Origin: Pelagibacteraceae bacterium AG-319-F18
GTDB taxonomy: Bacteria; Pseudomonadota; Alphaproteobacteria; Pelagibacterales; Pelagibacteraceae
Assembly (NCBI GenBank): GCA_003283905.1
Contig: QBXA01000007.1
Location: forward strand, 1-64,000
Direction: 5' to 3'
DNA length: 64,000 nt
Shown: piece by piece, positions 1 to 64,000 of the stretch
Layout of the letters: every line of letters begins with the position of its first letter
Numbering within the stretch: position 1 is the first letter of the stretch
Made by a program: the position numbers and the translations under genes
Notes under the pieces: model-generated
The model's database searches: none
What the model was told of the DNA's origin: nothing
The model's input: the letters and a program-made list of their open reading frames with translations, nothing else

Positions 1-1
1 T

Positions 2-2245
2 AGAAAATATTCTCTCAATCTTTATAAAGAACTTGAAAAAAAAACTGAACTTTCAACTGGTTTAAAGCAAAATGGTGCAATAACAGTAGCAAGTTCAAAA
101 GAGCGGCTTCAAGAATTGTTAAGACAAGCAACTTCGGCACAACTTTTTGATGTTGATGTAGAAATTTTAGATAAGCAAAAAGTTAAAGATTTATATCCAG
201 AAATTAATGATCAGGATATTTTAGGTGGCGTGTATATGCCTAAAGATGGTCAAGCAGATCCAGTAGGTGTAACTAATGTTTTAGCTAAGGCTGCTAAAAT
301 GGAGGGCGTTCAAATATTCGAAAAAACACCTGTTATTAAAATATTAGTAAAAAATAATAGAATAATTGGTGTAGAGACATCAGAAGGTAAAATAGAATGT
401 GAATATGTAGTGCTTGCTACTGGAATGTGGTCCAGACAAATTGGTGAAGATATAGGAGTTAGCGTACCATTATATCCAAATGAGCATTTTTACATAATAA
501 CTGAACCTATAAAAGACCTAACAAAAGATCTTCCCGTGCTTAGAGATTATAATGATTGTCTTTATCTAAAGGAAGATGCTGGCAAAATGCTTGTTGGTAT
601 TTTTGAGCCAGATGCAAAAAATGCTTTTAAAGAAAAAGGAATAGTTCCAAATGATTTTTCTTTTGGAGAATTTCCTGATGATTTTGATCATTTCGAACCT
701 TATTTAGAAAAATCATTTAAAAGACTTCCGATACTAGAAAAAGCAGGAATTAGAAAATTTTTTTCTGGACCCGAGTCGTTTACACCAGACACACAATATT
801 TGTTAGGTGAAACTTCCGAGATTACAAATTTATTTACATGCTGTGGGTTCAATAGTATTGGAATAGCAAGTTCAGGAGGAGCTGGTAGAGTTACAGCTGA
901 ATGGATGATTAATGGATATATGAATGAAGATCTATATTCTTTAGATATAAAAAGATTTCAAAAATTCCATTCTTCAAAAAAATTTATAATGAATAGAGTT
1001 ACAGAAACTCTAGGTGATTTGTATGGAATGCACTGGCCATATAAACAACATAATACTTCAAGAGATCAAAAATTACTTCCATATCACAATGAATTAAAAA
1101 AAGCTGGAGCATGCTTTGGTCAGTCAGGCGAATACGAAAGACCAATGTGGTTTGCATTAGATAATGCTATCCCTGAATATGAATATAGTTTTAATTATCA
1201 AAATTGGTATCCGTCGGTTGAACATGAATGTAAAAATACAATTGAAAACGTTGGTTTATTTGAGCTTTCTCCATTTTCAAAATATGAAATTAAAGGTGAT
1301 AAAGCATACAAAGAATTACAAAGATTGTGTACAGCAAATATTAAAAATGAAATTGGAAAATGTACATATACTCATATGCTCAATGAAGGAGCAGGAATTG
1401 AGACAGATTTTACTGTTGTTTGTCTTGAAAAAAATTATTTTAGAATAATAAGTTCAGCAGCTGTAAGAACTCATGATAAAGCTCATATACTTAAACATTT
1501 ATCTAATGATCTTCAATTTAAAGATGCAACAGATGAATTAATTTGTTTAGGAATTTTTGGACCAAAAAGTAGAAAATTATTGTCAAAAATTACCAAAGAA
1601 GATTTGTCTAATGAAAATTTCAAATTTGCCACAAGTAAAAATATCAAAATAAAATCAATAAATGTTTGGATACAAAGATTATCTTATGTGGGTGAGCTTG
1701 GCTACGAGCTTTATATTAAAAAAGAAAATGGAAAAAAAATATATGATTTAATTGTTGATACTGGAAAAGATTTTGGACTTACTCATTGTGGTGCTCACAC
1801 TATGGATACAATGAGGATGGAAAGTGGTTTTTTACATTGGGGACATGATATTTCTCCAGAAGAAAATCAATATCATGCAGGTTTAAATTTTGTAATTAGT
1901 TATAAAAAACCATTTGATTTTATAGGAAAAGAAAAGTTGCTAAAAATTAAAGATCAAAAATTAGATAAAAGATTTATTATGTTAGTTTTGAAAGATAGTA
2001 CACCTGGAAAACCACTTTTACTGCATGAAGAACCGATTTATTTAGATAAAAAAATTATTGGAAAAACAACATCAGGAAACTACTCATTTAACTATAATAA
2101 AAATTTATCATTTGGTTATGTAAATTCTGAACTTTCTAACGAACAATTAATTGGTAAAAATCTTTATATTGAAATTGAAAAGAAAAAATATCCTGCAGAA
2201 TTATTGGTAAAGCCTCTAAAAAATCGTAATTTTAAGAATATATAA
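2..2245 (+). CDS. FAD-dependent oxidoreductase with C-terminal GcvT-like domain (dimethylglycine/sarcosine dehydrogenase family), 5' end outside window
   Basis: Frame 2 is open from the window edge (RKYSLNLYKELEKKTELSTGLKQNGAITVAS...); DAO-type N-terminal part, then aminomethyltransferase-like C-terminus (YVGELGYELYI). The tracked start at 116 is an internal TTG. Confidence 0.85.
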   Translation, partial: RKYSLNLYKELEKKTELSTGLKQNGAITVASSKERLQELLRQATSAQLFDVDVEILDKQKVKDLYPEINDQDILGGVYMPKDGQADPVGVTNVLAKAAKMEGVQIFEKTPVIKILVKNNRIIGVETSEGKIECEYVVLATGMWSRQIGEDIGVSVPLYPNEHFYIITEPIKDLTKDLPVLRDYNDCLYLKEDAGKMLVGIFEPDAKNAFKEKGIVPNDFSFGEFPDDFDHFEPYLEKSFKRLPILEKAGIRKFFSGPESFTPDTQYLLGETSEITNLFTCCGFNSIGIASSGGAGRVTAEWMINGYMNEDLYSLDIKRFQKFHSSKKFIMNRVTETLGDLYGMHWPYKQHNTSRDQKLLPYHNELKKAGACFGQSGEYERPMWFALDNAIPEYEYSFNYQNWYPSVEHECKNTIENVGLFELSPFSKYEIKGDKAYKELQRLCTANIKNEIGKCTYTHMLNEGAGIETDFTVVCLEKNYFRIISSAAVRTHDKAHILKHLSNDLQFKDATDELICLGIFGPKSRKLLSKITKEDLSNENFKFATSKNIKIKSINVWIQRLSYVGELGYELYIKKENGKKIYDLIVDTGKDFGLTHCGAHTMDTMRMESGFLHWGHDISPEENQYHAGLNFVISYKKPFDFIGKEKLLKIKDQKLDKRFIMLVLKDSTPGKPLLLHEEPIYLDKKIIGKTTSGNYSFNYNKNLSFGYVNSELSNEQLIGKNLYIEIEKKKYPAELLVKPLKNRNFKNI

Positions 2246-2296
2246 TTATTCTTTAATTAGTTTGAATTTACAGCCAATTCCTGTTTAAATGATGTC

Positions 2297-2506
2297 GTGA
2301 AAAAAGACGAACAAGAAATAATTTTATTAAATTCTGATATTGCCTCAAATAAAGATCTAAAAAAAGATAACAATAAAACAACTAATGTAAATATTTTACT
2401 TAACAGGGTTCGATTAGATAAAAAAAGAACTGCTAAAAAAAGAATTATTTTTTCATTTTTATTAATTGCTACAATTAGTTCTTTAATAGTTTATTTTATT
2501 ATTTAG
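2297..2506 (+). CDS. small Lys-rich protein with one C-terminal TM helix, hypothetical
   Basis: 69-aa ORF with GTG start; C-terminal hydrophobic IIFSFLLIATISSLIVYFII; fills the gap between the oxidoreductase and tRNA-Met. Confidence 0.5.
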   Translation: MKKDEQEIILLNSDIASNKDLKKDNNKTTNVNILLNRVRLDKKRTAKKRIIFSFLLIATISSLIVYFII

Positions 2507-2531
2507 TATAAAACCTTACCTAAAAAGTTTA

Positions 2532-2559
2532 TTGAAACAATAAAGATTTATATTATAAG
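2532..2559 (+). promoter_or_regulatory. putative sigma70-type promoter of tRNA-Met
   Basis: TTGAAA (2532-2537), 16-nt spacer, TATAAG (2554-2559), 14 nt before the tRNA. Confidence 0.55.
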
Positions 2560-2573
2560 TCATTTATAAATAT

Positions 2574-2650
2574 GGCGGGGTAGCTCAGTTGGTTAGAGCG
2601 CAGGACTCATAAGCCTGAGGTCAGTGGTTCGATCCCACTTCCCGCTACCA
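2574..2650 (+). tRNA. tRNA-Met (CAT anticodon; elongator Met or Ile2)
   Basis: Cloverleaf ggcggggtagctcagttggttagagc...caggactcataagcctg...gtggttcgatcccac...cccgctacca; loop CTCATAA; CCA encoded. Confidence 0.95.
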
Positions 2651-2660
2651 CTTAAAAATA

Positions 2661-3695
2661 CTATTTTAGAAAAGTATCATTAAATTGATTTGAAACTCTA
2701 ATAAATGTTGTACATTTACTTAATTGTTTTAATGAAGGGGCTCCCACATAAGTGCAACTACTTCTGACACCACCAAGAATATTCAAAACCGTATCATTTA
2801 TTTTTCCTCTATATTTTACTCGTACTTTTCTTCCTTCACTACTTCGATAATTTGCAAGTCCACCATAATGTTTTTTATTTGCTACTTCAGAACTTGATCC
2901 ATAAAATTCAATATATTTAGAACCATTAACTTTAACTAATTTACCTTTACCTTCATCGTGTCCAGCTAACATTCCTCCTAACATTACAAAGTCTGCACCT
3001 CCTCCAAAACCTTTTGCAACATCACCTGGACAAGTACATCCACCATCTGCTATCACGTGTGCTCCAAGCCCATGTGCTGCATCTGCACATTCTATTACAG
3101 CACTTAATTGTGGATATCCAACTCCAGTTTGGATTCTAGTCGTACAAACACTTCCAGGTCCTATCCCAACTTTTACAATATCTGCACCACTAAGAACCAG
3201 TTCTTGAGTCATATCAGCAGTTACAACATTTCCCGCAATTATTGTTTTAGTAGGGTACTTGTCTCTTACCGATTTAACAAAATTTGTAAAATGTTCTGAG
3301 TAACCATTAGCAACATCAATGCAAATGAAATTGAAAAAATTAAATTCTTTTAAGACTTTATCTAAATTTTGAAAATCTTCTTTTTTAATTCCAACACTTA
3401 ACGCTATATTTGGATAGATTTTTTTTATATTTTTATTTTGTTTAATTTTCTTCATATCATGTTGTTTTGTTAAACAAGTAATCATTCCATAGTCATTTAA
3501 TTTTTCTGCAATATTTAATTCACCAACACCATCCATATTTGCTGCCATTATAGGAATTCCTGACCATTCATTTTTGCTATATTTAAATCTATAGGTTCTT
3601 AAAAGATTTACATCTTTACGACTTTTTAAGGTGCTTCTTTTGGGTCTAAATAATACGTCAGAATAATCTAGTTTTAATTCTTCTTCTATTCTCAT
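2661..3695 (-). CDS. guaC: GMP reductase
   Basis: IMPDH/GMPR family (LDYSDVLFRPKRS, GIGPGSVCTTR, DGGCTCPGDVAKGFGGGADFVMLGGM), no CBS domain. Confidence 0.9.
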   Translation of the reverse strand: MRIEEELKLDYSDVLFRPKRSTLKSRKDVNLLRTYRFKYSKNEWSGIPIMAANMDGVGELNIAEKLNDYGMITCLTKQHDMKKIKQNKNIKKIYPNIALSVGIKKEDFQNLDKVLKEFNFFNFICIDVANGYSEHFTNFVKSVRDKYPTKTIIAGNVVTADMTQELVLSGADIVKVGIGPGSVCTTRIQTGVGYPQLSAVIECADAAHGLGAHVIADGGCTCPGDVAKGFGGGADFVMLGGMLAGHDEGKGKLVKVNGSKYIEFYGSSSEVANKKHYGGLANYRSSEGRKVRVKYRGKINDTVLNILGGVRSSCTYVGAPSLKQLSKCTTFIRVSNQFNDTFLK

Positions 3696-3832
3696 AAGGC
3701 TTTAAATTATAATTATAAAAATTAATTTCAAACCAATAACTAGCCTGTGGATAAGTTTTTATGAGTGTTAATATTTTATATTTTCAATAAAAATAAGAAA
3801 TAAGCTACTTGAGATTGAAATTTTTTAATTTT

Positions 3833-4348
3833 ATGAAAGATATTTATATAACATGGGAAGACTATCAATAAGAAGATTGAGCAACTTGCAAAGAAATTGA
3901 TGATGATGATTGTAAATTTAATCAAATAATTTGTATAGCTAAAGGAGGTCTAAGAGTTGGAGAAGTGTTTAGCAGACTGTTTAATTTATCCTTAGCAATT
4001 CTATCCGTCGAATCATATGATGGAACTAGTGATGATATTAAAAATCAACAAGGACAATTTACTTTTTCAAGGGATCTGGCTAAAACAACCCCTAATTTAG
4101 GATCTCATATACTATTGGTAGATGATTTGGCAGACTCAGGAAAAACACTTATTAAAAGTATAAAAAGGTTAGAATATTTTTATGGTTTTTATTTAGAGGA
4201 AAAAATAAAAACAACTGTATTGTGGCACAAATCAACATCAAAATTTAATCCAGATTATTCAGTAGATTACTTAGAGGATTCACCATGGATACATATACCA
4301 TTCGAAAAATATGAAACAACAAATATAAAAGATTTTAAATTCGATTAA
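3833..4348 (+). pseudogene. phosphoribosyltransferase (xanthine/guanine PRTase-like) with two compensating frameshifts near the 5' end
   Basis: ATG 3833 reads MKDIYITWEDYQ*ED*; reading +1 from 3867-3896 gives KKIEQLAKK, then frame 2 resumes as IDDDDCKFNQIICIAKGGLRVGEVF...LLVDDLADSGKT. Confidence 0.7.
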
Positions 4349-4872
4349 TGTCCAGGAAATTCAATTAAATTTTCTATTTTATAATTTTTTTTAATTAGAT
4401 TATCTGACCCACCTAAATCAAATAAATTAATCACAAACACAAACGCTGCAACTTTACTCTTTGAAATTTCAACGAGTTTAGCAGCAGCTTCTGCAGTACC
4501 ACCTGTTGCGATTAAGTCATCAATAATTAGAACACTATCTTTTTCGTCTAAAGAGTCTTTATGCACTTCGATCGTCGCTGTTCCATATTCTAGTTCAAAA
4601 TCAATAGAGTGAACATCAGCAGGTAATTTATTTTTTTTTCTAAGCATTATAAATGGTTTCTTTAAAATGTAGGAAACTGCTGACGCAAATACAAAGCCAC
4701 GAGACTCTATCGCAGCTATTTTTGTAAAGTTATATTTTTTTGATCTTTCAACTATTTGGTTAATAGTTTCAGAAAATGCATTTTGATCTTTAATTAAAGT
4801 AGTAATGTCTCTAAATAAAATCCCTTTTTTTGGATAATCTGGGATAGATCTAATATAATCTTTTAAATTCAT
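4345..4872 (-). CDS. apt: adenine phosphoribosyltransferase
   Basis: IRSIPDYPKKGILFRDITTL; ESRGFVFA; VLIIDDLIATGGTAEAA. Confidence 0.95.
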   Translation of the reverse strand: MNLKDYIRSIPDYPKKGILFRDITTLIKDQNAFSETINQIVERSKKYNFTKIAAIESRGFVFASAVSYILKKPFIMLRKKNKLPADVHSIDFELEYGTATIEVHKDSLDEKDSVLIIDDLIATGGTAEAAAKLVEISKSKVAAFVFVINLFDLGGSDNLIKKNYKIENLIEFPGH

Positions 4873-4913
4873 AATAGTTAAATATAAAAGTATAAATAAT
4901 TAAATTTTTAACG

Positions 4914-5786
4914 ATGACAACTAATAAATTAGCAATAATTGGTGGAAGTGGTCTTTATGATGTTGAAGAGTTTAAAGATAGAGAGTTACTTGATCTAAAT
5001 ACTCCATGGGGAAAACCATCAGATCAAATTTTAAAAACAAACTACAATAATAAGGAAGTTTATTTTTTACCAAGACATGGAAGAGGTCATTTTATTTCAC
5101 CATCAAATATAAATTTTAGAGCAAATATTGATGCACTCAAACAATTAGGAGTAACAGATATTGTTTCTGTTTCTGCAGTAGGTTCTTTAAAAGAAGACTT
5201 GTCTCCTGGAAAATTTGTAATTGTAGATCAATTTATTGATAGAACTTTTGCTAGAACAAAAACCTTTTTTGACGAAGAAATAATTGCCCATGTATCTATG
5301 GCTCATCCAACATCGAATGGTTTAATGAATGCATGTGAAGACGCTATAAAGAAATCAAATATAGATTATCAAAGAAATGGTACTTACGTTGTTATGGAAG
5401 GTCCACAATTTTCAACACTAGCTGAATCAAATTTATATAGATCTTGGAAAGCAGATGTAATTGGCATGACTAATATGCCCGAAGCAAAACTCGCAAGAGA
5501 AGCTGAAATTAGATATGCATCCGTATCAATGGTTACAGACTTTGATTGTTGGCATCCTGATCATGAAAATGTTGATGTTCAACAAGTAATTAAAGTTTTG
5601 TTAGGTAATGCTGAAAAAGCAAAAGTAATGATAAAAAATTTAATAGATAATTTTGAAGATCATATAGATCCAAAAGATCCAACTAATAATTGTTTAGATG
5701 TTGCAATAATAACATCTCTCGAAAAAAGAACACAAAAAACAATAGATAAACTTAAAACTGTGGCTGGTAGAGCTCTTAATAAATGA
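4914..5786 (+). CDS. mtnP: S-methyl-5'-thioadenosine phosphorylase
   Basis: LAIIGGSGLYDVEEF, PRHGRGHFISPSNINFRANI, MEGPQFSTLAES, IGMTNMPEAKLAREAEI. Confidence 0.92.
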   Translation: MTTNKLAIIGGSGLYDVEEFKDRELLDLNTPWGKPSDQILKTNYNNKEVYFLPRHGRGHFISPSNINFRANIDALKQLGVTDIVSVSAVGSLKEDLSPGKFVIVDQFIDRTFARTKTFFDEEIIAHVSMAHPTSNGLMNACEDAIKKSNIDYQRNGTYVVMEGPQFSTLAESNLYRSWKADVIGMTNMPEAKLAREAEIRYASVSMVTDFDCWHPDHENVDVQQVIKVLLGNAEKAKVMIKNLIDNFEDHIDPKDPTNNCLDVAIITSLEKRTQKTIDKLKTVAGRALNK

Positions 5787-6697
5787 AAAAAATATTAATA
5801 ATAATTCTATTTATTTTACTAAATACAAATTCATTTGCTGATAAAAAATTTGAAAAGGATTTAAAAAAAGTTTCAAAAGATAATGGTTTTATTGATAATA
5901 CAGGAAAGATTTACCCAATTGATAATATATCAGATAAAAAAAATACAATTTTAATTGTTTACACACACGGAAGCGGCAATGATCAAAACATTGATAAATG
6001 CAAAAAAAAATGGAACAAAGTACCTCCAATAATATTTTACTTACATGACAAAAAGATAAAGGATCTTAAAGTTAAAATTTATCATCTTTGTTCAGGAGTA
6101 AGAGGTTGGACAGAAAATCATTGGAGAAAAATGGATGATATTTATAAAAATGTATCAAAAAGTAATTTTTCTAAGATAATTAAAGATGACCCTGATAGAA
6201 TAAAATTTGATAGTGCAAAACAATTTCGAAAACAAAAAGTTATTATAAATAAGATAGATGAACTAATTAATCTTGGTTTTGAAAATATTATATTAGCAGG
6301 ACATTCTGCGGGTGGTTGGGCCTCAATTACATTAAAGTCTAAATATCCAAGCAAAATTTCAGGTGCTATTGCAATTAATCCAGCGTTTTCTGGAACATTA
6401 AAAAATAGAAAAGAGTGGAAATTCTGGGAACTTCTGAGAGAGTATGGAATTGGTCAAATAAATTTAACAAGTCTTAAAAATACATTAATTTACGTTCATG
6501 ATAAAGATGATCATGAAAATATTACAACACTCTCATTTTTAAATTTAGATACAGTCGTATATAAAGATATTAGTAAAACTGATTGCAAGGCAAAATTAAT
6601 TTTTGGCAAATATCACGGAATACCTTTAACCAAATGCTTTGCTGAGAAACAATCAAATGCAAATGATATGATTAATTTTTTAGAACAAATTTATTAA
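5783..6697 (+). CDS. secreted alpha/beta hydrolase
   Basis: N-terminal signal-like MKKILIIILFILLNTNSFA; nucleophile elbow GHSAGGWAS; overlaps mtnP stop by 4 nt and ends just before mtnA. Confidence 0.7.
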   Translation: MKKILIIILFILLNTNSFADKKFEKDLKKVSKDNGFIDNTGKIYPIDNISDKKNTILIVYTHGSGNDQNIDKCKKKWNKVPPIIFYLHDKKIKDLKVKIYHLCSGVRGWTENHWRKMDDIYKNVSKSNFSKIIKDDPDRIKFDSAKQFRKQKVIINKIDELINLGFENIILAGHSAGGWASITLKSKYPSKISGAIAINPAFSGTLKNRKEWKFWELLREYGIGQINLTSLKNTLIYVHDKDDHENITTLSFLNLDTVVYKDISKTDCKAKLIFGKYHGIPLTKCFAEKQSNANDMINFLEQIY

Positions 6698-6698
6698 A

Positions 6699-7772
6699 AT
6701 GAGAATAGAAGGTAAAGAATTTAGAACTATTTGGTACGAAAATAATGTAGTTAAAATAATTGATCAAACAAAACTTCCACATCAATTTATCATTAAAGAT
6801 CTTAAAACAGTTAAAGATGCAATAAATGCTATTAAAATTATGGAGGTGAGAGGTGCACCTTTAATTGGTGGAACTGCTGCTTACGGAATGGCATTAGCTA
6901 TTCAAGAAAACAATGATCCTGATTTTATTAAAAAAAGTTCTGAAGAATTAATTGAATCGAGACCTACTGCAATTAATTTAAAGTGGGCAGTAGATCGTAT
7001 GATGAAAAAATTAGTAGATATTAATAATGATAAAATTTTAGATGAAGCTTTAAAGGAAGCTAAAGAAATATGCGATGAAGATGAAAAGTTTTGTGAAAAT
7101 ATTGGTGTTAATGGATTAAAAATAATTGAAGAAATTTATAATAAGAAGAAAGATACAGTTAATATTTTAACTCATTGTAATGCTGGATGGTTAGCAACTA
7201 TTAATTGGGGAACAGCTACTTCTCCCATATATCATGCACATAAAAAAGGCATTCCAGTTCATGTGTGGGTAGACGAAACTAGACCAAGAAACCAAGGTGC
7301 AAATTTAACTTCATACGAGTTAAATGAAGAAAATATTCCTAATACTATTATAGCGGATAATACAGGTGGAATTTTAATGCAAAGAGGTGAGGTTGATATG
7401 TGTATTGTAGGAACTGATAGAACTTTATCTAATGGAGATGTTTGCAATAAAATTGGAACTTATTTAAAAGCATTAGCAGCTCATGACAACAAAGTTCCAT
7501 TTTATGTGACACTTCCTAGCTCTACAATAGATTGGGATATAAAAGATTCTAAAAATATTCCTATTGAGGAAAGAAACTCAGAAGAATTATCTCATGTAGA
7601 GGGGATTGATGAAAATAATGAAATTAAAAAAGTTTTAATTTATCCAAGCAAAAGTAAAGCGATGAATTTAGCTTTTGATATAACTCCTGCAAAATACGTT
7701 ACTGGTTTAATTACAGAAAAAGGGATTTCTGAAGCATCCAGTGAAAGCTTAAAAAAATTATTTAATAAGTAA
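6699..7772 (+). CDS. mtnA: S-methyl-5-thioribose-1-phosphate isomerase
   Basis: eIF2B-like/MtnA: MEVRGAPLIGGTAAYGMA, THCNAGWLATINWGTATSPIYHAH, DETRPRNQGANLTSYEL, VGTDR. Confidence 0.93.
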   Translation: MRIEGKEFRTIWYENNVVKIIDQTKLPHQFIIKDLKTVKDAINAIKIMEVRGAPLIGGTAAYGMALAIQENNDPDFIKKSSEELIESRPTAINLKWAVDRMMKKLVDINNDKILDEALKEAKEICDEDEKFCENIGVNGLKIIEEIYNKKKDTVNILTHCNAGWLATINWGTATSPIYHAHKKGIPVHVWVDETRPRNQGANLTSYELNEENIPNTIIADNTGGILMQRGEVDMCIVGTDRTLSNGDVCNKIGTYLKALAAHDNKVPFYVTLPSSTIDWDIKDSKNIPIEERNSEELSHVEGIDENNEIKKVLIYPSKSKAMNLAFDITPAKYVTGLITEKGISEASSESLKKLFNK

Positions 7773-7776
7773 ATAT

Positions 7777-8754
7777 ATGGAATCTGTAAGAATGGTTGAA
7801 GTTACAAGAGGTGGTGAAATAGAAAGTTTTCATCAAGGTGTTGCAGTACTAATTAATTCATCAGGAAATATTTTAAAAGAGTGGGGAAATTCAGACTTAA
7901 ATATATATCCTAGATCAGCACTAAAACCAATTCAAACTCTAAATCTTTATAAGGATGGCATAGCAGATTCTATGAATCTCACTGAAGAACAAATAGCAAT
8001 TACAACAGCATCACATCATGCTGAAAAATTTCATCAAGAAATTATTTCTAATTGGTTAAAAAAAATTAATATTAACGAAGAAAATCTTTCATGCGGACAT
8101 GATTGGCCTTGGAATTTAGAGGATAAATTTAAAGCAAAATTAGAATATAAAAATAAAAGAAGAATTTATCATAATTGTTCGGGAAAACATTGTGGACACC
8201 TGGCAGTTTGTAAACATAAAAACTTAACTTTAGAAAATTATCATGAAAAAACACACCCGTTACAAAAAGATTTAATTCAATTAATTGAAAATTTGTCAGA
8301 CTATAAAATAAAAAATATTGGAATTGATGGTTGTACTCTTCCTAATCCCTTAATGCCTTTAAAAAAATTTGCATTAGCAGCGTCTCGATTAACAGATAAC
8401 AAAACATTAAATGAAAATACAGATATAGCAAAAAAAATATTTAACTCATGTGTAAATTTTCCAGAAATAACCGGAGGTACAAATAGCGTTAATTGCATCT
8501 TAACAAAACTTTCTAAAAAAAAAATATTCTTTAAAAATGGTGCTGAAGGAGTATTTTTGGCTTTAATACCCGAAATAAAATCTGCACTAGTAGTTAAAAT
8601 TTTAGATGGAGCAACAAGGGCAGCTGAAACCGCAATAGCAGGATTGATTTCTGAATTAAATATTATAGATGAAAGTGAATTATTAAAAATTAAATCTAGT
8701 GAAGTAACAAATTCTACGGGTCAAAAAATTGGAAAAATGAGATTTGTGTTATAA
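7777..8754 (+). CDS. asparaginase II family protein (thermolabile L-asparaginase type)
   Basis: VEVTRGGEIESFHQGVAVLINSSG, SALKPIQTL, HNCSGKHCGHLAVC, GIDGCTLPNPLMPL. Confidence 0.85.
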   Translation: MESVRMVEVTRGGEIESFHQGVAVLINSSGNILKEWGNSDLNIYPRSALKPIQTLNLYKDGIADSMNLTEEQIAITTASHHAEKFHQEIISNWLKKININEENLSCGHDWPWNLEDKFKAKLEYKNKRRIYHNCSGKHCGHLAVCKHKNLTLENYHEKTHPLQKDLIQLIENLSDYKIKNIGIDGCTLPNPLMPLKKFALAASRLTDNKTLNENTDIAKKIFNSCVNFPEITGGTNSVNCILTKLSKKKIFFKNGAEGVFLALIPEIKSALVVKILDGATRAAETAIAGLISELNIIDESELLKIKSSEVTNSTGQKIGKMRFVL

Positions 8755-9843
8755 TTCAGAAGAAATCAATCCATCTAAAGGTTTTGGGTGAAACCAAGTT
8801 GATTTTGGGGGCATAAATCTTTTTTTGTCTGCAAGCCTCATAACACTTGAAATATTTGTAGGACAAAGCTTAAAAGCTATATTAAAATTTTTTGAATTTA
8901 CTAATTTTTTTAAAAAATTTGAACCATTAATCCCTGAAATAAACTCAATTCTATTAGCTTTAATTTTACTAATAATATTTTCATGAAGAATAGTTACATC
9001 TAATTGATTATTATTTTTTATTTGTTTGAGAGAATACCATTGTTTATTCATATACATTTCTAAATAACCTTTTTTTAAACTTTTGGAGTTATTTTTAATT
9101 TTTTTAATTTTAAAATTTTTACGAATAATATTAATAATTTTTTCGCTATTTAATTTACTTTTTAATACTCTATTATAATCTAAAATTTTTATTTGATTAT
9201 GAGGAAAAGCAATAACCATGGGCGATATTTTTTTATTACTTTTAATCATACCTTGTATTCTGTGATGACCATCACAAATGTATATTTTGTTAATTTTTTT
9301 AATAAAATTTTTTAAAGATTCTAAATTTTTTTCTTTATCAACAATCCACACTTGATGATTAAATTTGTCTAAAGATTTAAATGAATAAATTGGCTTTGAT
9401 TTTGTAATTTTAGTTAAGAAATTTTGGAGGTAATTGTTGTATTTATAAGCAGTATAAATTGGACCTACTTGCGTTGAAATATTTAATATCTGTCTCTTTC
9501 TTTCAGAAACTCTATTTTTAAAAGTTTCTTCATGGCCTAAAATATTTTTGTTGTCATAATTATTTAAATCTACTTTACCCATTATTCCAATTTGTTGATG
9601 GTTTTTATTGGATATTTTGTAAATATAATAACAATCTTTAATTTCTTTAGTTATTAGTTTTTTATTCTTCATATTTTGAAAGTATTTTTTTGATTGAATT
9701 AGGTTTTTACTAGTTAAAATCTTTAAATAACCAAACTTTGGATAAGATTTTAAACTATTAAAATATTTTGGATTTGGAGTTGAAATTTTACGTGCTAGTT
9801 TTTGTATTGGTCTTAAAGCTTTAAATGGATTTATTAAACTCAA
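8749..9843 (-). CDS. DUF1015 family protein
   Basis: Family-like features: N-terminal INPFKALRP, YICDGHHRIQGM. Confidence 0.7.
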   Translation of the reverse strand: MSLINPFKALRPIQKLARKISTPNPKYFNSLKSYPKFGYLKILTSKNLIQSKKYFQNMKNKKLITKEIKDCYYIYKISNKNHQQIGIMGKVDLNNYDNKNILGHEETFKNRVSERKRQILNISTQVGPIYTAYKYNNYLQNFLTKITKSKPIYSFKSLDKFNHQVWIVDKEKNLESLKNFIKKINKIYICDGHHRIQGMIKSNKKISPMVIAFPHNQIKILDYNRVLKSKLNSEKIINIIRKNFKIKKIKNNSKSLKKGYLEMYMNKQWYSLKQIKNNNQLDVTILHENIISKIKANRIEFISGINGSNFLKKLVNSKNFNIAFKLCPTNISSVMRLADKKRFMPPKSTWFHPKPLDGLISSEL

Positions 9844-9851
9844 TTTGAAAA

Positions 9852-11213
9852 TTATGCAATTTTTGGAAGGTCTTCTAAAGCTTTGTCCATACTTCCTTTA
9901 TCAAATTTATCTTCAGCTAAACTTCCTTCAAAGTAATCTCCATATGCTTTCATGTCAAAATGACCATGACCACATAAATTGAATAATATTGTTTTAGACT
10001 CGCCATTTTTTTTGCATTCTAGAGCAGCATCAATAGCACCCTTAACAGCGTGTGTCGCTTCAGGCGCAGGGACTATACCTTCTGTTCTTGCAAAATTTAC
10101 TCCAGCTTCAAAACATTCTTTTTGACCATATGCCTTTGCTTCAATTGCATTAATTTCTTTTAAATGACTGACAAGTGGTGCCATACCATGATATCTCAAT
10201 CCTCCAGAGTGCGTTGGAGGTGGTATAAATTGTGATCCTAAAGTATGCATTTTTACTAAAGGTGTTAATTTTCCAGTATCTCCAAAATCATAAACAAATT
10301 TACCTTCTGTCAATGTTGGGCACGATTTTGGTTCACATGCAATTACTCTTGTTTTTTTTCCTTCTCTAAAATTTTTTCCTAAAAATGGATTTACTAGTCC
10401 TGAAAAATTGCTCCCACCTCCTGTGCAACCAACTAAAATATCAGGATAATCATCTGCCATTTCCATTTGTATTAATGCTTCATTACCTACGATAGTTTGA
10501 TGCATTAAAACATGATTTAATACACTTCCTAATGCATATTTTGTATCAGGATTTTTAGCAGCCATTTCAACAGCTTCAGAAATAGCAATACCCAAACTTC
10601 CTGTATTGTTAGGATTTTTTGCTAAAATTGCTTTACCACTATCTGTCTCGTTAGATGGACTAGCAACACATCTAGCTCCATAGGTTTGCATTACTAGTTT
10701 TCTATATGGTTTTTGTTCAAAACTAACTTTTACCATGTAAACATCTAGTTCGATTCCAAACAATTTACATGCAAAAGCAAGTGATGTTCCCCATTGTCCT
10801 GCACCTGTTTCAGTTGTTATTTTTTTTGTACCTTCTTCTTTATTGTAAAAAGCTTGAGGAACAGCAGTATTTGGTTTGTGACTACCAGAAGGACTTACAC
10901 CTTCATATTTGTAATAAATTTTTGCCGGTGTATCTAAATGTTTCTCTAATTTTCTAGCTCTATATAATGGTGATGGTCTCCATTGTTTATAAATTTCTCT
11001 TACTGGTTCTGGTATTTCAATCTCTCTTTCTTGAGATACTTCTTGCCCAATTAATGCCATTGGGAACAAAGGTGCTAAATCATCTGGTCCAATTGGTTTT
11101 AAAGTTCCTGGATGCAGTGGAGGCTCCATAGGTTTTGGTAGATCCGCAGCAATATTGTACCAAGTTTTTGGCATTTTGCTTTCTTCAAGGAAGTATTTTA
11201 TTGTATCAGACAT
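9852..11213 (-). CDS. TrpB-like pyridoxal-phosphate enzyme (TrpB2 type)
   Basis: RPSPLYRARKLEKHLDTPAKIYYKYEGVSPSGSHKPNTA, TETGAGQWG, GCTGGGSNFSG; ~450 aa; no trpA alongside. Confidence 0.85.
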   Translation of the reverse strand: MSDTIKYFLEESKMPKTWYNIAADLPKPMEPPLHPGTLKPIGPDDLAPLFPMALIGQEVSQEREIEIPEPVREIYKQWRPSPLYRARKLEKHLDTPAKIYYKYEGVSPSGSHKPNTAVPQAFYNKEEGTKKITTETGAGQWGTSLAFACKLFGIELDVYMVKVSFEQKPYRKLVMQTYGARCVASPSNETDSGKAILAKNPNNTGSLGIAISEAVEMAAKNPDTKYALGSVLNHVLMHQTIVGNEALIQMEMADDYPDILVGCTGGGSNFSGLVNPFLGKNFREGKKTRVIACEPKSCPTLTEGKFVYDFGDTGKLTPLVKMHTLGSQFIPPPTHSGGLRYHGMAPLVSHLKEINAIEAKAYGQKECFEAGVNFARTEGIVPAPEATHAVKGAIDAALECKKNGESKTILFNLCGHGHFDMKAYGDYFEGSLAEDKFDKGSMDKALEDLPKIA

Positions 11214-11266
11214 TTTAATTTATATGTAGTCTCATCTTAAATTAAGTTAAAATCAAGTAGTTTTTA

Positions 11267-11899
11267 ATGACCAAAATAAAGGCTGAAATAATCAAATATT
11301 CTAAAATGCTTAATAGCAGAAAGTTGTCTGCTTTAAGGTCTGGCAACATTTCCGCAAGATATAAGGATGGTTTTTTAATTACTTCATCAGGAAAAAAATA
11401 TTCTTCTCTAAAAAATAAAGACATTGTTTTCGTTTCCTTGGATGGAAAGTTTGATAAAAAAAAAAGCATTCCATCGTCTGAATGGAAGTTTCATCAAGAT
11501 ATTTATAAGAATAAAAAAAAAGCTAAAGCAATTGTTCATGCACATTCAACCAATGCTACGGCAGTTTCTACTCATAAAAGAGGAATTCCATCATTTCATT
11601 ATATGGTTGCAATGGGAGGAGGTCACGACATTAAATGTGCAAAATATGCAACATTTGGAACACGAGATTTATCAAAAAATATTTTGAAAGCTTTAAAAGA
11701 CAGAAAAGCTTGTTTAATTGCAAATCACGGTCAGATTGCATTTGAAGAAAATTTATCAAAAGCTTTTGAGTTAGCTGAAGAGGTTGAAAATATATCGCTT
11801 CAGTATATAACGAGCCTTAAATTGGGTAAGCCTAAGATTCTATCTTTAAAAGAAATGAAAAAAGTTTTATCCAAAGCAAAAAATTATAAAAGAGGATAA
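11267..11899 (+). CDS. class II aldolase, L-fuculose-1-phosphate-aldolase-like
   Basis: GNISARYKDGFLITSSG, PSSEWKFHQDIY, VHAHSTNATAVS, YATFGTRDLSKNILKALKDRKACLIANHGQIAFEENLSKAF; close in pattern to E. coli FucA as remembered. Confidence 0.85.
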   Translation: MTKIKAEIIKYSKMLNSRKLSALRSGNISARYKDGFLITSSGKKYSSLKNKDIVFVSLDGKFDKKKSIPSSEWKFHQDIYKNKKKAKAIVHAHSTNATAVSTHKRGIPSFHYMVAMGGGHDIKCAKYATFGTRDLSKNILKALKDRKACLIANHGQIAFEENLSKAFELAEEVENISLQYITSLKLGKPKILSLKEMKKVLSKAKNYKRG

Positions 11900-11902
11900 T
11901 TG

Positions 11903-12943
11903 ATGACTAAAGTTGGAGAACATTTAACTCTAGACATTATTGGAACAACAAAAGAGTATGATCCTTCAGTATTTGAGAAAGTAATTCACGATATTGCTAA
12001 AGCTGCAAAAGTAACAATTCTTAATATCTCTAAATATAAATTTGAACCTCAAGGTTTTACCATTTTAGCACTATTAGCGGAGAGTCATATTAGTTTTCAT
12101 ACTTTTCCAGAAAAAGGTATAATTAGCTTTGATTTTTTTACTTGTGGAAAAGTTACTCCATTAGTTGCTATAGATATAATTAAAAAAACATTCAAACATA
12201 AAAGAATTGTAAAAAAAGAATTTAATAGAGATACAAAATCACTTTATCATGACATCTACAGTTCACCTGGTTTGCAAAAATCATATGTAGTTAATGATGT
12301 TTTAGAGGATTTTAAATCCAAGATAGGTCAGCATATTGAAATTTTAGATTTAGAACAGTTTGGTAAATCATTGTTTATTGATGGTGAAATTCAAGTGGCT
12401 GCAACTGATGAACATTTATATAGTTCCACATTTGTTGGTGCGGGTCTTAATTTAAATAAAGATAATGAAAGAGCTGCTATTATTGGTGGTGGAGATGGTG
12501 GAGTTGCTAGAGAATGTATTTCAAAAAATTTTAATTTTATTGATTGGTATGAACTTGATCCTGAGGTTGTAGATGTATGTAGCAAACATCTTGAAGATAT
12601 TGGAAAAAAAGCTACAGAAAAAAATTCAGTTAAATGTGTATGGGGGGATGCATTTGAGAGTATCAAATCAGTAGAAGATGATACATATAATCATATCTTT
12701 GTTGATCTTAATGATGATCAATTTTGTATAGATCTTGCTGCTAAAAATATGGACTCAATGATCAGAATTTTAAAACCAAAAGGTGTAATCACCGCTCAAG
12801 TTGGAAGCCAAGATAAAAAACCTAAACAAGTTGATAATTGGCTAAATGTATTTAACCATCATTTCGGAAATACTAAATTATCTAGAGTTTACATACCTAG
12901 TTTTGATTGTTCTTGGAATTTTTCTTCGTCAATAAATCATTAA
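11903..12943 (+). CDS. fused S-adenosylmethionine decarboxylase (SpeD) / spermidine synthase-like (SpeE) protein
   Basis: N-terminal AdoMetDC (FEPQGFTILALLAESHISFHTFPEKGIISFDFFTCG, pyruvoyl Ser in ESHIS), then SpeE-type Rossmann fold (AAIIGGGDGGVARECI, YELDPEVVDVC). ATG 11903 preferred over TTG 11900. Confidence 0.9.
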   Translation: MTKVGEHLTLDIIGTTKEYDPSVFEKVIHDIAKAAKVTILNISKYKFEPQGFTILALLAESHISFHTFPEKGIISFDFFTCGKVTPLVAIDIIKKTFKHKRIVKKEFNRDTKSLYHDIYSSPGLQKSYVVNDVLEDFKSKIGQHIEILDLEQFGKSLFIDGEIQVAATDEHLYSSTFVGAGLNLNKDNERAAIIGGGDGGVARECISKNFNFIDWYELDPEVVDVCSKHLEDIGKKATEKNSVKCVWGDAFESIKSVEDDTYNHIFVDLNDDQFCIDLAAKNMDSMIRILKPKGVITAQVGSQDKKPKQVDNWLNVFNHHFGNTKLSRVYIPSFDCSWNFSSSINH

Positions 12944-13002
12944 TTTTTCTTTTTTAATTATTAATTTTGTGAAATACTTGATCCAAATTAAAGGAGAAAA
13001 TA

Positions 13003-13854
13003 ATGAATATATTTAAAAAAACTATTTTAACAGTTCTTGCTTCTTTATTGGTCATTGGAAATGTTTACGCTGACAAAATAAAAATTGGAACTGAAGGTGC
13101 TTATCCTCCTTGGAATTCAAAAGATGCTTCAGGTAATCTTATTGGTTTTGAGGTTGAATTAGCTAATGAACTTTGTGCAATCATGAAACATGAATGTACT
13201 ATTGTTGAGCAAGATTGGGATGGAATGATCCCTGCTTTGTTGATGAGAAAGTTCGATGCGATTATGGCTGGTATGTCAATTACAGCTGAAAGACAAAAAA
13301 CTATTACTTTTTCACAAGGTTACGCAGATGAAGTTGCTTCACTTGCGGTAATGAAAGGTTCAAGCTTAGAAGGAATGGATACTCCAGAAGGTGTTAATTT
13401 AACTTTAGGTGGATCCGATGTTAAAAAAGCTCTTAAAACTTTAACAGGTGCTCTTGCTGGAAAAACTGTTTGTACTCAAACTGGAACAATTCACCAAAAC
13501 TTTTTAGAGTCTGGTGATGTTGGAAGTGTGAATGTTAGAACTTACAAAACTCAAGATGAAGTTAACTTAGATTTAACATCTGGTAGATGCGATGTTGCAT
13601 TAGCTGCTGCTGTTGCATTTACTGACTATGCCGACAAATCAGGAAAATCAGTTGTACTAGTTGGACCAACTTTTTCAGGTGGTGCCTTTGGTAATGGTGT
13701 TGGAGTTGGAATCAGACAAGGTGGAGATAGCGCTATTGGAAAAAGAGATGCTAAAATCCTAAAAGACTTCAACAAAGCAATTGATAAAGCTAGAAAAAAA
13801 GGAATTATTAGCAAACTTGCTATTAAACACTTTGGTTTTGACGCTTCTATGTAA
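13003..13854 (+). CDS. polar amino-acid ABC transporter substrate-binding protein
   Basis: Signal peptide; KIGTEGAYPPWNSKDASGNLIGFEVELANELC, DWDGMIPALLMRKFDAIMAGMSIT; upstream AAAGGAG RBS. Confidence 0.92.
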   Translation: MNIFKKTILTVLASLLVIGNVYADKIKIGTEGAYPPWNSKDASGNLIGFEVELANELCAIMKHECTIVEQDWDGMIPALLMRKFDAIMAGMSITAERQKTITFSQGYADEVASLAVMKGSSLEGMDTPEGVNLTLGGSDVKKALKTLTGALAGKTVCTQTGTIHQNFLESGDVGSVNVRTYKTQDEVNLDLTSGRCDVALAAAVAFTDYADKSGKSVVLVGPTFSGGAFGNGVGVGIRQGGDSAIGKRDAKILKDFNKAIDKARKKGIISKLAIKHFGFDASM

Positions 13855-13867
13855 TTAATTTCAGATT

Positions 13868-13892
13868 TGGCGACTATAATATATAGTCGCCA
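13868..13892 (+). repeat. perfect 11-bp inverted repeat (RNA hairpin) between binding-protein and permease genes
   Basis: TGGCGACTATA-ATA-TATAGTCGCCA; no T-run after it. Confidence 0.85.
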
Positions 13893-13898
13893 GTCTAT

Positions 13899-14591
13899 AT
13901 GGAACTTCTCGCATTTGGTAAAACAGGTTGGGGTGATGAATTATTTTATGCAACCCTAATGACGATAGCTGTATCAGTTACAGCAATGTTAGTTGGTTTT
14001 TTTTTCGCTTTAATTTTTACCCCATTAAAGCTTTCTAAATACAAATCATTAAATTTAATTGGAAATTTATACACAACTGTAATTCGTGGTGTTCCTGAAC
14101 TTTTGGTAATTTACCTTTTCTTTTTTGGAGGAAGTGGAGCGATTATGTATGTGGCTTCTATCTTTGGTTATTTTGAATATATAGAAATTAATGCTTTCAT
14201 TACAGGCTCAATGGCAATTGGAATTATTTCGGGCGCTTATTCAACAGAAGTATTCCGTGGAGCCATTCAATCTATAGACAAAGGTCAGTTTGAAGCCGCT
14301 AAAGTTTTAGGGGTCAGTAAATTTGCTCAATTTTATAAAATAATTTTACCGCAAATGTTAAGGCTTGCTATTCCTAACTTGAGCAATGTTTGGCAAATTA
14401 CTTTAAAAGATACTTCCCTTATTTCAGTTACAGGTTTAGTTGAAATTATGAGGCAATCTTATATAGCAGCTGGCTCAACTAGAGATCCTTTATTCTTCTA
14501 TTCTTTTGCTGCAGTTTTATATTTATTGCTAACGTATTTGAGTATGAAATTTATTAATAGATTAGAAGCTAAATATAGTAGGGGGTATTAA
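13899..14591 (+). CDS. polar amino-acid ABC transporter permease
   Basis: HisM/HisQ type: TVIRGVPELLVIYLFFFGG, EVFRGAIQSIDKGQFEAAKVLGVSKFAQFYKIILPQMLR. Confidence 0.9.
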   Translation: MELLAFGKTGWGDELFYATLMTIAVSVTAMLVGFFFALIFTPLKLSKYKSLNLIGNLYTTVIRGVPELLVIYLFFFGGSGAIMYVASIFGYFEYIEINAFITGSMAIGIISGAYSTEVFRGAIQSIDKGQFEAAKVLGVSKFAQFYKIILPQMLRLAIPNLSNVWQITLKDTSLISVTGLVEIMRQSYIAAGSTRDPLFFYSFAAVLYLLLTYLSMKFINRLEAKYSRGY

Positions 14592-15265
14592 TGGATTTTG
14601 AGTTAATGTTCACTAGTTTTCCAAAATTATTAAATGCTACCTTAATTACATTAAAACTTTTATCTGTCTCTTTAATAATAGGAATGTTTTTAGGTTTATT
14701 TTTCGCAATTTTGAGAATGAATAAAAATATGTTTATTAATAAATTTGCTTATGGTTATTCTTATGTGTTTAGAGGTACACCTTTATTAGTACAGATATTT
14801 ATTATTTATTTTGGTTTAGGTCAAATTGAGTATTTAAGAACAACATTTTTATGGGTAATATTAAAAGAACCATATTGGTGTGCAATTATTGCTTTTGCAT
14901 TAAATACCGGTGCTTATACATCAGAAATATTAAGATCTGCTTTTCAAACAATAAAACCAGGAGTTATTGAGGCAGGAAAAAGCCTAGGAATTTCAAACAA
15001 AATTATATTTTTTAAAATTCAAATTCCAATTGCTATTAGGCAGTCTCTGCCAGCTTATGGAAATGAAATAATATTGATGATGAAAGGAACTTCATTGGCA
15101 AGTACAGTTACCTTAATGGACTTAACTGGTGTTGCTAAATATATAATTTCAACAACTTTTAAACCGATAGAAGTCTTTATTGTTGCGGGTGGTATTTATT
15201 TATTCATGACCTTCATTATTCATAATGTCATTAAATATTTAGAGAAGAAATATAGTTTTCAATAA
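14591..15265 (+). CDS. polar amino-acid ABC transporter permease
   Basis: YVFRGTPLLVQIFIIYFGLGQ, EILRSAFQTIKPGVIEAGKSLGIS. Confidence 0.9.
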   Translation: MDFELMFTSFPKLLNATLITLKLLSVSLIIGMFLGLFFAILRMNKNMFINKFAYGYSYVFRGTPLLVQIFIIYFGLGQIEYLRTTFLWVILKEPYWCAIIAFALNTGAYTSEILRSAFQTIKPGVIEAGKSLGISNKIIFFKIQIPIAIRQSLPAYGNEIILMMKGTSLASTVTLMDLTGVAKYIISTTFKPIEVFIVAGGIYLFMTFIIHNVIKYLEKKYSFQ

Positions 15266-15270
15266 TAAAA

Positions 15271-16059
15271 ATGTTTTTATCTGTAAAACAAATTAAAGAT
15301 TATCAAAATGATGGCGTGATAATTATTAAAGATATCTTTAAAGAATGGATTGAACCTTTAAAAAAAGGGTTTCAAAAAGTTTTAGATAATCCAAGCAAAC
15401 ATGGAAGAGAAAACGTAAATGATAATAAAGGTAGATTTTTTGAGGATTATTGTAATTGGGAAAGAATAAAAGAATTTAAGGATTGTATCTTTAATTCACC
15501 CGCTGCAAAAATAGTTGCAGAAGCAACCAGCTCTAAATCAGCTCAAATTTTTCATGAACACATTTTTATTAAGGAACCAGGCACATATAAAGAAACACCT
15601 TGGCATCAAGATATGCCTTATTACTGTGTTGATGGTAATGATACAGGAAGTTTTTGGATACCATTAGATGAAGTTGATAAAAAAAATAATCTTCAATTAA
15701 TTTTAGGCTCTCATAAATGGTCAAAGTTAATTAGACCAACAAAATGGTCAACTAATCAGTCTTGGTATAAAGACGATACTTCATTTATGGATTTACCATC
15801 ATCAGAAGAATTTGAAAAAAATATTTTAATCCCAGAATTAAGTTTAGGTGATGCTGTATTATTTAATTTTAAAATCGTACATGGTTCAACTGGTAATAAT
15901 ACCTCTAAATCACGAAGAGCATTTTCAATGAGATTTATCGGTAACGATGTTAAATATATTGATAGAGGAGGGCCAACCTCACCACCTTTTGATGGAATTA
16001 ATTTAAAAACAGGAGATTTAATGAGAGAAGATTGGTTTCCTATAGTTTTTAGTAGCTAG
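15271..16059 (+). CDS. phytanoyl-CoA dioxygenase family protein
   Basis: HEHIFIKEPGTYKETPWHQDMPYY, DEVDKKNNLQLILGSHKW, FNFKIVHGSTGNNTSKSRRAFSMRFIG. Confidence 0.85.
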   Translation: MFLSVKQIKDYQNDGVIIIKDIFKEWIEPLKKGFQKVLDNPSKHGRENVNDNKGRFFEDYCNWERIKEFKDCIFNSPAAKIVAEATSSKSAQIFHEHIFIKEPGTYKETPWHQDMPYYCVDGNDTGSFWIPLDEVDKKNNLQLILGSHKWSKLIRPTKWSTNQSWYKDDTSFMDLPSSEEFEKNILIPELSLGDAVLFNFKIVHGSTGNNTSKSRRAFSMRFIGNDVKYIDRGGPTSPPFDGINLKTGDLMREDWFPIVFSS

Positions 16060-16438
16060 TGTATTCTTTGATTTCTTTAATCTTTGAACCTGTGTGATTA
16101 TTAATTTCTAATTTAATTTTTGCTCTATCATCATTCAAGAAATGAACATCTCTTGAGAGCCTAATAAAAGGATCAGTAAAATCTTTTTCTTTTTCACATT
16201 GTCTTTTATCATCCTCAATTACCCATAATTTTGCATTAATTTGCTTTAACGATTCAAAAAGTTCAGTTAGCTTTTGATCAGATTTAACATTGTTATTTAG
16301 TTGATCTTTGAGGATTGAGTGTTCTTCGTTAATAAATTTTAATTTATCAAGATCTTTGATTTTTTCTTGTTTAATTTCGAGGATAGAAATTTTGTCTAAT
16401 AATTCACCAACTGATACTTCAACTAGAATTTTATTCAT
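16049..16438 (-). CDS. conserved hypothetical, DUF6165-like
   Basis: VEVSVGELLDKISILEIKQEKI; coiled-coil-like; family assignment from memory. Confidence 0.55.
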   Translation of the reverse strand: MNKILVEVSVGELLDKISILEIKQEKIKDLDKLKFINEEHSILKDQLNNNVKSDQKLTELFESLKQINAKLWVIEDDKRQCEKEKDFTDPFIRLSRDVHFLNDDRAKIKLEINNHTGSKIKEIKEYTSY

Positions 16439-16470
16439 TAAAAAATATACTATGTTAAGTTGTTATAAAT

Positions 16471-17412
16471 ATGTCTAATATTTTAATCATTAAACATGGT
16501 TCTTTGGGTGATATAGCCCAAGCATGCGGTGCAATTCAAGATATTTCTGAAAATCACATGGGTGATGAAGTTCATTTATTAACAACAAAACCGTATTTTG
16601 ATTTATTTAAAAAAAATCCTCATGTTTCGAATGTTATTTTAGATAAGCGATTATCAAGATTTAATCTCATTTACTTATATTCGTTGATGAAAAATATTAA
16701 GAAATACAAATTTTCTAAAATTTATGACCTTCAAAACTCTAGCCGAACATCATTTTATAAAAAAATATTATTTCCAAAAGCAACAAAAGATATATGGTCA
16801 TCTACAGAAACCACATTACCCGAAGGAACTACAAAAGAAGATTTTGATAAAGACTCAGTTTTATCAAGGTTTGACCATCAGTTAAAAAGTTCTAGAATTA
16901 ACACTAATCATACTTTAAGCCCTGATTTTTCATGGAGTCCATCAGATATATCTCAAATAAAAAATTACCATCAATTGGAAAAATATATTGTTCTTTTTCC
17001 TTTTTGCTCTCCCCATTTAAATTCTAAGAAATGGCCTTATTATAATGATTTAATTTCTATGATTAATGAGAAATTAGACAATAAATTTAAAGTAGTTATA
17101 GCACCTGGACCTAGCGAAATTAAAGAAGCATCAAGTATTAATGCGCTTTGTGTTTTAGATAATGGTAAAGCTTTAGATATTTCTCAGTTAGCAGCATTAA
17201 TCAAAGATAGCTCATTTGTTGTTGCCAATGATACTGGACCTGCTCATATGACGGCTCATTTAGGATCAAAAGGAATTGCTTTATTTGGATCTCATACAAC
17301 TCCTTTTAAAGTTAGTATTGAAAGAGAAAACTTTAAAGCAATTCAAGCTCCAGAGCTATCTAAGCTGTCAGCAGAAAAAGTTTTTGAAAGATTGTCTGAT
17401 ATTATTTCTTAA
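16471..17412 (+). CDS. glycosyltransferase family 9 (heptosyltransferase-like)
   Basis: ILIIKHGSLGDIAQACGAIQDI, VANDTGPAHMTAHLGSKGIALFGSHTTPFK. Confidence 0.85.
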   Translation: MSNILIIKHGSLGDIAQACGAIQDISENHMGDEVHLLTTKPYFDLFKKNPHVSNVILDKRLSRFNLIYLYSLMKNIKKYKFSKIYDLQNSSRTSFYKKILFPKATKDIWSSTETTLPEGTTKEDFDKDSVLSRFDHQLKSSRINTNHTLSPDFSWSPSDISQIKNYHQLEKYIVLFPFCSPHLNSKKWPYYNDLISMINEKLDNKFKVVIAPGPSEIKEASSINALCVLDNGKALDISQLAALIKDSSFVVANDTGPAHMTAHLGSKGIALFGSHTTPFKVSIERENFKAIQAPELSKLSAEKVFERLSDIIS

Positions 17413-18478
17413 GTTTTTCTAATATTCTTAAAAATACAGGAACAGTAAAAAGTATAAAAAGTAATCTTATTATATGATGAAACGCAACAAAGTCTGGATC
17501 TAGATCAAAAGCAATAGCTATAACAGCTACCTCATAAATTCCACCAGGACTAAAAGATAATATTAATGTCAGAATATTTGTATCAACAAAGAATGTTGCA
17601 ATATAAGCTGCAATTAAACCTAGCAATACCAATATAGTTGTTGCAACTATGCTATGTAGGGAATTGTTAGCAATTTCTTTAACAGTTTTTTCAGCAAACC
17701 TGCATCCGACAGAAGCACCAAGTATTAAAAGGCAAAAATTAATAGATGCATCAGGCAGTTTGTATGAAGCAATATCTGTGATTTGTAATAATCCACTAGC
17801 AAATAGCGTTCCAGATAATAAAGCTGCCGGAACTCTAATTTTATCAAAAATAAAAATAAAAAACAAAGATGCAATGATAAGTAAAATTAGATTTAGATGA
17901 TTTTGACCCATGTAATCAAAGTCATCTAATAGTAATGCTTCTGAACCAGTATTATTAACGATAATAAATGGAATAACAGTTATGATTATAATTAGCCTAA
18001 TTAAATGTGAAGTTGCTACTTGAGATAAATCGGTTTTTTCATTTTCTGCTAAAATCATTAATGGACCTAAGGCACCTGGTGCTGCAGAGAATATTGAAGC
18101 TTTTTCACCATAACCTGAAAATTTTTGAAGATATTTTGATACAATCAAAATACAGACGATTATATAGATAAGCATTATTACTGATGTCCAAATCCAATTA
18201 ATCATCTGATTAAATAGGTTCTGATCAATATAGTTACCTATATGAAGTCCAAGGATAATTAAAATTGAACTTAGAGCTATTTTAGGCATTACAACTTTAA
18301 ATCCAGCTAATGCAGCAATAGATGTCACAATCATTGGACCTAGCATCCAAGCTAATGGAATATTGAAATAATCTGCAACGATTGCACTTGGTATAGAAAT
18401 TAAAATTACTAAAAGAAATTTTTTAGTTAATAGATGTTCATAGTTTGAAAGATTAAAAAAAACTTTAGACTCATTCAT
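17402..18478 (-). CDS. AbrB-family (AbrB duplication) membrane transporter
   Basis: PLAWMLGPMIVTSIAALAG, FSAAPGALGPLMILAE, LSFSPGGIYEVAVIA; ~10 TM. Confidence 0.8.
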   Translation of the reverse strand: MNESKVFFNLSNYEHLLTKKFLLVILISIPSAIVADYFNIPLAWMLGPMIVTSIAALAGFKVVMPKIALSSILIILGLHIGNYIDQNLFNQMINWIWTSVIMLIYIIVCILIVSKYLQKFSGYGEKASIFSAAPGALGPLMILAENEKTDLSQVATSHLIRLIIIITVIPFIIVNNTGSEALLLDDFDYMGQNHLNLILLIIASLFFIFIFDKIRVPAALLSGTLFASGLLQITDIASYKLPDASINFCLLILGASVGCRFAEKTVKEIANNSLHSIVATTILVLLGLIAAYIATFFVDTNILTLILSFSPGGIYEVAVIAIAFDLDPDFVAFHHIIRLLFILFTVPVFLRILEKLKK

Positions 18479-18699
18479 TAATTATACTTTTATCATTTAC
18501 TTTTAAATAAATAATAGGAAAGAATTATTTCAATTAACCAATTAAGGGATTTTTTTGATTTTATTTTTTTTTAAACTTATTATTATCAATAAAACTTAAT
18601 CAAATTATTTAATCACCTATAGGTTGTATGATACTATATTATTTGCATTCATGCTCATAGTGTAATTAACTTTGTATTTTAAAACCAATGAGGGAAAAA

Positions 18700-19680
18700 A
18701 TGAATAATATAAAAAAAATAGTTTCAGTATTATTCTCAGCAATCTTATTATTTTCAGCAACTACAACTAGTTCAATTGCGATTGATAAAATTCATTTCGT
18801 AATCGGTGGTGGTGCTGGAGGTGGTTGGGATGGAACTGCTAGAGGTACTGGAGAAGCTTTAACTAAAGCTGGTATGTTAAAAAGTGCATCATTTGAAAAT
18901 ATGTCAGGTGGTGGTGGTGGTAAAGCTTTAGCTTTTATGATTAATACTAAACCTGCAAACACTGTTTTAGTTCAATCTACACCATTAGTTTTAAGATCAA
19001 TCACTAGACACAAAGGTTACGTTAGTGGAAGTGGCACTTTATCTTATAAAGACGTTGTGCCGATCGCTGGTGTAATTGGTGATTATGGTGCGATTGCTGT
19101 TGCAAAAAACTCACCTTTCAAAAACTTTAAAGAAGTTGTTGATGCATATAAAAAGAATCCAAGCTCTGTTAAAATGGCAGGTGGATCAGTAAGAGGAAGT
19201 ATGGACCATTTAATTGGCGCGTTAGCTTTCCAAGCTGCAGGTGCTAATCCAAATGATGTAATTTATATACCTTATGATGCTGGTGGAAAAGCGTTAGCTG
19301 GACTTTTATCTGGAGAGACTCAAATTATCTCTACAGGTTTAGGTGAACTTATGGGTGCAAGAGACCAAGTAAGAATTATTGGTATTACTGCTCCTTCAAG
19401 AGTTTCTGATGCTCCAGACGCACCAACTCTTAAAGAACAAGGATATGATGTACAATTCGTTAACTGGAGAGGATTTTTTGGACCTCCAGGTATGAGCAGT
19501 GCTGATAAAAATGCTATAGCTAAAATGCTAGGCGATGTACAAAAAACATCTGAATGGGAAACTGTTAGAGCAAGAAATGCTTGGGTTAATATTTACAATC
19601 CAGGTGACAAGTTTGTTTCTTTCTTAGAAAAACAAACAGAAGAAATGACAGCTCTTATGAAGAAATTAGGAGTTATATAA
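18700..19680 (+). CDS. tctC: tripartite tricarboxylate transporter substrate-binding protein
   Basis: Signal peptide; IHFVIGGGAGGGWDGTARGTGEAL, VKMAGGSVRGSMDHLIGALAFQAAG, YIPYDAGGKALAGLLSGE. ATG 18700 with AGGGAAA RBS preferred over 18688. Confidence 0.88.
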   Translation: MNNIKKIVSVLFSAILLFSATTTSSIAIDKIHFVIGGGAGGGWDGTARGTGEALTKAGMLKSASFENMSGGGGGKALAFMINTKPANTVLVQSTPLVLRSITRHKGYVSGSGTLSYKDVVPIAGVIGDYGAIAVAKNSPFKNFKEVVDAYKKNPSSVKMAGGSVRGSMDHLIGALAFQAAGANPNDVIYIPYDAGGKALAGLLSGETQIISTGLGELMGARDQVRIIGITAPSRVSDAPDAPTLKEQGYDVQFVNWRGFFGPPGMSSADKNAIAKMLGDVQKTSEWETVRARNAWVNIYNPGDKFVSFLEKQTEEMTALMKKLGVI

Positions 19681-19702
19681 TCTTTTGGATTATTAAAAAA
19701 TT

Positions 19703-19745
19703 AGAGCAGTGAATATAAATACTACAAAAATTATATCACTGCTCT
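19703..19745 (+). terminator. terminator-like hairpin with T-run, overlapping the tctB start codon
   Basis: AGAGCAGTGA(A)TATAA ... TTATATCACTGCTCT followed by TTTTT; 15 bp with one bulged A; GTG 19709 lies in the left arm. Confidence 0.75.
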
Positions 19746-20179
19746 TTTTTATTTTTTCAGCATTTTATTTATATACTGCTTACCAAATTCAAGTTTTTAC
19801 ATTTGATGAAAATGCACCTTTTAACGCTAGAACATTTCCGATTTATTTAGGTTATGCTGGATTATTTTTTTCAGGATTAAAATTAATTTTACCAGATCCT
19901 AATACAATTAAAGTTGAACATAGATCTTTGGAGTATAAGAAAACAGCTATTTTAGTTTTAATTGCAATAATCTATGGAGCTACCATATTAAAAATTGGTT
20001 ATTTTTTAACCACATCTTTATTTCTAATAGCGTCGTATTATTTTTTAGGTGAGAGAAAATGGATATTAATGTTTTTACTTTCTTTTCCATTTGTTGCAGC
20101 GTTTATGTATCTTTTACATGGTGTACTTGATATTTATTTAAGAGATCCATTTCTACAAATGATTGGTGTGATGGGATGA
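19709..20179 (+). CDS. tctB: tripartite tricarboxylate transporter TctB-like small membrane subunit
   Basis: ~4 TM, 156 aa, between TctC and TctA; GTG start. Confidence 0.8.
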   Translation: MNINTTKIISLLFFIFSAFYLYTAYQIQVFTFDENAPFNARTFPIYLGYAGLFFSGLKLILPDPNTIKVEHRSLEYKKTAILVLIAIIYGATILKIGYFLTTSLFLIASYYFLGERKWILMFLLSFPFVAAFMYLLHGVLDIYLRDPFLQMIGVMG

Positions 20180-21675
20180 TAGAAGGAATTTTAATTGGCT
20201 TAAAAACTGCTCTTACTTTTCAAAATATATTAATGGTAATGATTGGTTGTTTCTTTGGAACAATCATTGGAATGTTGCCAGGTCTTGGTCCAATGACAGC
20301 AATAGCTTTAATGATACCAATTACTTATGGATTTGATCCTGCAACTGGTTTGATTTTAATGGCGGGGGTTTATTATGGGGCAGTATTTGGAGGATCTACT
20401 TCTTCAATATTATTAAATGCACCAGGAGTTCCCGGAACTGTAGCGACTTCTTTTGATGGTTATCCAATGGCACAACAAGGTAAAGCCGGAAAAGCTTTAG
20501 CTATAGCTGCCTGGAGTTCTTTTGCGGGAGGAACGCTTGCTGCAATTTATTTATTATTTATGGCACCAAGTTTATCAAAAGTAAGTTTGTCTTTTAGATC
20601 ACCTGATTATTTTGCATTAATGATTTTAGGTTTAACTGCTATTGCAGCATTTTCATCTAAAGGTCAATTTATTAAAGCTATGATGATGGTGGTACTAGGA
20701 TTAATGTTGGCATCAGTTGGTCAAGATAGCTTGTCGGACATTACAAGATTTACATTTAACAATATGAATTTAACAGACGGTATAAGCTTTGTTTTGGTTG
20801 TGATGGCAACATTTGCAATGAGTGAAGCGCTCACTATTATTTTAAAACGTAATGATCCAACAGCAGCCGCAAAACAAGTTTCTCTTACTGAACTAGGTTC
20901 AATTAAAATAGATAAAGAAGAGAGAACTAAAATGTTAAAAACCATCCCTAGAACATCTATTATTGGTTTTATTATTGGTGTTTTACCTGGCGCTGGTGCG
21001 ACTATCGCTTCTTTTCTAGCTTATGGAATGGAGAGAAATTTAGTTAATGATGAAGAAAAAGAAAAGTTTGGTAAAGGTAGTGTTCATGGATTAGCTGCAC
21101 CTGAAACAGCAAATAACGCAGCATGTTCTGGTGCATTTGTTCCGTTATTAACTTTAGGTATACCAGGAAGTGGAACTACTGCTGTAATGCTTGGTGCTCT
21201 TTTAGGATTTGGTATTCAACCTGGTCCAAGACTTTATGTGACTAATCCAGAAATTTTTTGGTCAGTTATAATGTCTATGTATATTGGAATGGTAATATTG
21301 CTTATCCTAAACTTACCTTTAATTCCCTATATTGCTAGAATTTTAGCTGTTCCTAAAAATTATTTAATTCCACTTATCTTATTTTTTTCAATTACAGGAA
21401 TTTATGTCATGTCATTTAATAATTTTGATATTTATTTAATGATAGGAATTGCAGTTGTAGCAACTTTTATGCGCTTATATGATTTTCCAATGCCACCACT
21501 TATATTAGCTTTTGTACTTGGTGGATTAATGGAAGAAAACTTAAGAAGATCTTTACTATTAAGTGATGGTTCTTGGACGTTTTTATGGGACAGAACACTT
21601 ACAGCTTGCATACTAGCTACCACAATCTTTATTATTGGATGGCAAATTTATAAAACAGTTACTAAAAAAAATTAA
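20176..21675 (+). CDS. tctA: tripartite tricarboxylate transporter TctA permease
   Basis: GTIIGMLPGLGPMTAIALMIPITYG, YYGAVFGGSTSSILLNAPGVPGTVATSFDGYPMAQQGKAGKAL. Confidence 0.93.
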   Translation: MIEGILIGLKTALTFQNILMVMIGCFFGTIIGMLPGLGPMTAIALMIPITYGFDPATGLILMAGVYYGAVFGGSTSSILLNAPGVPGTVATSFDGYPMAQQGKAGKALAIAAWSSFAGGTLAAIYLLFMAPSLSKVSLSFRSPDYFALMILGLTAIAAFSSKGQFIKAMMMVVLGLMLASVGQDSLSDITRFTFNNMNLTDGISFVLVVMATFAMSEALTIILKRNDPTAAAKQVSLTELGSIKIDKEERTKMLKTIPRTSIIGFIIGVLPGAGATIASFLAYGMERNLVNDEEKEKFGKGSVHGLAAPETANNAACSGAFVPLLTLGIPGSGTTAVMLGALLGFGIQPGPRLYVTNPEIFWSVIMSMYIGMVILLILNLPLIPYIARILAVPKNYLIPLILFFSITGIYVMSFNNFDIYLMIGIAVVATFMRLYDFPMPPLILAFVLGGLMEENLRRSLLLSDGSWTFLWDRTLTACILATTIFIIGWQIYKTVTKKN

Positions 21676-22559
21676 GATTTAATATCTACTCTTTTTCTGA
21701 TTATTTCTTTATCTAACTTCATCTCTCTATAAGAAATTATAAGCACACCAGTAAATATTATAAAAGCGCCAATCCAAGTATATAGATCTGGAATTTCATC
21801 AAATACAAAATATCCAATAATAGATGCAAAAACTAAATTTAAAAATGAGTAGGGCTGAGTCATGCTTACATCGACCAATTTAAAAGCATGGTTGAGCGTT
21901 AAATGTAAAACTGTTCCACACATCGCCGCTAAGATTAAGTAAATGAATGTTTTTAAGCTTGGAATTTCCCAAAAAAATAAAACAATAATAAAACTAAGTA
22001 AGCTCATAAAAATAGATTGATAAGCTAGAATAGTTATTGCGCTATCATCTTTGGAAATTTTTTTAGTTATAATTATATTGATTGACCAGAGTAATGCTGA
22101 GAATAAAACCATATAAACTCCAATAGATATATCTACAAAACCAGGTCGAATAATTACTAACATTCCGCTAAAACCAAGAATTAATGCTAAGGTTCTATAA
22201 ATGTAAATCTTCTCTCCTAAAAAAAATACTGCAAGTATTGTTACTATTAAAGGAACAACGAAAGATATTGCGGTAAGTTTTTCAATAGGCAGCAATACTA
22301 AAGCAGAAAAGTATAAAAGCATTGCAGGCAAACCAAGTATTGCTCTTAAGAAATGTTGTTTAAGATGAGTTGTTTTAAGTACAGTATTTTTTTTTTTAAT
22401 TATGTAAGGTAAGATAATTACCAATCCTAAAAAAAATCTAAAAAAACCTGCTACGTAAACATTTACATCTTCTTGAGCTATTTTTAAAAAAGAAAGCATT
22501 ACAGTTCCAAAAAAAACAGAAATGATTATTAAAAATATTGCTAATTTGTTATTGGACAT
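21672..22559 (-). CDS. EamA/DMT-superfamily transporter
   Basis: Ten-TM duplicated EamA pattern. Confidence 0.85.
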   Translation of the reverse strand: MSNNKLAIFLIIISVFFGTVMLSFLKIAQEDVNVYVAGFFRFFLGLVIILPYIIKKKNTVLKTTHLKQHFLRAILGLPAMLLYFSALVLLPIEKLTAISFVVPLIVTILAVFFLGEKIYIYRTLALILGFSGMLVIIRPGFVDISIGVYMVLFSALLWSINIIITKKISKDDSAITILAYQSIFMSLLSFIIVLFFWEIPSLKTFIYLILAAMCGTVLHLTLNHAFKLVDVSMTQPYSFLNLVFASIIGYFVFDEIPDLYTWIGAFIIFTGVLIISYREMKLDKEIIRKRVDIKS

Positions 22560-22598
22560 TAATAAATGACTATAATTATAACTAAAGTATAAACAATC

Positions 22599-23681
22599 TT
22601 AGTTTAGGATATCTTTGTATTTTTCAACAATACTAGGCCAATAGAACTTATTGACTAAGTCTTTTGCATTTTTGCCATACTCTAAATATTTTTTATTTTC
22701 TAACATTGAATTGATTGATGAATAAATTTCATCCAAATTATTACCATCACAAATTAAACCTGTTTTTTCATGATTAATTGCATCAGATGCGCCACCATCT
22801 TTTCCACCTATTGATGGAACGCTATATTGAGCAGCCTCAGTATAAGCTATACCAAAACCCTCTACTGAAGATTTATGAATAACAGATGGCATTACAAAAA
22901 TATTTGATTTTGCAATTAAAGAATTTTTTAAATCATCACTTATGTCTTTAAAAAACATTACCTGACCTTCTAAATCTAATTCTTTAACTAAATTTTTAAT
23001 ATTCTCTTCTTCTTCACCATATCCAACACAAATATAAACAATATCCGGGTAAATCTGCTTGAGATTTCTTAATGCCATTATTATCTTTTCATGATTTTTT
23101 CTCTTATCAAATCTTGAAACCGTAATTAATCTTGGTGTTTTTATTTTAAGTAAACTTTCAACTTTATTTAACGATTTTTTATCAAGATCTTTTATTGGAT
23201 CAATTCCTGGATTGATGACAATAATCTTATCTTGATTTACCCCAAGCTCTATTGCTAAATTTTTTGTATAATTTGAATTGGCTATTACTCTATCAGCATT
23301 ATTTAAAACTTTTAATATACGTTTATTAATACCTGATCCTTTAGCATGATTAATTTCCTTTCCGTGAATTAAGCAATATTTTTTTTTATTAGTTTTTAAA
23401 TGCTCAATACTTTTCCAATGATCTGAAATAATGGCATTAACTTTGCTATCTTTAACAAATTCATCAATTAGATAAGCTTTTCTATACTTTCTTAGTAATT
23501 TAGGTCCACCAACTCTTTCAATAGAAAAAGATGCTTGCTCATCAAATGTTTTGTGATTTTCAATATAATCAGCAAAAACTTTAATCATAAAACTCTTTGA
23601 AAGTTCCCTTGTAAGGCCCCACATTAAACTTTGCATACCCCCAAGCTCAGGTGGAAAAGACCTAGTTACAATTACATACAT
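22599..23681 (-). CDS. glycosyltransferase family 4
   Basis: SFPPELGGMQSLMWGL, TVSRFDKRKNHEKII, EGFGIAYTEAAQYSVPSIGGKDGGASDAI. Confidence 0.88.
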   Translation of the reverse strand: MYVIVTRSFPPELGGMQSLMWGLTRELSKSFMIKVFADYIENHKTFDEQASFSIERVGGPKLLRKYRKAYLIDEFVKDSKVNAIISDHWKSIEHLKTNKKKYCLIHGKEINHAKGSGINKRILKVLNNADRVIANSNYTKNLAIELGVNQDKIIVINPGIDPIKDLDKKSLNKVESLLKIKTPRLITVSRFDKRKNHEKIIMALRNLKQIYPDIVYICVGYGEEEENIKNLVKELDLEGQVMFFKDISDDLKNSLIAKSNIFVMPSVIHKSSVEGFGIAYTEAAQYSVPSIGGKDGGASDAINHEKTGLICDGNNLDEIYSSINSMLENKKYLEYGKNAKDLVNKFYWPSIVEKYKDILN

Positions 23682-24235
23682 TAATTATACTTCCATTTTA
23701 TACTACAACCAGCACTAGGGATTTGATTTATAGGACCTTTTCCTGTTTCATAAATTTGTTTCATTGCATTTAATAGGTCGCTTTCGGTATCTCTAACAGG
23801 TATTAGATTTTTTAATTCTCTCATTCGCCCTCTATATTGAAGCTCTAAATTTTTATTGTAGCCAAAAAAATCAGGAGTACATGTTGCTTCGTAAGCTTTA
23901 GCTACTTCTTGGGTTTCGTCAATTAAATAAGGAAAATTAAAATCATTATTTTTTGAAAACTTTATCATGTTTTCAAAAGAGTCTTCTGGATAATTAACAG
24001 AGTCATTAGAACATATTGCTACTGAATTAATTCCTATTTTTTTTAATTCTTCACAATCATGAACAATATCTTTAGTGATAGCTTTTACATAAGGACAATG
24101 ATTACAAATAAACATAATTAAAGTTCCATTTTCTCCTTTGATTTCATTTAGTGAAATAAGTTTGTTTTCAGTTGATTTTAATTCGAATGGTAAAGCTTTC
24201 TTATTAAAATCACATATTGGAGTTTCAACTGGCAT
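23681..24235 (-). CDS. thioredoxin-fold redoxin (AhpC/TSA-like)
   Basis: GTLIMFICNHCPYVKAITKDIV, TCTPDFFGYNKNLELQYRGRM. Confidence 0.85.
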   Translation of the reverse strand: MPVETPICDFNKKALPFELKSTENKLISLNEIKGENGTLIMFICNHCPYVKAITKDIVHDCEELKKIGINSVAICSNDSVNYPEDSFENMIKFSKNNDFNFPYLIDETQEVAKAYEATCTPDFFGYNKNLELQYRGRMRELKNLIPVRDTESDLLNAMKQIYETGKGPINQIPSAGCSIKWKYN

Positions 24236-24255
24236 ACTGTAATAATATATAAATT

Positions 24256-24768
24256 ATGTTCTATAATTTAAAAGATAAAAAACCAAAAAACTCTGGCGAA
24301 AATTGGGTAGCACCTAATGCAACTGTAATAGGTGATGTAACTTTGGAGAAAAATTCAAGTATTTGGTTTAATGCAGTGTTACGTGGAGATATCGAAAACA
24401 TTCACATCGGTGAAGGTTCTAATGTTCAAGATGGAAGTGTTTTACATACAGATCCAGGCTGTCCTTTAAAAGTAGGTAATAACGTAACTATAGGTCATAT
24501 GGTTATGTTGCACGGGTGCACGATAGGCGAAAATAGTTTAATTGGAATTGGAGCAGTAATTCTTAACAAAGCTAAAATTGGAAAAAATTGTATCATAGGC
24601 GCTAAAGCTTTAATCACTGAAAACAAAGTAATACCAGATAACTCACTTGTAGTTGGATCTCCAGGTAAAGTTGTTAGAGAAGTTACAGAAGAAGAAAAAA
24701 AATCTATATTAGAAAATACCAAACGCTATCAAGAAAACTGGAAGAAATACTCTAAGTCAGTCTTTTAA
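24256..24768 (+). CDS. gamma-carbonic anhydrase family protein
   Basis: Left-handed beta-helix; WFNAVLRGDIENIHIGEGSNVQDGSVLHTDPGCPLKVGNNVTIGHMVMLHGCTIG. Confidence 0.88.
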   Translation: MFYNLKDKKPKNSGENWVAPNATVIGDVTLEKNSSIWFNAVLRGDIENIHIGEGSNVQDGSVLHTDPGCPLKVGNNVTIGHMVMLHGCTIGENSLIGIGAVILNKAKIGKNCIIGAKALITENKVIPDNSLVVGSPGKVVREVTEEEKKSILENTKRYQENWKKYSKSVF

Positions 24769-24795
24769 TTGTGAAAAAATTTTTACAATATTAAG

Positions 24796-25086
24796 ATGCC
24801 AGCAGGTTATGTAATAGCACAATTAAAAGTAACCAATCCTGAAAATTATAAAGAGTATGTAGAAAAAGTTACTCCACTTGTAAAAAAATTTGATGGAGAA
24901 TTTCTTGTAAGAAACGGTGAGTATCAAATTTTTGATGGCGAAACTCAATTTCCAAGAATAATTATACTTAAATTCCCAAGTTATGAAAAAGCTTTAGAAT
25001 GGTACAATTCTGAAGAGTACAAACCAATAAAACAAATAAGACTAGATAATTCTGAAGGGACAAATATAATTATTAAAGGGTTATGA
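24796..25086 (+). CDS. DUF1330 family protein
   Basis: MPAGYVIAQLKVTNPENYKEYVEKV...RIIILKFPSYEKALEWYNSEEYKPIKQIR. Confidence 0.85.
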   Translation: MPAGYVIAQLKVTNPENYKEYVEKVTPLVKKFDGEFLVRNGEYQIFDGETQFPRIIILKFPSYEKALEWYNSEEYKPIKQIRLDNSEGTNIIIKGL

Positions 25087-25097
25087 AAAAATAACCT

Positions 25098-25298
25098 TCA
25101 ATTAAAAAGCAAATCATTAACCGAATAAATAATCAATCCTAAAATTATTATAAAAAAAATTCCAAAAGCAATTTGTTCAAGTGATTTCTTTTTAACCTTG
25201 GTTTTGCCTTGCTTATATTTTCTTATTTGAATTATCCCAAACCTCATAGCAAACATTCCAAAAATTATTAGAGATAAATAAAAAATAAATTTAATCAT
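25098..25298 (-). CDS. small two-TM membrane protein
   Basis: Two hydrophobic segments flanking RKYKQGKTKVKKKS; internal Met (MIKFIF) chosen as start. Confidence 0.5.
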   Translation of the reverse strand: MIKFIFYLSLIIFGMFAMRFGIIQIRKYKQGKTKVKKKSLEQIAFGIFFIIILGLIIYSVNDLLFN

Positions 25299-25300
25299 AA

Positions 25301-25906
25301 TTAAGGAACTAGCCAATATTCTTTATTATTATCTAATTCAAATCTAGCTCTTCGGTGTCCTTTGGCAGCTAAATAAAGCCATTCTATACTTTGTATTTTA
25401 CATTGAATAACCGTAAAGTTTTTATAACCTTCTTCACTTTGCTCCATAGTAAATTCAAAATTATCTAATTCAGGTTTTAATCCAGATGTTGGGGTAGGCG
25501 ATTCTGTTCCGGGTCCATTATCAACTAAATAACATTTTCGACTTATGTGTCCTGTTTTTGACCAGGACTCTTTAGTTATTTTATTATCATGATTAATAAT
25601 ACATTCTACTTTTAATCTTACTTGGATTTTTTCTTCCTTATCATAAAAAAGCATAGAAGCATTTTTATTATTTTTTAATTTAGGAATTTTTTCTGATCTA
25701 ATATCACTATGAAATTGTAGCAGATTATTAGTTTGATCTGATTTTCTAAGAACTATAATTCTTCCATCAAAATCAGATTGGCCACCACAAATAAACACCG
25801 GTATTCTAAAAGGAGAACTTCTATCTTTAACTGCATTATCTAACATTGACCAAATTTTCTTTTTGATCTCTGTAAAGTCCTCGTAATAAGGAACTGTATC
25901 AGTCAC
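25301..25906 (-). CDS. pyridoxamine 5'-phosphate oxidase-like flavin-binding protein
   Basis: GRIIVLRKSDQTNNLLQFHSDIRSEKIPKLKNN, C-terminal RARFELDNNKEYWLVP. Confidence 0.75.
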   Translation of the reverse strand: MTDTVPYYEDFTEIKKKIWSMLDNAVKDRSSPFRIPVFICGGQSDFDGRIIVLRKSDQTNNLLQFHSDIRSEKIPKLKNNKNASMLFYDKEEKIQVRLKVECIINHDNKITKESWSKTGHISRKCYLVDNGPGTESPTPTSGLKPELDNFEFTMEQSEEGYKNFTVIQCKIQSIEWLYLAAKGHRRARFELDNNKEYWLVP

Positions 25907-25911
25907 GAATA

Positions 25912-26787
25912 TTATTTCTTCTTTTTTAAAAGAGCAATCAACCCTGAGCTATCCCATCGATTACCGCCCATTTCTTGAACTTTGGCATAATAACCATCGA
26001 TTATTTCTGTGATAGGAACAGGAGAACCATTTCTTTTTGCTTCTTCAATTACAATTGCTAAATCTTTTCTCATCCAATCTATGGCAAAACCATAATCAAA
26101 TTTATCATCAGTCATGGTTCTATATCTATTTTCCATCTGCCATGATTGAGCTGCACCTTTTGATATCGTTTCCATTACTTTGTCCATATCTAGACCAGCA
26201 TTAATTCCAAAATTAATCGCTTCAGATAAACCTTGAACAGTTCCTGCGATACACATTTGGTTCATCATTTTTGTGAGTTGACCACTTCCTGTAGCACCAA
26301 TTAATTTTACTTTTTTACTATAACAATCAATAATTGGTTCTGCTTTTTTAAACACATCTTCGTCACCACCAACCATAACTGTTAATATTCCACCTTCAGC
26401 TCCTGCTTGACCACCTGAGATAGGTGCATCTAAAAAATCAAATCCTTTATCTTTAGCTGCTTTATATAATTCTCTTGAAATCTCTGCTGATACAGTTGAA
26501 TTATCAATATAAACACAACCTTCTTTTGCAGTATTGAATATTCCATTTTCTCCAAGAGATACTTCTTTAAGATCATTATCATTTCCAACACAGGTAAAAA
26601 TAAAGTCAGCACCTTCAGCAGCTTTTGCCGGCGTATCTGCTTTTGAACCTTTATATTCAGTTATCCATTTATCAGCTTTAGCAGCAGTTCTATTATAAAC
26701 AGTTACATTGTGACCCGCTTTTGATATATAACCAGCCATTGGATAACCCATGACACCAAGACCTATGAAAGCAACATTACAAGACAT
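25912..26787 (-). CDS. NAD(P)-dependent beta-hydroxyacid dehydrogenase (3-hydroxyisobutyrate dehydrogenase family)
   Basis: VAFIGLGVMGYPMAGYISKAGHNVTVYNRT, DAPISGGQAGAEGGILTVMVGG, GSGQLTKMMNQ. Confidence 0.9.
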   Translation of the reverse strand: MSCNVAFIGLGVMGYPMAGYISKAGHNVTVYNRTAAKADKWITEYKGSKADTPAKAAEGADFIFTCVGNDNDLKEVSLGENGIFNTAKEGCVYIDNSTVSAEISRELYKAAKDKGFDFLDAPISGGQAGAEGGILTVMVGGDEDVFKKAEPIIDCYSKKVKLIGATGSGQLTKMMNQMCIAGTVQGLSEAINFGINAGLDMDKVMETISKGAAQSWQMENRYRTMTDDKFDYGFAIDWMRKDLAIVIEEAKRNGSPVPITEIIDGYYAKVQEMGGNRWDSSGLIALLKKKK

Positions 26788-26801
26788 AATTTTAATTTCC
26801 T

Positions 26802-28007
26802 ATGTTTAATAGTTTGAAGTTTAAAGTAATTTTATTTGGATTTATTTTTACATTTTTTTCTAGCTTTGGACAGAGTTATTTTCTAGGAATATTTAATTCT
26901 AGCATAAGAGAAACTTTATCAATAACCCATGGACAATTTGGCTCAATTTATGCATCAGCAACTTTGTGTAGTAGTTTATTATTAATTTGGGTAGGAAAGA
27001 AAATAGATGATGTAAACGTTTTTAAGTTTGCATTATTTGTAATTATTCTTTTATCTTTTGCTTGTTTTTTCTTTTCAAAAGTATCATCAGTTTTATTACT
27101 TTTTATTGGAATTTTCCTAATGAGGTTTTCTGGACAAGGAATGATGTCTCATACAGCATCAACAACAATTTCAAGATACTTTACCAAAACAAGAGGGAAA
27201 GCTTTGAGTATAAATTGGATTGGTCTTTCCTCTGCAGAATTCATTCTACCAGTTTTAATAGTTTACTTACTAACAATTATTGATTGGCAAAATCTTTGGA
27301 TTATATTTTCAATTACAGTTTTAATCGTTTTACCGATTGCCTCTTTTTTATTAATCAAAAATTTAAACTTAGATTCGAGAGAAGCAATTGATGAAAATAT
27401 TAAGCAAGTTGAAATTAAACAATGGAAGAGAAAAGAAGTTATTAAAGATTATAGATTCTATATAATCAGTCTTAACATGTTAGCTATGCCATGGATTTTT
27501 AGTGGTTATGCAGTTTTTCAATCTTTTGTTCAAACTTCAAAAGGTTGGGGACCCTATGTAATCGCACAATCATTTATGTCTTACTCAATTTTTTCTGTTC
27601 TTACATTGTTTTTGTCAGGTTTTTTAATTGATAAATTTTCAAGTAGAAAACTTTTAATTTATATGAATATTCCACTATTGTTAGCGGCGATTATCTTATT
27701 CTTTTTTGATACACCAATTATAGCATTCATATATTTAGGTTTAGTTGGAAGTTCTAACGGATTTGCAAATATATTAGGATCTTCTACTTGGGCAGAGTTG
27801 TATGGAGTTAAATATATAGGATCAATCAAAGCTTTATCTACAGCGTTAATGGTTTTTGCTACAGCTTTTGGTGTAGCTTTATTTGGATTTTTAATAGATA
27901 TTGGTTTTTCAGTAGGAGATATTGCAGCTATATCAGGCATATATATATTCATCTCTTTAATCCTTCTTTTTTTAATAAGAAAAAGATTAAATCCAGTATT
28001 AATTTAG
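26802..28007 (+). CDS. MFS transporter
   Basis: 12-TM pattern, 401 aa. Confidence 0.85.
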   Translation: MFNSLKFKVILFGFIFTFFSSFGQSYFLGIFNSSIRETLSITHGQFGSIYASATLCSSLLLIWVGKKIDDVNVFKFALFVIILLSFACFFFSKVSSVLLLFIGIFLMRFSGQGMMSHTASTTISRYFTKTRGKALSINWIGLSSAEFILPVLIVYLLTIIDWQNLWIIFSITVLIVLPIASFLLIKNLNLDSREAIDENIKQVEIKQWKRKEVIKDYRFYIISLNMLAMPWIFSGYAVFQSFVQTSKGWGPYVIAQSFMSYSIFSVLTLFLSGFLIDKFSSRKLLIYMNIPLLLAAIILFFFDTPIIAFIYLGLVGSSNGFANILGSSTWAELYGVKYIGSIKALSTALMVFATAFGVALFGFLIDIGFSVGDIAAISGIYIFISLILLFLIRKRLNPVLI

Positions 28008-28014
28008 AAAACAC

Positions 28015-28041
28015 TTGCTTTTTTGAATTCTCAGGTATAAA
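28015..28041 (+). promoter_or_regulatory. putative sigma70-type promoter of rpoZ
   Basis: TTGCTT, 15-nt spacer, TATAAA, then AACCCGCC just before ATG 28051; very short 5' UTR. Confidence 0.45.
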
Positions 28042-28050
28042 TAACCCGCC

Positions 28051-28587
28051 ATGGCTAGAGTTACCGTTGAAGACTGCATAGATAAAGTAGAAAGTCCATA
28101 CGAATTGGTATTAGTTGCTAAAGAAAGAGCTACTCAATTAAATTCAGGTATAGAACCAACAATTGAGAGAGATAACGATAAAAATACTGTTATTTCTCTA
28201 AGAGAAATTGCAGAAGAAAAAATTAAAGTTTCAGATTTAACTGAAAGTGCTGTTTACAAACTTAGAAAACATGTTGAGCAAGTTGATGATGGCGCTGAGG
28301 ATGATGAAGAAATAGGTGATGATTTTGAAAACATGTATAAAGGAGAAATTTCAAAAAGTGGAACACCAATTTTACCTTCTAAGAGAGCTAGAAAAACTCC
28401 AGAAAAAATTCAAGTTTCTCAAGAAGATCTAGCTGAATTATCAGAAACTGCTAAACCTGATGTTGATATATCAGCTGACGAAGAAACAATGAATGAACAA
28501 GGCGAAGTATCATTAGATGAAGTTTCAGAACAAGAAAATCAAGAAGCAGAAGTAAATTCAGAAGATTCAGACGCTTCAAACTCATAG
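28051..28587 (+). CDS. rpoZ: RNA polymerase omega subunit with long acidic C-terminal tail
   Basis: MARVTVEDCIDKVESPYELVLVAKERATQLNSG; Glu/Asp-rich tail to 178 aa. Confidence 0.92.
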   Translation: MARVTVEDCIDKVESPYELVLVAKERATQLNSGIEPTIERDNDKNTVISLREIAEEKIKVSDLTESAVYKLRKHVEQVDDGAEDDEEIGDDFENMYKGEISKSGTPILPSKRARKTPEKIQVSQEDLAELSETAKPDVDISADEETMNEQGEVSLDEVSEQENQEAEVNSEDSDASNS

Positions 28588-28609
28588 TAAAATCATATAA
28601 AGTTAAATT

Positions 28610-29602
28610 ATGAACAGGAAAGTATCAGTTGCTCCTATGATGGATTGCACAGATCGTCATGAGCGTTACTTTTTAAGATTGATTTCAAAAAATACACTTC
28701 TTTATACAGAAATGATTGTTGATGAAGCAATTAATAGAGGTGATAAAAAAAAATTACTCGGATTTAATATTAATGAAAAACCCGTTGCTCTTCAATTAGG
28801 TGGATCTTCTCCAAAACTTTTAGCTGAAGCTTCAAAAATAGGCGAAGATTTTGGTTATGATGAAATTAATTTAAATTTAGGTTGTCCAAGTAGAAAAGTT
28901 GAAAAAGGTAAATTTGGCGCTTGTTTAATGAAAGAGCCTAATTTAGTTGCAGATTGTTTAAGTAAAATGCAAGCTTCAACAAATTTACCAGTGACTATTA
29001 AAACTAGAATTGGTTATGATGATGTTGAAGATTATGAAAATCTTAATAATTTTATCTCAAAATTAAAACAAACAGGAGTTAAAACATTTATCATTCATGC
29101 AAGAAAAGCAATGTTAGGAAAATTCACTCCTAAGCAAAATTTGAATATTCCTTCTTTAAAATATGATTACGTTTATAAATTAAAGCAAGACTTTCCAAAT
29201 GAAGAAATAATTATTAACGGTGGAATAACATCTGTTGATCAAATTAAACCTCATCTTAAAAAAACTGATGGAGTTATGATTGGAAGAGCAGCATATCATA
29301 CGCCTTATATGTTAACCGATATTGAAAAAGAAATTTTTAATAATGAAGATGTTCCAAGTAGACAAGATGTAATTGAACAATTAATTCCATATGTAAAAGA
29401 TGAGATTAAGAAGGGCACGAGATTAAATCAAATAATGAGGCACACTATAGGTTTGTTTCATGGACAAACTGGTGCTAGTTACTGGAAAAGATATTTAAGT
29501 GAAAATATGTGTGTGAGAGATGCAGATGTTAAAAAAATTGATCACATTATGGATAAGATTAAATATAATAATATTGATACAAGTGTAGGACAATCTGCTT
29601 AA
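28610..29602 (+). CDS. dusA: tRNA-dihydrouridine synthase DusA
   Basis: VSVAPMMDCTDRHERYFLRLISKNTLLYTEMI, LNLGCPSRKVEKGKFGACLM, RKAMLGKFTPKQNLNIP. Confidence 0.93.
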   Translation: MNRKVSVAPMMDCTDRHERYFLRLISKNTLLYTEMIVDEAINRGDKKKLLGFNINEKPVALQLGGSSPKLLAEASKIGEDFGYDEINLNLGCPSRKVEKGKFGACLMKEPNLVADCLSKMQASTNLPVTIKTRIGYDDVEDYENLNNFISKLKQTGVKTFIIHARKAMLGKFTPKQNLNIPSLKYDYVYKLKQDFPNEEIIINGGITSVDQIKPHLKKTDGVMIGRAAYHTPYMLTDIEKEIFNNEDVPSRQDVIEQLIPYVKDEIKKGTRLNQIMRHTIGLFHGQTGASYWKRYLSENMCVRDADVKKIDHIMDKIKYNNIDTSVGQSA

Positions 29603-29642
29603 TTCAATTTTAGCAAACGAATACAGTTATTTTATTTTATTA

Positions 29643-30428
29643 ATGGTACTCACAGCAGTACCTGTTGGTTTTGTTGCTGGTTTATTTGGTATTGGTGGTG
29701 GTTTAATTACCGTTCCATTTCTTTATTATATTTTTGGTCAACTTGGAATTGATCAGCAATATATTATGCACTTAGCAGTAGGAACTTCTTTTGCAATTAT
29801 AATTCCAACATCAATAGTATCAGTTTTAACTCATCATAAATTTAATGCTGTAGATTTTAGTGTAGTTAAAAATTATGGTATATTTGTAGTTATAGGCGTA
29901 ATCATTGGAACAATTTTTGCTGCAACTTTAAAAACAAAATCTCTAGTACTCTTTTTTTCAATAGTAATTTTATTTTTAGGCATTTATTTGCTTTTAATAA
30001 AAGAAAAAGAGCAAAACATAATATCTGAAATGAAATTATATTTAAAAATTTTGCTTGGTTTCATTGTTGGTTTTATTTCATCCATAATGGGTATTGGTGG
30101 TGCAATAATGAATGTTCCAATTCTTAAATTCTTTGGTTATTCAATTAATAAAGCAATTGGTAGTGCAGCAGCTATTGGTTTTTTAATTGCATTATTTGGT
30201 GCAACAGGTTTTTTAATCTCAGGGAGCTATTTAAAAACAAATTTACCTTTAAGTATTGGGTTTTTAAATATTCCAGCTTTTTTAATCTTTATCCCAATTA
30301 CAACTTTTATGGCAAGACTGGGGGCAAGAACTGTTCATAAGATAGATAAAAATAAAATTAGTAAATTTTTTGGTATTTTCTTATTAATAGTTGCAGTTAA
30401 GTTTTTCTACGAATACTTAAAATTATAA
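29643..30428 (+). CDS. TauE/SafE-family sulfite exporter-like permease
   Basis: VGFVAGLFGIGGGLITVPFLYYIFG repeated as VGFISSIMGIGGAIMNVPILKFFG. Confidence 0.88.
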   Translation: MVLTAVPVGFVAGLFGIGGGLITVPFLYYIFGQLGIDQQYIMHLAVGTSFAIIIPTSIVSVLTHHKFNAVDFSVVKNYGIFVVIGVIIGTIFAATLKTKSLVLFFSIVILFLGIYLLLIKEKEQNIISEMKLYLKILLGFIVGFISSIMGIGGAIMNVPILKFFGYSINKAIGSAAAIGFLIALFGATGFLISGSYLKTNLPLSIGFLNIPAFLIFIPITTFMARLGARTVHKIDKNKISKFFGIFLLIVAVKFFYEYLKL

Positions 30429-30430
30429 AT

Positions 30431-30832
30431 ATGTCTTTTAAAATTGATAAGAAATTTTTAAAGTCTTCACATCATATAACAGATTTTAAATTATGTAGTA
30501 TTAGGCTTCATGATAATTCTAAATTTCCATGGGTTATTCTAATTCCTAAAAGAAATAAGATTACTGATATGAGTGATCTTAATTCTAAAGATCAGATTTT
30601 GCTTATGAAAGAAATTGTTTATGTGAGTAAAGTTATGAAAAAATTATTTAAAACTACAAAACTTAATATTGAAAAAATTGGTAATATTGTCCCCCAATTA
30701 CACATTCATATTATAGCCAGAAGTAAAAAAGACAGTTCATGGCCACTATCAGTTTGGGTTGTTAAGAGTAAAAATTATTCAAAAGTATCTTTAATGAAAA
30801 TTTTAAAAAAGGTTAGGGGTGAATTTAAATAA
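30431..30832 (+). CDS. HIT-family protein
   Basis: IGNIVPQLHIHIIARSKKDSSWP (HxHxH variant QLHIHII). Confidence 0.85.
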   Translation: MSFKIDKKFLKSSHHITDFKLCSIRLHDNSKFPWVILIPKRNKITDMSDLNSKDQILLMKEIVYVSKVMKKLFKTTKLNIEKIGNIVPQLHIHIIARSKKDSSWPLSVWVVKSKNYSKVSLMKILKKVRGEFK

Positions 30833-30835
30833 AAA

Positions 30836-30865
30836 GAGGTGATTTCAGTCTCCCTCCATCACCTC
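30836..30865 (-). terminator. rho-independent terminator on the minus strand
   Basis: Minus strand GAGGTGAT-GGAGGGAGACTGAA-ATCACCTC followed by TTTTTATTT; 8-bp perfect stem. Confidence 0.75.
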
Positions 30866-30985
30866 ACACAATCTTTGTAATTGATTCTCTTAGATTTAAT
30901 GAACACTTACTAGTTGAATCTTATACTTATTAAGACCTATTTTAAGAGAACAATGATAATTAAGAGTTTGATTATTTTTTATTGA

Positions 30986-32440
30986 CTAAATTTTTTGATC
31001 GTATTCGCCTATTTTTCCAGTTTTTTGAAGCAAATCATTAATAAAATCAAAGATTTTCTTCTTTCTAATATCTGAAGTTGGGCTTTCTGTAACAATCACT
31101 AACGAAGGTTTGTTTGAAGAAGCTCTTATTAATCCCCAAGAACCGTCTTCAAAAGAAAATCTTATACCATTAACAGTCAGAACCTCTGTTATTATTTGAT
31201 CATCAATTTTAGTTTTACTGTTTTTAATTTCTTTAATTTGTTTAACTAATTCATCAACTACTTGGTATTTTTCTTCATCTTTACAAAAGGGGGCCATAGT
31301 TGGTGTTTGATAAGTGTTAGGTAATTCATTCATGATTTTATTCATCTTTTTATTTTGATTGTTTAATAAATGACACACATGAATTGCTGAATTGATTCCA
31401 TCATCATAACCATATCCTAAAGGTTGATTAAAAAAGAAGTGTCCACTTTTTTCAAATCCAGCTAATGCTTTTTCAATGTTTACTTTTCTTTTAATATGAG
31501 AGTGTCCTGTTTTCCAATAGATAGTTTCACAGTTATTTTGTAACAAAACCTTATCTTTTGAATATAATCCAGTTGATTTAACATCTACAACAAACTTAGA
31601 ATTTTTGTGTTTTGTTGATAGATTTCTTGCAATCAATAATCCTATTTTATCAGAAAATATTTCATTTCCTTGATTATCAATAACACCAACTCTATCTCCA
31701 TCACCATCAAATCCAAAGCCTATGTCTGCATTATTATCTTTAACAGCTTTAGCAATTGCGTGAAGCATCTCTAAATCTTCTGGATTTGGATTATATTTAG
31801 GAAAAGTCCAATCTAATTCACAATCAAGCTCAATTACTTCACAACCAATTCCTCTTAAAATATCTGGGGCAAATATACCTGCTGTACCGTTACCACAAGC
31901 AACAACTGCTTTTAATTTTTTGTTAATTTTATTACCTGATATTAAATCATCTTTATAAACTTGTTGAAAATTTTCTATTTTTTTTTCATTTCCTTCACCT
32001 GAGGTAAATTTTTCATTTAAGGTGATATCTTTTAATTCTTTCATTTCTTCAGGTGCATGTGTTAGACCTTTTTTGATACCCATTTTTACACCAGTCCAAC
32101 CGTTTTCATTATGACTCGCTGTTACCATTGCAACTGCATCAGCATCTAAATTAAATTGAGCAAAATAGACCATTGGAGATAGTGCTAAACCTACATCTTC
32201 AATATTACATCCAGTAGATAGCAGTCCTTTTTTAAGAGCAATTTTAATTTCTTCACTATAAGATCTATAGTCATGACCAACTATTACTCTTGGGTTATTT
32301 TTTTTAGTATGAATTTTTATTTGAGTTCCTAAACCTTTACCTAGATTCTTGATTCCTTGGCTATTAATATCCTTCTCATACAACCATCGAGCGTCATATT
32401 CTCTAAAACCATAAGGATCTATTTTTATTTTTTCATTCAT
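30986..32440 (-). CDS. phosphomannomutase/phosphoglucomutase
   Basis: PYGFREYDARWLYE, VTASHNENGWTGVKMG, GFGFDGDGDRVGVID. Confidence 0.88.
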   Translation of the reverse strand: MNEKIKIDPYGFREYDARWLYEKDINSQGIKNLGKGLGTQIKIHTKKNNPRVIVGHDYRSYSEEIKIALKKGLLSTGCNIEDVGLALSPMVYFAQFNLDADAVAMVTASHNENGWTGVKMGIKKGLTHAPEEMKELKDITLNEKFTSGEGNEKKIENFQQVYKDDLISGNKINKKLKAVVACGNGTAGIFAPDILRGIGCEVIELDCELDWTFPKYNPNPEDLEMLHAIAKAVKDNNADIGFGFDGDGDRVGVIDNQGNEIFSDKIGLLIARNLSTKHKNSKFVVDVKSTGLYSKDKVLLQNNCETIYWKTGHSHIKRKVNIEKALAGFEKSGHFFFNQPLGYGYDDGINSAIHVCHLLNNQNKKMNKIMNELPNTYQTPTMAPFCKDEEKYQVVDELVKQIKEIKNSKTKIDDQIITEVLTVNGIRFSFEDGSWGLIRASSNKPSLVIVTESPTSDIRKKKIFDFINDLLQKTGKIGEYDQKI

Positions 32441-32516
32441 TTGCTAATTACTTACTCTTTTTAAATATTTTTATTGATATTTTTTTTGCTTTGTTCTATA
32501 AATGTTCTGTTGATTA

Positions 32517-32591
32517 ATTATTTATATAGTATATCAACATAAAACGCACACAACATATAGTTGTTTTCGTCAAAATAACAAAATATAGTAT
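32517..32591 (+). promoter_or_regulatory. putative NrdR-box cluster upstream of nrdAB
   Basis: ATTATTTATATAGTAT (32517-32532), ACACAACATATAGTTG (32548-32563), TAACAAAATATAGTAT (32576-32591), compared with acaCwAtATaTwGtgt. Confidence 0.5.
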
Positions 32592-32596
32592 TAAAT

Positions 32597-34534
32597 ATGA
32601 ATAAGGTTTTATCTCAGGCACTAAAGAAAGCTGTCTCCGAATATAGCCCAGAAGTAAAAGATGTATCAAAAGGAAATAGACCAGATCTTTTTTCATTAAG
32701 CAACGAAACTGAATTATTTCAAAATGATAAAGGTATCATAATTAAGATCGATAGATCTAAAGATACAAATTTAACAGACTTTGGTAAAGCAACTTTAAAA
32801 GATAGATATCTTGGACACAACGAATCTTTTCAAGATTTATTTGCACGTGTCGCAAGTTCATACGCAGACGATAATTTACACGCACAAAGAATTTACAACT
32901 ACATAAGCAACCTTTGGTTTATGCCGGCAACACCTGTTCTATCAAACGGTGGAACCAAAAGAGGTTTACCTATATCATGTTTTTTAAATGAAGCATCAGA
33001 TAGTCTAGGAGGAATTCTTGATCTTTGGAGTGAAAATGTTTGGTTAGCTGCAAAGGGTGGAGGCATTGGAAGTTACTGGGGCAACCTTAGATCTATTGGT
33101 GAGAAAATTGGTAAAGTTGGAAAAACATCTGGAATAATTCCTTTCATTAAAGTTATGGATTCATTAACGATGGCAATTAGTCAAGGATCTTTAAGAAGAG
33201 GATCTGCTGCTTGTTACTTACCAGTTGACCATCCTGAAATAGAAGAATTTATTGAAATGAGAAGACCTACAGGAGGTGACCCAAATAGAAAAGCATTAAA
33301 TTTACATCATGGTGTTTTGCTTTCTGATGCTTTTATGAGAGCTGTTGAAACTGATGAACAGTGGGCACTAAAAAGTCCTGCAGATGGTACGGTTCAACAA
33401 ACAATATCAGCAAGAAATTTATGGATAAGATTATTAACTGCAAGAATTGAGACAGGAGAGCCTTACATAATTTATATAGATACAGTTAATAGATTAATTC
33501 CACAACATCATAAGCTAGCTAACTTAACAGTTAAAACATCAAACCTATGTAGTGAAATAACCTTACCTACTGGAATTGATAAAGATGGAAGAGACAGGAC
33601 AGCTGTATGTTGTTTATCATCATTGAATTTAGAAAAGTATGATGAATGGAAAGATGATCCGGATATAATCAAAGATGTAATGAGATTTTTAGATAATGTT
33701 TTGTCTGATTTTATAGACAAAGCTCCAGACCAATTTAAGGATGCAAAATATTCTGCTGAAAGAGAAAGAAGTGTTGGATTAGGTGTGATGGGTTTTCATT
33801 CTTTTTTACAAAAAAATAGAATTCCACTTGAGTCAGTAATGGCTAAATCTTGGAATAAAAAAATATTTAAACAAATTGATGAACAGGTAAATCAGGCGTC
33901 AAAAGATTTAGCTGAAGAAAGAGGAGCTTGTCCTGATGCTGCTGAATATGGTTACAAAGAAAGATTTTCTAACAAAACCGCTATAGCTCCAACAGCTTCA
34001 ATTTCTATAATTTGTGGTGGCGCTTCTCCAGGAGTAGAACCTATAGCTGCAAATAGCTATACTCACAAAACGTTGTCTGGTTCATTCAATGTTAGAAACA
34101 GATATTTAGAAGAAATATTGCAAAGTCACGGTAAAAATGATGACGAAACTTGGTCTACTATCACCACGAATCAAGGCTCTGTATCTCATTTGAATTTTTT
34201 AACAGATCTAGAAAAAGATGTCTTTAAAACTGCTTTTGAACTTAATCAAAAGTGGATTATTGAATTAAGTGGAGACAGAACTCCTTTTATATCTCAAGCC
34301 CAGTCAGTAAATTTATTTTTACCAGCAGATGTTCATAAAAAAGAATTACATAAAATTCACTTTGATGCTTGGAAGAAAGGTTTAAAGAGCCTTTATTATT
34401 GTAGATCAAAATCAATTCAAAGAGCAGAAAATATTAATGATGCAAAATCAACAGATATTATGGCTAATGTTTATAAAAATAAAGCAACCAAAACAGAAGA
34501 ACCAGAATACGAAGAGTGTCTATCATGTCAATAG
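32597..34534 (+). CDS. nrdA: class I ribonucleotide reductase, large subunit
   Basis: ATPVLSNGGTKRGLPISCFLNEASDSLGGI, TSNLCSEITLPTG, C-terminal ECLSCQ; no N-terminal ATP-cone visible. Confidence 0.95.
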   Translation: MNKVLSQALKKAVSEYSPEVKDVSKGNRPDLFSLSNETELFQNDKGIIIKIDRSKDTNLTDFGKATLKDRYLGHNESFQDLFARVASSYADDNLHAQRIYNYISNLWFMPATPVLSNGGTKRGLPISCFLNEASDSLGGILDLWSENVWLAAKGGGIGSYWGNLRSIGEKIGKVGKTSGIIPFIKVMDSLTMAISQGSLRRGSAACYLPVDHPEIEEFIEMRRPTGGDPNRKALNLHHGVLLSDAFMRAVETDEQWALKSPADGTVQQTISARNLWIRLLTARIETGEPYIIYIDTVNRLIPQHHKLANLTVKTSNLCSEITLPTGIDKDGRDRTAVCCLSSLNLEKYDEWKDDPDIIKDVMRFLDNVLSDFIDKAPDQFKDAKYSAERERSVGLGVMGFHSFLQKNRIPLESVMAKSWNKKIFKQIDEQVNQASKDLAEERGACPDAAEYGYKERFSNKTAIAPTASISIICGGASPGVEPIAANSYTHKTLSGSFNVRNRYLEEILQSHGKNDDETWSTITTNQGSVSHLNFLTDLEKDVFKTAFELNQKWIIELSGDRTPFISQAQSVNLFLPADVHKKELHKIHFDAWKKGLKSLYYCRSKSIQRAENINDAKSTDIMANVYKNKATKTEEPEYEECLSCQ

Positions 34535-35556
34535 TAGAAAAAACAAATTCAGAAATTATTCAAACTAAAAAAAAGAAAATTATTCAACCAAAGAAAATGG
34601 GATTACTGGTTGAAAATCCAGTTTATAAACCATTTAGATATCCATGGTGTTATGATGCTTGGTTAACTCAGCAAAGAATTCACTGGTTACCAGAAGAAGT
34701 TCCACTTGGTGATGATGTTAGAGATTGGCAAAAAAACTTATCTCAATCAGAAAAAAATTTATTAACTCAGATTTTTAGATTTTTTACTCAAGCAGATGTT
34801 GAGGTTCAAAACTGTTATTTAAGACATTACACTACAGTATTTAAACCAACAGAAGTATTAATGATGATGACAGCTTTTGCTTCAATGGAAACAGTTCACG
34901 TCGCAGCTTACTCACATCTCTTAGATACTATTGGAATGCCGGAGTCTGAATATTCAGCTTTCATGAAGTATAAAGAAATGAAAGATAAATATGATTACAT
35001 GCAAGATTTTAATGTAAATTCAAAAGAAGATATTGCTAAAACTGTAGCTGTGTTCAGTGCTTTTACAGAAGGACTACAATTATTTGCAAGTTTTGCAATT
35101 CTTTTAAATTTTCCAAGACACAACAAAATGAAAGGAATGGGACAAATAGTTACTTGGTCAGTTAGAGACGAAACTCTTCATTGCAATTCTATGATAAGAA
35201 TTTTTAAAGAATTTATTAATGAAAATCCTGAAATCTGGACTCCTAAATTAAAAAAAGAACTTTATGAAGCTTGCAGAACTATTATATCTCATGAAGATGC
35301 TTTCATTGATTTAGCTTTTGAAATGGGTCCAATGGAAGGTTTAACTGCCCAAGAAGTTAAAGATTATATAAGATTTATTGGCAATAGAAGACTTGTGCAG
35401 TTAGGTTTAGAGCCTATTTACGATATTGATAAAAATCCTCTTGGCTGGTTGGATACTATGCTTAATGCTGTGGAACACATGAATTTCTTTGAGGGAAGAG
35501 CTACAGAATACTCTAAGGCATCAACCCAAGGTACTTGGGCAGAAGCTTTTAGTTAA
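34525..35556 (+). CDS. nrdB: class I ribonucleotide reductase, small subunit
   Basis: ASMETVHVAAYSHLL (metal ligands and radical Tyr), FTEGLQLFASF, VRDETLHCNSM; ATG 34525 overlaps the nrdA stop. Confidence 0.95.
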   Translation: MSIVEKTNSEIIQTKKKKIIQPKKMGLLVENPVYKPFRYPWCYDAWLTQQRIHWLPEEVPLGDDVRDWQKNLSQSEKNLLTQIFRFFTQADVEVQNCYLRHYTTVFKPTEVLMMMTAFASMETVHVAAYSHLLDTIGMPESEYSAFMKYKEMKDKYDYMQDFNVNSKEDIAKTVAVFSAFTEGLQLFASFAILLNFPRHNKMKGMGQIVTWSVRDETLHCNSMIRIFKEFINENPEIWTPKLKKELYEACRTIISHEDAFIDLAFEMGPMEGLTAQEVKDYIRFIGNRRLVQLGLEPIYDIDKNPLGWLDTMLNAVEHMNFFEGRATEYSKASTQGTWAEAFS

Positions 35557-35564
35557 TTTTTTAA

Positions 35565-36689
35565 TTATCTGTAATTTAATTCCATTACTTTTCGATGCTT
35601 GCTACCTTTGTACTTAGCAAGTGGTCGAATAAGTTTATTTGCAGCGTGTTGTTCCATGATATGAGCTGACCACCCAGTTATTCTTGAAATAACAAATATT
35701 GGTGTAAAGAAGTCAGTATCAAATCCCATTAAATGATAAGTAGGACCAGTAGGGTAATCTACATTCGGGTGAATATTTTTTTTCTTAATCATCACTTTTT
35801 CAACAATGTCATAGATCTTTTCAAAAGTTTTATCCTTCTTAATTTTAGCAACTTTTCTAAAGTATTCTCGCATAGTTGGAACTCTAGAATCTCCAGATTT
35901 ATAAACTCTGTGACCAAACCCCATCACCACATCCTTGTTTTTAAGAGCATTATTGATCCATTTTAGTGCATTTTCAGGTTTTTTAATTTTTCTCATCATG
36001 TGCATTACTTCTTCGTTAGCACCACCATGTAGAGGACCTTTTAAACTTGCTATAGCACCTGTGATAGCTCCATGAATATCTGACAAACTACTAGTGATAG
36101 TTCTTGCGGTAAAAGTTGAAACATTAAAGCTATGCTCGGCATATAAAATCAAAGATACATCAAATGCTTTTACAATTTCCTTTTGAGGAACTTTTCCAAA
36201 ACACATATAGAAAAAATTTTCAGCAAACGTTAATTCTTTTTTAGGTTTGATAATTTTTTTTCCGCTTCTAATTCTATAAAATGCAGCTAATGCTGTAGGA
36301 GTTTTTGCAAAAATCCTTAGAGCTTTTCTCATATTTGCTTCAGGTGAAGAGTCTGATGTTTCATTATCTTCTAAACCCATCACACTGACAGCTGTTCTTG
36401 CAACATCCATTGGGTGTGATTTTTTTGGCATATGTTTAATTATCTCATATAAATTTTTTGATAGCTCTCTGTTATTTTTTTCCTCTTTTTCAAATTGTTT
36501 TAATTGGATTGAGTTTGGAAGATCTTTATTTAAAATTAAGTAAGCAACTTCTTCAAATCTGCAATACTCACATAAATCTTGAGCTGCATAACCTCTATAA
36601 GTCAGAGAGTTTATTTCAGGCATTACTTTTGAAACTTCTGTTTCGTCAACTACTATTCCCAATAAACCTTTTTTAATTTCTTCACTCAT
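35565..36689 (-). CDS. prpC: 2-methylcitrate synthase / citrate synthase family
   Basis: LKGPLHGGANEEVM, VVMGFGHRVYKSGDSR, RITGWSAHIMEQ; clustered with prpB and prpD. Confidence 0.88.
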   Translation of the reverse strand: MSEEIKKGLLGIVVDETEVSKVMPEINSLTYRGYAAQDLCEYCRFEEVAYLILNKDLPNSIQLKQFEKEEKNNRELSKNLYEIIKHMPKKSHPMDVARTAVSVMGLEDNETSDSSPEANMRKALRIFAKTPTALAAFYRIRSGKKIIKPKKELTFAENFFYMCFGKVPQKEIVKAFDVSLILYAEHSFNVSTFTARTITSSLSDIHGAITGAIASLKGPLHGGANEEVMHMMRKIKKPENALKWINNALKNKDVVMGFGHRVYKSGDSRVPTMREYFRKVAKIKKDKTFEKIYDIVEKVMIKKKNIHPNVDYPTGPTYHLMGFDTDFFTPIFVISRITGWSAHIMEQHAANKLIRPLAKYKGSKHRKVMELNYR

Positions 36690-37585
36690 TATTCATGTCC
36701 TTCCGAACTAAAGTTATAAATTTTTTCATCAAGTGAGTTGTACTTTTCGTACTCAACTAACTCATAAAGTCTTTTTCTGGTTTGCATTTTATCAATAATA
36801 TTGTTCTGATGTCCATTCGCATAAATGTCTCTTAATCCATCTTCTACATTTTTCATGGCTAATCTCTGCGTTGTAACTGGATAAATCACTATATTATATC
36901 CAAAATTCTCTAATTCTTTGTAGTTGAAAAGTTTTGATTTACCAAATTCGGTCATATTGGCTAATAAATAACAAGAAAGTTCTTTTCTTACTTTTTCAAA
37001 ATCTTTTTCGTCTTGTAGCGCTTCTGGAAAGATAATTTCAGCACCAGCATCAATATATGCTTTGCATCGATCAATCATTTTATCAATACCTTCAACACCT
37101 TTAGCATCAGATCTTGCAATTATTTTAAAATTACTATCTTTTTTAGCTGAAACACATTCTTTGATTTTATCTACCATTGCCTCTGTTGAAATTAATTCCT
37201 TATTGTCAAGATGACCGCATCTCTTCCTTTCAATTTGATCTTCTAAATGAACAGCTGCAATTCCAAACTCTTCAAAAGTCTCAATAGTTTCTTTACAAGA
37301 TTTAAATCCTGTATCTATATCTACAATAGTTGGTAAATTTGTAACTCTTGAAATTAAATAAGATCTAGTACTAACATCCTGTAATGTTGTTAAGCCAATG
37401 TCTGGAAAGCCAAGATCATTAGCCATAACACCACCCGATATATAAACTGCATCATAACCAATTTCTTCAATTAGTTTTGCTGTCAACGGATTATAGGCTC
37501 CTGGTACTCTTAATATTTTGTTTGATTTTAATTTATCAACAAAATCTATTCTTTTTTGACTTGGTTCTTTGTCAACAAAATGCAC
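36689..37585 (-). CDS. prpB: 2-methylisocitrate lyase
   Basis: ICL/PEP mutase family: VYISGGVMANDLGFPDIGLTTLQD, DIDTGF, HLEDQIERKRCGHLDNKELIS. Confidence 0.9.
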   Translation of the reverse strand: MHFVDKEPSQKRIDFVDKLKSNKILRVPGAYNPLTAKLIEEIGYDAVYISGGVMANDLGFPDIGLTTLQDVSTRSYLISRVTNLPTIVDIDTGFKSCKETIETFEEFGIAAVHLEDQIERKRCGHLDNKELISTEAMVDKIKECVSAKKDSNFKIIARSDAKGVEGIDKMIDRCKAYIDAGAEIIFPEALQDEKDFEKVRKELSCYLLANMTEFGKSKLFNYKELENFGYNIVIYPVTTQRLAMKNVEDGLRDIYANGHQNNIIDKMQTRKRLYELVEYEKYNSLDEKIYNFSSEGHE

Positions 37586-39087
37586 TAAAATATTCCTTTT
37601 TTTAAATTTCTTTTTAAATTACTTTTTTTAATCTCTATATTTAATTTATCTAACTGACCTGATTTTAATTTTTTTAAATTTTGAACAGTATTTAAGAATC
37701 GATCACTTTCTTTTTTGCTAAGAATACCATCTGTCAAAGTTAAAAACTTGTTAATATAATTCTGTCTTTTAAATGGTCTAGCTCCATATGGGTGTGCATC
37801 AGCTCTATCAAGTTGTTCACTAATTTTTTTACCATTATTTAAAGTTACAATCACCTTTGCTCCAAAAGATTTTTTCATTGGATTTGGATCATGATATTTT
37901 TTAGTCCATTTTCTGTCTTCGTAAGTTGTAATTGATTTCCAGATTTTAATAGTACTTTTTTTATTTGCTCTAGTTTTTGTATAGGATTTTACATGATGCC
38001 AATCACCATCTTCTAATGCCACAGCAAAAATATACATAATGGAGTGATCAAGTGTTTCTCTGCTTGCGTTTGGATCCATTTTTTGAGGATCATTTGCTCC
38101 AGTTCCAATTACATAATGAGTGTGGTGACTTGTAAATATATCGATTTTTTTAATTTGGTTTAGATTAGGTATTTTAATTTTAAGTTTTTTAGCTAAATCA
38201 ATTAATGCTTGAGATTGATACTCAGCTGAATATTCTTTTGTGTAAGTCTCAAGGATTGCTTTTTTAGTCTCTCCTTTTTTAGGAAGGGGCACTTTATAAT
38301 TAGCCTTTTTTCCATCTAATATTCTCGCAATAACACTATCTTCACCTTCATATATTGGACTAGGTGCTCCTTCGCCTCTCATAACTCTATCAACTGCCTC
38401 AATAGCAAGTTTACCAGCATGTGCTGGAGCGTATGCTTTCCAACTTGAAATTTCACCTTTTCTAGATTGTCTTGTTGATATGGTTGTATGCAGAGCTTGT
38501 TGAACCGCTTGATAAATTGTTTTAGTGTTAAGTTTTAACATTGATCCTAAACCTGCGGCAACACTTGGTCCTAAATGAGCTATGTGATCTACTTTATGTT
38601 TGTGTAAACAAATTCCTTTAACTAGATTTACTTGAACTTCATAGGCTGTGATAATCCCACGTAATAAATCTATTCCACTTATTTTATTTTGTTGTGCAAC
38701 TGCCAAAAGGGGCGGGATATTATCTCCTGGGTGACTGTAGTCAGCCGCTAAGAAAGTATCATGAAAATCAAGTTCTCTAACAGCAGTTCCATTTGACCAT
38801 GCTGCCCACTCACAATCAAATTTAAGTTTTGAGTTTACACCAAATAAAGTTGCACCATTTTTTCTTGAATGTTTTAAAGTCATTTCTCTTGAAGAAACCA
38901 CAGGTCTTCTATTCAATGATGCAATTGCAACAGAAGCGTTGTCAATAATTCTATTGATTACCATTTCAATTGCTTCTTTATTAAGTTTTACATTATCGCT
39001 TGCAATTTCGGCTATCTTCCAAGCTAGTTGCTTTTTTTTAGGAAGGTTAATTTTAGACGGGTAAACTTTAACTGTATGTAATAACAA
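37585..39087 (-). CDS. prpD: MmgE/PrpD family 2-methylcitrate dehydratase
   Basis: [55 protein letters not shown]. Confidence 0.9.
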
Positions 39088-39140
39088 AATAACTCCTTAA
39101 TAGTGATTTTGTTTTAATAGTTAAAAAAAATTAATCAATA

Positions 39141-39821
39141 TCAAAGATATTTTGTTATTATTTTTTCAAGACCAATAAAGTCTTTTATAAGGTGATTATG
39201 ATATATTTCAGTTGTATTTTTTTCTGTATATCCATTTTCTAATAAAATAAAAGGTATCTCTGCTGCTTTAGCAGCATTAGCATCAGTTTCACTGTCACCA
39301 ATCATTATTGATTTATTTTTGTCTCCATCTAATATTTCTATTATAGAAGTTAAGTGTCTTGGATCTGGCTTACAATATTCGAAAGTATTATAACCAGCGA
39401 CATATTCAAAGTAATCATATATTCCAATTTTTTTTAAAAGATCAACAGCAAGATACTCAGTTTTATTAGTGCAGATAGCCATAGATATATTTTTTTTTTT
39501 ACACCAATTTAAGAAATTCATAACTCCATTTATTAAAGTACTTTCTTTTAAAATATTTTTTCCATAAAAAGATATAAATTCATCTGTCATCTCATTTTTA
39601 ATTTTTTCATTAATTGATGTTAATTCTTTTTTGGCCTGACTCCTTAAGGATCTACCAATCATATCCCCAGCACCTTTGCCAACTGAGCTTTTTAAATCAT
39701 CTAAAGATTTGGTGGGGTATCCAAATTTTCTCATTACATGATTGTGAGCCAACATTAAATCTGGAGCTGTATCCACTAGAGTTCCATCTAAATCAAATAA
39801 AATTGTGAATTTCTGCTTCAT
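39141..39821 (-). CDS. gph: HAD-family phosphatase, phosphoglycolate phosphatase-like
   Basis: ILFDLDGTLVDTAPDLMLAHNHV, MAICTNKTEYLAVDLLKKIGI, KSIMIGDSETDANAAK. Confidence 0.88.
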   Translation of the reverse strand: MKQKFTILFDLDGTLVDTAPDLMLAHNHVMRKFGYPTKSLDDLKSSVGKGAGDMIGRSLRSQAKKELTSINEKIKNEMTDEFISFYGKNILKESTLINGVMNFLNWCKKKNISMAICTNKTEYLAVDLLKKIGIYDYFEYVAGYNTFEYCKPDPRHLTSIIEILDGDKNKSIMIGDSETDANAAKAAEIPFILLENGYTEKNTTEIYHNHLIKDFIGLEKIITKYL

Positions 39822-39890
39822 TTTAAAAGTTTTTTAAAGAAATATTATGTGAATTAATTAAGACATATACTTAATATAAAGCATTTAAAA

Positions 39891-40508
39891 ATGAAAGAAT
39901 TAAATTTACAAAAATTTCAAAATAAACTTCGAAATAAATTTTTAAATCGTGGTATCAAAATGATGGGACCTGAAACAATTTTTTTTTCAAATGATACCAA
40001 AATCGGAAAAAATGTAACAATTGAACCTTATGTTGTTATAGGAAAAAATGTTAAGATAGGAAACAACGTTATAATAAAATCATTTTCACATTTGGAGTCT
40101 TGCAAAATAGAAAATAAGGTTGAGGTTGGACCTTATGCAAGAATAAGACCTAATACCATACTAAAAGAAGGATCTAAAATCGGAAATTTTGTTGAAGTAA
40201 AAAAAAGTACTGTTGGAAAAAAATCAAAAGTAAATCATTTATCTTATATTGGAGATAGTGAAATTGGCAAATCTGTAAATATTGGAGCTGGAACAATTAC
40301 TTGCAACTATGATGGAGCTAAAAAGAATAAAACAAAAATAAAAGATAACGTATTTATTGGTTCTAATTCTTCATTGGTTGCGCCAATCACAATAGATAAA
40401 CAAAGTGTAGTAGGCGCCGGATCTGTAATTACAAAAAATGTAGGAAAAAAATCTTTAGCACTTACAAGAGCAAAACAAACTGAATTAAAAAATTATAAAA
40501 GAAAATAA
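39891..40508 (+). CDS. GlmU-like acetyltransferase domain only (left-handed beta-helix)
   Basis: RIKMMGPETIFFSNDTKIGKNVTIEPYVVIGKNVKIG, GPYARIRPNTILKEGSKIGNFVEVKKSTVG, GAGTITCNYDGAKKNKTKI; no uridyltransferase half. Confidence 0.88.
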   Translation: MKELNLQKFQNKLRNKFLNRGIKMMGPETIFFSNDTKIGKNVTIEPYVVIGKNVKIGNNVIIKSFSHLESCKIENKVEVGPYARIRPNTILKEGSKIGNFVEVKKSTVGKKSKVNHLSYIGDSEIGKSVNIGAGTITCNYDGAKKNKTKIKDNVFIGSNSSLVAPITIDKQSVVGAGSVITKNVGKKSLALTRAKQTELKNYKRK

Positions 40509-40511
40509 TAC

Positions 40512-42332
40512 ATGTGTGGAATAATAGGAATTTCTAGTAATAAATCTGTATCAGCAAACATTATAAATTCTCTAAAAAAATTAGAATACAGAGGATATGA
40601 TTCAGCTGGTATAGCTACATTGTCTGATGGTTTTATAAACGAAGTGAAATCTGAAGGAAGAGTAGAAAATTTAGAAAAGAATTTTGATTTAAAAATTTTA
40701 TCAGGAAATATTGGTATAGGACATGTAAGATGGGCAACACATGGAGTTCCAAACAGTTTAAATGCGCATCCACATTCGTCAGAAAATGTATCTGTTGTTC
40801 ATAATGGAATAATTGAAAATTCAACAATATTAAAAAAACATTTAATAAGCCAAGGACATATATTTAAATCACAAACAGATACTGAGGTTATTGTCCATTT
40901 AATTACTGAAAATTTAAAAACTTCAGAATTACAAGAAGCTATAACAAAAACTTTAAAACAACTTCACGGTAGTTTTGCACTAGGTGTTATTTTTAAAGAT
41001 ATTCCAGATTTAATAGTTGGTGCTAGACGTGGTTCACCTTTAGCAGTTGGTTATGGACCTAGTGAAAATTACTTAGGTTCAGATTCTTATGCTCTTAAGT
41101 CAATGACAAATAAAATTACTTATTTAGATGATGGTGAATTTTGTATTGTCAAAAAAGATGAGGTTGATTTTTTTAATGAAGAAGGAATAAAAATTAATAA
41201 AAAAGTTTTAGAACTTTCTTCTAATCAAGAAAATTATGATAAAGGTGATTTTAAACATTTTATGGCTAAAGAAATTGAAGAACAGCCTCGAACATTAAAA
41301 ACAGGTGTTAAAGAGTACGTGGATAACATTAATAATGATATCAATATTTATAATTTTCCTTGGCATATTGATGAAATTAAAACAATTACATTAATTGGAT
41401 GTGGTACTGCCTATCATTCGTGTTTAATGGCAAAATATTGGTTTGAAGAATTAACAACCTTGGAAGTTAATGTTGATATTGCTTCAGAATTTAGATATCG
41501 AAAAAATAGATTTAAAAATGATACTTTATACGTCTTTGTCTCGCAATCAGGAGAGACGGCAGATACTTATGCTGCCTTAGACTTATGCAATAAAAATAAA
41601 ATGAAAACTTGTGCGGTTGTAAACGTAATTGAAAGCTCAATTGCAAGAGACTCAAACTTTGTATTACCAATTCACTGTGGTCCTGAAATAGGAGTTGCTT
41701 CAACTAAAGCATTTTTAGGTCAAATTCTAGTGTTATATATTTTATCTTTAAAACTAGGCTCATTAAGAAAAGAAATTGAAAATGAATTTTATCAAGAAAA
41801 AATAAAAGATCTTAAAAATTTACCAAAATTAATTGAAGAAACATTGTTAATAGATAATGATATTCAGGCTATAGTTTCAACATTTAATGAAGCAAAAGGG
41901 TCAATGTTTTTAGGAAGAGGTTTTTCTTACCCAATAGCATTAGAAGGTGCTTTAAAACTTAAGGAGTTATCTTATGTTCATGCTGAAGGTTATCCTGCTG
42001 GAGAAATGAAGCATGGCCCTTTAGCGTTAATTGAAGAAGGTATGCCTGTTGTTGTTCTAGCACCTAGAGATAATTATTATAAAAAAACAATTTCAAATAT
42101 GCAGGAAGTAATAGCAAGAGGAGCTAAAGTTTTGTTAATAACGAACAAAAGTAAAGACGAAGTAGTTTCAGAAAATATTTGGCAAACCATTGAGGTTGAG
42201 ACCACAAATAATGACTTGTTACCTTTTCTTTTAACTATACCACTTCAAAAACTTGCTTATTACTCGGCACTTAAAAAGGGTTACGATATAGATAAACCAA
42301 GAAATTTGGCAAAATCTGTAACAGTTGAATAA
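40512..42332 (+). CDS. glmS: glutamine-fructose-6-phosphate aminotransferase (isomerizing)
   Basis: MCGIIGISSNKSVSANIINSLKKLEYRGYDSAGIA (Cys1 nucleophile), SIS domains, terminal KPRNLAKSVTVE. Confidence 0.96.
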   Translation: MCGIIGISSNKSVSANIINSLKKLEYRGYDSAGIATLSDGFINEVKSEGRVENLEKNFDLKILSGNIGIGHVRWATHGVPNSLNAHPHSSENVSVVHNGIIENSTILKKHLISQGHIFKSQTDTEVIVHLITENLKTSELQEAITKTLKQLHGSFALGVIFKDIPDLIVGARRGSPLAVGYGPSENYLGSDSYALKSMTNKITYLDDGEFCIVKKDEVDFFNEEGIKINKKVLELSSNQENYDKGDFKHFMAKEIEEQPRTLKTGVKEYVDNINNDINIYNFPWHIDEIKTITLIGCGTAYHSCLMAKYWFEELTTLEVNVDIASEFRYRKNRFKNDTLYVFVSQSGETADTYAALDLCNKNKMKTCAVVNVIESSIARDSNFVLPIHCGPEIGVASTKAFLGQILVLYILSLKLGSLRKEIENEFYQEKIKDLKNLPKLIEETLLIDNDIQAIVSTFNEAKGSMFLGRGFSYPIALEGALKLKELSYVHAEGYPAGEMKHGPLALIEEGMPVVVLAPRDNYYKKTISNMQEVIARGAKVLLITNKSKDEVVSENIWQTIEVETTNNDLLPFLLTIPLQKLAYYSALKKGYDIDKPRNLAKSVTVE

Positions 42333-42367
42333 ACTTTAAACTCTGTTAAAACAATCACCAGTTGAAT

Positions 42368-43747
42368 ATGAAAAATTGGAAAAAAAATAGTTGGAGAAAG
42401 TATCCGGTTAAACACATACCCGAATATCCAGATAAGAAAGAATTGGATATGGTTTTGGATAAACTTGCTACATTCCCACCTTTAGTATTTGCAGGTGAAA
42501 CAAGACATTTAAAATCTCAACTTGCTGATGTTGTGGATGGAAAAGCTTTTTTACTTCAAGGCGGAGATTGTGCTGAAAGTTTTGTTGAATTTAACCCAGA
42601 CAATATTAGAGATACATTCAAGTTAATATTGCAAATGTCATTAGTCCTAACATACTCGGCTTCATTACCAGTCGTAAAAGTTGGAAGAATAGCAGGACAA
42701 TTCTCAAAACCAAGAAGTTCACCTGTTGAGTCAAAAAATGGAGAGGAACTTCCTAGCTATTTAGGAGACAATATTAATGGAATGGAATTTACTGAAAAAG
42801 CAAGAGTTCCAGATCCAAAAAGATTATTTAAAGCTTATTCTCAGTCAGTAGCAACATTAAATCTTATCAGAGCTTTTTGCCATGGTGGTTTTGCTGATCT
42901 ACAAAATGTCCATACTTGGAACCTTGGATTTATTAAAAATAGTCCTGAATTAAAAAGATTTAAAGAATTAGAAGATAGAATTGCTGATGCATTGGCATTT
43001 ATGAATGCTTGTGGAATTAATTCTGATTTTAATAGAAGATTAAAAACTGTTAATTTTTGGACTTCACATGAAGCATTATTATTACCGTTTGAAGAAACAA
43101 TGACACGAACAGACTCTACCACAGGTGAAAACCATGATACTTCGGCTCATTTTGTTTGGATTGGAGATAGAACTAGACAATTAGACGGTGGACATGTTGA
43201 GTTTTGTAGGGGGATTGAAAATCCTATTGGAATTAAATGTGGTCCAACCATAAAAACTGAAGATTTAATAAATCTTTGTAATAGAATTAATCCTAAAAAT
43301 GAAAAAGGTAAAATTACTTTAATTTCAAGATTTGGAGCTGACAATGTTTCAAAACATTTGCCGAAATTAATTAGAACAATTAAAAAAGAAGGTTTAAATG
43401 TTATTTGGTCGTGTGATCCTTGTCATGGAAACACAATTAAAGCTTCAACAGGATTTAAAACAAGACCTTTTAATAGTGTTTTAAAAGAAGTAAAAAATGT
43501 GTTTGCTTGCCATCAAAGCGAAGGTAGTTATGCAGGAGGTCTTCATATTGAGCTTACAGGTCAAAATGTTACCGAATGTATAGGTGGTGCTCAAAAAATA
43601 TCAGAAAAAGATTTATCTTCAAGATATCACACTCATTGTGATCCAAGATTAAATGCAAACCAAGCTTTAGAATTAGCTTTTTTAATTTCTGATGAAATTA
43701 AAAAGAATAGCTTGTATTCAAAAAATACAAATAGAGTAGCTTCTTAA
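42368..43747 (+). CDS. class II (plant-type) DAHP synthase
   Basis: [68 protein letters not shown] 42368 preferred over TTG 42362. Confidence 0.93.
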
Positions 43748-43780
43748 GGCATTGTAAAAAATATCAACTGATAATACGTT

Positions 43781-44524
43781 ATGACTATGAAACCTTCTGA
43801 AAAAGTAAATTTTATATCTGATTGGATTAAAGACTATATAAACAATATGCCTAATAGAGCTCAGTCATTAGTTATAGGTATTTCAGGAGGAATTGACTCG
43901 TCTGTATCGAGCACTTTAAGTGCTATGACAGGTTTAAAAACAATTGTTTTATCTATGCCAATTAAACAAAAATCTCATCAACATGATTTAAGTCTTAAAC
44001 ATCAAGAATGGTTAGTAAAAAAATTTAAAAACGTTGAAGCTCAAACTATTAATTTAGATCAATTATTTTCAGCTTTTTCTTCGAGTTTATCAAAATTTTA
44101 CAATGAACATGGTATGGCAAATTCTAGAGCAAGATTAAGAATGACAACTCTTTATCAAGTTGCAGCAGCTAACAAAGGTATTGTGGTTGGAACTGGTAAT
44201 AAAGTTGAGGATTTTGGTGTAGGTTTTTATACAAAGTACGGTGATGGTGGAGTAGATATTTCTCCTATTGGTGATTGTAATAAAACAGAAGTTTGGGAAC
44301 TTGGAAAAGAACTCGGTGTTCTAAACGAAATAATTGAAGCAGCTCCAACTGATGGATTATGGGATGATGGCAGAACTGATGAAGGTCAATTAGGATTAAA
44401 ATATAATGAACTTGAAGAGGCTATGAATAATCCCAATTCACCAAATAGAGCTACATACGAAACTATAAGAAAACAAAATTTGCATAAAATGGCACCTATT
44501 CCTGTATGCAAAATTCCTAATTAA
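43781..44524 (+). CDS. nadE: NAD+ synthase, ammonia-dependent type
   Basis: LVIGISGGIDSSVSSTLSAMTG, RARLRMTTLYQVA, GTGNKVEDFGVGFYTKYGDGGVDISPIGDCNKTEVW. Confidence 0.92.
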   Translation: MTMKPSEKVNFISDWIKDYINNMPNRAQSLVIGISGGIDSSVSSTLSAMTGLKTIVLSMPIKQKSHQHDLSLKHQEWLVKKFKNVEAQTINLDQLFSAFSSSLSKFYNEHGMANSRARLRMTTLYQVAAANKGIVVGTGNKVEDFGVGFYTKYGDGGVDISPIGDCNKTEVWELGKELGVLNEIIEAAPTDGLWDDGRTDEGQLGLKYNELEEAMNNPNSPNRATYETIRKQNLHKMAPIPVCKIPN

Positions 44525-44569
44525 TCAAATAGATTAACAAATCTATGAATTAAGTATATTTCTAAAACA

Positions 44570-45919
44570 ATGAATAAAGATATTTTTTTAACAAATAATC
44601 TAAGTAACAAAAAAGAAAAATTTGTTCCAATAGATGAAAATAAAGTTGGCATGTATGTTTGTGGTCCAACGGTTTATGATGATCCACATATAGGAAATGC
44701 TAGACCGATAGTTATTTTTGATATTTTTTTTAAAATACTTAAAAGTAAATTTTCATCAGTTAATTATGTTAGAAATATTACTGATGTTGATGATAAAATA
44801 ATTAAATCATCAAACGAAAAAAATATTTCTATTTCAGATTTAACAGAAACAGTAATTAAAAGTTTTAATGAAGATTGTAATTATTTAAATTGTGAAAATC
44901 CATCACAACAACCTAAAGCTACAGAACATATTGATTTAATGATCGAAATGATTTCTGAATTAATTAAAAAAGATTTTGCTTATGAAAATAACGAACATGT
45001 TTATTTTGAAGTGAAAAAATTTGATGATTATGGTAAATTATCTAATAAAAAATTAGATGAATTAATTGCAGGATCTCGTATTGAAGTAAGTGTTAATAAA
45101 AAAAACTCAGAAGATTTTGTTTTGTGGAAACCTTCTTTAGAAAATGAACCATCTTGGGACTCACCTTGGGGCAAAGGAAGACCAGGTTGGCACTTAGAGT
45201 GCTCTGCAATGTCAAAAAAATTTTTGGGTAATGAATTTGATATTCATGGAGGAGGAATAGATTTAATTTTTCCACATCACGAAAATGAAATAGCTCAATC
45301 AAGATGTGCAAATGACACCAAAGTTTTTGCAAATTATTGGTTACATAATGCTTTTGTTACTATGTCTAATGAGAAAATGGCAAAATCTCAGGGAAATATT
45401 CTAAAAATAAAAGATTTTAGAAATAAAGTTAGCGGACAAGTTTTAAGATTAGCTTTAATTAGCGCTCATTACAGACAACCTTTAGATTGGAATGACAAGT
45501 TATTAGAGGATTGTCAAAACACCATTGATAAATGGTATAATGTTTATCTACCATCTAATAGAGATTTAGATGATGAAATAATTCAACCTTTATATGATGA
45601 TATCAATACTCCAGGTTATATTGCAAATTTACATAAGCTTTATGAAAAAGCTAACAAAGGTAACGACGAAGAAAAGAAAATTTTTAATTCAGCATGTAAT
45701 TTTATTGGTTTGCTTAATGAAACTAAAGAAGAATGGTTAAATCACAAAAAAGAAAAAGTAGATATTACCGTGGAAAAAATTAACAACAAGATAGAGCTTA
45801 GAAATAAAGCTAGATTGAACAAAGATTTTAAAGAAGCTGATAATATTAGAGATTATCTTTTGGATAAAGGTGTTTTAATAGAAGATAAAGATGGTAAAAC
45901 GATTTGGAAATTTAAATGA
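44570..45919 (+). CDS. cysS: cysteinyl-tRNA synthetase
   Basis: MYVCGPTVYDDPHIGNARP, GRPGWHLECSAMS, FPHHENEIAQSRC, EKMAKSQGN. Confidence 0.96.
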   Translation: MNKDIFLTNNLSNKKEKFVPIDENKVGMYVCGPTVYDDPHIGNARPIVIFDIFFKILKSKFSSVNYVRNITDVDDKIIKSSNEKNISISDLTETVIKSFNEDCNYLNCENPSQQPKATEHIDLMIEMISELIKKDFAYENNEHVYFEVKKFDDYGKLSNKKLDELIAGSRIEVSVNKKNSEDFVLWKPSLENEPSWDSPWGKGRPGWHLECSAMSKKFLGNEFDIHGGGIDLIFPHHENEIAQSRCANDTKVFANYWLHNAFVTMSNEKMAKSQGNILKIKDFRNKVSGQVLRLALISAHYRQPLDWNDKLLEDCQNTIDKWYNVYLPSNRDLDDEIIQPLYDDINTPGYIANLHKLYEKANKGNDEEKKIFNSACNFIGLLNETKEEWLNHKKEKVDITVEKINNKIELRNKARLNKDFKEADNIRDYLLDKGVLIEDKDGKTIWKFK

Positions 45920-47517
45920 GTAAAGAAAAACTTTATATATTTGATACCACTCTTAGAGATGGTGCACAAACACAAGGAGTTGATTTTTCAATTGATGATA
46001 AACAAAAAATATCAACTTCATTAGATGCTCTAGGAGTAGATTATATCGAAGCTGGATGGCCAGGAGCTAACCCAACTGATACGGAATTTTTTAATAAAGA
46101 TCATGGCTTTAAAAATGCTAAACTTACTGCTTTCGGTATGACAAAAAAATTAGAACATAGTGCTGAAAATGATCCAATGTTGGCTTCATTAATCAATTCG
46201 AAAAGTTCTTCAGTTTGTTTATTTGGTAAATCTTGGGATTTCCAAGTTGATGTAGCTTTGGGCATTACCAACGAACAAAATCTAGAAAATATAAGCGAAA
46301 GTGCAAAACATATAGTTGGCTCCGGTAAAGAATTTATGTTTGATGCAGAACATTTTTTTGATGGATATAAATCTAATGCTGATTATGCTTTAAAATGTTT
46401 AAAAGCAGCTTACGATCAAGGCGCTAGATGGATAGTTTTATGTGATACAAATGGTGGAACTCTTCCACATGAAGTATCTAAAATTGTATCAGAAGTAACC
46501 AAACGTATTCCAGGAGAAAACTTAGGTATACATGCTCATAATGATACTGAAAATGCTGTTGCAAATAGTTTAATAGCAGTTCAAGCAGGAGTAAGACAAA
46601 TTCAAGGAACTATAAATGGATTGGGTGAAAGATGTGGAAATGCAAATCTAATGTCTTTAATTCCATCTTTATTTTTAAAAAAAGATTTTATTGAACAATT
46701 TGAACTTAATATCAAACGTGAAAATTTAAAAAATTTGACTCAATGCTCAAGATTATTAGATGAATTATTGAATAGAAAACCTAACAAACATTTACCTTAT
46801 GTTGGTGCTTCTGCTTTTTCACACAAAGGCGGAATGCACGTTTCAGCAGTTCAAAAGGATCCAAAAACTTATGAACATATTGAACCTGAAGAAGTAGGAA
46901 ATTCAAGAAATATTGTAGTTTCTGATCAAGCAGGTCAATCAAACATAATGTCTAGATTAAAATCAATTGATATCCAAGTTGAAAAAAATGATCCAAAAAT
47001 TAAAAAACTTTTAGAAGAAGTTAAAGACAGAGAGTTTATTGGTTATAGTTATGATGGAGCGGATGCTTCATTTGAATTATTGGCTAGAAGATTGATTGGT
47101 GATATTCCAAGATATATACTAATCAATGAATACGATGTCTCAGTTAAAAAAGATAGTGCTGGAGAAATCATCTCACATGCTAAAGCTCAATTAGAAGTAG
47201 ATGGTCAAAAAATATTATGCGAAGGACAGGGTAACGGTCCTGTAAATGCTCTTGATAATGCGATAAGAAAAAATGTTAATAAGCTTGCCAAATATTCCGA
47301 GTATTTAAAAGACTTAAAACTTGTTGATTATAAAGTTAGAATTTTAAACACAGGTACAGAAGCAGTAACTAGAGTTTCAATTGAAAGTACAGACTCTAAA
47401 GGTGTAAACTGGTTCACTATAGGTGTTTCACCAAATATAATTGATGCATCATTTAAAGCTTTGGTTGATAGTTTGGATTATAAATTATTTAAAGATAAGG
47501 CTCCAGCTAGTCTATAA
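45916..47517 (+). CDS. cimA: (R)-citramalate synthase
   Basis: YIFDTTLRDGAQTQGVDFSIDDKQKI, HAHNDTENAVANSLIAVQAGVRQIQGTINGLGERCGNANL; C-terminal LeuA-type regulatory domain. Confidence 0.93.
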   Translation: MSKEKLYIFDTTLRDGAQTQGVDFSIDDKQKISTSLDALGVDYIEAGWPGANPTDTEFFNKDHGFKNAKLTAFGMTKKLEHSAENDPMLASLINSKSSSVCLFGKSWDFQVDVALGITNEQNLENISESAKHIVGSGKEFMFDAEHFFDGYKSNADYALKCLKAAYDQGARWIVLCDTNGGTLPHEVSKIVSEVTKRIPGENLGIHAHNDTENAVANSLIAVQAGVRQIQGTINGLGERCGNANLMSLIPSLFLKKDFIEQFELNIKRENLKNLTQCSRLLDELLNRKPNKHLPYVGASAFSHKGGMHVSAVQKDPKTYEHIEPEEVGNSRNIVVSDQAGQSNIMSRLKSIDIQVEKNDPKIKKLLEEVKDREFIGYSYDGADASFELLARRLIGDIPRYILINEYDVSVKKDSAGEIISHAKAQLEVDGQKILCEGQGNGPVNALDNAIRKNVNKLAKYSEYLKDLKLVDYKVRILNTGTEAVTRVSIESTDSKGVNWFTIGVSPNIIDASFKALVDSLDYKLFKDKAPASL

Positions 47518-47536
47518 GTTTGATTTATCACAAATA

Positions 47537-48250
47537 ATGTCAGTAAATAATATTACCTTTATTCTACATAAACCTCAACTATCAGAAAATATTGGTGCAT
47601 GCGCTAGAGGAATGAAGAATTTTAATTTTCAGAAACTTTCAGTTATTGATCCAAAACCTATTTTTCCAAATGATAAAATTTTAGCAACTTCGGTTGGTGC
47701 TAAGAATATAATTAATAAAAGCAAAATGTTTGACAATTTAGAACCTGCATTAAAAAATATAGATTATGTGATTGCAACATCAACAAGATTTAGAAATAAG
47801 AATATTAAACATATTCAATTGGAGAACTTAAAAAAAATTGATTTTACAAAAAAAGTAGCATTTCTTTTTGGATCTGAGGCTTCGGGATTATCAAATAATG
47901 AAGTAAGTTATGCAAATTATACGTTACAAATTCCAACTAATCCTGAATTTAAATCTTTAAATCTATCTCACAGTCTAATCATTATTGCTCAATATGTTTC
48001 AAGTATCATTAAAACTAAGACTTCTAATTTTACAAAATCTAAAAAGGTTAAAGCGGCATCTAAAAAGGAGATACATTCTATGACTAATTTATGTATTCAA
48101 AACTTAGATGAAATTAACTTTTTTAAACCAAAAGAGAAGAAGCCTATTATGTTGGAAAACTTAAGAAATATTTTCTACAGAATGGAGTTGTCAGCTAAAG
48201 AAACGCGCATATTAGCCAGTGTATTTGCCAGTTTAGGTAAAAAACGTTGA
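47537..48250 (+). CDS. TrmJ/TrmH-type (SPOUT) RNA methyltransferase
   Basis: ITFILHKPQLSENIGACARGMKNF, FLFGSEASGLSNNEV, SLNLSHSLIIIAQYV; ATG 47537 after cimA preferred over 47441. Confidence 0.87.
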   Translation: MSVNNITFILHKPQLSENIGACARGMKNFNFQKLSVIDPKPIFPNDKILATSVGAKNIINKSKMFDNLEPALKNIDYVIATSTRFRNKNIKHIQLENLKKIDFTKKVAFLFGSEASGLSNNEVSYANYTLQIPTNPEFKSLNLSHSLIIIAQYVSSIIKTKTSNFTKSKKVKAASKKEIHSMTNLCIQNLDEINFFKPKEKKPIMLENLRNIFYRMELSAKETRILASVFASLGKKR

Positions 48251-48278
48251 TTGACAAAATGTTCTGTAAGCTTATAAA
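48251..48278 (+). promoter_or_regulatory. near-consensus sigma70 promoter of rpsD
   Basis: TTGACA (48251-48256), 16 nt, TATAAA (48273-48278), 12 nt to ATG 48291; starts right after the upstream stop codon. Confidence 0.7.
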
Positions 48279-48290
48279 CCCCAATATCAA

Positions 48291-48908
48291 ATGACAAAAA
48301 GATTAAACTCTAAACATAAAGTAGATAGAAGGCTAAAGGTTAACCTATGGGGAAGACCAAAAAGTCCTTTCAATACTAGAGCTTACGGACCTGGTCAACA
48401 CGGTCAAACAAGACAAGGTAAACCATCAGATTACGGAATTCAGTTGCAAGCTAAGCAAAAACTTAAGGCTTACTACGGTAACATTAACGAAAGACAATTT
48501 AGAAATATTTATAAAAAAGCTGTTATGCTTAAAGGAGACACAGGTGAAAACTTAATTGGTTTACTTGAGAGAAGATTAGATGCAGTGATATACAGAGCAA
48601 AATTTGCAACTACAATTTTTTCTGCAAGACAATTAATTAACCATGGTCACGTTAGAGTTAATGGTAAAAAAGTTAATATTGGAAGTTATTTAGTTAAAGA
48701 AGAAGACTCAATTGAAATTAGAGACAAGTCTAAACAACTTGCTATCATTGATATTGCTTTAGCCAATAAAGAAAGAGAAGCTCCAGAATATATTCAAATG
48801 GACGAGAAAAACAAAAAACTTAAATTTGTAAGAGTGCCTAAGTTCGAAGAAGTTCCTTATCCAATCGTGATGGAACCAAATCTAGTAATTGAATATTACT
48901 CTAGATAA
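48291..48908 (+). CDS. rpsD: 30S ribosomal protein S4
   Basis: [85 protein letters not shown]. Confidence 0.97.
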
Positions 48909-48916
48909 AATTAGAA

Positions 48917-49255
48917 TTAATTTTTAGTCTTAAAACTTATACCTTTAGTTTCAAGTAGTTTTGATAATTCACCATTTTCATACATTTCTTTTACGATATC
49001 ACAGCCACCAACAAATTCTTTTTTGATATATAGTTGAGGAATAGTTGGCCAGTCACTAAAAATTTTAATACCTTCTCTTAAATTTTGATCTTCTAAAACA
49101 TTTACACCTTCGAAATTAACTTCAAGTAACTTTAACATATTTGATACAGCCATTGAAAATCCACACTGAGGAGCATCAGGTGTTCCTTTCATAAATAAAC
49201 ATATATCGTTATTATCGATATGATTTTGAATTAAGTTTTTAGTTTGATCATCCAT
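48917..49255 (-). CDS. grxD: monothiol glutaredoxin, Grx4 family
   Basis: CLFMKGTPDAPQCGFSMAV, DWPTIPQLYIKKEFVGGCDIV (CGFS active site). Confidence 0.95.
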   Translation of the reverse strand: MDDQTKNLIQNHIDNNDICLFMKGTPDAPQCGFSMAVSNMLKLLEVNFEGVNVLEDQNLREGIKIFSDWPTIPQLYIKKEFVGGCDIVKEMYENGELSKLLETKGISFKTKN

Positions 49256-49485
49256 TATAGTTCCTTTGTTTTAATTGCCAAGGCATGTAATTCATTTCCC
49301 ATTTTACCCTTTAGAGAATTATACACCATTTTATGTTGTTCAATTTTGCTTTTACCAGAAAATTGAGATGAAGTTACTGTTGCAGAGTAGTGATTGCCAT
49401 CACCTGCTAAATCTTGTATATCAACTGTAGCATCCGTTAATGCTTCTTTAATTAAACTTTCAATTTCTTTTAAATTCATTGCCAT
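49255..49485 (-). CDS. BolA family protein
   Basis: DLAGDGNHYSATVTSSQFSGKSKIEQHKMVYNSLKGKMGNELHALAIKT; adjacent to grxD. Confidence 0.93.
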   Translation of the reverse strand: MAMNLKEIESLIKEALTDATVDIQDLAGDGNHYSATVTSSQFSGKSKIEQHKMVYNSLKGKMGNELHALAIKTKEL

Positions 49486-51677
49486 TATTTACTCATATAA
49501 TTAGTTAACCAACTTGTATTTGAAGTTATTAATTCGTCAATTGTAGCTTTTGTCTTATCATTAATAAATAGTTGATTTTCATTGATTGTCCCTAATTCAT
49601 CGAAATGAACAGCATTTTTATTAAGTAAATCGGTTACTTTTTTCAAATCTTTTTTTGTAATTTCAATGATGTAACGACCTTGATCTTCAGCAAAAAAATA
49701 TTCAATTTCATTGATTAAATATTTTGGTTTTTTTAGATTAATACCTTTGTTTCCCTTGATACACATTTTTGCAACCGCAGTAATTATTCCACCGATTGAA
49801 ACATCATGAGCACTTTTAACATGACCAGCATCAATTAATTTTAATAAGGTTTCACCATTATTTTTTTCATTAAACAAATTGATTTCTGGCGGAGGACCAT
49901 TTTTTTCATCTAAAATATTTCTTGCAAATAGACTTTGATCAATATGGCCTTCAGTTTTTCCAATAACTAAAACAATATTATCAACTTCTTTAAAGTCCAT
50001 TGTAATCATTTTATTATAATTTTTGATTAAACCAACTCCACCGATCGATGGGGTGGGCTTTATACCTTCATCTTTTGTTTGATTGTAAAAAGATACATTT
50101 CCAGAAACGACTGGGAATTTTAAATATTCAGCCGCTTCACCAATTCCTTGAACACACTCTACAAACTCACCCATATTTTCCTCATTTTCAGGACTACCAA
50201 AGTTTAAACAGTTTGTAATAGCAACTGGTTTTGCACCAACAGAAATTAAGTTTCTAAAACTTTCACAAACAACTTGTTTTCCACCAGTTAAAGGGTGTGC
50301 CCAACAATATATAGCAGATGAGTCTACTGATGCTGCAACTGCTTTATCTGTACCATGAACTCTAACAACACCTGAGTCTCCACCAGGTTTTTGAATAGTA
50401 TCACCCATAACCGTATGGTCGTACTGTTGCCAAATCCATTCTTTGCTACAAACATTTGGATTAGATAAAACTTTCTTTAAAATATCTATAATTTTTAAAT
50501 TTTTAAGATCTTCATTTTTAATTTTATTTTTTTTGGGTAGTTTTGCTTTTTTCCATTTACGGTCATACATAGGTGAATTTTCAACTAATGTGTTAACTGG
50601 AATATCGGCTACTTGTTCGTTATCAAAAAACAACTTAATTTTTTTAGATTTAGTTGTTTTACCAATTACAGCAAAATCTAAATTCCATTTATCAAATATC
50701 TTTTTAGCTTGTTCTTCTTTGCCATTCTCTAAAACTATCAACATTCTTTCTTGGCTTTCAGAAAGCATGATTTCATAAGGAGTCATTTTTGTTTCTCTAC
50801 ATGGAACTTTGTTTAAATTAATTTCAATTCCAAGATTTCCTTTAGAGGCCATTTCAATACTAGATGATGTTAGTCCTGCTGCACCCATGTCTTGAATAGA
50901 TATAATTGAATCTCCTGCCATTAATTCTAAACAAGCTTCAAGAAGTAATTTTTCTGTAAATGGATCCCCAACTTGCACTGTTGGTTTTTTTTCTTCTATC
51001 TTCTCATCAAAGCTTGCTGAGGCCATACTTGCACCATGAATTCCATCTCGACCTGTTTTTGATCCAACATAAATAACAGGCTTATTAAGACCTACAGCTT
51101 TTGAATAGAAAATCTTGTCTTTTTTAACTAATCCTAAAGTCATAGCATTAACTAAAATATTACCATTGTATGAGCTATCAAAGTTTGTTTGACCAGCTAT
51201 GGTTGGAACGCCCATACAGTTACCATATCCACCAATACCGTTAACTACACCTCTTAGTAAATTTTTAGTCTTCTTGTGTTGAGGGGAGCCAAAATGAATA
51301 GAGTTTAAATTTGCAATAGGACGAGCACCCATTGTAAATACATCTCTCATAATTCCACCAACACCTGTTGCAGCTCCTTGATAGGGCTCAATAAAAGAAG
51401 GGTGGTTGTGACTTTCAATTTTAAATACAATTGCATCATTACCACCAATATCAACAACACCAGCATTTTCTCCAGGTCCTTGAATAACTTGTTTGCCTTT
51501 AGTTGGAAGATTTTTTAAATGAAGTCTTGATGATTTATATGAACAATGTTCGTTCCACATTGCTGAAAAAATACCTAGTTCAGTTATATTTGGTGTTCTA
51601 TCTAGTAACTCACAAATTTTTGCATACTCATCTTTTTTAAGACCGTGATCTAATGCTACTTGTTCGTTTACAATCAT
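49485..51677 (-). CDS. purL: phosphoribosylformylglycinamidine synthase subunit PurL
   Basis: [65 protein letters not shown]. Confidence 0.96.
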
Positions 51678-52357
51678 TTTAGATTATTAATTAAGTTATT
51701 AAAAAAAAGAGAGCCATCTTCACCTGATAGAGAAGGGTCAATCATTCTTTCAGGATGAGGCATCATCCCTAAAACATTTTTTTTTTTGTTGAAAATTCCA
51801 GCAATATTTTTAATAGATCCATTAGGATTAAATTGTTCTTCTAAGTCACCAACTCTATTACAATAATTAATTGCAACTTGCTCATTATCTTCGATTTCTT
51901 TCAATTGATCTTTTGTACAAAAGTAGTTTCCTTCGTTATGAGCAATATGAAACTCTAAAACATCATTATCTATGTTTTTAAAGTAAGTATTTTTTTTATT
52001 ATTAATTTTAACAAACACATTTTTACAAATGAATTCTAAGTATTTATTTCTTAATAAAACACCTGGAACTAAACCTGTTTCAACTAAAATCTGAAAACCG
52101 TTACAAATACCCATAACCATACCACCTGAATTTGCAAAGTTCATTACAGATTTCATTATTTTTGATTTTGAAGCCATACTTCCACATCTTAAATAATCTC
52201 CATATGAAAATCCACCAGGTAAAACTACCAAATCACTTTTTGGAAGCTCGGTATCATTGTGCCAAACCATTTTGTTTTTAAAGCCAAATTTTTTAAGAGC
52301 TACATCCATGTCTCTATCACAATTAGAACCAGGAAATGTAATGACGGATGATTTCAT
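51674..52357 (-). CDS. purQ: phosphoribosylformylglycinamidine synthase subunit PurQ
   Basis: [57 protein letters not shown]. Confidence 0.96.
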
Positions 52358-52360
52358 TAA

Positions 52361-52603
52361 TTATTGTGCATCAATAATTTTATAATTTTCAATAACAAGA
52401 TTAGCTAAAAGCTTTTTGCACATTTCTTCAACTTTATCTTTAGCTATTTTAGGATCACTTTCTTTTGTATCTATTTCAAAATATTTTCCCTGTCTTACTT
52501 CATTAATATCATTAAAACCCATTCCATCTAAGGTTTGATGGATAACTTTACCCTGAGGATCTAAAACATCTTTTTTAAGAGTGATAATTACTGAAATTTT
52601 CAT
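52361..52603 (-). CDS. purS: phosphoribosylformylglycinamidine synthase subunit PurS
   Basis: [39 protein letters not shown]; pur cluster. Confidence 0.94.
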
Positions 52604-53385
52604 TTACGTTTTCTTTTAACAGATGATAATTTTGTAACATTCACCACTGAAACGTTTGATTGTTCGTGAAGTATTCCAAGTCTTTTTGCAACTTCTGTGT
52701 ATGCTGGAATAAGATCACCTAAATTTTTTCTAAATCTGTCTTTATCTAACTTTTTATCAGTAATACTGTCCCAAAGTCTGCAAGTATCAGGGCTAATTTC
52801 ATCAGCTAAGATAACTTCATCTTTATCGTTAAATTTTAATCTTCCAAATTCTAATTTAAAATCAATTAACTTAATTCCAACACCTCTAAACATACCAATC
52901 ATAAAGTCATTAATTCTTAAAATCATCTTTTTTACTTTTTCAATTTCTTTTTTTGAAGCCCAATCAAAAGCTAAGATATGTTCTTCTGCTATTAAAGGGT
53001 CACCTAATTTGTCGTCTTTTAAGCAATATTCAATTAATGGTTCTTTTAAAACTGTGCCATCTTCAATTCCTAATCTTTTAGTAATAGATCCAGTTGCAAC
53101 ATTTCTTACAATGAATTCAATTGGAATAATTTCAACCAACTTAATAACTTGTTCTCTCATATTAAGTCTTTTTACTAAATGATTTTTAATTCCAATTTGA
53201 GATAGGTTTGAAAGAATGTGTTCTGAAATTCTATTGTTTAAAACACCTTTGCCTTCGATAGTAGATTTTTTTTGATTATTAAATGCTGTTGCATCATCTT
53301 TAAAATATTGAATAACTAAATTTTTATCATCTGTAGCATAAATGATTTTAGCTTTACCTTCGTATAGTTTTTTTCCTTTTTTCAT
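52600..53385 (-). CDS. purC: SAICAR synthase
   Basis: [53 protein letters not shown]. Confidence 0.96.
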
Positions 53386-54677
53386 TATTTAAAAACTCTT
53401 CTAAAGATGAAATTCACATTTTTAAAGTGTTTAGCGTAACTAAATATTGATTTTAGTTTTTTAGGAGAGATTTTACTCACAATTAATTTATCTGAACTAA
53501 TTACATCAAATAAGCCCAAGTTTTTTGCAAAGCATTTTTTAGCATAATTTTGAACCATTTTATAAGATTGCTCTCTACTTAATCCAGATTTTGTTAACTC
53601 TAACATTACCTCTTGTGAAAAAATTAGTCCTTTAGTGATATTTAAATTTTCTAACATTTTTTTAGGGTAAACAATCATATTGTCTAAAATATTAGTTAGT
53701 CTTACCAATGCAAAATCAATTGTAATATTTGCATCAGGTCCAATGTTTCGTTCAACACTTGAATGAGAAATATCTCTTTCATGCCATAGCGCAACATTTT
53801 CTAAAGCAGGAATTACTGCACTTCTAACCATCCTTGCAAGTCCTGTAAGATTTTCACTTAATATTGGATTTTTTTTGTGAGGCATTGCAGATGAACCTTT
53901 TTGATTTTTTGAAAAGAATTCTTGTAATTCATAAACTTCAGTTCTTTGCAAATGTCTAATCTCAACTGCAACTCTTTCAATTGATCCAGCTATAATACCA
54001 AGTACTGAAAAATAAAAAGCATGTCTATCTCTTGGTATTACTTGTGTTGAAATTGGCTCAACTTTTAAGCCTAGTTTTTTTGCAACATGTTTTTCAACAT
54101 TAGGATTAATGTTAGCAAAAGTTCCAACAGCTCCAGATATCGCACAAGTTGATACCTCATCAATTGCATCGACTAATCTTTTTCTATTTCTTTTAAATTC
54201 TTCGTAAAAAGAGGCCAATTTTAAACCGAAAGTTATTGGTTCAGCGTGTATACCATGGCTTCTTCCCATACAAGGTGTGAATTTATACTTGTTAGCTTGT
54301 TTTTTAAGAACTTTTAAAATTTGATCTAAATCTTTTAAGATTATTTTACCTGATTGAACCATTTGAATATTAAAACTTGTGTCCAATACATCTGACGAAG
54401 TCATGCCTTGGTGTAAATATCTTGCTTTTATCCCTGCTTTTTCAGTAACTGAAGTTAGAAAGGCTATAACATCATGTTTAACTTCAGATTCTATTTTGTG
54501 AATTCTGCTTACGTTTATTTTAGCTTTTTTTCTTACAATTGATGCAACTCCTTTAGGAATTTGACCAAGTTTCTCCATTGCTTCAGCAGCTGCAACTTCG
54601 ACATCAAGCCAAATTTTATATTTATTTTCCTCTGACCAAATATCAGTTAATTCTTTTCGCGAGTATCTTTTAATCAT
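53385..54677 (-). CDS. purB: adenylosuccinate lyase
   Basis: [53 protein letters not shown]. Confidence 0.95.
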
Positions 54678-54680
54678 TAA

Positions 54681-55457
54681 TTATAAGTATGGGGGCTTTG
54701 AATAACCTTTAGCAGATTCTGTAAAGATTTCATAACCATTTTCAGTAATTCCTAATGTATGTTCAAATTGTGCTGATAAAGATTTATCTTTTGTAACAGC
54801 AGTCCAGCCATCATTTAACATTTTAACATCATATTTACCTGAATTAATCATAGGTTCAATTGTAAAAGTCATTCCAGGTCTTAAATCCATTCCGGTGTTT
54901 TTACTACCATAATGAAGAATATTTGGTGGTTCATGAAACGTTGTGCTTATGCCATGACCACAAAAATCTCTCACAACAGAAAAACCTTTATCTTCAACGA
55001 ATGATTGAATTTGATAACCTATATCACCTAATTTAATTCCAGGTTTTAAAATTTTTATAGCTCTCATCATAGAGTCATGAGTTGTATTTATAAGATTATT
55101 TAATTTAACCGAAGTATTGCCTATTGCAAACATTCTACTCGTATCTCCATAATATTCATCTACGATAGCCGTCACATCAACGTTGATCGCGTCTCCATCT
55201 CTTAAAATTCTATCTGAAGGAATTCCATGACATACAACATGATTTAAAGAAGTACATAGAGATTTTGTAAAACCTCTATAGTAAAGTGGTGCAGAGTATC
55301 CACCGTTATCTCTAATAAACTCATAACCTAATTTATCAATATGATCTGTTGATACTCCTTCTTTAATATTATCTGTTAACATATCTAAAGTTTGAGCCGC
55401 TAACTTTCCAGCAACCCTCATTTTTTCAAATTTTTCTTTATATTCAGCCATCAACAA
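54681..55457 (-). CDS. map: methionine aminopeptidase type I
   Basis: SLNHVVCHGIPSDRILRDGDAINVDVTAIVDEYYGDTSRMF, CGHGISTTFHEPPNILHYG, MTFTIEPMI. Confidence 0.95.
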   Translation of the reverse strand: MLMAEYKEKFEKMRVAGKLAAQTLDMLTDNIKEGVSTDHIDKLGYEFIRDNGGYSAPLYYRGFTKSLCTSLNHVVCHGIPSDRILRDGDAINVDVTAIVDEYYGDTSRMFAIGNTSVKLNNLINTTHDSMMRAIKILKPGIKLGDIGYQIQSFVEDKGFSVVRDFCGHGISTTFHEPPNILHYGSKNTGMDLRPGMTFTIEPMINSGKYDVKMLNDGWTAVTKDKSLSAQFEHTLGITENGYEIFTESAKGYSKPPYL

Positions 55458-56142
55458 TTTTTAGTTTTTTATCTATAAATATTTTTTTAGAACTTATATC
55501 ACATCTATAAGCTAAAAAGTTAACTCCTGCTTTTTTAGCTATTAAATAATTATTATAATATTCAGCATCTATATCTTTAGCTATTTTAAATTTTTCCATG
55601 TTTTGAATTTGAACCAAAAATAATAAGTAGCTTTTATAATCTTTTTTTATGGCATCAATAAGAGTAAGTAGATGCTTGGTCCCACGTGTTGTTACAGCAT
55701 CTGGAAACTCAGCAGTGTCTTTATTTCTAAAAAGAGTAACATTTTTAACCTCTACAAAGCTTTTTTGTTTATTTTTCTCTATTAGAAAATCAAATCTAGT
55801 CTCTTTGTTAAAAAATACCTCTGGTTTAATTAGGTCACTATTTTTAAGCTCTTTAATAAGATTATTTTCTAAAGCATGTTGAGCTATTCTATTAGCCATA
55901 TGAGTGTTTACACCAACGAGGTTTTTTCTAGTTTTTATAATTTCAAGACCGTATTTAAGTTTTCTTTTAGGATCATTATTTGGAAGTAAATAAACATCAT
56001 TACCCTCATCTAGTAAGCCTTTCATAGATCCTGTATTTGGACAATGAGCAGTAACAACTTCTTTATTTAACTGAACATCAGTAAAGAATCTTTTGTATCG
56101 TTTGATTAATTTGCCTTTTACTAAAGACTTGGTAAATTCCAT
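55444..56142 (-). CDS. sfsA: SfsA family DNA-binding protein
   Basis: KGKLIKRYKRFFTDVQLNKEVVTAHCPNTGSMKGLL, DFLIEKNKQKSFVEVKNVTLFRNKDTAEFPDAVTTRGTKHLLTL; internal ATG start avoids overlap with the divergent gene. Confidence 0.9.
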   Translation of the reverse strand: MEFTKSLVKGKLIKRYKRFFTDVQLNKEVVTAHCPNTGSMKGLLDEGNDVYLLPNNDPKRKLKYGLEIIKTRKNLVGVNTHMANRIAQHALENNLIKELKNSDLIKPEVFFNKETRFDFLIEKNKQKSFVEVKNVTLFRNKDTAEFPDAVTTRGTKHLLTLIDAIKKDYKSYLLFLVQIQNMEKFKIAKDIDAEYYNNYLIAKKAGVNFLAYRCDISSKKIFIDKKLKIVDG

Positions 56143-56162
56143 TGCTAAATTATACAATTAAA

Positions 56163-56912
56163 ATGACTAAAAACACAAAAGTAAATGCTGCAATATTAAT
56201 TATAGGTAATGAAATTTTATCTGGCAGGACTCAAGACACTAACACCTCAGCAATAGCAACATGGCTAAATTCTATTGGAGTTAAAGTTGGAGAGGTTAGG
56301 ATTATTCCTGATATTGAACAAACAATAATTGATACACTTAATTCATTAAAGACAACTTATGATTATGTTTTTACCACTGGAGGTATTGGTCCAACCCATG
56401 ATGATATTACTGCCGAATCTGTTTCAAAAGCATTTGGATTAAAATATGAGATGCATAAAGAGGCCTATAAAATTTTAGAAGCTTATTATAAGCCAGGTGA
56501 GTTCAATGAAGGTCGGCAAAAAATGGTTTGGATGCCAGAAAAAGCTAATTTAATTTTAAATCCCACTAGTGGTGCTCCAGGATTTAATGTTGAAAACGTA
56601 TATTGTTTGCCAGGAGTTCCTTCAATTTTAAAATCAATGCTAGGTGGTTTAATCAATAAAATTGTTGGAGGTGAACCTATTTTAAGTTTAACTATAAGCT
56701 TGAGAACAGTTGAAAGTGAAATTGCTGACTCTTTAACAAAAGTACAAAATGACAATCAAGATGTTGAAATTGGAAGTTATCCTTTTTTTCAAGCAGGAAA
56801 GTTAGGAGTCTCGATTGTCATTAGATCTGAGAGTCAGTCAAAAATTGATAGTTGTAATCTACAAATTTTAAAATTTGTTAATGAAAAAAATATAGAAGTT
56901 GTGGATCGCTAG
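56163..56912 (+). CDS. molybdopterin-binding / CinA N-terminal-like protein
   Basis: ILIIGNEILSGRTQDTNTSAIATWLNSIGVKVGEVRIIPD, VFTTGGIGPTHDDITAESVSKAFG, LPGVPSILKSML. Confidence 0.9.
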   Translation: MTKNTKVNAAILIIGNEILSGRTQDTNTSAIATWLNSIGVKVGEVRIIPDIEQTIIDTLNSLKTTYDYVFTTGGIGPTHDDITAESVSKAFGLKYEMHKEAYKILEAYYKPGEFNEGRQKMVWMPEKANLILNPTSGAPGFNVENVYCLPGVPSILKSMLGGLINKIVGGEPILSLTISLRTVESEIADSLTKVQNDNQDVEIGSYPFFQAGKLGVSIVIRSESQSKIDSCNLQILKFVNEKNIEVVDR

Positions 56913-57317
56913 ATGCTTTATTTTGCTTATGGGAGTAATCTTCATCATTTTCAAATGAAAAAAAGGTGCAAAGATAGTGTTTATTTAAAAAAAATAAATC
57001 TAAAAAATTTTAAACTAACTTTTAGAAGCAAATATAGAGCAGCAGACATTGAGCCTAAAAAAAAATCAATTGTTCCAGGTGGGTTATTTGAAATATCAAA
57101 AAGTGATGAAAAAAAATTAGATGTTTATGAGGATTTTCCAATTTTATATAAGAAGTATTATTTTTATTATTATGGAAAAAAAGTAATGACTTACACAATG
57201 GTAAAAAAATCAGTATTTAAATTTCCAACTGAAAGATATTTAAATATTGTAAAAAAAGGATATGAAGATTGTAGTTTAGAGATGAGGATTCTTTTTAAGG
57301 CATTAAAAAATAATTAA
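56913..57317 (+). CDS. gamma-glutamylcyclotransferase/AIG2-like protein
   Basis: MLYFAYGSNLHHFQMKKRC (YGSNL motif), LDVYEDFPILYKKYYF. Confidence 0.85.
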   Translation: MLYFAYGSNLHHFQMKKRCKDSVYLKKINLKNFKLTFRSKYRAADIEPKKKSIVPGGLFEISKSDEKKLDVYEDFPILYKKYYFYYYGKKVMTYTMVKKSVFKFPTERYLNIVKKGYEDCSLEMRILFKALKNN

Positions 57318-57324
57318 AACAAAA

Positions 57325-59223
57325 ATGAATTTTAAATACAGAGCAGAAATTGATGGATTGAGAGCAATAGCAGTAATCTCCATAATTTTTTATCACGCTA
57401 GAATTTTATTACATGGAAAAAACTACTTTTCAGGTGGTTTTCTTGGAATAGATATTTTTTTTGTTATTTCTGGCTATTTAATTGCCTTACTTATCTTAAC
57501 AGATTTAGATTCAAATAATAATTTTTCATTTAAATTATTTTATGAAAAACGTATTAGAAGAATATTTCCTCTTTTATTTATTGTATTAATATTTTCATTA
57601 ATATCTAGCTGGTTTATTCTTATTCCGTCAGATTTATTAAATTTTTCAAAGTCATCAATTTATTCTTTATTGTTTGTATCTAATTATTTTTTTACAATTC
57701 AGGATTATTTTGCTTTTAAATCTTTATTAATACCATTATTGCATACATGGTCTTTGTCTATAGAAATACAATTTTATATAATAATTTCTATTTTAACTTT
57801 TTTTTTATTTAAAAAATTAAAAAAAAAAATTAGTTTAATCTTTCTATTAATACTTATTCTAAGTTTAATAATATCATCTTTATATTCACAAGAAAACTCA
57901 ATAGGCTCATATTATTATATTCAATTTAGAATCTGGGAATTTTTAGCAGGATCACTTTTAGCAATTATCGAAATTAAAGATAAAAAAAGGACAATTTTTG
58001 ATAAAGATATATTTAACGAACTTTTGTTATTAATAGGTATATTTTTAATATTATTATCAATATATTTTTTTAACGATAAAACTCAGCATCCATCCTATGT
58101 AACAATAATTCCTATTTTTGGCACATGTTTAATCATTTGGTTTTCAAGAAAAAATTATTTTGTTACAAAAATTTTATCAAGCAAGCCATTTGTTAGTATA
58201 GGACTTATTTCTTACTCATTATTTCTTTGGCATTATCCAATATTTGCCTTTTATAGATATTCCTATGCCACAGGTAGTATAATCTCAAAATTAATATTTT
58301 TTAGTATTTTAATTATTATCTCTATTGCAAGTTATTTTTTAATTGAAAAACCTTTTAGAAATCAAAAGACTATATCTTTAAATTTTTTAACAAAATTTTT
58401 ATCAATCCTGTTTATATCAATTATTTTTTTAAACTGTTTGGTAATTCAAAATAACGGATTTGACAAAAGGTATAAATTTGGAAAAATAAATTTAGATATG
58501 AATTATTATATAAAAGAATTAAGCAAATTTAGAGAGAATAAACAAAATTTAGATTTTACTTCAGATAAAAAAAAAATTTTACTTCTAGGAGACTCGCATG
58601 GTCGTGATACATATGATGCATTAATTTCCAATCAGAATTTATCTACAAAATTTGAAGTTGTATTTAATAAGGTGGATAATTTAGATTTAATTTTAGATAC
58701 TAAAAATAAAAATTTTCAAAATAAAAATAAATTTTATAAACATCAATTAAATGAAGCAGACATTGTTATTCTTTCTTATTTATGGCCTAAAAAGTTAAAC
58801 AAAGAAAACTCGGAACTATTAAAAATTTTTTCTAATAATTTGAAAAAAAATAATAAAAAATTATTAGTAATTTCTTCTCCAGAATTTGAAATTAAGGGTC
58901 GATTTACCTTATTGGATTTATATATTTTAAAAAACAAAAAATTACCTCAGGGATTAGAAATCTCTGAATTACAAAAAAAATATTATAACTCATACATTTC
59001 TAATAGAAAATTAAAAAATATTAACTTAAAGTTAAACAGTCTTTCGAAATTTAATGATTTTATATTTTTAAATTTAAGTAAATTTCTCTGTGATGAGAAG
59101 ATAAAAACATGTTTTTATTTAACCGATAAACAGGAAAAAATTATGTTTGATGATGACCATTACACTTTAGCAGGTTCTAAATTTTTAGGAAAAAAAATTT
59201 CAACTCTCAATTTATTTAAATAA
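57325..59223 (+). CDS. acyltransferase 3 family with C-terminal SGNH domain (OafA-like surface polysaccharide O-acyltransferase)
   Basis: KYRAEIDGLRAIAVISIIFYHA, GGFLGIDIFFVISGYLIA, HTWSLSIEIQFY; SGNH blocks KKILLLGDSHGRDTYDA and DDDHYTLAGSKFLG. Confidence 0.92.
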   Translation: MNFKYRAEIDGLRAIAVISIIFYHARILLHGKNYFSGGFLGIDIFFVISGYLIALLILTDLDSNNNFSFKLFYEKRIRRIFPLLFIVLIFSLISSWFILIPSDLLNFSKSSIYSLLFVSNYFFTIQDYFAFKSLLIPLLHTWSLSIEIQFYIIISILTFFLFKKLKKKISLIFLLILILSLIISSLYSQENSIGSYYYIQFRIWEFLAGSLLAIIEIKDKKRTIFDKDIFNELLLLIGIFLILLSIYFFNDKTQHPSYVTIIPIFGTCLIIWFSRKNYFVTKILSSKPFVSIGLISYSLFLWHYPIFAFYRYSYATGSIISKLIFFSILIIISIASYFLIEKPFRNQKTISLNFLTKFLSILFISIIFLNCLVIQNNGFDKRYKFGKINLDMNYYIKELSKFRENKQNLDFTSDKKKILLLGDSHGRDTYDALISNQNLSTKFEVVFNKVDNLDLILDTKNKNFQNKNKFYKHQLNEADIVILSYLWPKKLNKENSELLKIFSNNLKKNNKKLLVISSPEFEIKGRFTLLDLYILKNKKLPQGLEISELQKKYYNSYISNRKLKNINLKLNSLSKFNDFIFLNLSKFLCDEKIKTCFYLTDKQEKIMFDDDHYTLAGSKFLGKKISTLNLFK

Positions 59224-59224
59224 A

Positions 59225-59344
59225 ATGACAAAGAAAACAACATTTAAATTTCCAATTGAGAAATATCTTAATATTATTAAACAAGGATATACAGATTTTG
59301 GTTTAGATAAAAAATATCTTCAAAAAGAATTATTAGGCTCTTAA
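59225..59344 (+). pseudogene. displaced 3' fragment of a gamma-glutamylcyclotransferase-like gene
   Basis: 40-codon ORF MTKKTTFKFPIEKYLNIIKQGYTDFGLDKKYLQKELLGS* aligns without gaps to the end of the 56913-57317 product (MVKKSVFKFPTERYLNIVKKGYEDCSLEMRILFKALKNN*). Confidence 0.75.
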
Positions 59345-59410
59345 TTAAAAAAATTTACTTATTACTCTTGTTCAATTATAAATATTAGCATAAATACTCA
59401 TGAAATTCAT

Positions 59411-59454
59411 TAATGCCCTCGTGGTGAAATTGGTAGACACAAAGGACTTAAAAT
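59411..59454 (+). repeat. left copy of 44-bp direct repeat (includes 5' 40 nt of tRNA-Leu)
   Basis: taatgccctcgtggtgaaattggtagacacaaaggacttaaaat, identical to 60723-60766. Confidence 0.95.
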
Positions 59455-59484
59455 ATACTATCAATAAATAATTAAAAACTCTGT

Positions 59485-59504
59485 GTGACCCAGGGTGACC
59501 CAAG
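59485..59504. repeat. tandem 10-bp direct repeat near left end of the putative element
   Basis: GTGACCCAGG GTGACCCAAG. Confidence 0.7.
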
Positions 59505-59553
59505 ACCTACATAATTACTAGAGAATAATTAATGCCTAATTATATCTGTTGTT

Positions 59554-59706
59554 ATGGAACCAAAAACAAATGATACAAAAGTTAGTCACCAGTTATACGA
59601 GGTGCAATTTACAGATAAAGCAATAATCAACCTTAAATGGAATAAGAAGACCGAGAAGAGACATAGGGTTAAAGTAAACATAAAGAATGGACCTAAAGGT
59701 GTTTAA
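59554..59706 (+). CDS. short ORF of unknown function in the tRNA-Leu element
   Basis: MEPKTNDTKVSHQLYEVQFTDKAIINLKWNKKTEKRHRVKVNIKNGPKGV*; below the ORF-track cutoff; GAG/AAG/AGG codons differ from the surrounding A/T-ending usage. Confidence 0.35.
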   Translation: MEPKTNDTKVSHQLYEVQFTDKAIINLKWNKKTEKRHRVKVNIKNGPKGV

Positions 59707-59841
59707 TACAATGGACACCAAGAACTAATAAAAAGGTTTTCTAATTAATATTTAAGTTTAGAGGTAAAACTTTCTATCACAAATGTGAAACCAGAAAATA
59801 TTTTAGTTCATGAAGTTTATTGGTCTTGGGTAAAATAAAAT

Positions 59842-60525
59842 TTATATTTTTAAAGATTTCTTCTTTGTAAAAGTTTTTCTATTACCAAGCTTATCAATAT
59901 CTTTTAAAGAATAATATGTAGCTTTTTTATTATCTTGTTTTTTTGGTTTAATTTTATGTAAATTTTGCATGGTATGTTTAAACAAAACAAAAGCATATTC
60001 CAAAGATTTTTTATAAACATCAATTACTTCCTCATAGTAAGGATAAATCATAAATCTACATTGGTTTAATATTTTTCCATGATCTAAATATTTATCAATC
60101 ATGTGAATAGTTACCCCCTGAAATTCTTCTTTGTTTTTAAGAGCCCAATTAATACTTCTTGTGCCACGATATTTTGGTAATTCAGAAAGATGAATATTTA
60201 ATGCTAGTTTAAATTTTTTTAACTGTTTTTGTGTGATTATTTTTTTATAAAAAACTGAAAATAAAATATCGTATTTAAATTTTTTATTTTTTTTTCTATT
60301 TAGTAAATCATCTATTTTTCCACTCTCAATTATTTTGATTTTATTCCTTTCACATAATCTTTTTATTTTATTTCCTTTCCATTCATTTAAAATTTCCCCT
60401 TCATGAGGAATTACTGGAATATAAGTTACTTGATATGTTTTTTTATTTGAACAGAACCATTTCAGTATATTTAGAGCTAAAGAACCTTTACCACACAAAA
60501 CCACTTTTTTCATAAGATAAATCAA
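59842..60525 (-). CDS. formyltransferase domain protein (methionyl-tRNA/sugar formyltransferase-like)
   Basis: LNIHLSELPKYRGTRSINWALKNKEEFQGVTIHMIDKYLDHGKIL keeps the N-H-D catalytic pattern of N10-formyl-THF formyltransferases. Confidence 0.82.
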   Translation of the reverse strand: MIYLMKKVVLCGKGSLALNILKWFCSNKKTYQVTYIPVIPHEGEILNEWKGNKIKRLCERNKIKIIESGKIDDLLNRKKNKKFKYDILFSVFYKKIITQKQLKKFKLALNIHLSELPKYRGTRSINWALKNKEEFQGVTIHMIDKYLDHGKILNQCRFMIYPYYEEVIDVYKKSLEYAFVLFKHTMQNLHKIKPKKQDNKKATYYSLKDIDKLGNRKTFTKKKSLKI

Positions 60526-60634
60526 TCTATCACAATTACTTCCAAAAGGGTATGACTATGGGACCTTTATGTTATTAAAGTTATATGCCATTAATTTAAT
60601 CTAGCTTGTATGTCATTCGTTTGGGACCTCTCCA

Positions 60635-60656
60635 AGTTAGACACCAGTTAGACACC
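60635..60656. repeat. tandem 11-bp direct repeat near right end of the putative element
   Basis: AGTTAGACACC AGTTAGACACC. Confidence 0.8.
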
Positions 60657-60682
60657 GATAATTCTTGAACAAGATAAATGCA

Positions 60683-60710
60683 TTGTGTTAAAACAAAACA
60701 AAGATATAAC
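60683..60710 (+). promoter_or_regulatory. putative promoter of intact tRNA-Leu
   Basis: TTGTGT (60683-60688), 16 nt, TATAAC (60705-60710), 16 nt to the tRNA. Confidence 0.5.
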
Positions 60711-60722
60711 AATGACTTTTAG

Positions 60723-60766
60723 TAATGCCCTCGTGGTGAAATTGGTAGACACAAAGGACTTAAAAT
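60723..60766 (+). repeat. right copy of 44-bp direct repeat (within intact tRNA-Leu)
   Basis: Identical to 59411-59454. Confidence 0.95.
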
Positions 60767-60812
60767 CCTTGCCGCTTGCGGAGTGCCAGTTCGAGTCTGG
60801 CCGAGGGCACCA
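60727..60812 (+). tRNA. tRNA-Leu (TAA anticodon)
   Basis: gccctcgtggtgaaattggtagacac...aaggacttaaaatcctt...(variable arm)...gttcgagtctggccgagggcacca; CCA encoded. Confidence 0.96.
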
Positions 60813-60816
60813 TTAA

Positions 60817-61587
60817 ATGAGTAAGCTTCAGATAATTTCTGACAAAAATAACAAATCTTCAAAAATTAAGTTTCAATTATTAAAAAAAATAAATTCATCT
60901 AGTTTTAAAAAAGAGAATCTTATTATTGTAATTGGTGGTGATGGATTCATGCTCCAAACCCTTAAAAAGAATAAAAATTCGAAAAAACAATTTTATGGAA
61001 TTAATTCAGGAAACTATGGTTTTTTAATGAACAAATTTTCCTCAAAAAATATCATTAAAAGTTTATCAAAAGCAAATATGGTTTCAATTTCACCTTTAGA
61101 AATGATTGTAAAAAATAAAAATAATCAAATTAAAAAATCTATAGCAATCAATGAAGTATCCGTGCTTAGACAAAGTAGACAGGCTGCATCATTATCTATT
61201 AATCAAGGTTCAAGACAAATTATTAAAAAATTAGTTTCGGACGGTGTATTAGTTTCAACACCAGCTGGCAGTACTGCTTATAATTTATCCGTGCACGGAC
61301 CCATTCTAAGTTTACACTCAAAAAAATTATCTATATCTCCAATTAGTGCGTTTAGACCAAGAAGATGGAAGGGTAAAATTGTTAACGATAAATCAAAAAT
61401 AATTATAACTAATTTAAATCCATCAAAAAGACCAATCAGTGCTGTAGCTGACAATTTAGAAGTAAGAAATGCTAAATCAATTACAGTTAAGATTAATAAT
61501 AAAATTAAGTTTAACCTTCTGTATGATAAAAATAGAAGTTTACAAAAAAAGATAAAAATAGAACAAATAAGAAAAGAAACTAATTAG
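60817..61587 (+). CDS. nadK: NAD kinase
   Basis: LIIVIGGDGFMLQTLK, GINSGNYGFLMN, SDGVLVSTPAGSTAYNLSVHGPIL. Confidence 0.93.
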   Translation: MSKLQIISDKNNKSSKIKFQLLKKINSSSFKKENLIIVIGGDGFMLQTLKKNKNSKKQFYGINSGNYGFLMNKFSSKNIIKSLSKANMVSISPLEMIVKNKNNQIKKSIAINEVSVLRQSRQAASLSINQGSRQIIKKLVSDGVLVSTPAGSTAYNLSVHGPILSLHSKKLSISPISAFRPRRWKGKIVNDKSKIIITNLNPSKRPISAVADNLEVRNAKSITVKINNKIKFNLLYDKNRSLQKKIKIEQIRKETN

Positions 61588-61592
61588 ATTAA

Positions 61593-62471
61593 ATGAATAA
61601 AGATTTAAATTTTTTTAAAAAGAATGGATACCTAGTAAAAGAAAATTTAATTAATAAGATAACAATAAACAAAATAAACAAAGTAGTTAATGAAGTTATA
61701 ACGAAAGAAAAAAATAAAAAACATATAGAAAATGGAACTCAATCTTACGACAATTATCATTTTGTCTATAATTCAATTTCTAAAAAAAATAGAGAGATTT
61801 TAAGACTAAACAATCCTCAAAACAGACACAAGATATTTTATGATTTATCAAGAAATAAAAAAATAATTTCAATTGCTAAAAAATTATTAAGAGGAAGTGT
61901 TAGATTTCATTTGGGTAAATTAAATTTTAAACTTCCAAATAAAAAAAAGGGAAGTGAAATTGGATGGCATCAAGATTGGGCCTTTTATCCTCATACAAAT
62001 GATGATTTGATCACTGTTGGTATATATTTGGATGATTGTTTTGAGAAAAACGGACCTTTAAAAATAATTAAGAACTCTCATAATAAAAAATTGTATAACC
62101 ATCATAATAATGAAAATTTTTTTGTTGGAAAAATAAACACTAAAAAAAATAAAATTGGATTAAAAAACAGTGTTTCAATAACCGGCACTGCAGGTATGGT
62201 TGTTTTTTTTCATTGTAGATCTGTTCATGGCTCTGGTCATAATCAAATGAATAGCTCAAGACCCTTAATTTTATTTGGTTATAGAGCATGTGATGCATGG
62301 CCATTAATTAATGATGGAAACCCTCATCCAGAAGTTAATTTGGAAAATTATAATAAAAATATCATTGTTGGAAAAAAATCTATAAAACCTAGATTAACTA
62401 AAGTCCCAACTATAATTCCGTTGCCTAAAAAAAAGCATTACATTTCAATTTATGAACTTCAAAAAAATTAG
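61593..62471 (+). CDS. phytanoyl-CoA dioxygenase family protein
   Basis: IGWHQDWAFYPHTNDDLITVGIYLDDCFEKNGPLKIIKNSHN, GMVVFFHCRSVHGSGHNQMNSSRPLILFGYRA (HxD...H). Confidence 0.88.
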   Translation: MNKDLNFFKKNGYLVKENLINKITINKINKVVNEVITKEKNKKHIENGTQSYDNYHFVYNSISKKNREILRLNNPQNRHKIFYDLSRNKKIISIAKKLLRGSVRFHLGKLNFKLPNKKKGSEIGWHQDWAFYPHTNDDLITVGIYLDDCFEKNGPLKIIKNSHNKKLYNHHNNENFFVGKINTKKNKIGLKNSVSITGTAGMVVFFHCRSVHGSGHNQMNSSRPLILFGYRACDAWPLINDGNPHPEVNLENYNKNIIVGKKSIKPRLTKVPTIIPLPKKKHYISIYELQKN

Positions 62472-62638
62472 TTGAAAAATTAATTAGACGATATGTGGAG
62501 AGTAGGATTTTATTATTAAGAAAAAATGGATATTTCCACAAGTAAATTTGATCATAATTTTATTTTTCATAGTGATCCAAAATTTAAAATTAATAAAATT
62601 TTTCCTGTAAGAATTTAAAAAACGAACAGTTCTTTATC

Positions 62639-63157
62639 TTAACGTAAAAGTCCTAGATAGATTTTATCTACTCTTTGATTTTTGCTAAATTTGTAAAATT
62701 CTTTAATTCTACCCTCAATTTTAAAATTATTTTTTATAAGAGCTTTTTTACTAGCAATATTATTGGAATAACACCACGTATAAATTTTTTTCAATTTTAA
62801 TTTCATGAATGCATAATCTATAACTTTACCAATAACAAAAGTTGCAATACCTTTCTTCCAGAAAGATTTTTCACCAATTAAATAACCAATTTTACAGTTT
62901 TCATTTTTTTCATCTATTTTTGTTAAAAAAATATTACCTATGTTTTTTTTTTTATAAAAAATACTAAAAAATACAGTATTGTTTTTTATAAGTGACGTTA
63001 TATATTTTCTTTGTGACTTTATTGTATGTTTTATAAATCTTTGATCAGAAAATTTAGTCACATCTTTATCATTAAGCCATTTAACCCAATTTTTAGAAAT
63101 AGATGGATTGATAATTTTTTGCAGCTTAATGTAATTTAAGATTTTTTCATCTTTCAT
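62639..63157 (-). CDS. GNAT-family N-acetyltransferase (RimJ/RimL-like)
   Basis: IGYLIGEKSFWKKGIATFVIGKVIDYAFMKLKLKKIYTWCYSNNIASKKALIKNNFKIEGRIKEF; start at MKDEKILNY avoids overlap. Confidence 0.85.
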   Translation of the reverse strand: MKDEKILNYIKLQKIINPSISKNWVKWLNDKDVTKFSDQRFIKHTIKSQRKYITSLIKNNTVFFSIFYKKKNIGNIFLTKIDEKNENCKIGYLIGEKSFWKKGIATFVIGKVIDYAFMKLKLKKIYTWCYSNNIASKKALIKNNFKIEGRIKEFYKFSKNQRVDKIYLGLLR

Positions 63158-63158
63158 A

Positions 63159-64000
63159 TTATAATTGCTTTTGTATAAATTTTGCAAAATCTATCAATTT
63201 TAAATCATGATATTTCTTACTTGCTAAAAGTAAACCTAAAGGTAATTTATTACTTTTCATTATAGGTATTGAAAGCACAGGCATATGGCACATTGTCCAT
63301 ATTAAGTTGTGATCTTCAATGCCATTACTACCAAATTTTGGAGCTGTTGAAAAAGTTGATAAATCAACAAAAAAATCTAGTTCTTTAAATTTGTTTTCTA
63401 GATTATCTACTATTTTATATTGATATTCTAATGCATCATCATATTTTTTATTACTAATTTTTTGTCCAGCTAAAATCATATTTCTCAAGGTTTCACTAAA
63501 TCTATTATTATTGTTTCTGAATTCTTTTCTAAGATGATATGATAATGATTTTGTATATATTATATGGTGATTTAAATGTGCTTCATTAAATATTCTTGGC
63601 ATTTTGTACTCTATTATTTCTATATTTTTTATTTTAGAAAGTTTATCAATAATTTTTTCATAAATAATTTTTATATCAGATTTTATATTTTTTGATTGAG
63701 GTCCAATTATTTTACCAATTTTAAAAGTACCTTTTGAGAAATTAATTTTTTTTGTTAGAAAGTTTTTTTGAATATGAGGATAATTTCTTCCTTTGTGTCT
63801 TACATTGTTAAAAATCAATTTTAAATCATCTAAATTATTAGCAAAAAAACCTATAGTATCTAAAGTATCAGCAGTTTTTAATACACCTGTTCTTGCTATG
63901 GTGCCAAAAGTTGGTTTAAATCCATAAATCCCACAATAACTTGCTGGCCTGATTATTGATCCAGCAGTTTGTGAACCAATAGCTATAGGAACAATTTTCT
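63159..64000 (-). CDS. amidase signature family protein, 5' end outside window
   Basis: Frame stays open to the window edge: KIVPIAIGSQTAGSIIRPASYCGIYGFKPTFGTIARTGVLKTADTLDTIGFFANNLDDLK then the tracked ORF. Confidence 0.88.
   Translation of the reverse strand, partial: KIVPIAIGSQTAGSIIRPASYCGIYGFKPTFGTIARTGVLKTADTLDTIGFFANNLDDLKLIFNNVRHKGRNYPHIQKNFLTKKINFSKGTFKIGKIIGPQSKNIKSDIKIIYEKIIDKLSKIKNIEIIEYKMPRIFNEAHLNHHIIYTKSLSYHLRKEFRNNNNRFSETLRNMILAGQKISNKKYDDALEYQYKIVDNLENKFKELDFFVDLSTFSTAPKFGSNGIEDHNLIWTMCHMPVLSIPIMKSNKLPLGLLLASKKYHDLKLIDFAKFIQKQL

Follow-up and report, generated by a model that had tools for sequence, protein, structure and literature searches.

The window analysed here is a stretch of 64,000 nucleotides from the Pelagibacteraceae bacterium AG-319-F18, and contains a single, complete tRNA-Leu(TAA) gene (60727-60812, plus strand; predicted with ARAGORN), followed at 60817 by the start of a NAD kinase gene, in an order that is the same in nearly all relatives. 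The 44 nucleotides at 60723-60766 (plus strand), comprising the 5' half of this gene and 4 further nt, are an exact direct repeat of those at 59411-59454 (plus strand), as had been stated in a first-pass annotation, and the alignment of both copies, hereafter the cores, extends to 55 nt with 93% identity. Exact identity stops after GGACTTAAAAT, where the anticodon loop has its 3' edge, and this loop is a usual crossover point of tyrosine integrases. ARAGORN did not call any tRNA for the left copy, at 59414, which confirms that only the right copy belongs to a full tRNA; the left core is an orphan 5' half, and the two are the attL and attR cores, respectively. The genome contains exactly these two copies of the core and no third, while a control sequence did not produce any match. 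An exact half-tRNA repeat of 44 nt adjoining the intact gene is not a product of chance. Nor is it an artefact of assembly, because many relatives, including many single-cell genomes, have the same arrangement at the same locus.

Further upstream, an acyltransferase gene (57325-59223) lies between a full GGCT gene (56913-57317) and an orphan stretch of 39 aa that copies the 3' end of the GGCT-like gene (59225-59344), in what looks like a separate, older insertion. An acyltransferase gene whose product is 44% identical to that of the window is found in the relative G007 (L087, 39-3998) between tRNA-Leu and the NAD kinase gene, downstream of the tRNA, unlike in the other relatives compared.

The working tRNA is a hybrid with a new leader

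We joined the left flank, through position 59454, to the right flank, from 60767, and compared the resulting sequence with relatives containing a single tRNA-Leu. The alignments started at 59343 and ran uninterrupted across the junction, with identities of 86.5% over 348 nt with G024 (L049), 86.8% with L074 and 97% over 167 nt with G019 (L054), revealing the empty site that the annotation had proposed to look for. Since the joined flanks match empty sites, the left core retains the tRNA-Leu leader of the empty-site type (59343-59410, plus strand; aligned without gaps), now separated from the working gene, whereas the leader of the working tRNA is another one and came with the element. The intact gene is, then, a hybrid of a 5' half from the element and a 3' half from the host, in agreement with the earlier proposal that the element supplies the 5' half. 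An identity block ending within a tRNA and an empty site elsewhere are the hallmarks of a tRNA-integrated tyrosine-recombinase element.

The window element retains a broken integrase between paired arms

The segment delimited by the cores spans ca. 1.3 kb (59411-60766, including both). Its left arm (59455-59640, plus strand) carries a GTGACCC tandem with a 10-nt period (59485-59501), and aligns with the left end of a 10.2-kb element from the relative G254, which has the same GACCCA tandem. The segment also contains an integrase pseudogene (59554-59786, plus strand) corresponding to the N-terminal arm-binding domain, which came to light through the IMG/VR protein L011/P0002. It matches the intact, 531-aa integrase of G254 with identities of 64% over 56 aa and 59% over 27 aa (E 7.5e-23), with similarity beginning already at 59536, and it is broken by an in-frame TAA at 59704-59706, at the end of a 50-aa ORF, and truncated near 59786. 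The annotation was therefore mistaken in that no integrase remains, and right in considering the element decayed or non-autonomous, since a broken integrase lies between att arms. With att sites at both sides and no functional integrase, the window element has the structure expected of a cis-mobilizable element (CIME), which would move together with an adjacent autonomous element.

The cargo is a minus-strand gene (59842-60525) for a 227-aa formyltransferase-like protein (PF00551, E 2.4e-19), the best other matches to which, among those listed from the genus genomes searched, do not exceed 42% identity. The right arm (60526-60722, plus strand), which now serves as leader of the working tRNA-Leu and bears AGATATAACAATG, aligns with the right end of the G254 element and also with the DNA preceding the first core copy in G160; additionally, L189 shows nearly the same right end with a different cargo. 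A sigma-70 scan did not list any consensus promoter in this new leader, and promoter-like matches across the region were no commoner than in shuffled sequences. Each arm contains a pair of short sequences, which we designate labels: AGTTAGTCACC/AGTTATACGAG on the left (59580-59600, plus strand) and AGTTAGACACC/AGTTAGACACC, with an 11-nt period, on the right (60635-60656, plus strand), with 90% identity between both pairs over 20 nt. Pairs homologous to the left label occur within the 5' coding region of the integrase gene in G254, L127 and L128.

Partial duplications of tRNA genes are possible in principle, and the locus might be explained by one of them next to unrelated intergenic DNA, with no mobile element involved. 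We give practically no credit to this explanation, which is refuted by the integrase remnant, the paired arms, the empty sites and the existence of alternative cargo at the same point in relatives. These same features sustain the interpretation of the locus as a tyrosine-recombinase element that used tRNA-Leu as attB.

Intact elements occupy the same site in three relatives

Intact elements were found in G160 (8.8 kb), G285 (7.8 kb) and G254 (10.2 kb), in each case between a core and the full tRNA-Leu followed by the NAD kinase gene; in G254, smaller segments bounded by cores adjoin the intact element. All three code for an integrase and for a protein of 759-768 aa, the size of a primase. In G160 and G285, a gene for a small HTH-like protein lies downstream of that for the integrase. 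The element in G160 contains a Phage_integrase domain (PF00589, E 3.2e-10), a primase and a RusA-like resolvase, and that in G254 a gp2.5-like single-stranded DNA-binding protein; we did not recognise any capsid gene among elements of this type, which contain many small ORFs without an assigned family.

Their integrases form a family of 531-551 aa with conserved R350, K380, R475, H498 and Y508, residues expected of a tyrosine recombinase, so that the pseudogene of the window is the trace of an integrase of this type. In a structural model, of low confidence (pLDDT 65), the integrase is similar to XerH and lambda Int, and its N-terminal part shows weaker similarity to arm-binding domains from P4-type integrases. 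A sequence search of PDB with the integrase profile did not retrieve any match. One contig, represented by both L127 and L011, carries a terminal repeat of 127 nt, as expected of a circular molecule. The L011-type integrase was matched in just 5 of the 397 genomes of the order, including the remnant in the window, which indicates that potential helpers are rarely co-resident with the elements lacking an integrase.

The annotation had also related the locus to SAR11 phages, and its suggestion to search pelagiphages for the 44-bp core was fruitful: an identical 5'-half core was found in a phage context in HTVC105P, where it follows the integrase gene, and in most of a set of eleven viral contigs. 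The repeat might then have been left by a temperate phage of the HTVC105P type, since stripped of nearly everything. We nevertheless judge this origin very improbable, because tblastn did not match the 297-aa integrase of HTVC105P to the window or to any of 43 loci from relatives, the remnant belongs with the other integrase family, at the 64% identity given above, and no phage structural gene was recognised in the segment, which holds the formyltransferase ORF and short fragments only. Similarly, neither a related integrase nor structural genes of a pelagiphage prophage of the HTVC019P/Pelagivirus type were found in the window. The parent type of the window element is, instead, one with a different integrase, of 531-551 aa, and no recognised capsid genes.

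The tRNA-Leu locus harbours arrays of cassettes across the genus

Among 218 genomes of the genus (completeness limit of 85%), the core was present in 174, ca. 76 of which contained two to five copies, with the maximum of five in G254. Arrays in relatives consist of two to four cores in tandem, the last one within the full tRNA, and of up to four cassettes in a row. We collected 76 distinct core-to-core segments: 73 small cassettes of 0.8-6.4 kb (median 2.2 kb) and three large elements of 7.8-10.2 kb. All three large elements carry an intact, recognisable integrase of the element family and none of the 73 small cassettes does, with the window being the only one to show a remnant. Most cassettes have in common a conserved right end of ca. 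90 nt, and at their left end AGTC is repeated three times at intervals of ca. 10 nt. The right end was found in 32 of 61 genomes, nearly always directly upstream of a core copy, and its exact motif occurs in at least 120 stretches in the species genome collection; the records listed are all from SAR11 (Pelagibacteraceae, Pelagibacterales or Ca. Pelagibacter), many of them from single cells.

The internal organization of the cassettes is also regular, with 145 of their 154 ORFs of at least 100 aa on the plus strand. Where all ORFs of a cassette are on the plus strand, the median start of the first one is at 218 nt (quartiles 214-244), and a median of 129 nt (121-146) separates the last stop from the next core. 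The cargo includes type II restriction-modification genes, with an EcoRI-type methylase and a GmrSD/HNH protein, as well as type I-like M and S subunits, a Mrr-type nuclease, an autotransporter, a trypsin-like protease, a carbamoyltransferase and an ATP-grasp protein; some large proteins (831 aa, 463 aa) did not match any Pfam or PADLOC family. The alternative cargo sought by the annotation thus occupies the same site in relatives, and the locus is no lone decayed element but one member of a large cassette system. By these comparisons, the tRNA-Leu locus is a genus-wide hotspot, and looks like the standard docking point by which minimal SAR11 genomes gain genes.

Matched label pairs and recent transfer of cassettes

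Most cassettes contain, at both ends, a pair of 8-mers with an 11-nt period whose sequence differs among cassettes. Labels were exactly identical at both ends in 79% of comparisons within a cassette versus 6% between cassettes, a value not reached in any of 10,000 permutations. The labels CCAGCACA, from G160, and CTAGAAAC, from G285, are each shared by an element with an integrase and several cassettes. The left pair, both in the intact elements and in the window remnant, sits at the 5' end of the reading frame of the integrase or close to it. The pairs might represent arm-type sites for the integrase or for an accessory factor.

Two comparisons illustrate the mobility of the cassettes. Those of L059 and L175 are 97.1% identical from core to core, in contrast to 75.6% for the NAD kinase genes, and those of L064 and L206 are 98.2% identical, with 86% for the NAD kinase over a partial stretch of 224 nt. 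Because the identity of the cassettes is far above that of the neighbouring gene, these sequences show recent horizontal transfer of whole cassettes, with boundaries at the cores. The cassettes in L176 (876-3748) and L234 (3838-5682) are mosaic, with a right part of 1.65 kb in common, at 93% identity, and different left sides, pointing to recombination between cassettes.

Ordinary homologous recombination through the repeated tRNA half and the conserved ends could perhaps spread the cassettes by itself, with no site-specific recombinase active today. The right end of ca. 90 nt and the core common to cassettes would provide the required homology, mosaics do occur, and for some of the moves observed this remains a rival explanation. 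As a general explanation we find it unlikely: window-type and standard ends have little in common beyond the core, yet join at the same point of the anticodon loop; elements with ends of this kind contain intact integrases; and the match of labels within a cassette is what would be expected of cognate att arms.

Other recombinases and a viral contig

Two other sources of recombinase were considered and rejected as helpers. The first are resident phage integrases of 420-513 aa, which occur sporadically in relatives and sit elsewhere, several of them beside tRNA-Cys, tRNA-Leu(TAG) or tRNA-Thr; their loci contained no matching arm motifs, and no core except that of tRNA-Leu itself in G039. The genome of the window contains one of 420 aa (C23; L119, 1515-8142) adjoining tRNA-Cys and followed by small ORFs, probably a separate prophage or island. 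The second is a single conserved tyrosine recombinase of ca. 325 aa (in the genome of the window, C9; L126, 2274-3230), present once per genome and the same gene in most relatives, which nothing ties to the tRNA-Leu site. No second strong match of the XerC/XerD kind was found in most genomes of the genus, and this is perhaps its sole recombinase for the resolution of chromosome dimers.

An exact search of IMG/VR with two motifs from the cassette ends did not retrieve any match. The viral contig L006 shows, near its end (4930-5129), a variant of the standard right end with a core, followed by a ATGGGTAAAGC frame; its phoH region has a ca. 72% match to cyanophage phoH genes, and phage transport of a cassette is possible.

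Discussion

We are highly confident, from the evidence above, that the segment 59411-60766 is an integrated non-autonomous cassette, derived from a G254-like ancestor at tRNA-Leu(TAA), and one case of a general SAR11 system. An ancestor similar to the 10.2-kb G254 element would have been integrated by a tyrosine recombinase, through crossover at the anticodon loop, and would have supplied its own 5' half for the tRNA together with a new leader. Internal deletion or replacement would then have reduced the integrase to its arm-binding start, leaving the formyltransferase gene between recognisable att arms. More generally, small cassettes with standardised ends and without integrase would accumulate in rows through successive insertions upstream of one tRNA, moved in trans, probably, by the integrases of rare autonomous elements. 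The window cassette itself may be a fixed relic rather than one still movable, because its left label has drifted from the right one and its cargo is on the minus strand, unlike in 68 of the 73 cassettes. The scarcity of the L011-type integrase among the genomes of the order, the low confidence of the structural model and the lack of a consensus promoter in the new leader also weigh against this general interpretation.

A broader proposal, to which we assign even chances, is that SAR11 bacteria possess an integron-like system based on a tRNA, in which cassettes addressed by their labels are moved in trans by elements with the same label. Each insertion would provide a new leader to the essential tRNA, and the displaced tRNA promoter would drive the new cargo.

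SAR11 are among the most abundant bacteria in the ocean, their genomes are strongly streamlined and their acquisition of genes is poorly known. If uniform cassettes bring restriction-modification systems, enzymes and exported proteins to a fixed docking site, these bacteria would have a concrete route of gene gain that is open to testing. The cassette ends would offer a way to find flexible genes, and the docking site could perhaps serve as a natural tool to insert DNA site-specifically in organisms that are difficult to manipulate. In the open full-text literature, to which our search was confined, we did not find any description of this SAR11 cassette system.

Related arrangements are known in other bacteria and in phages. 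In Dehalococcoides, integrase-less genomic islands at ssrA have been proposed as cis-mobilizable elements (PMC3146451). Like the SAR11 cassettes, they are in tandem and flanked by direct repeats of one RNA gene, and some contain an integration module while others consist of cargo and att sites only (PMC3146451). They differ in using a serine recombinase and the tmRNA gene, versus a tyrosine recombinase, the 5' half of a tRNA, a median size of 2.2 kb and matched label pairs in SAR11. Gene cassettes targeted to tRNAs are also known from the additive flexible genomic islands of Ca. Actinomarinales (PMC7771536) and Ca. Methylopumilus (PMC10872708), streamlined bacteria of marine or fresh waters. 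These are small cassettes added at tRNA genes, with direct repeats of tRNA fragments, and the sections of both reports considered here do not describe conserved ends, label pairs or an integrase-bearing partner element (PMC7771536, PMC10872708). The section considered of the latter report also defines tycheposons, tRNA-linked cargo elements of 4-200 kb with their own tyrosine recombinase from streamlined marine bacteria (PMC10872708); by that definition, most SAR11 cassettes, of 0.8-6.4 kb and without their own recombinase, are different, and the window element, of 1.3 kb and with a broken integrase, is not a tycheposon.

The orphan 5' half, which the annotation had contrasted with the common 3'-half arrangement, is certainly present, although not without precedent: T7-like cyanophages have an attP made of the first half of a tRNA-Leu gene, downstream of the integrase gene (PMC8776855), and a tRNA-Leu fragment was reported in a pelagiphage genome (PMC3861242). 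These are, however, whole phages with a different and shorter integrase, whereas the SAR11 elements do not contain recognised capsid genes. The SAR11 arrays resemble integrons in having a single fixed acceptor site and stacked cassettes that lack an integrase of their own, with most of the cargo facing the same way. Nonetheless, the acceptor in SAR11 is the anticodon loop of a tRNA, cassettes are inserted beside that tRNA, at the far end of the array, and the arrays were not seen to be accompanied by any conserved integrase; the likeness is one of layout, and the junction in the tRNA half argues against an assignment to integron cassettes. In all, while tRNA-targeted cassettes without integrase were already known elsewhere, the 5'-half arrangement in such cassettes, their uniform ends and the label code are new here.
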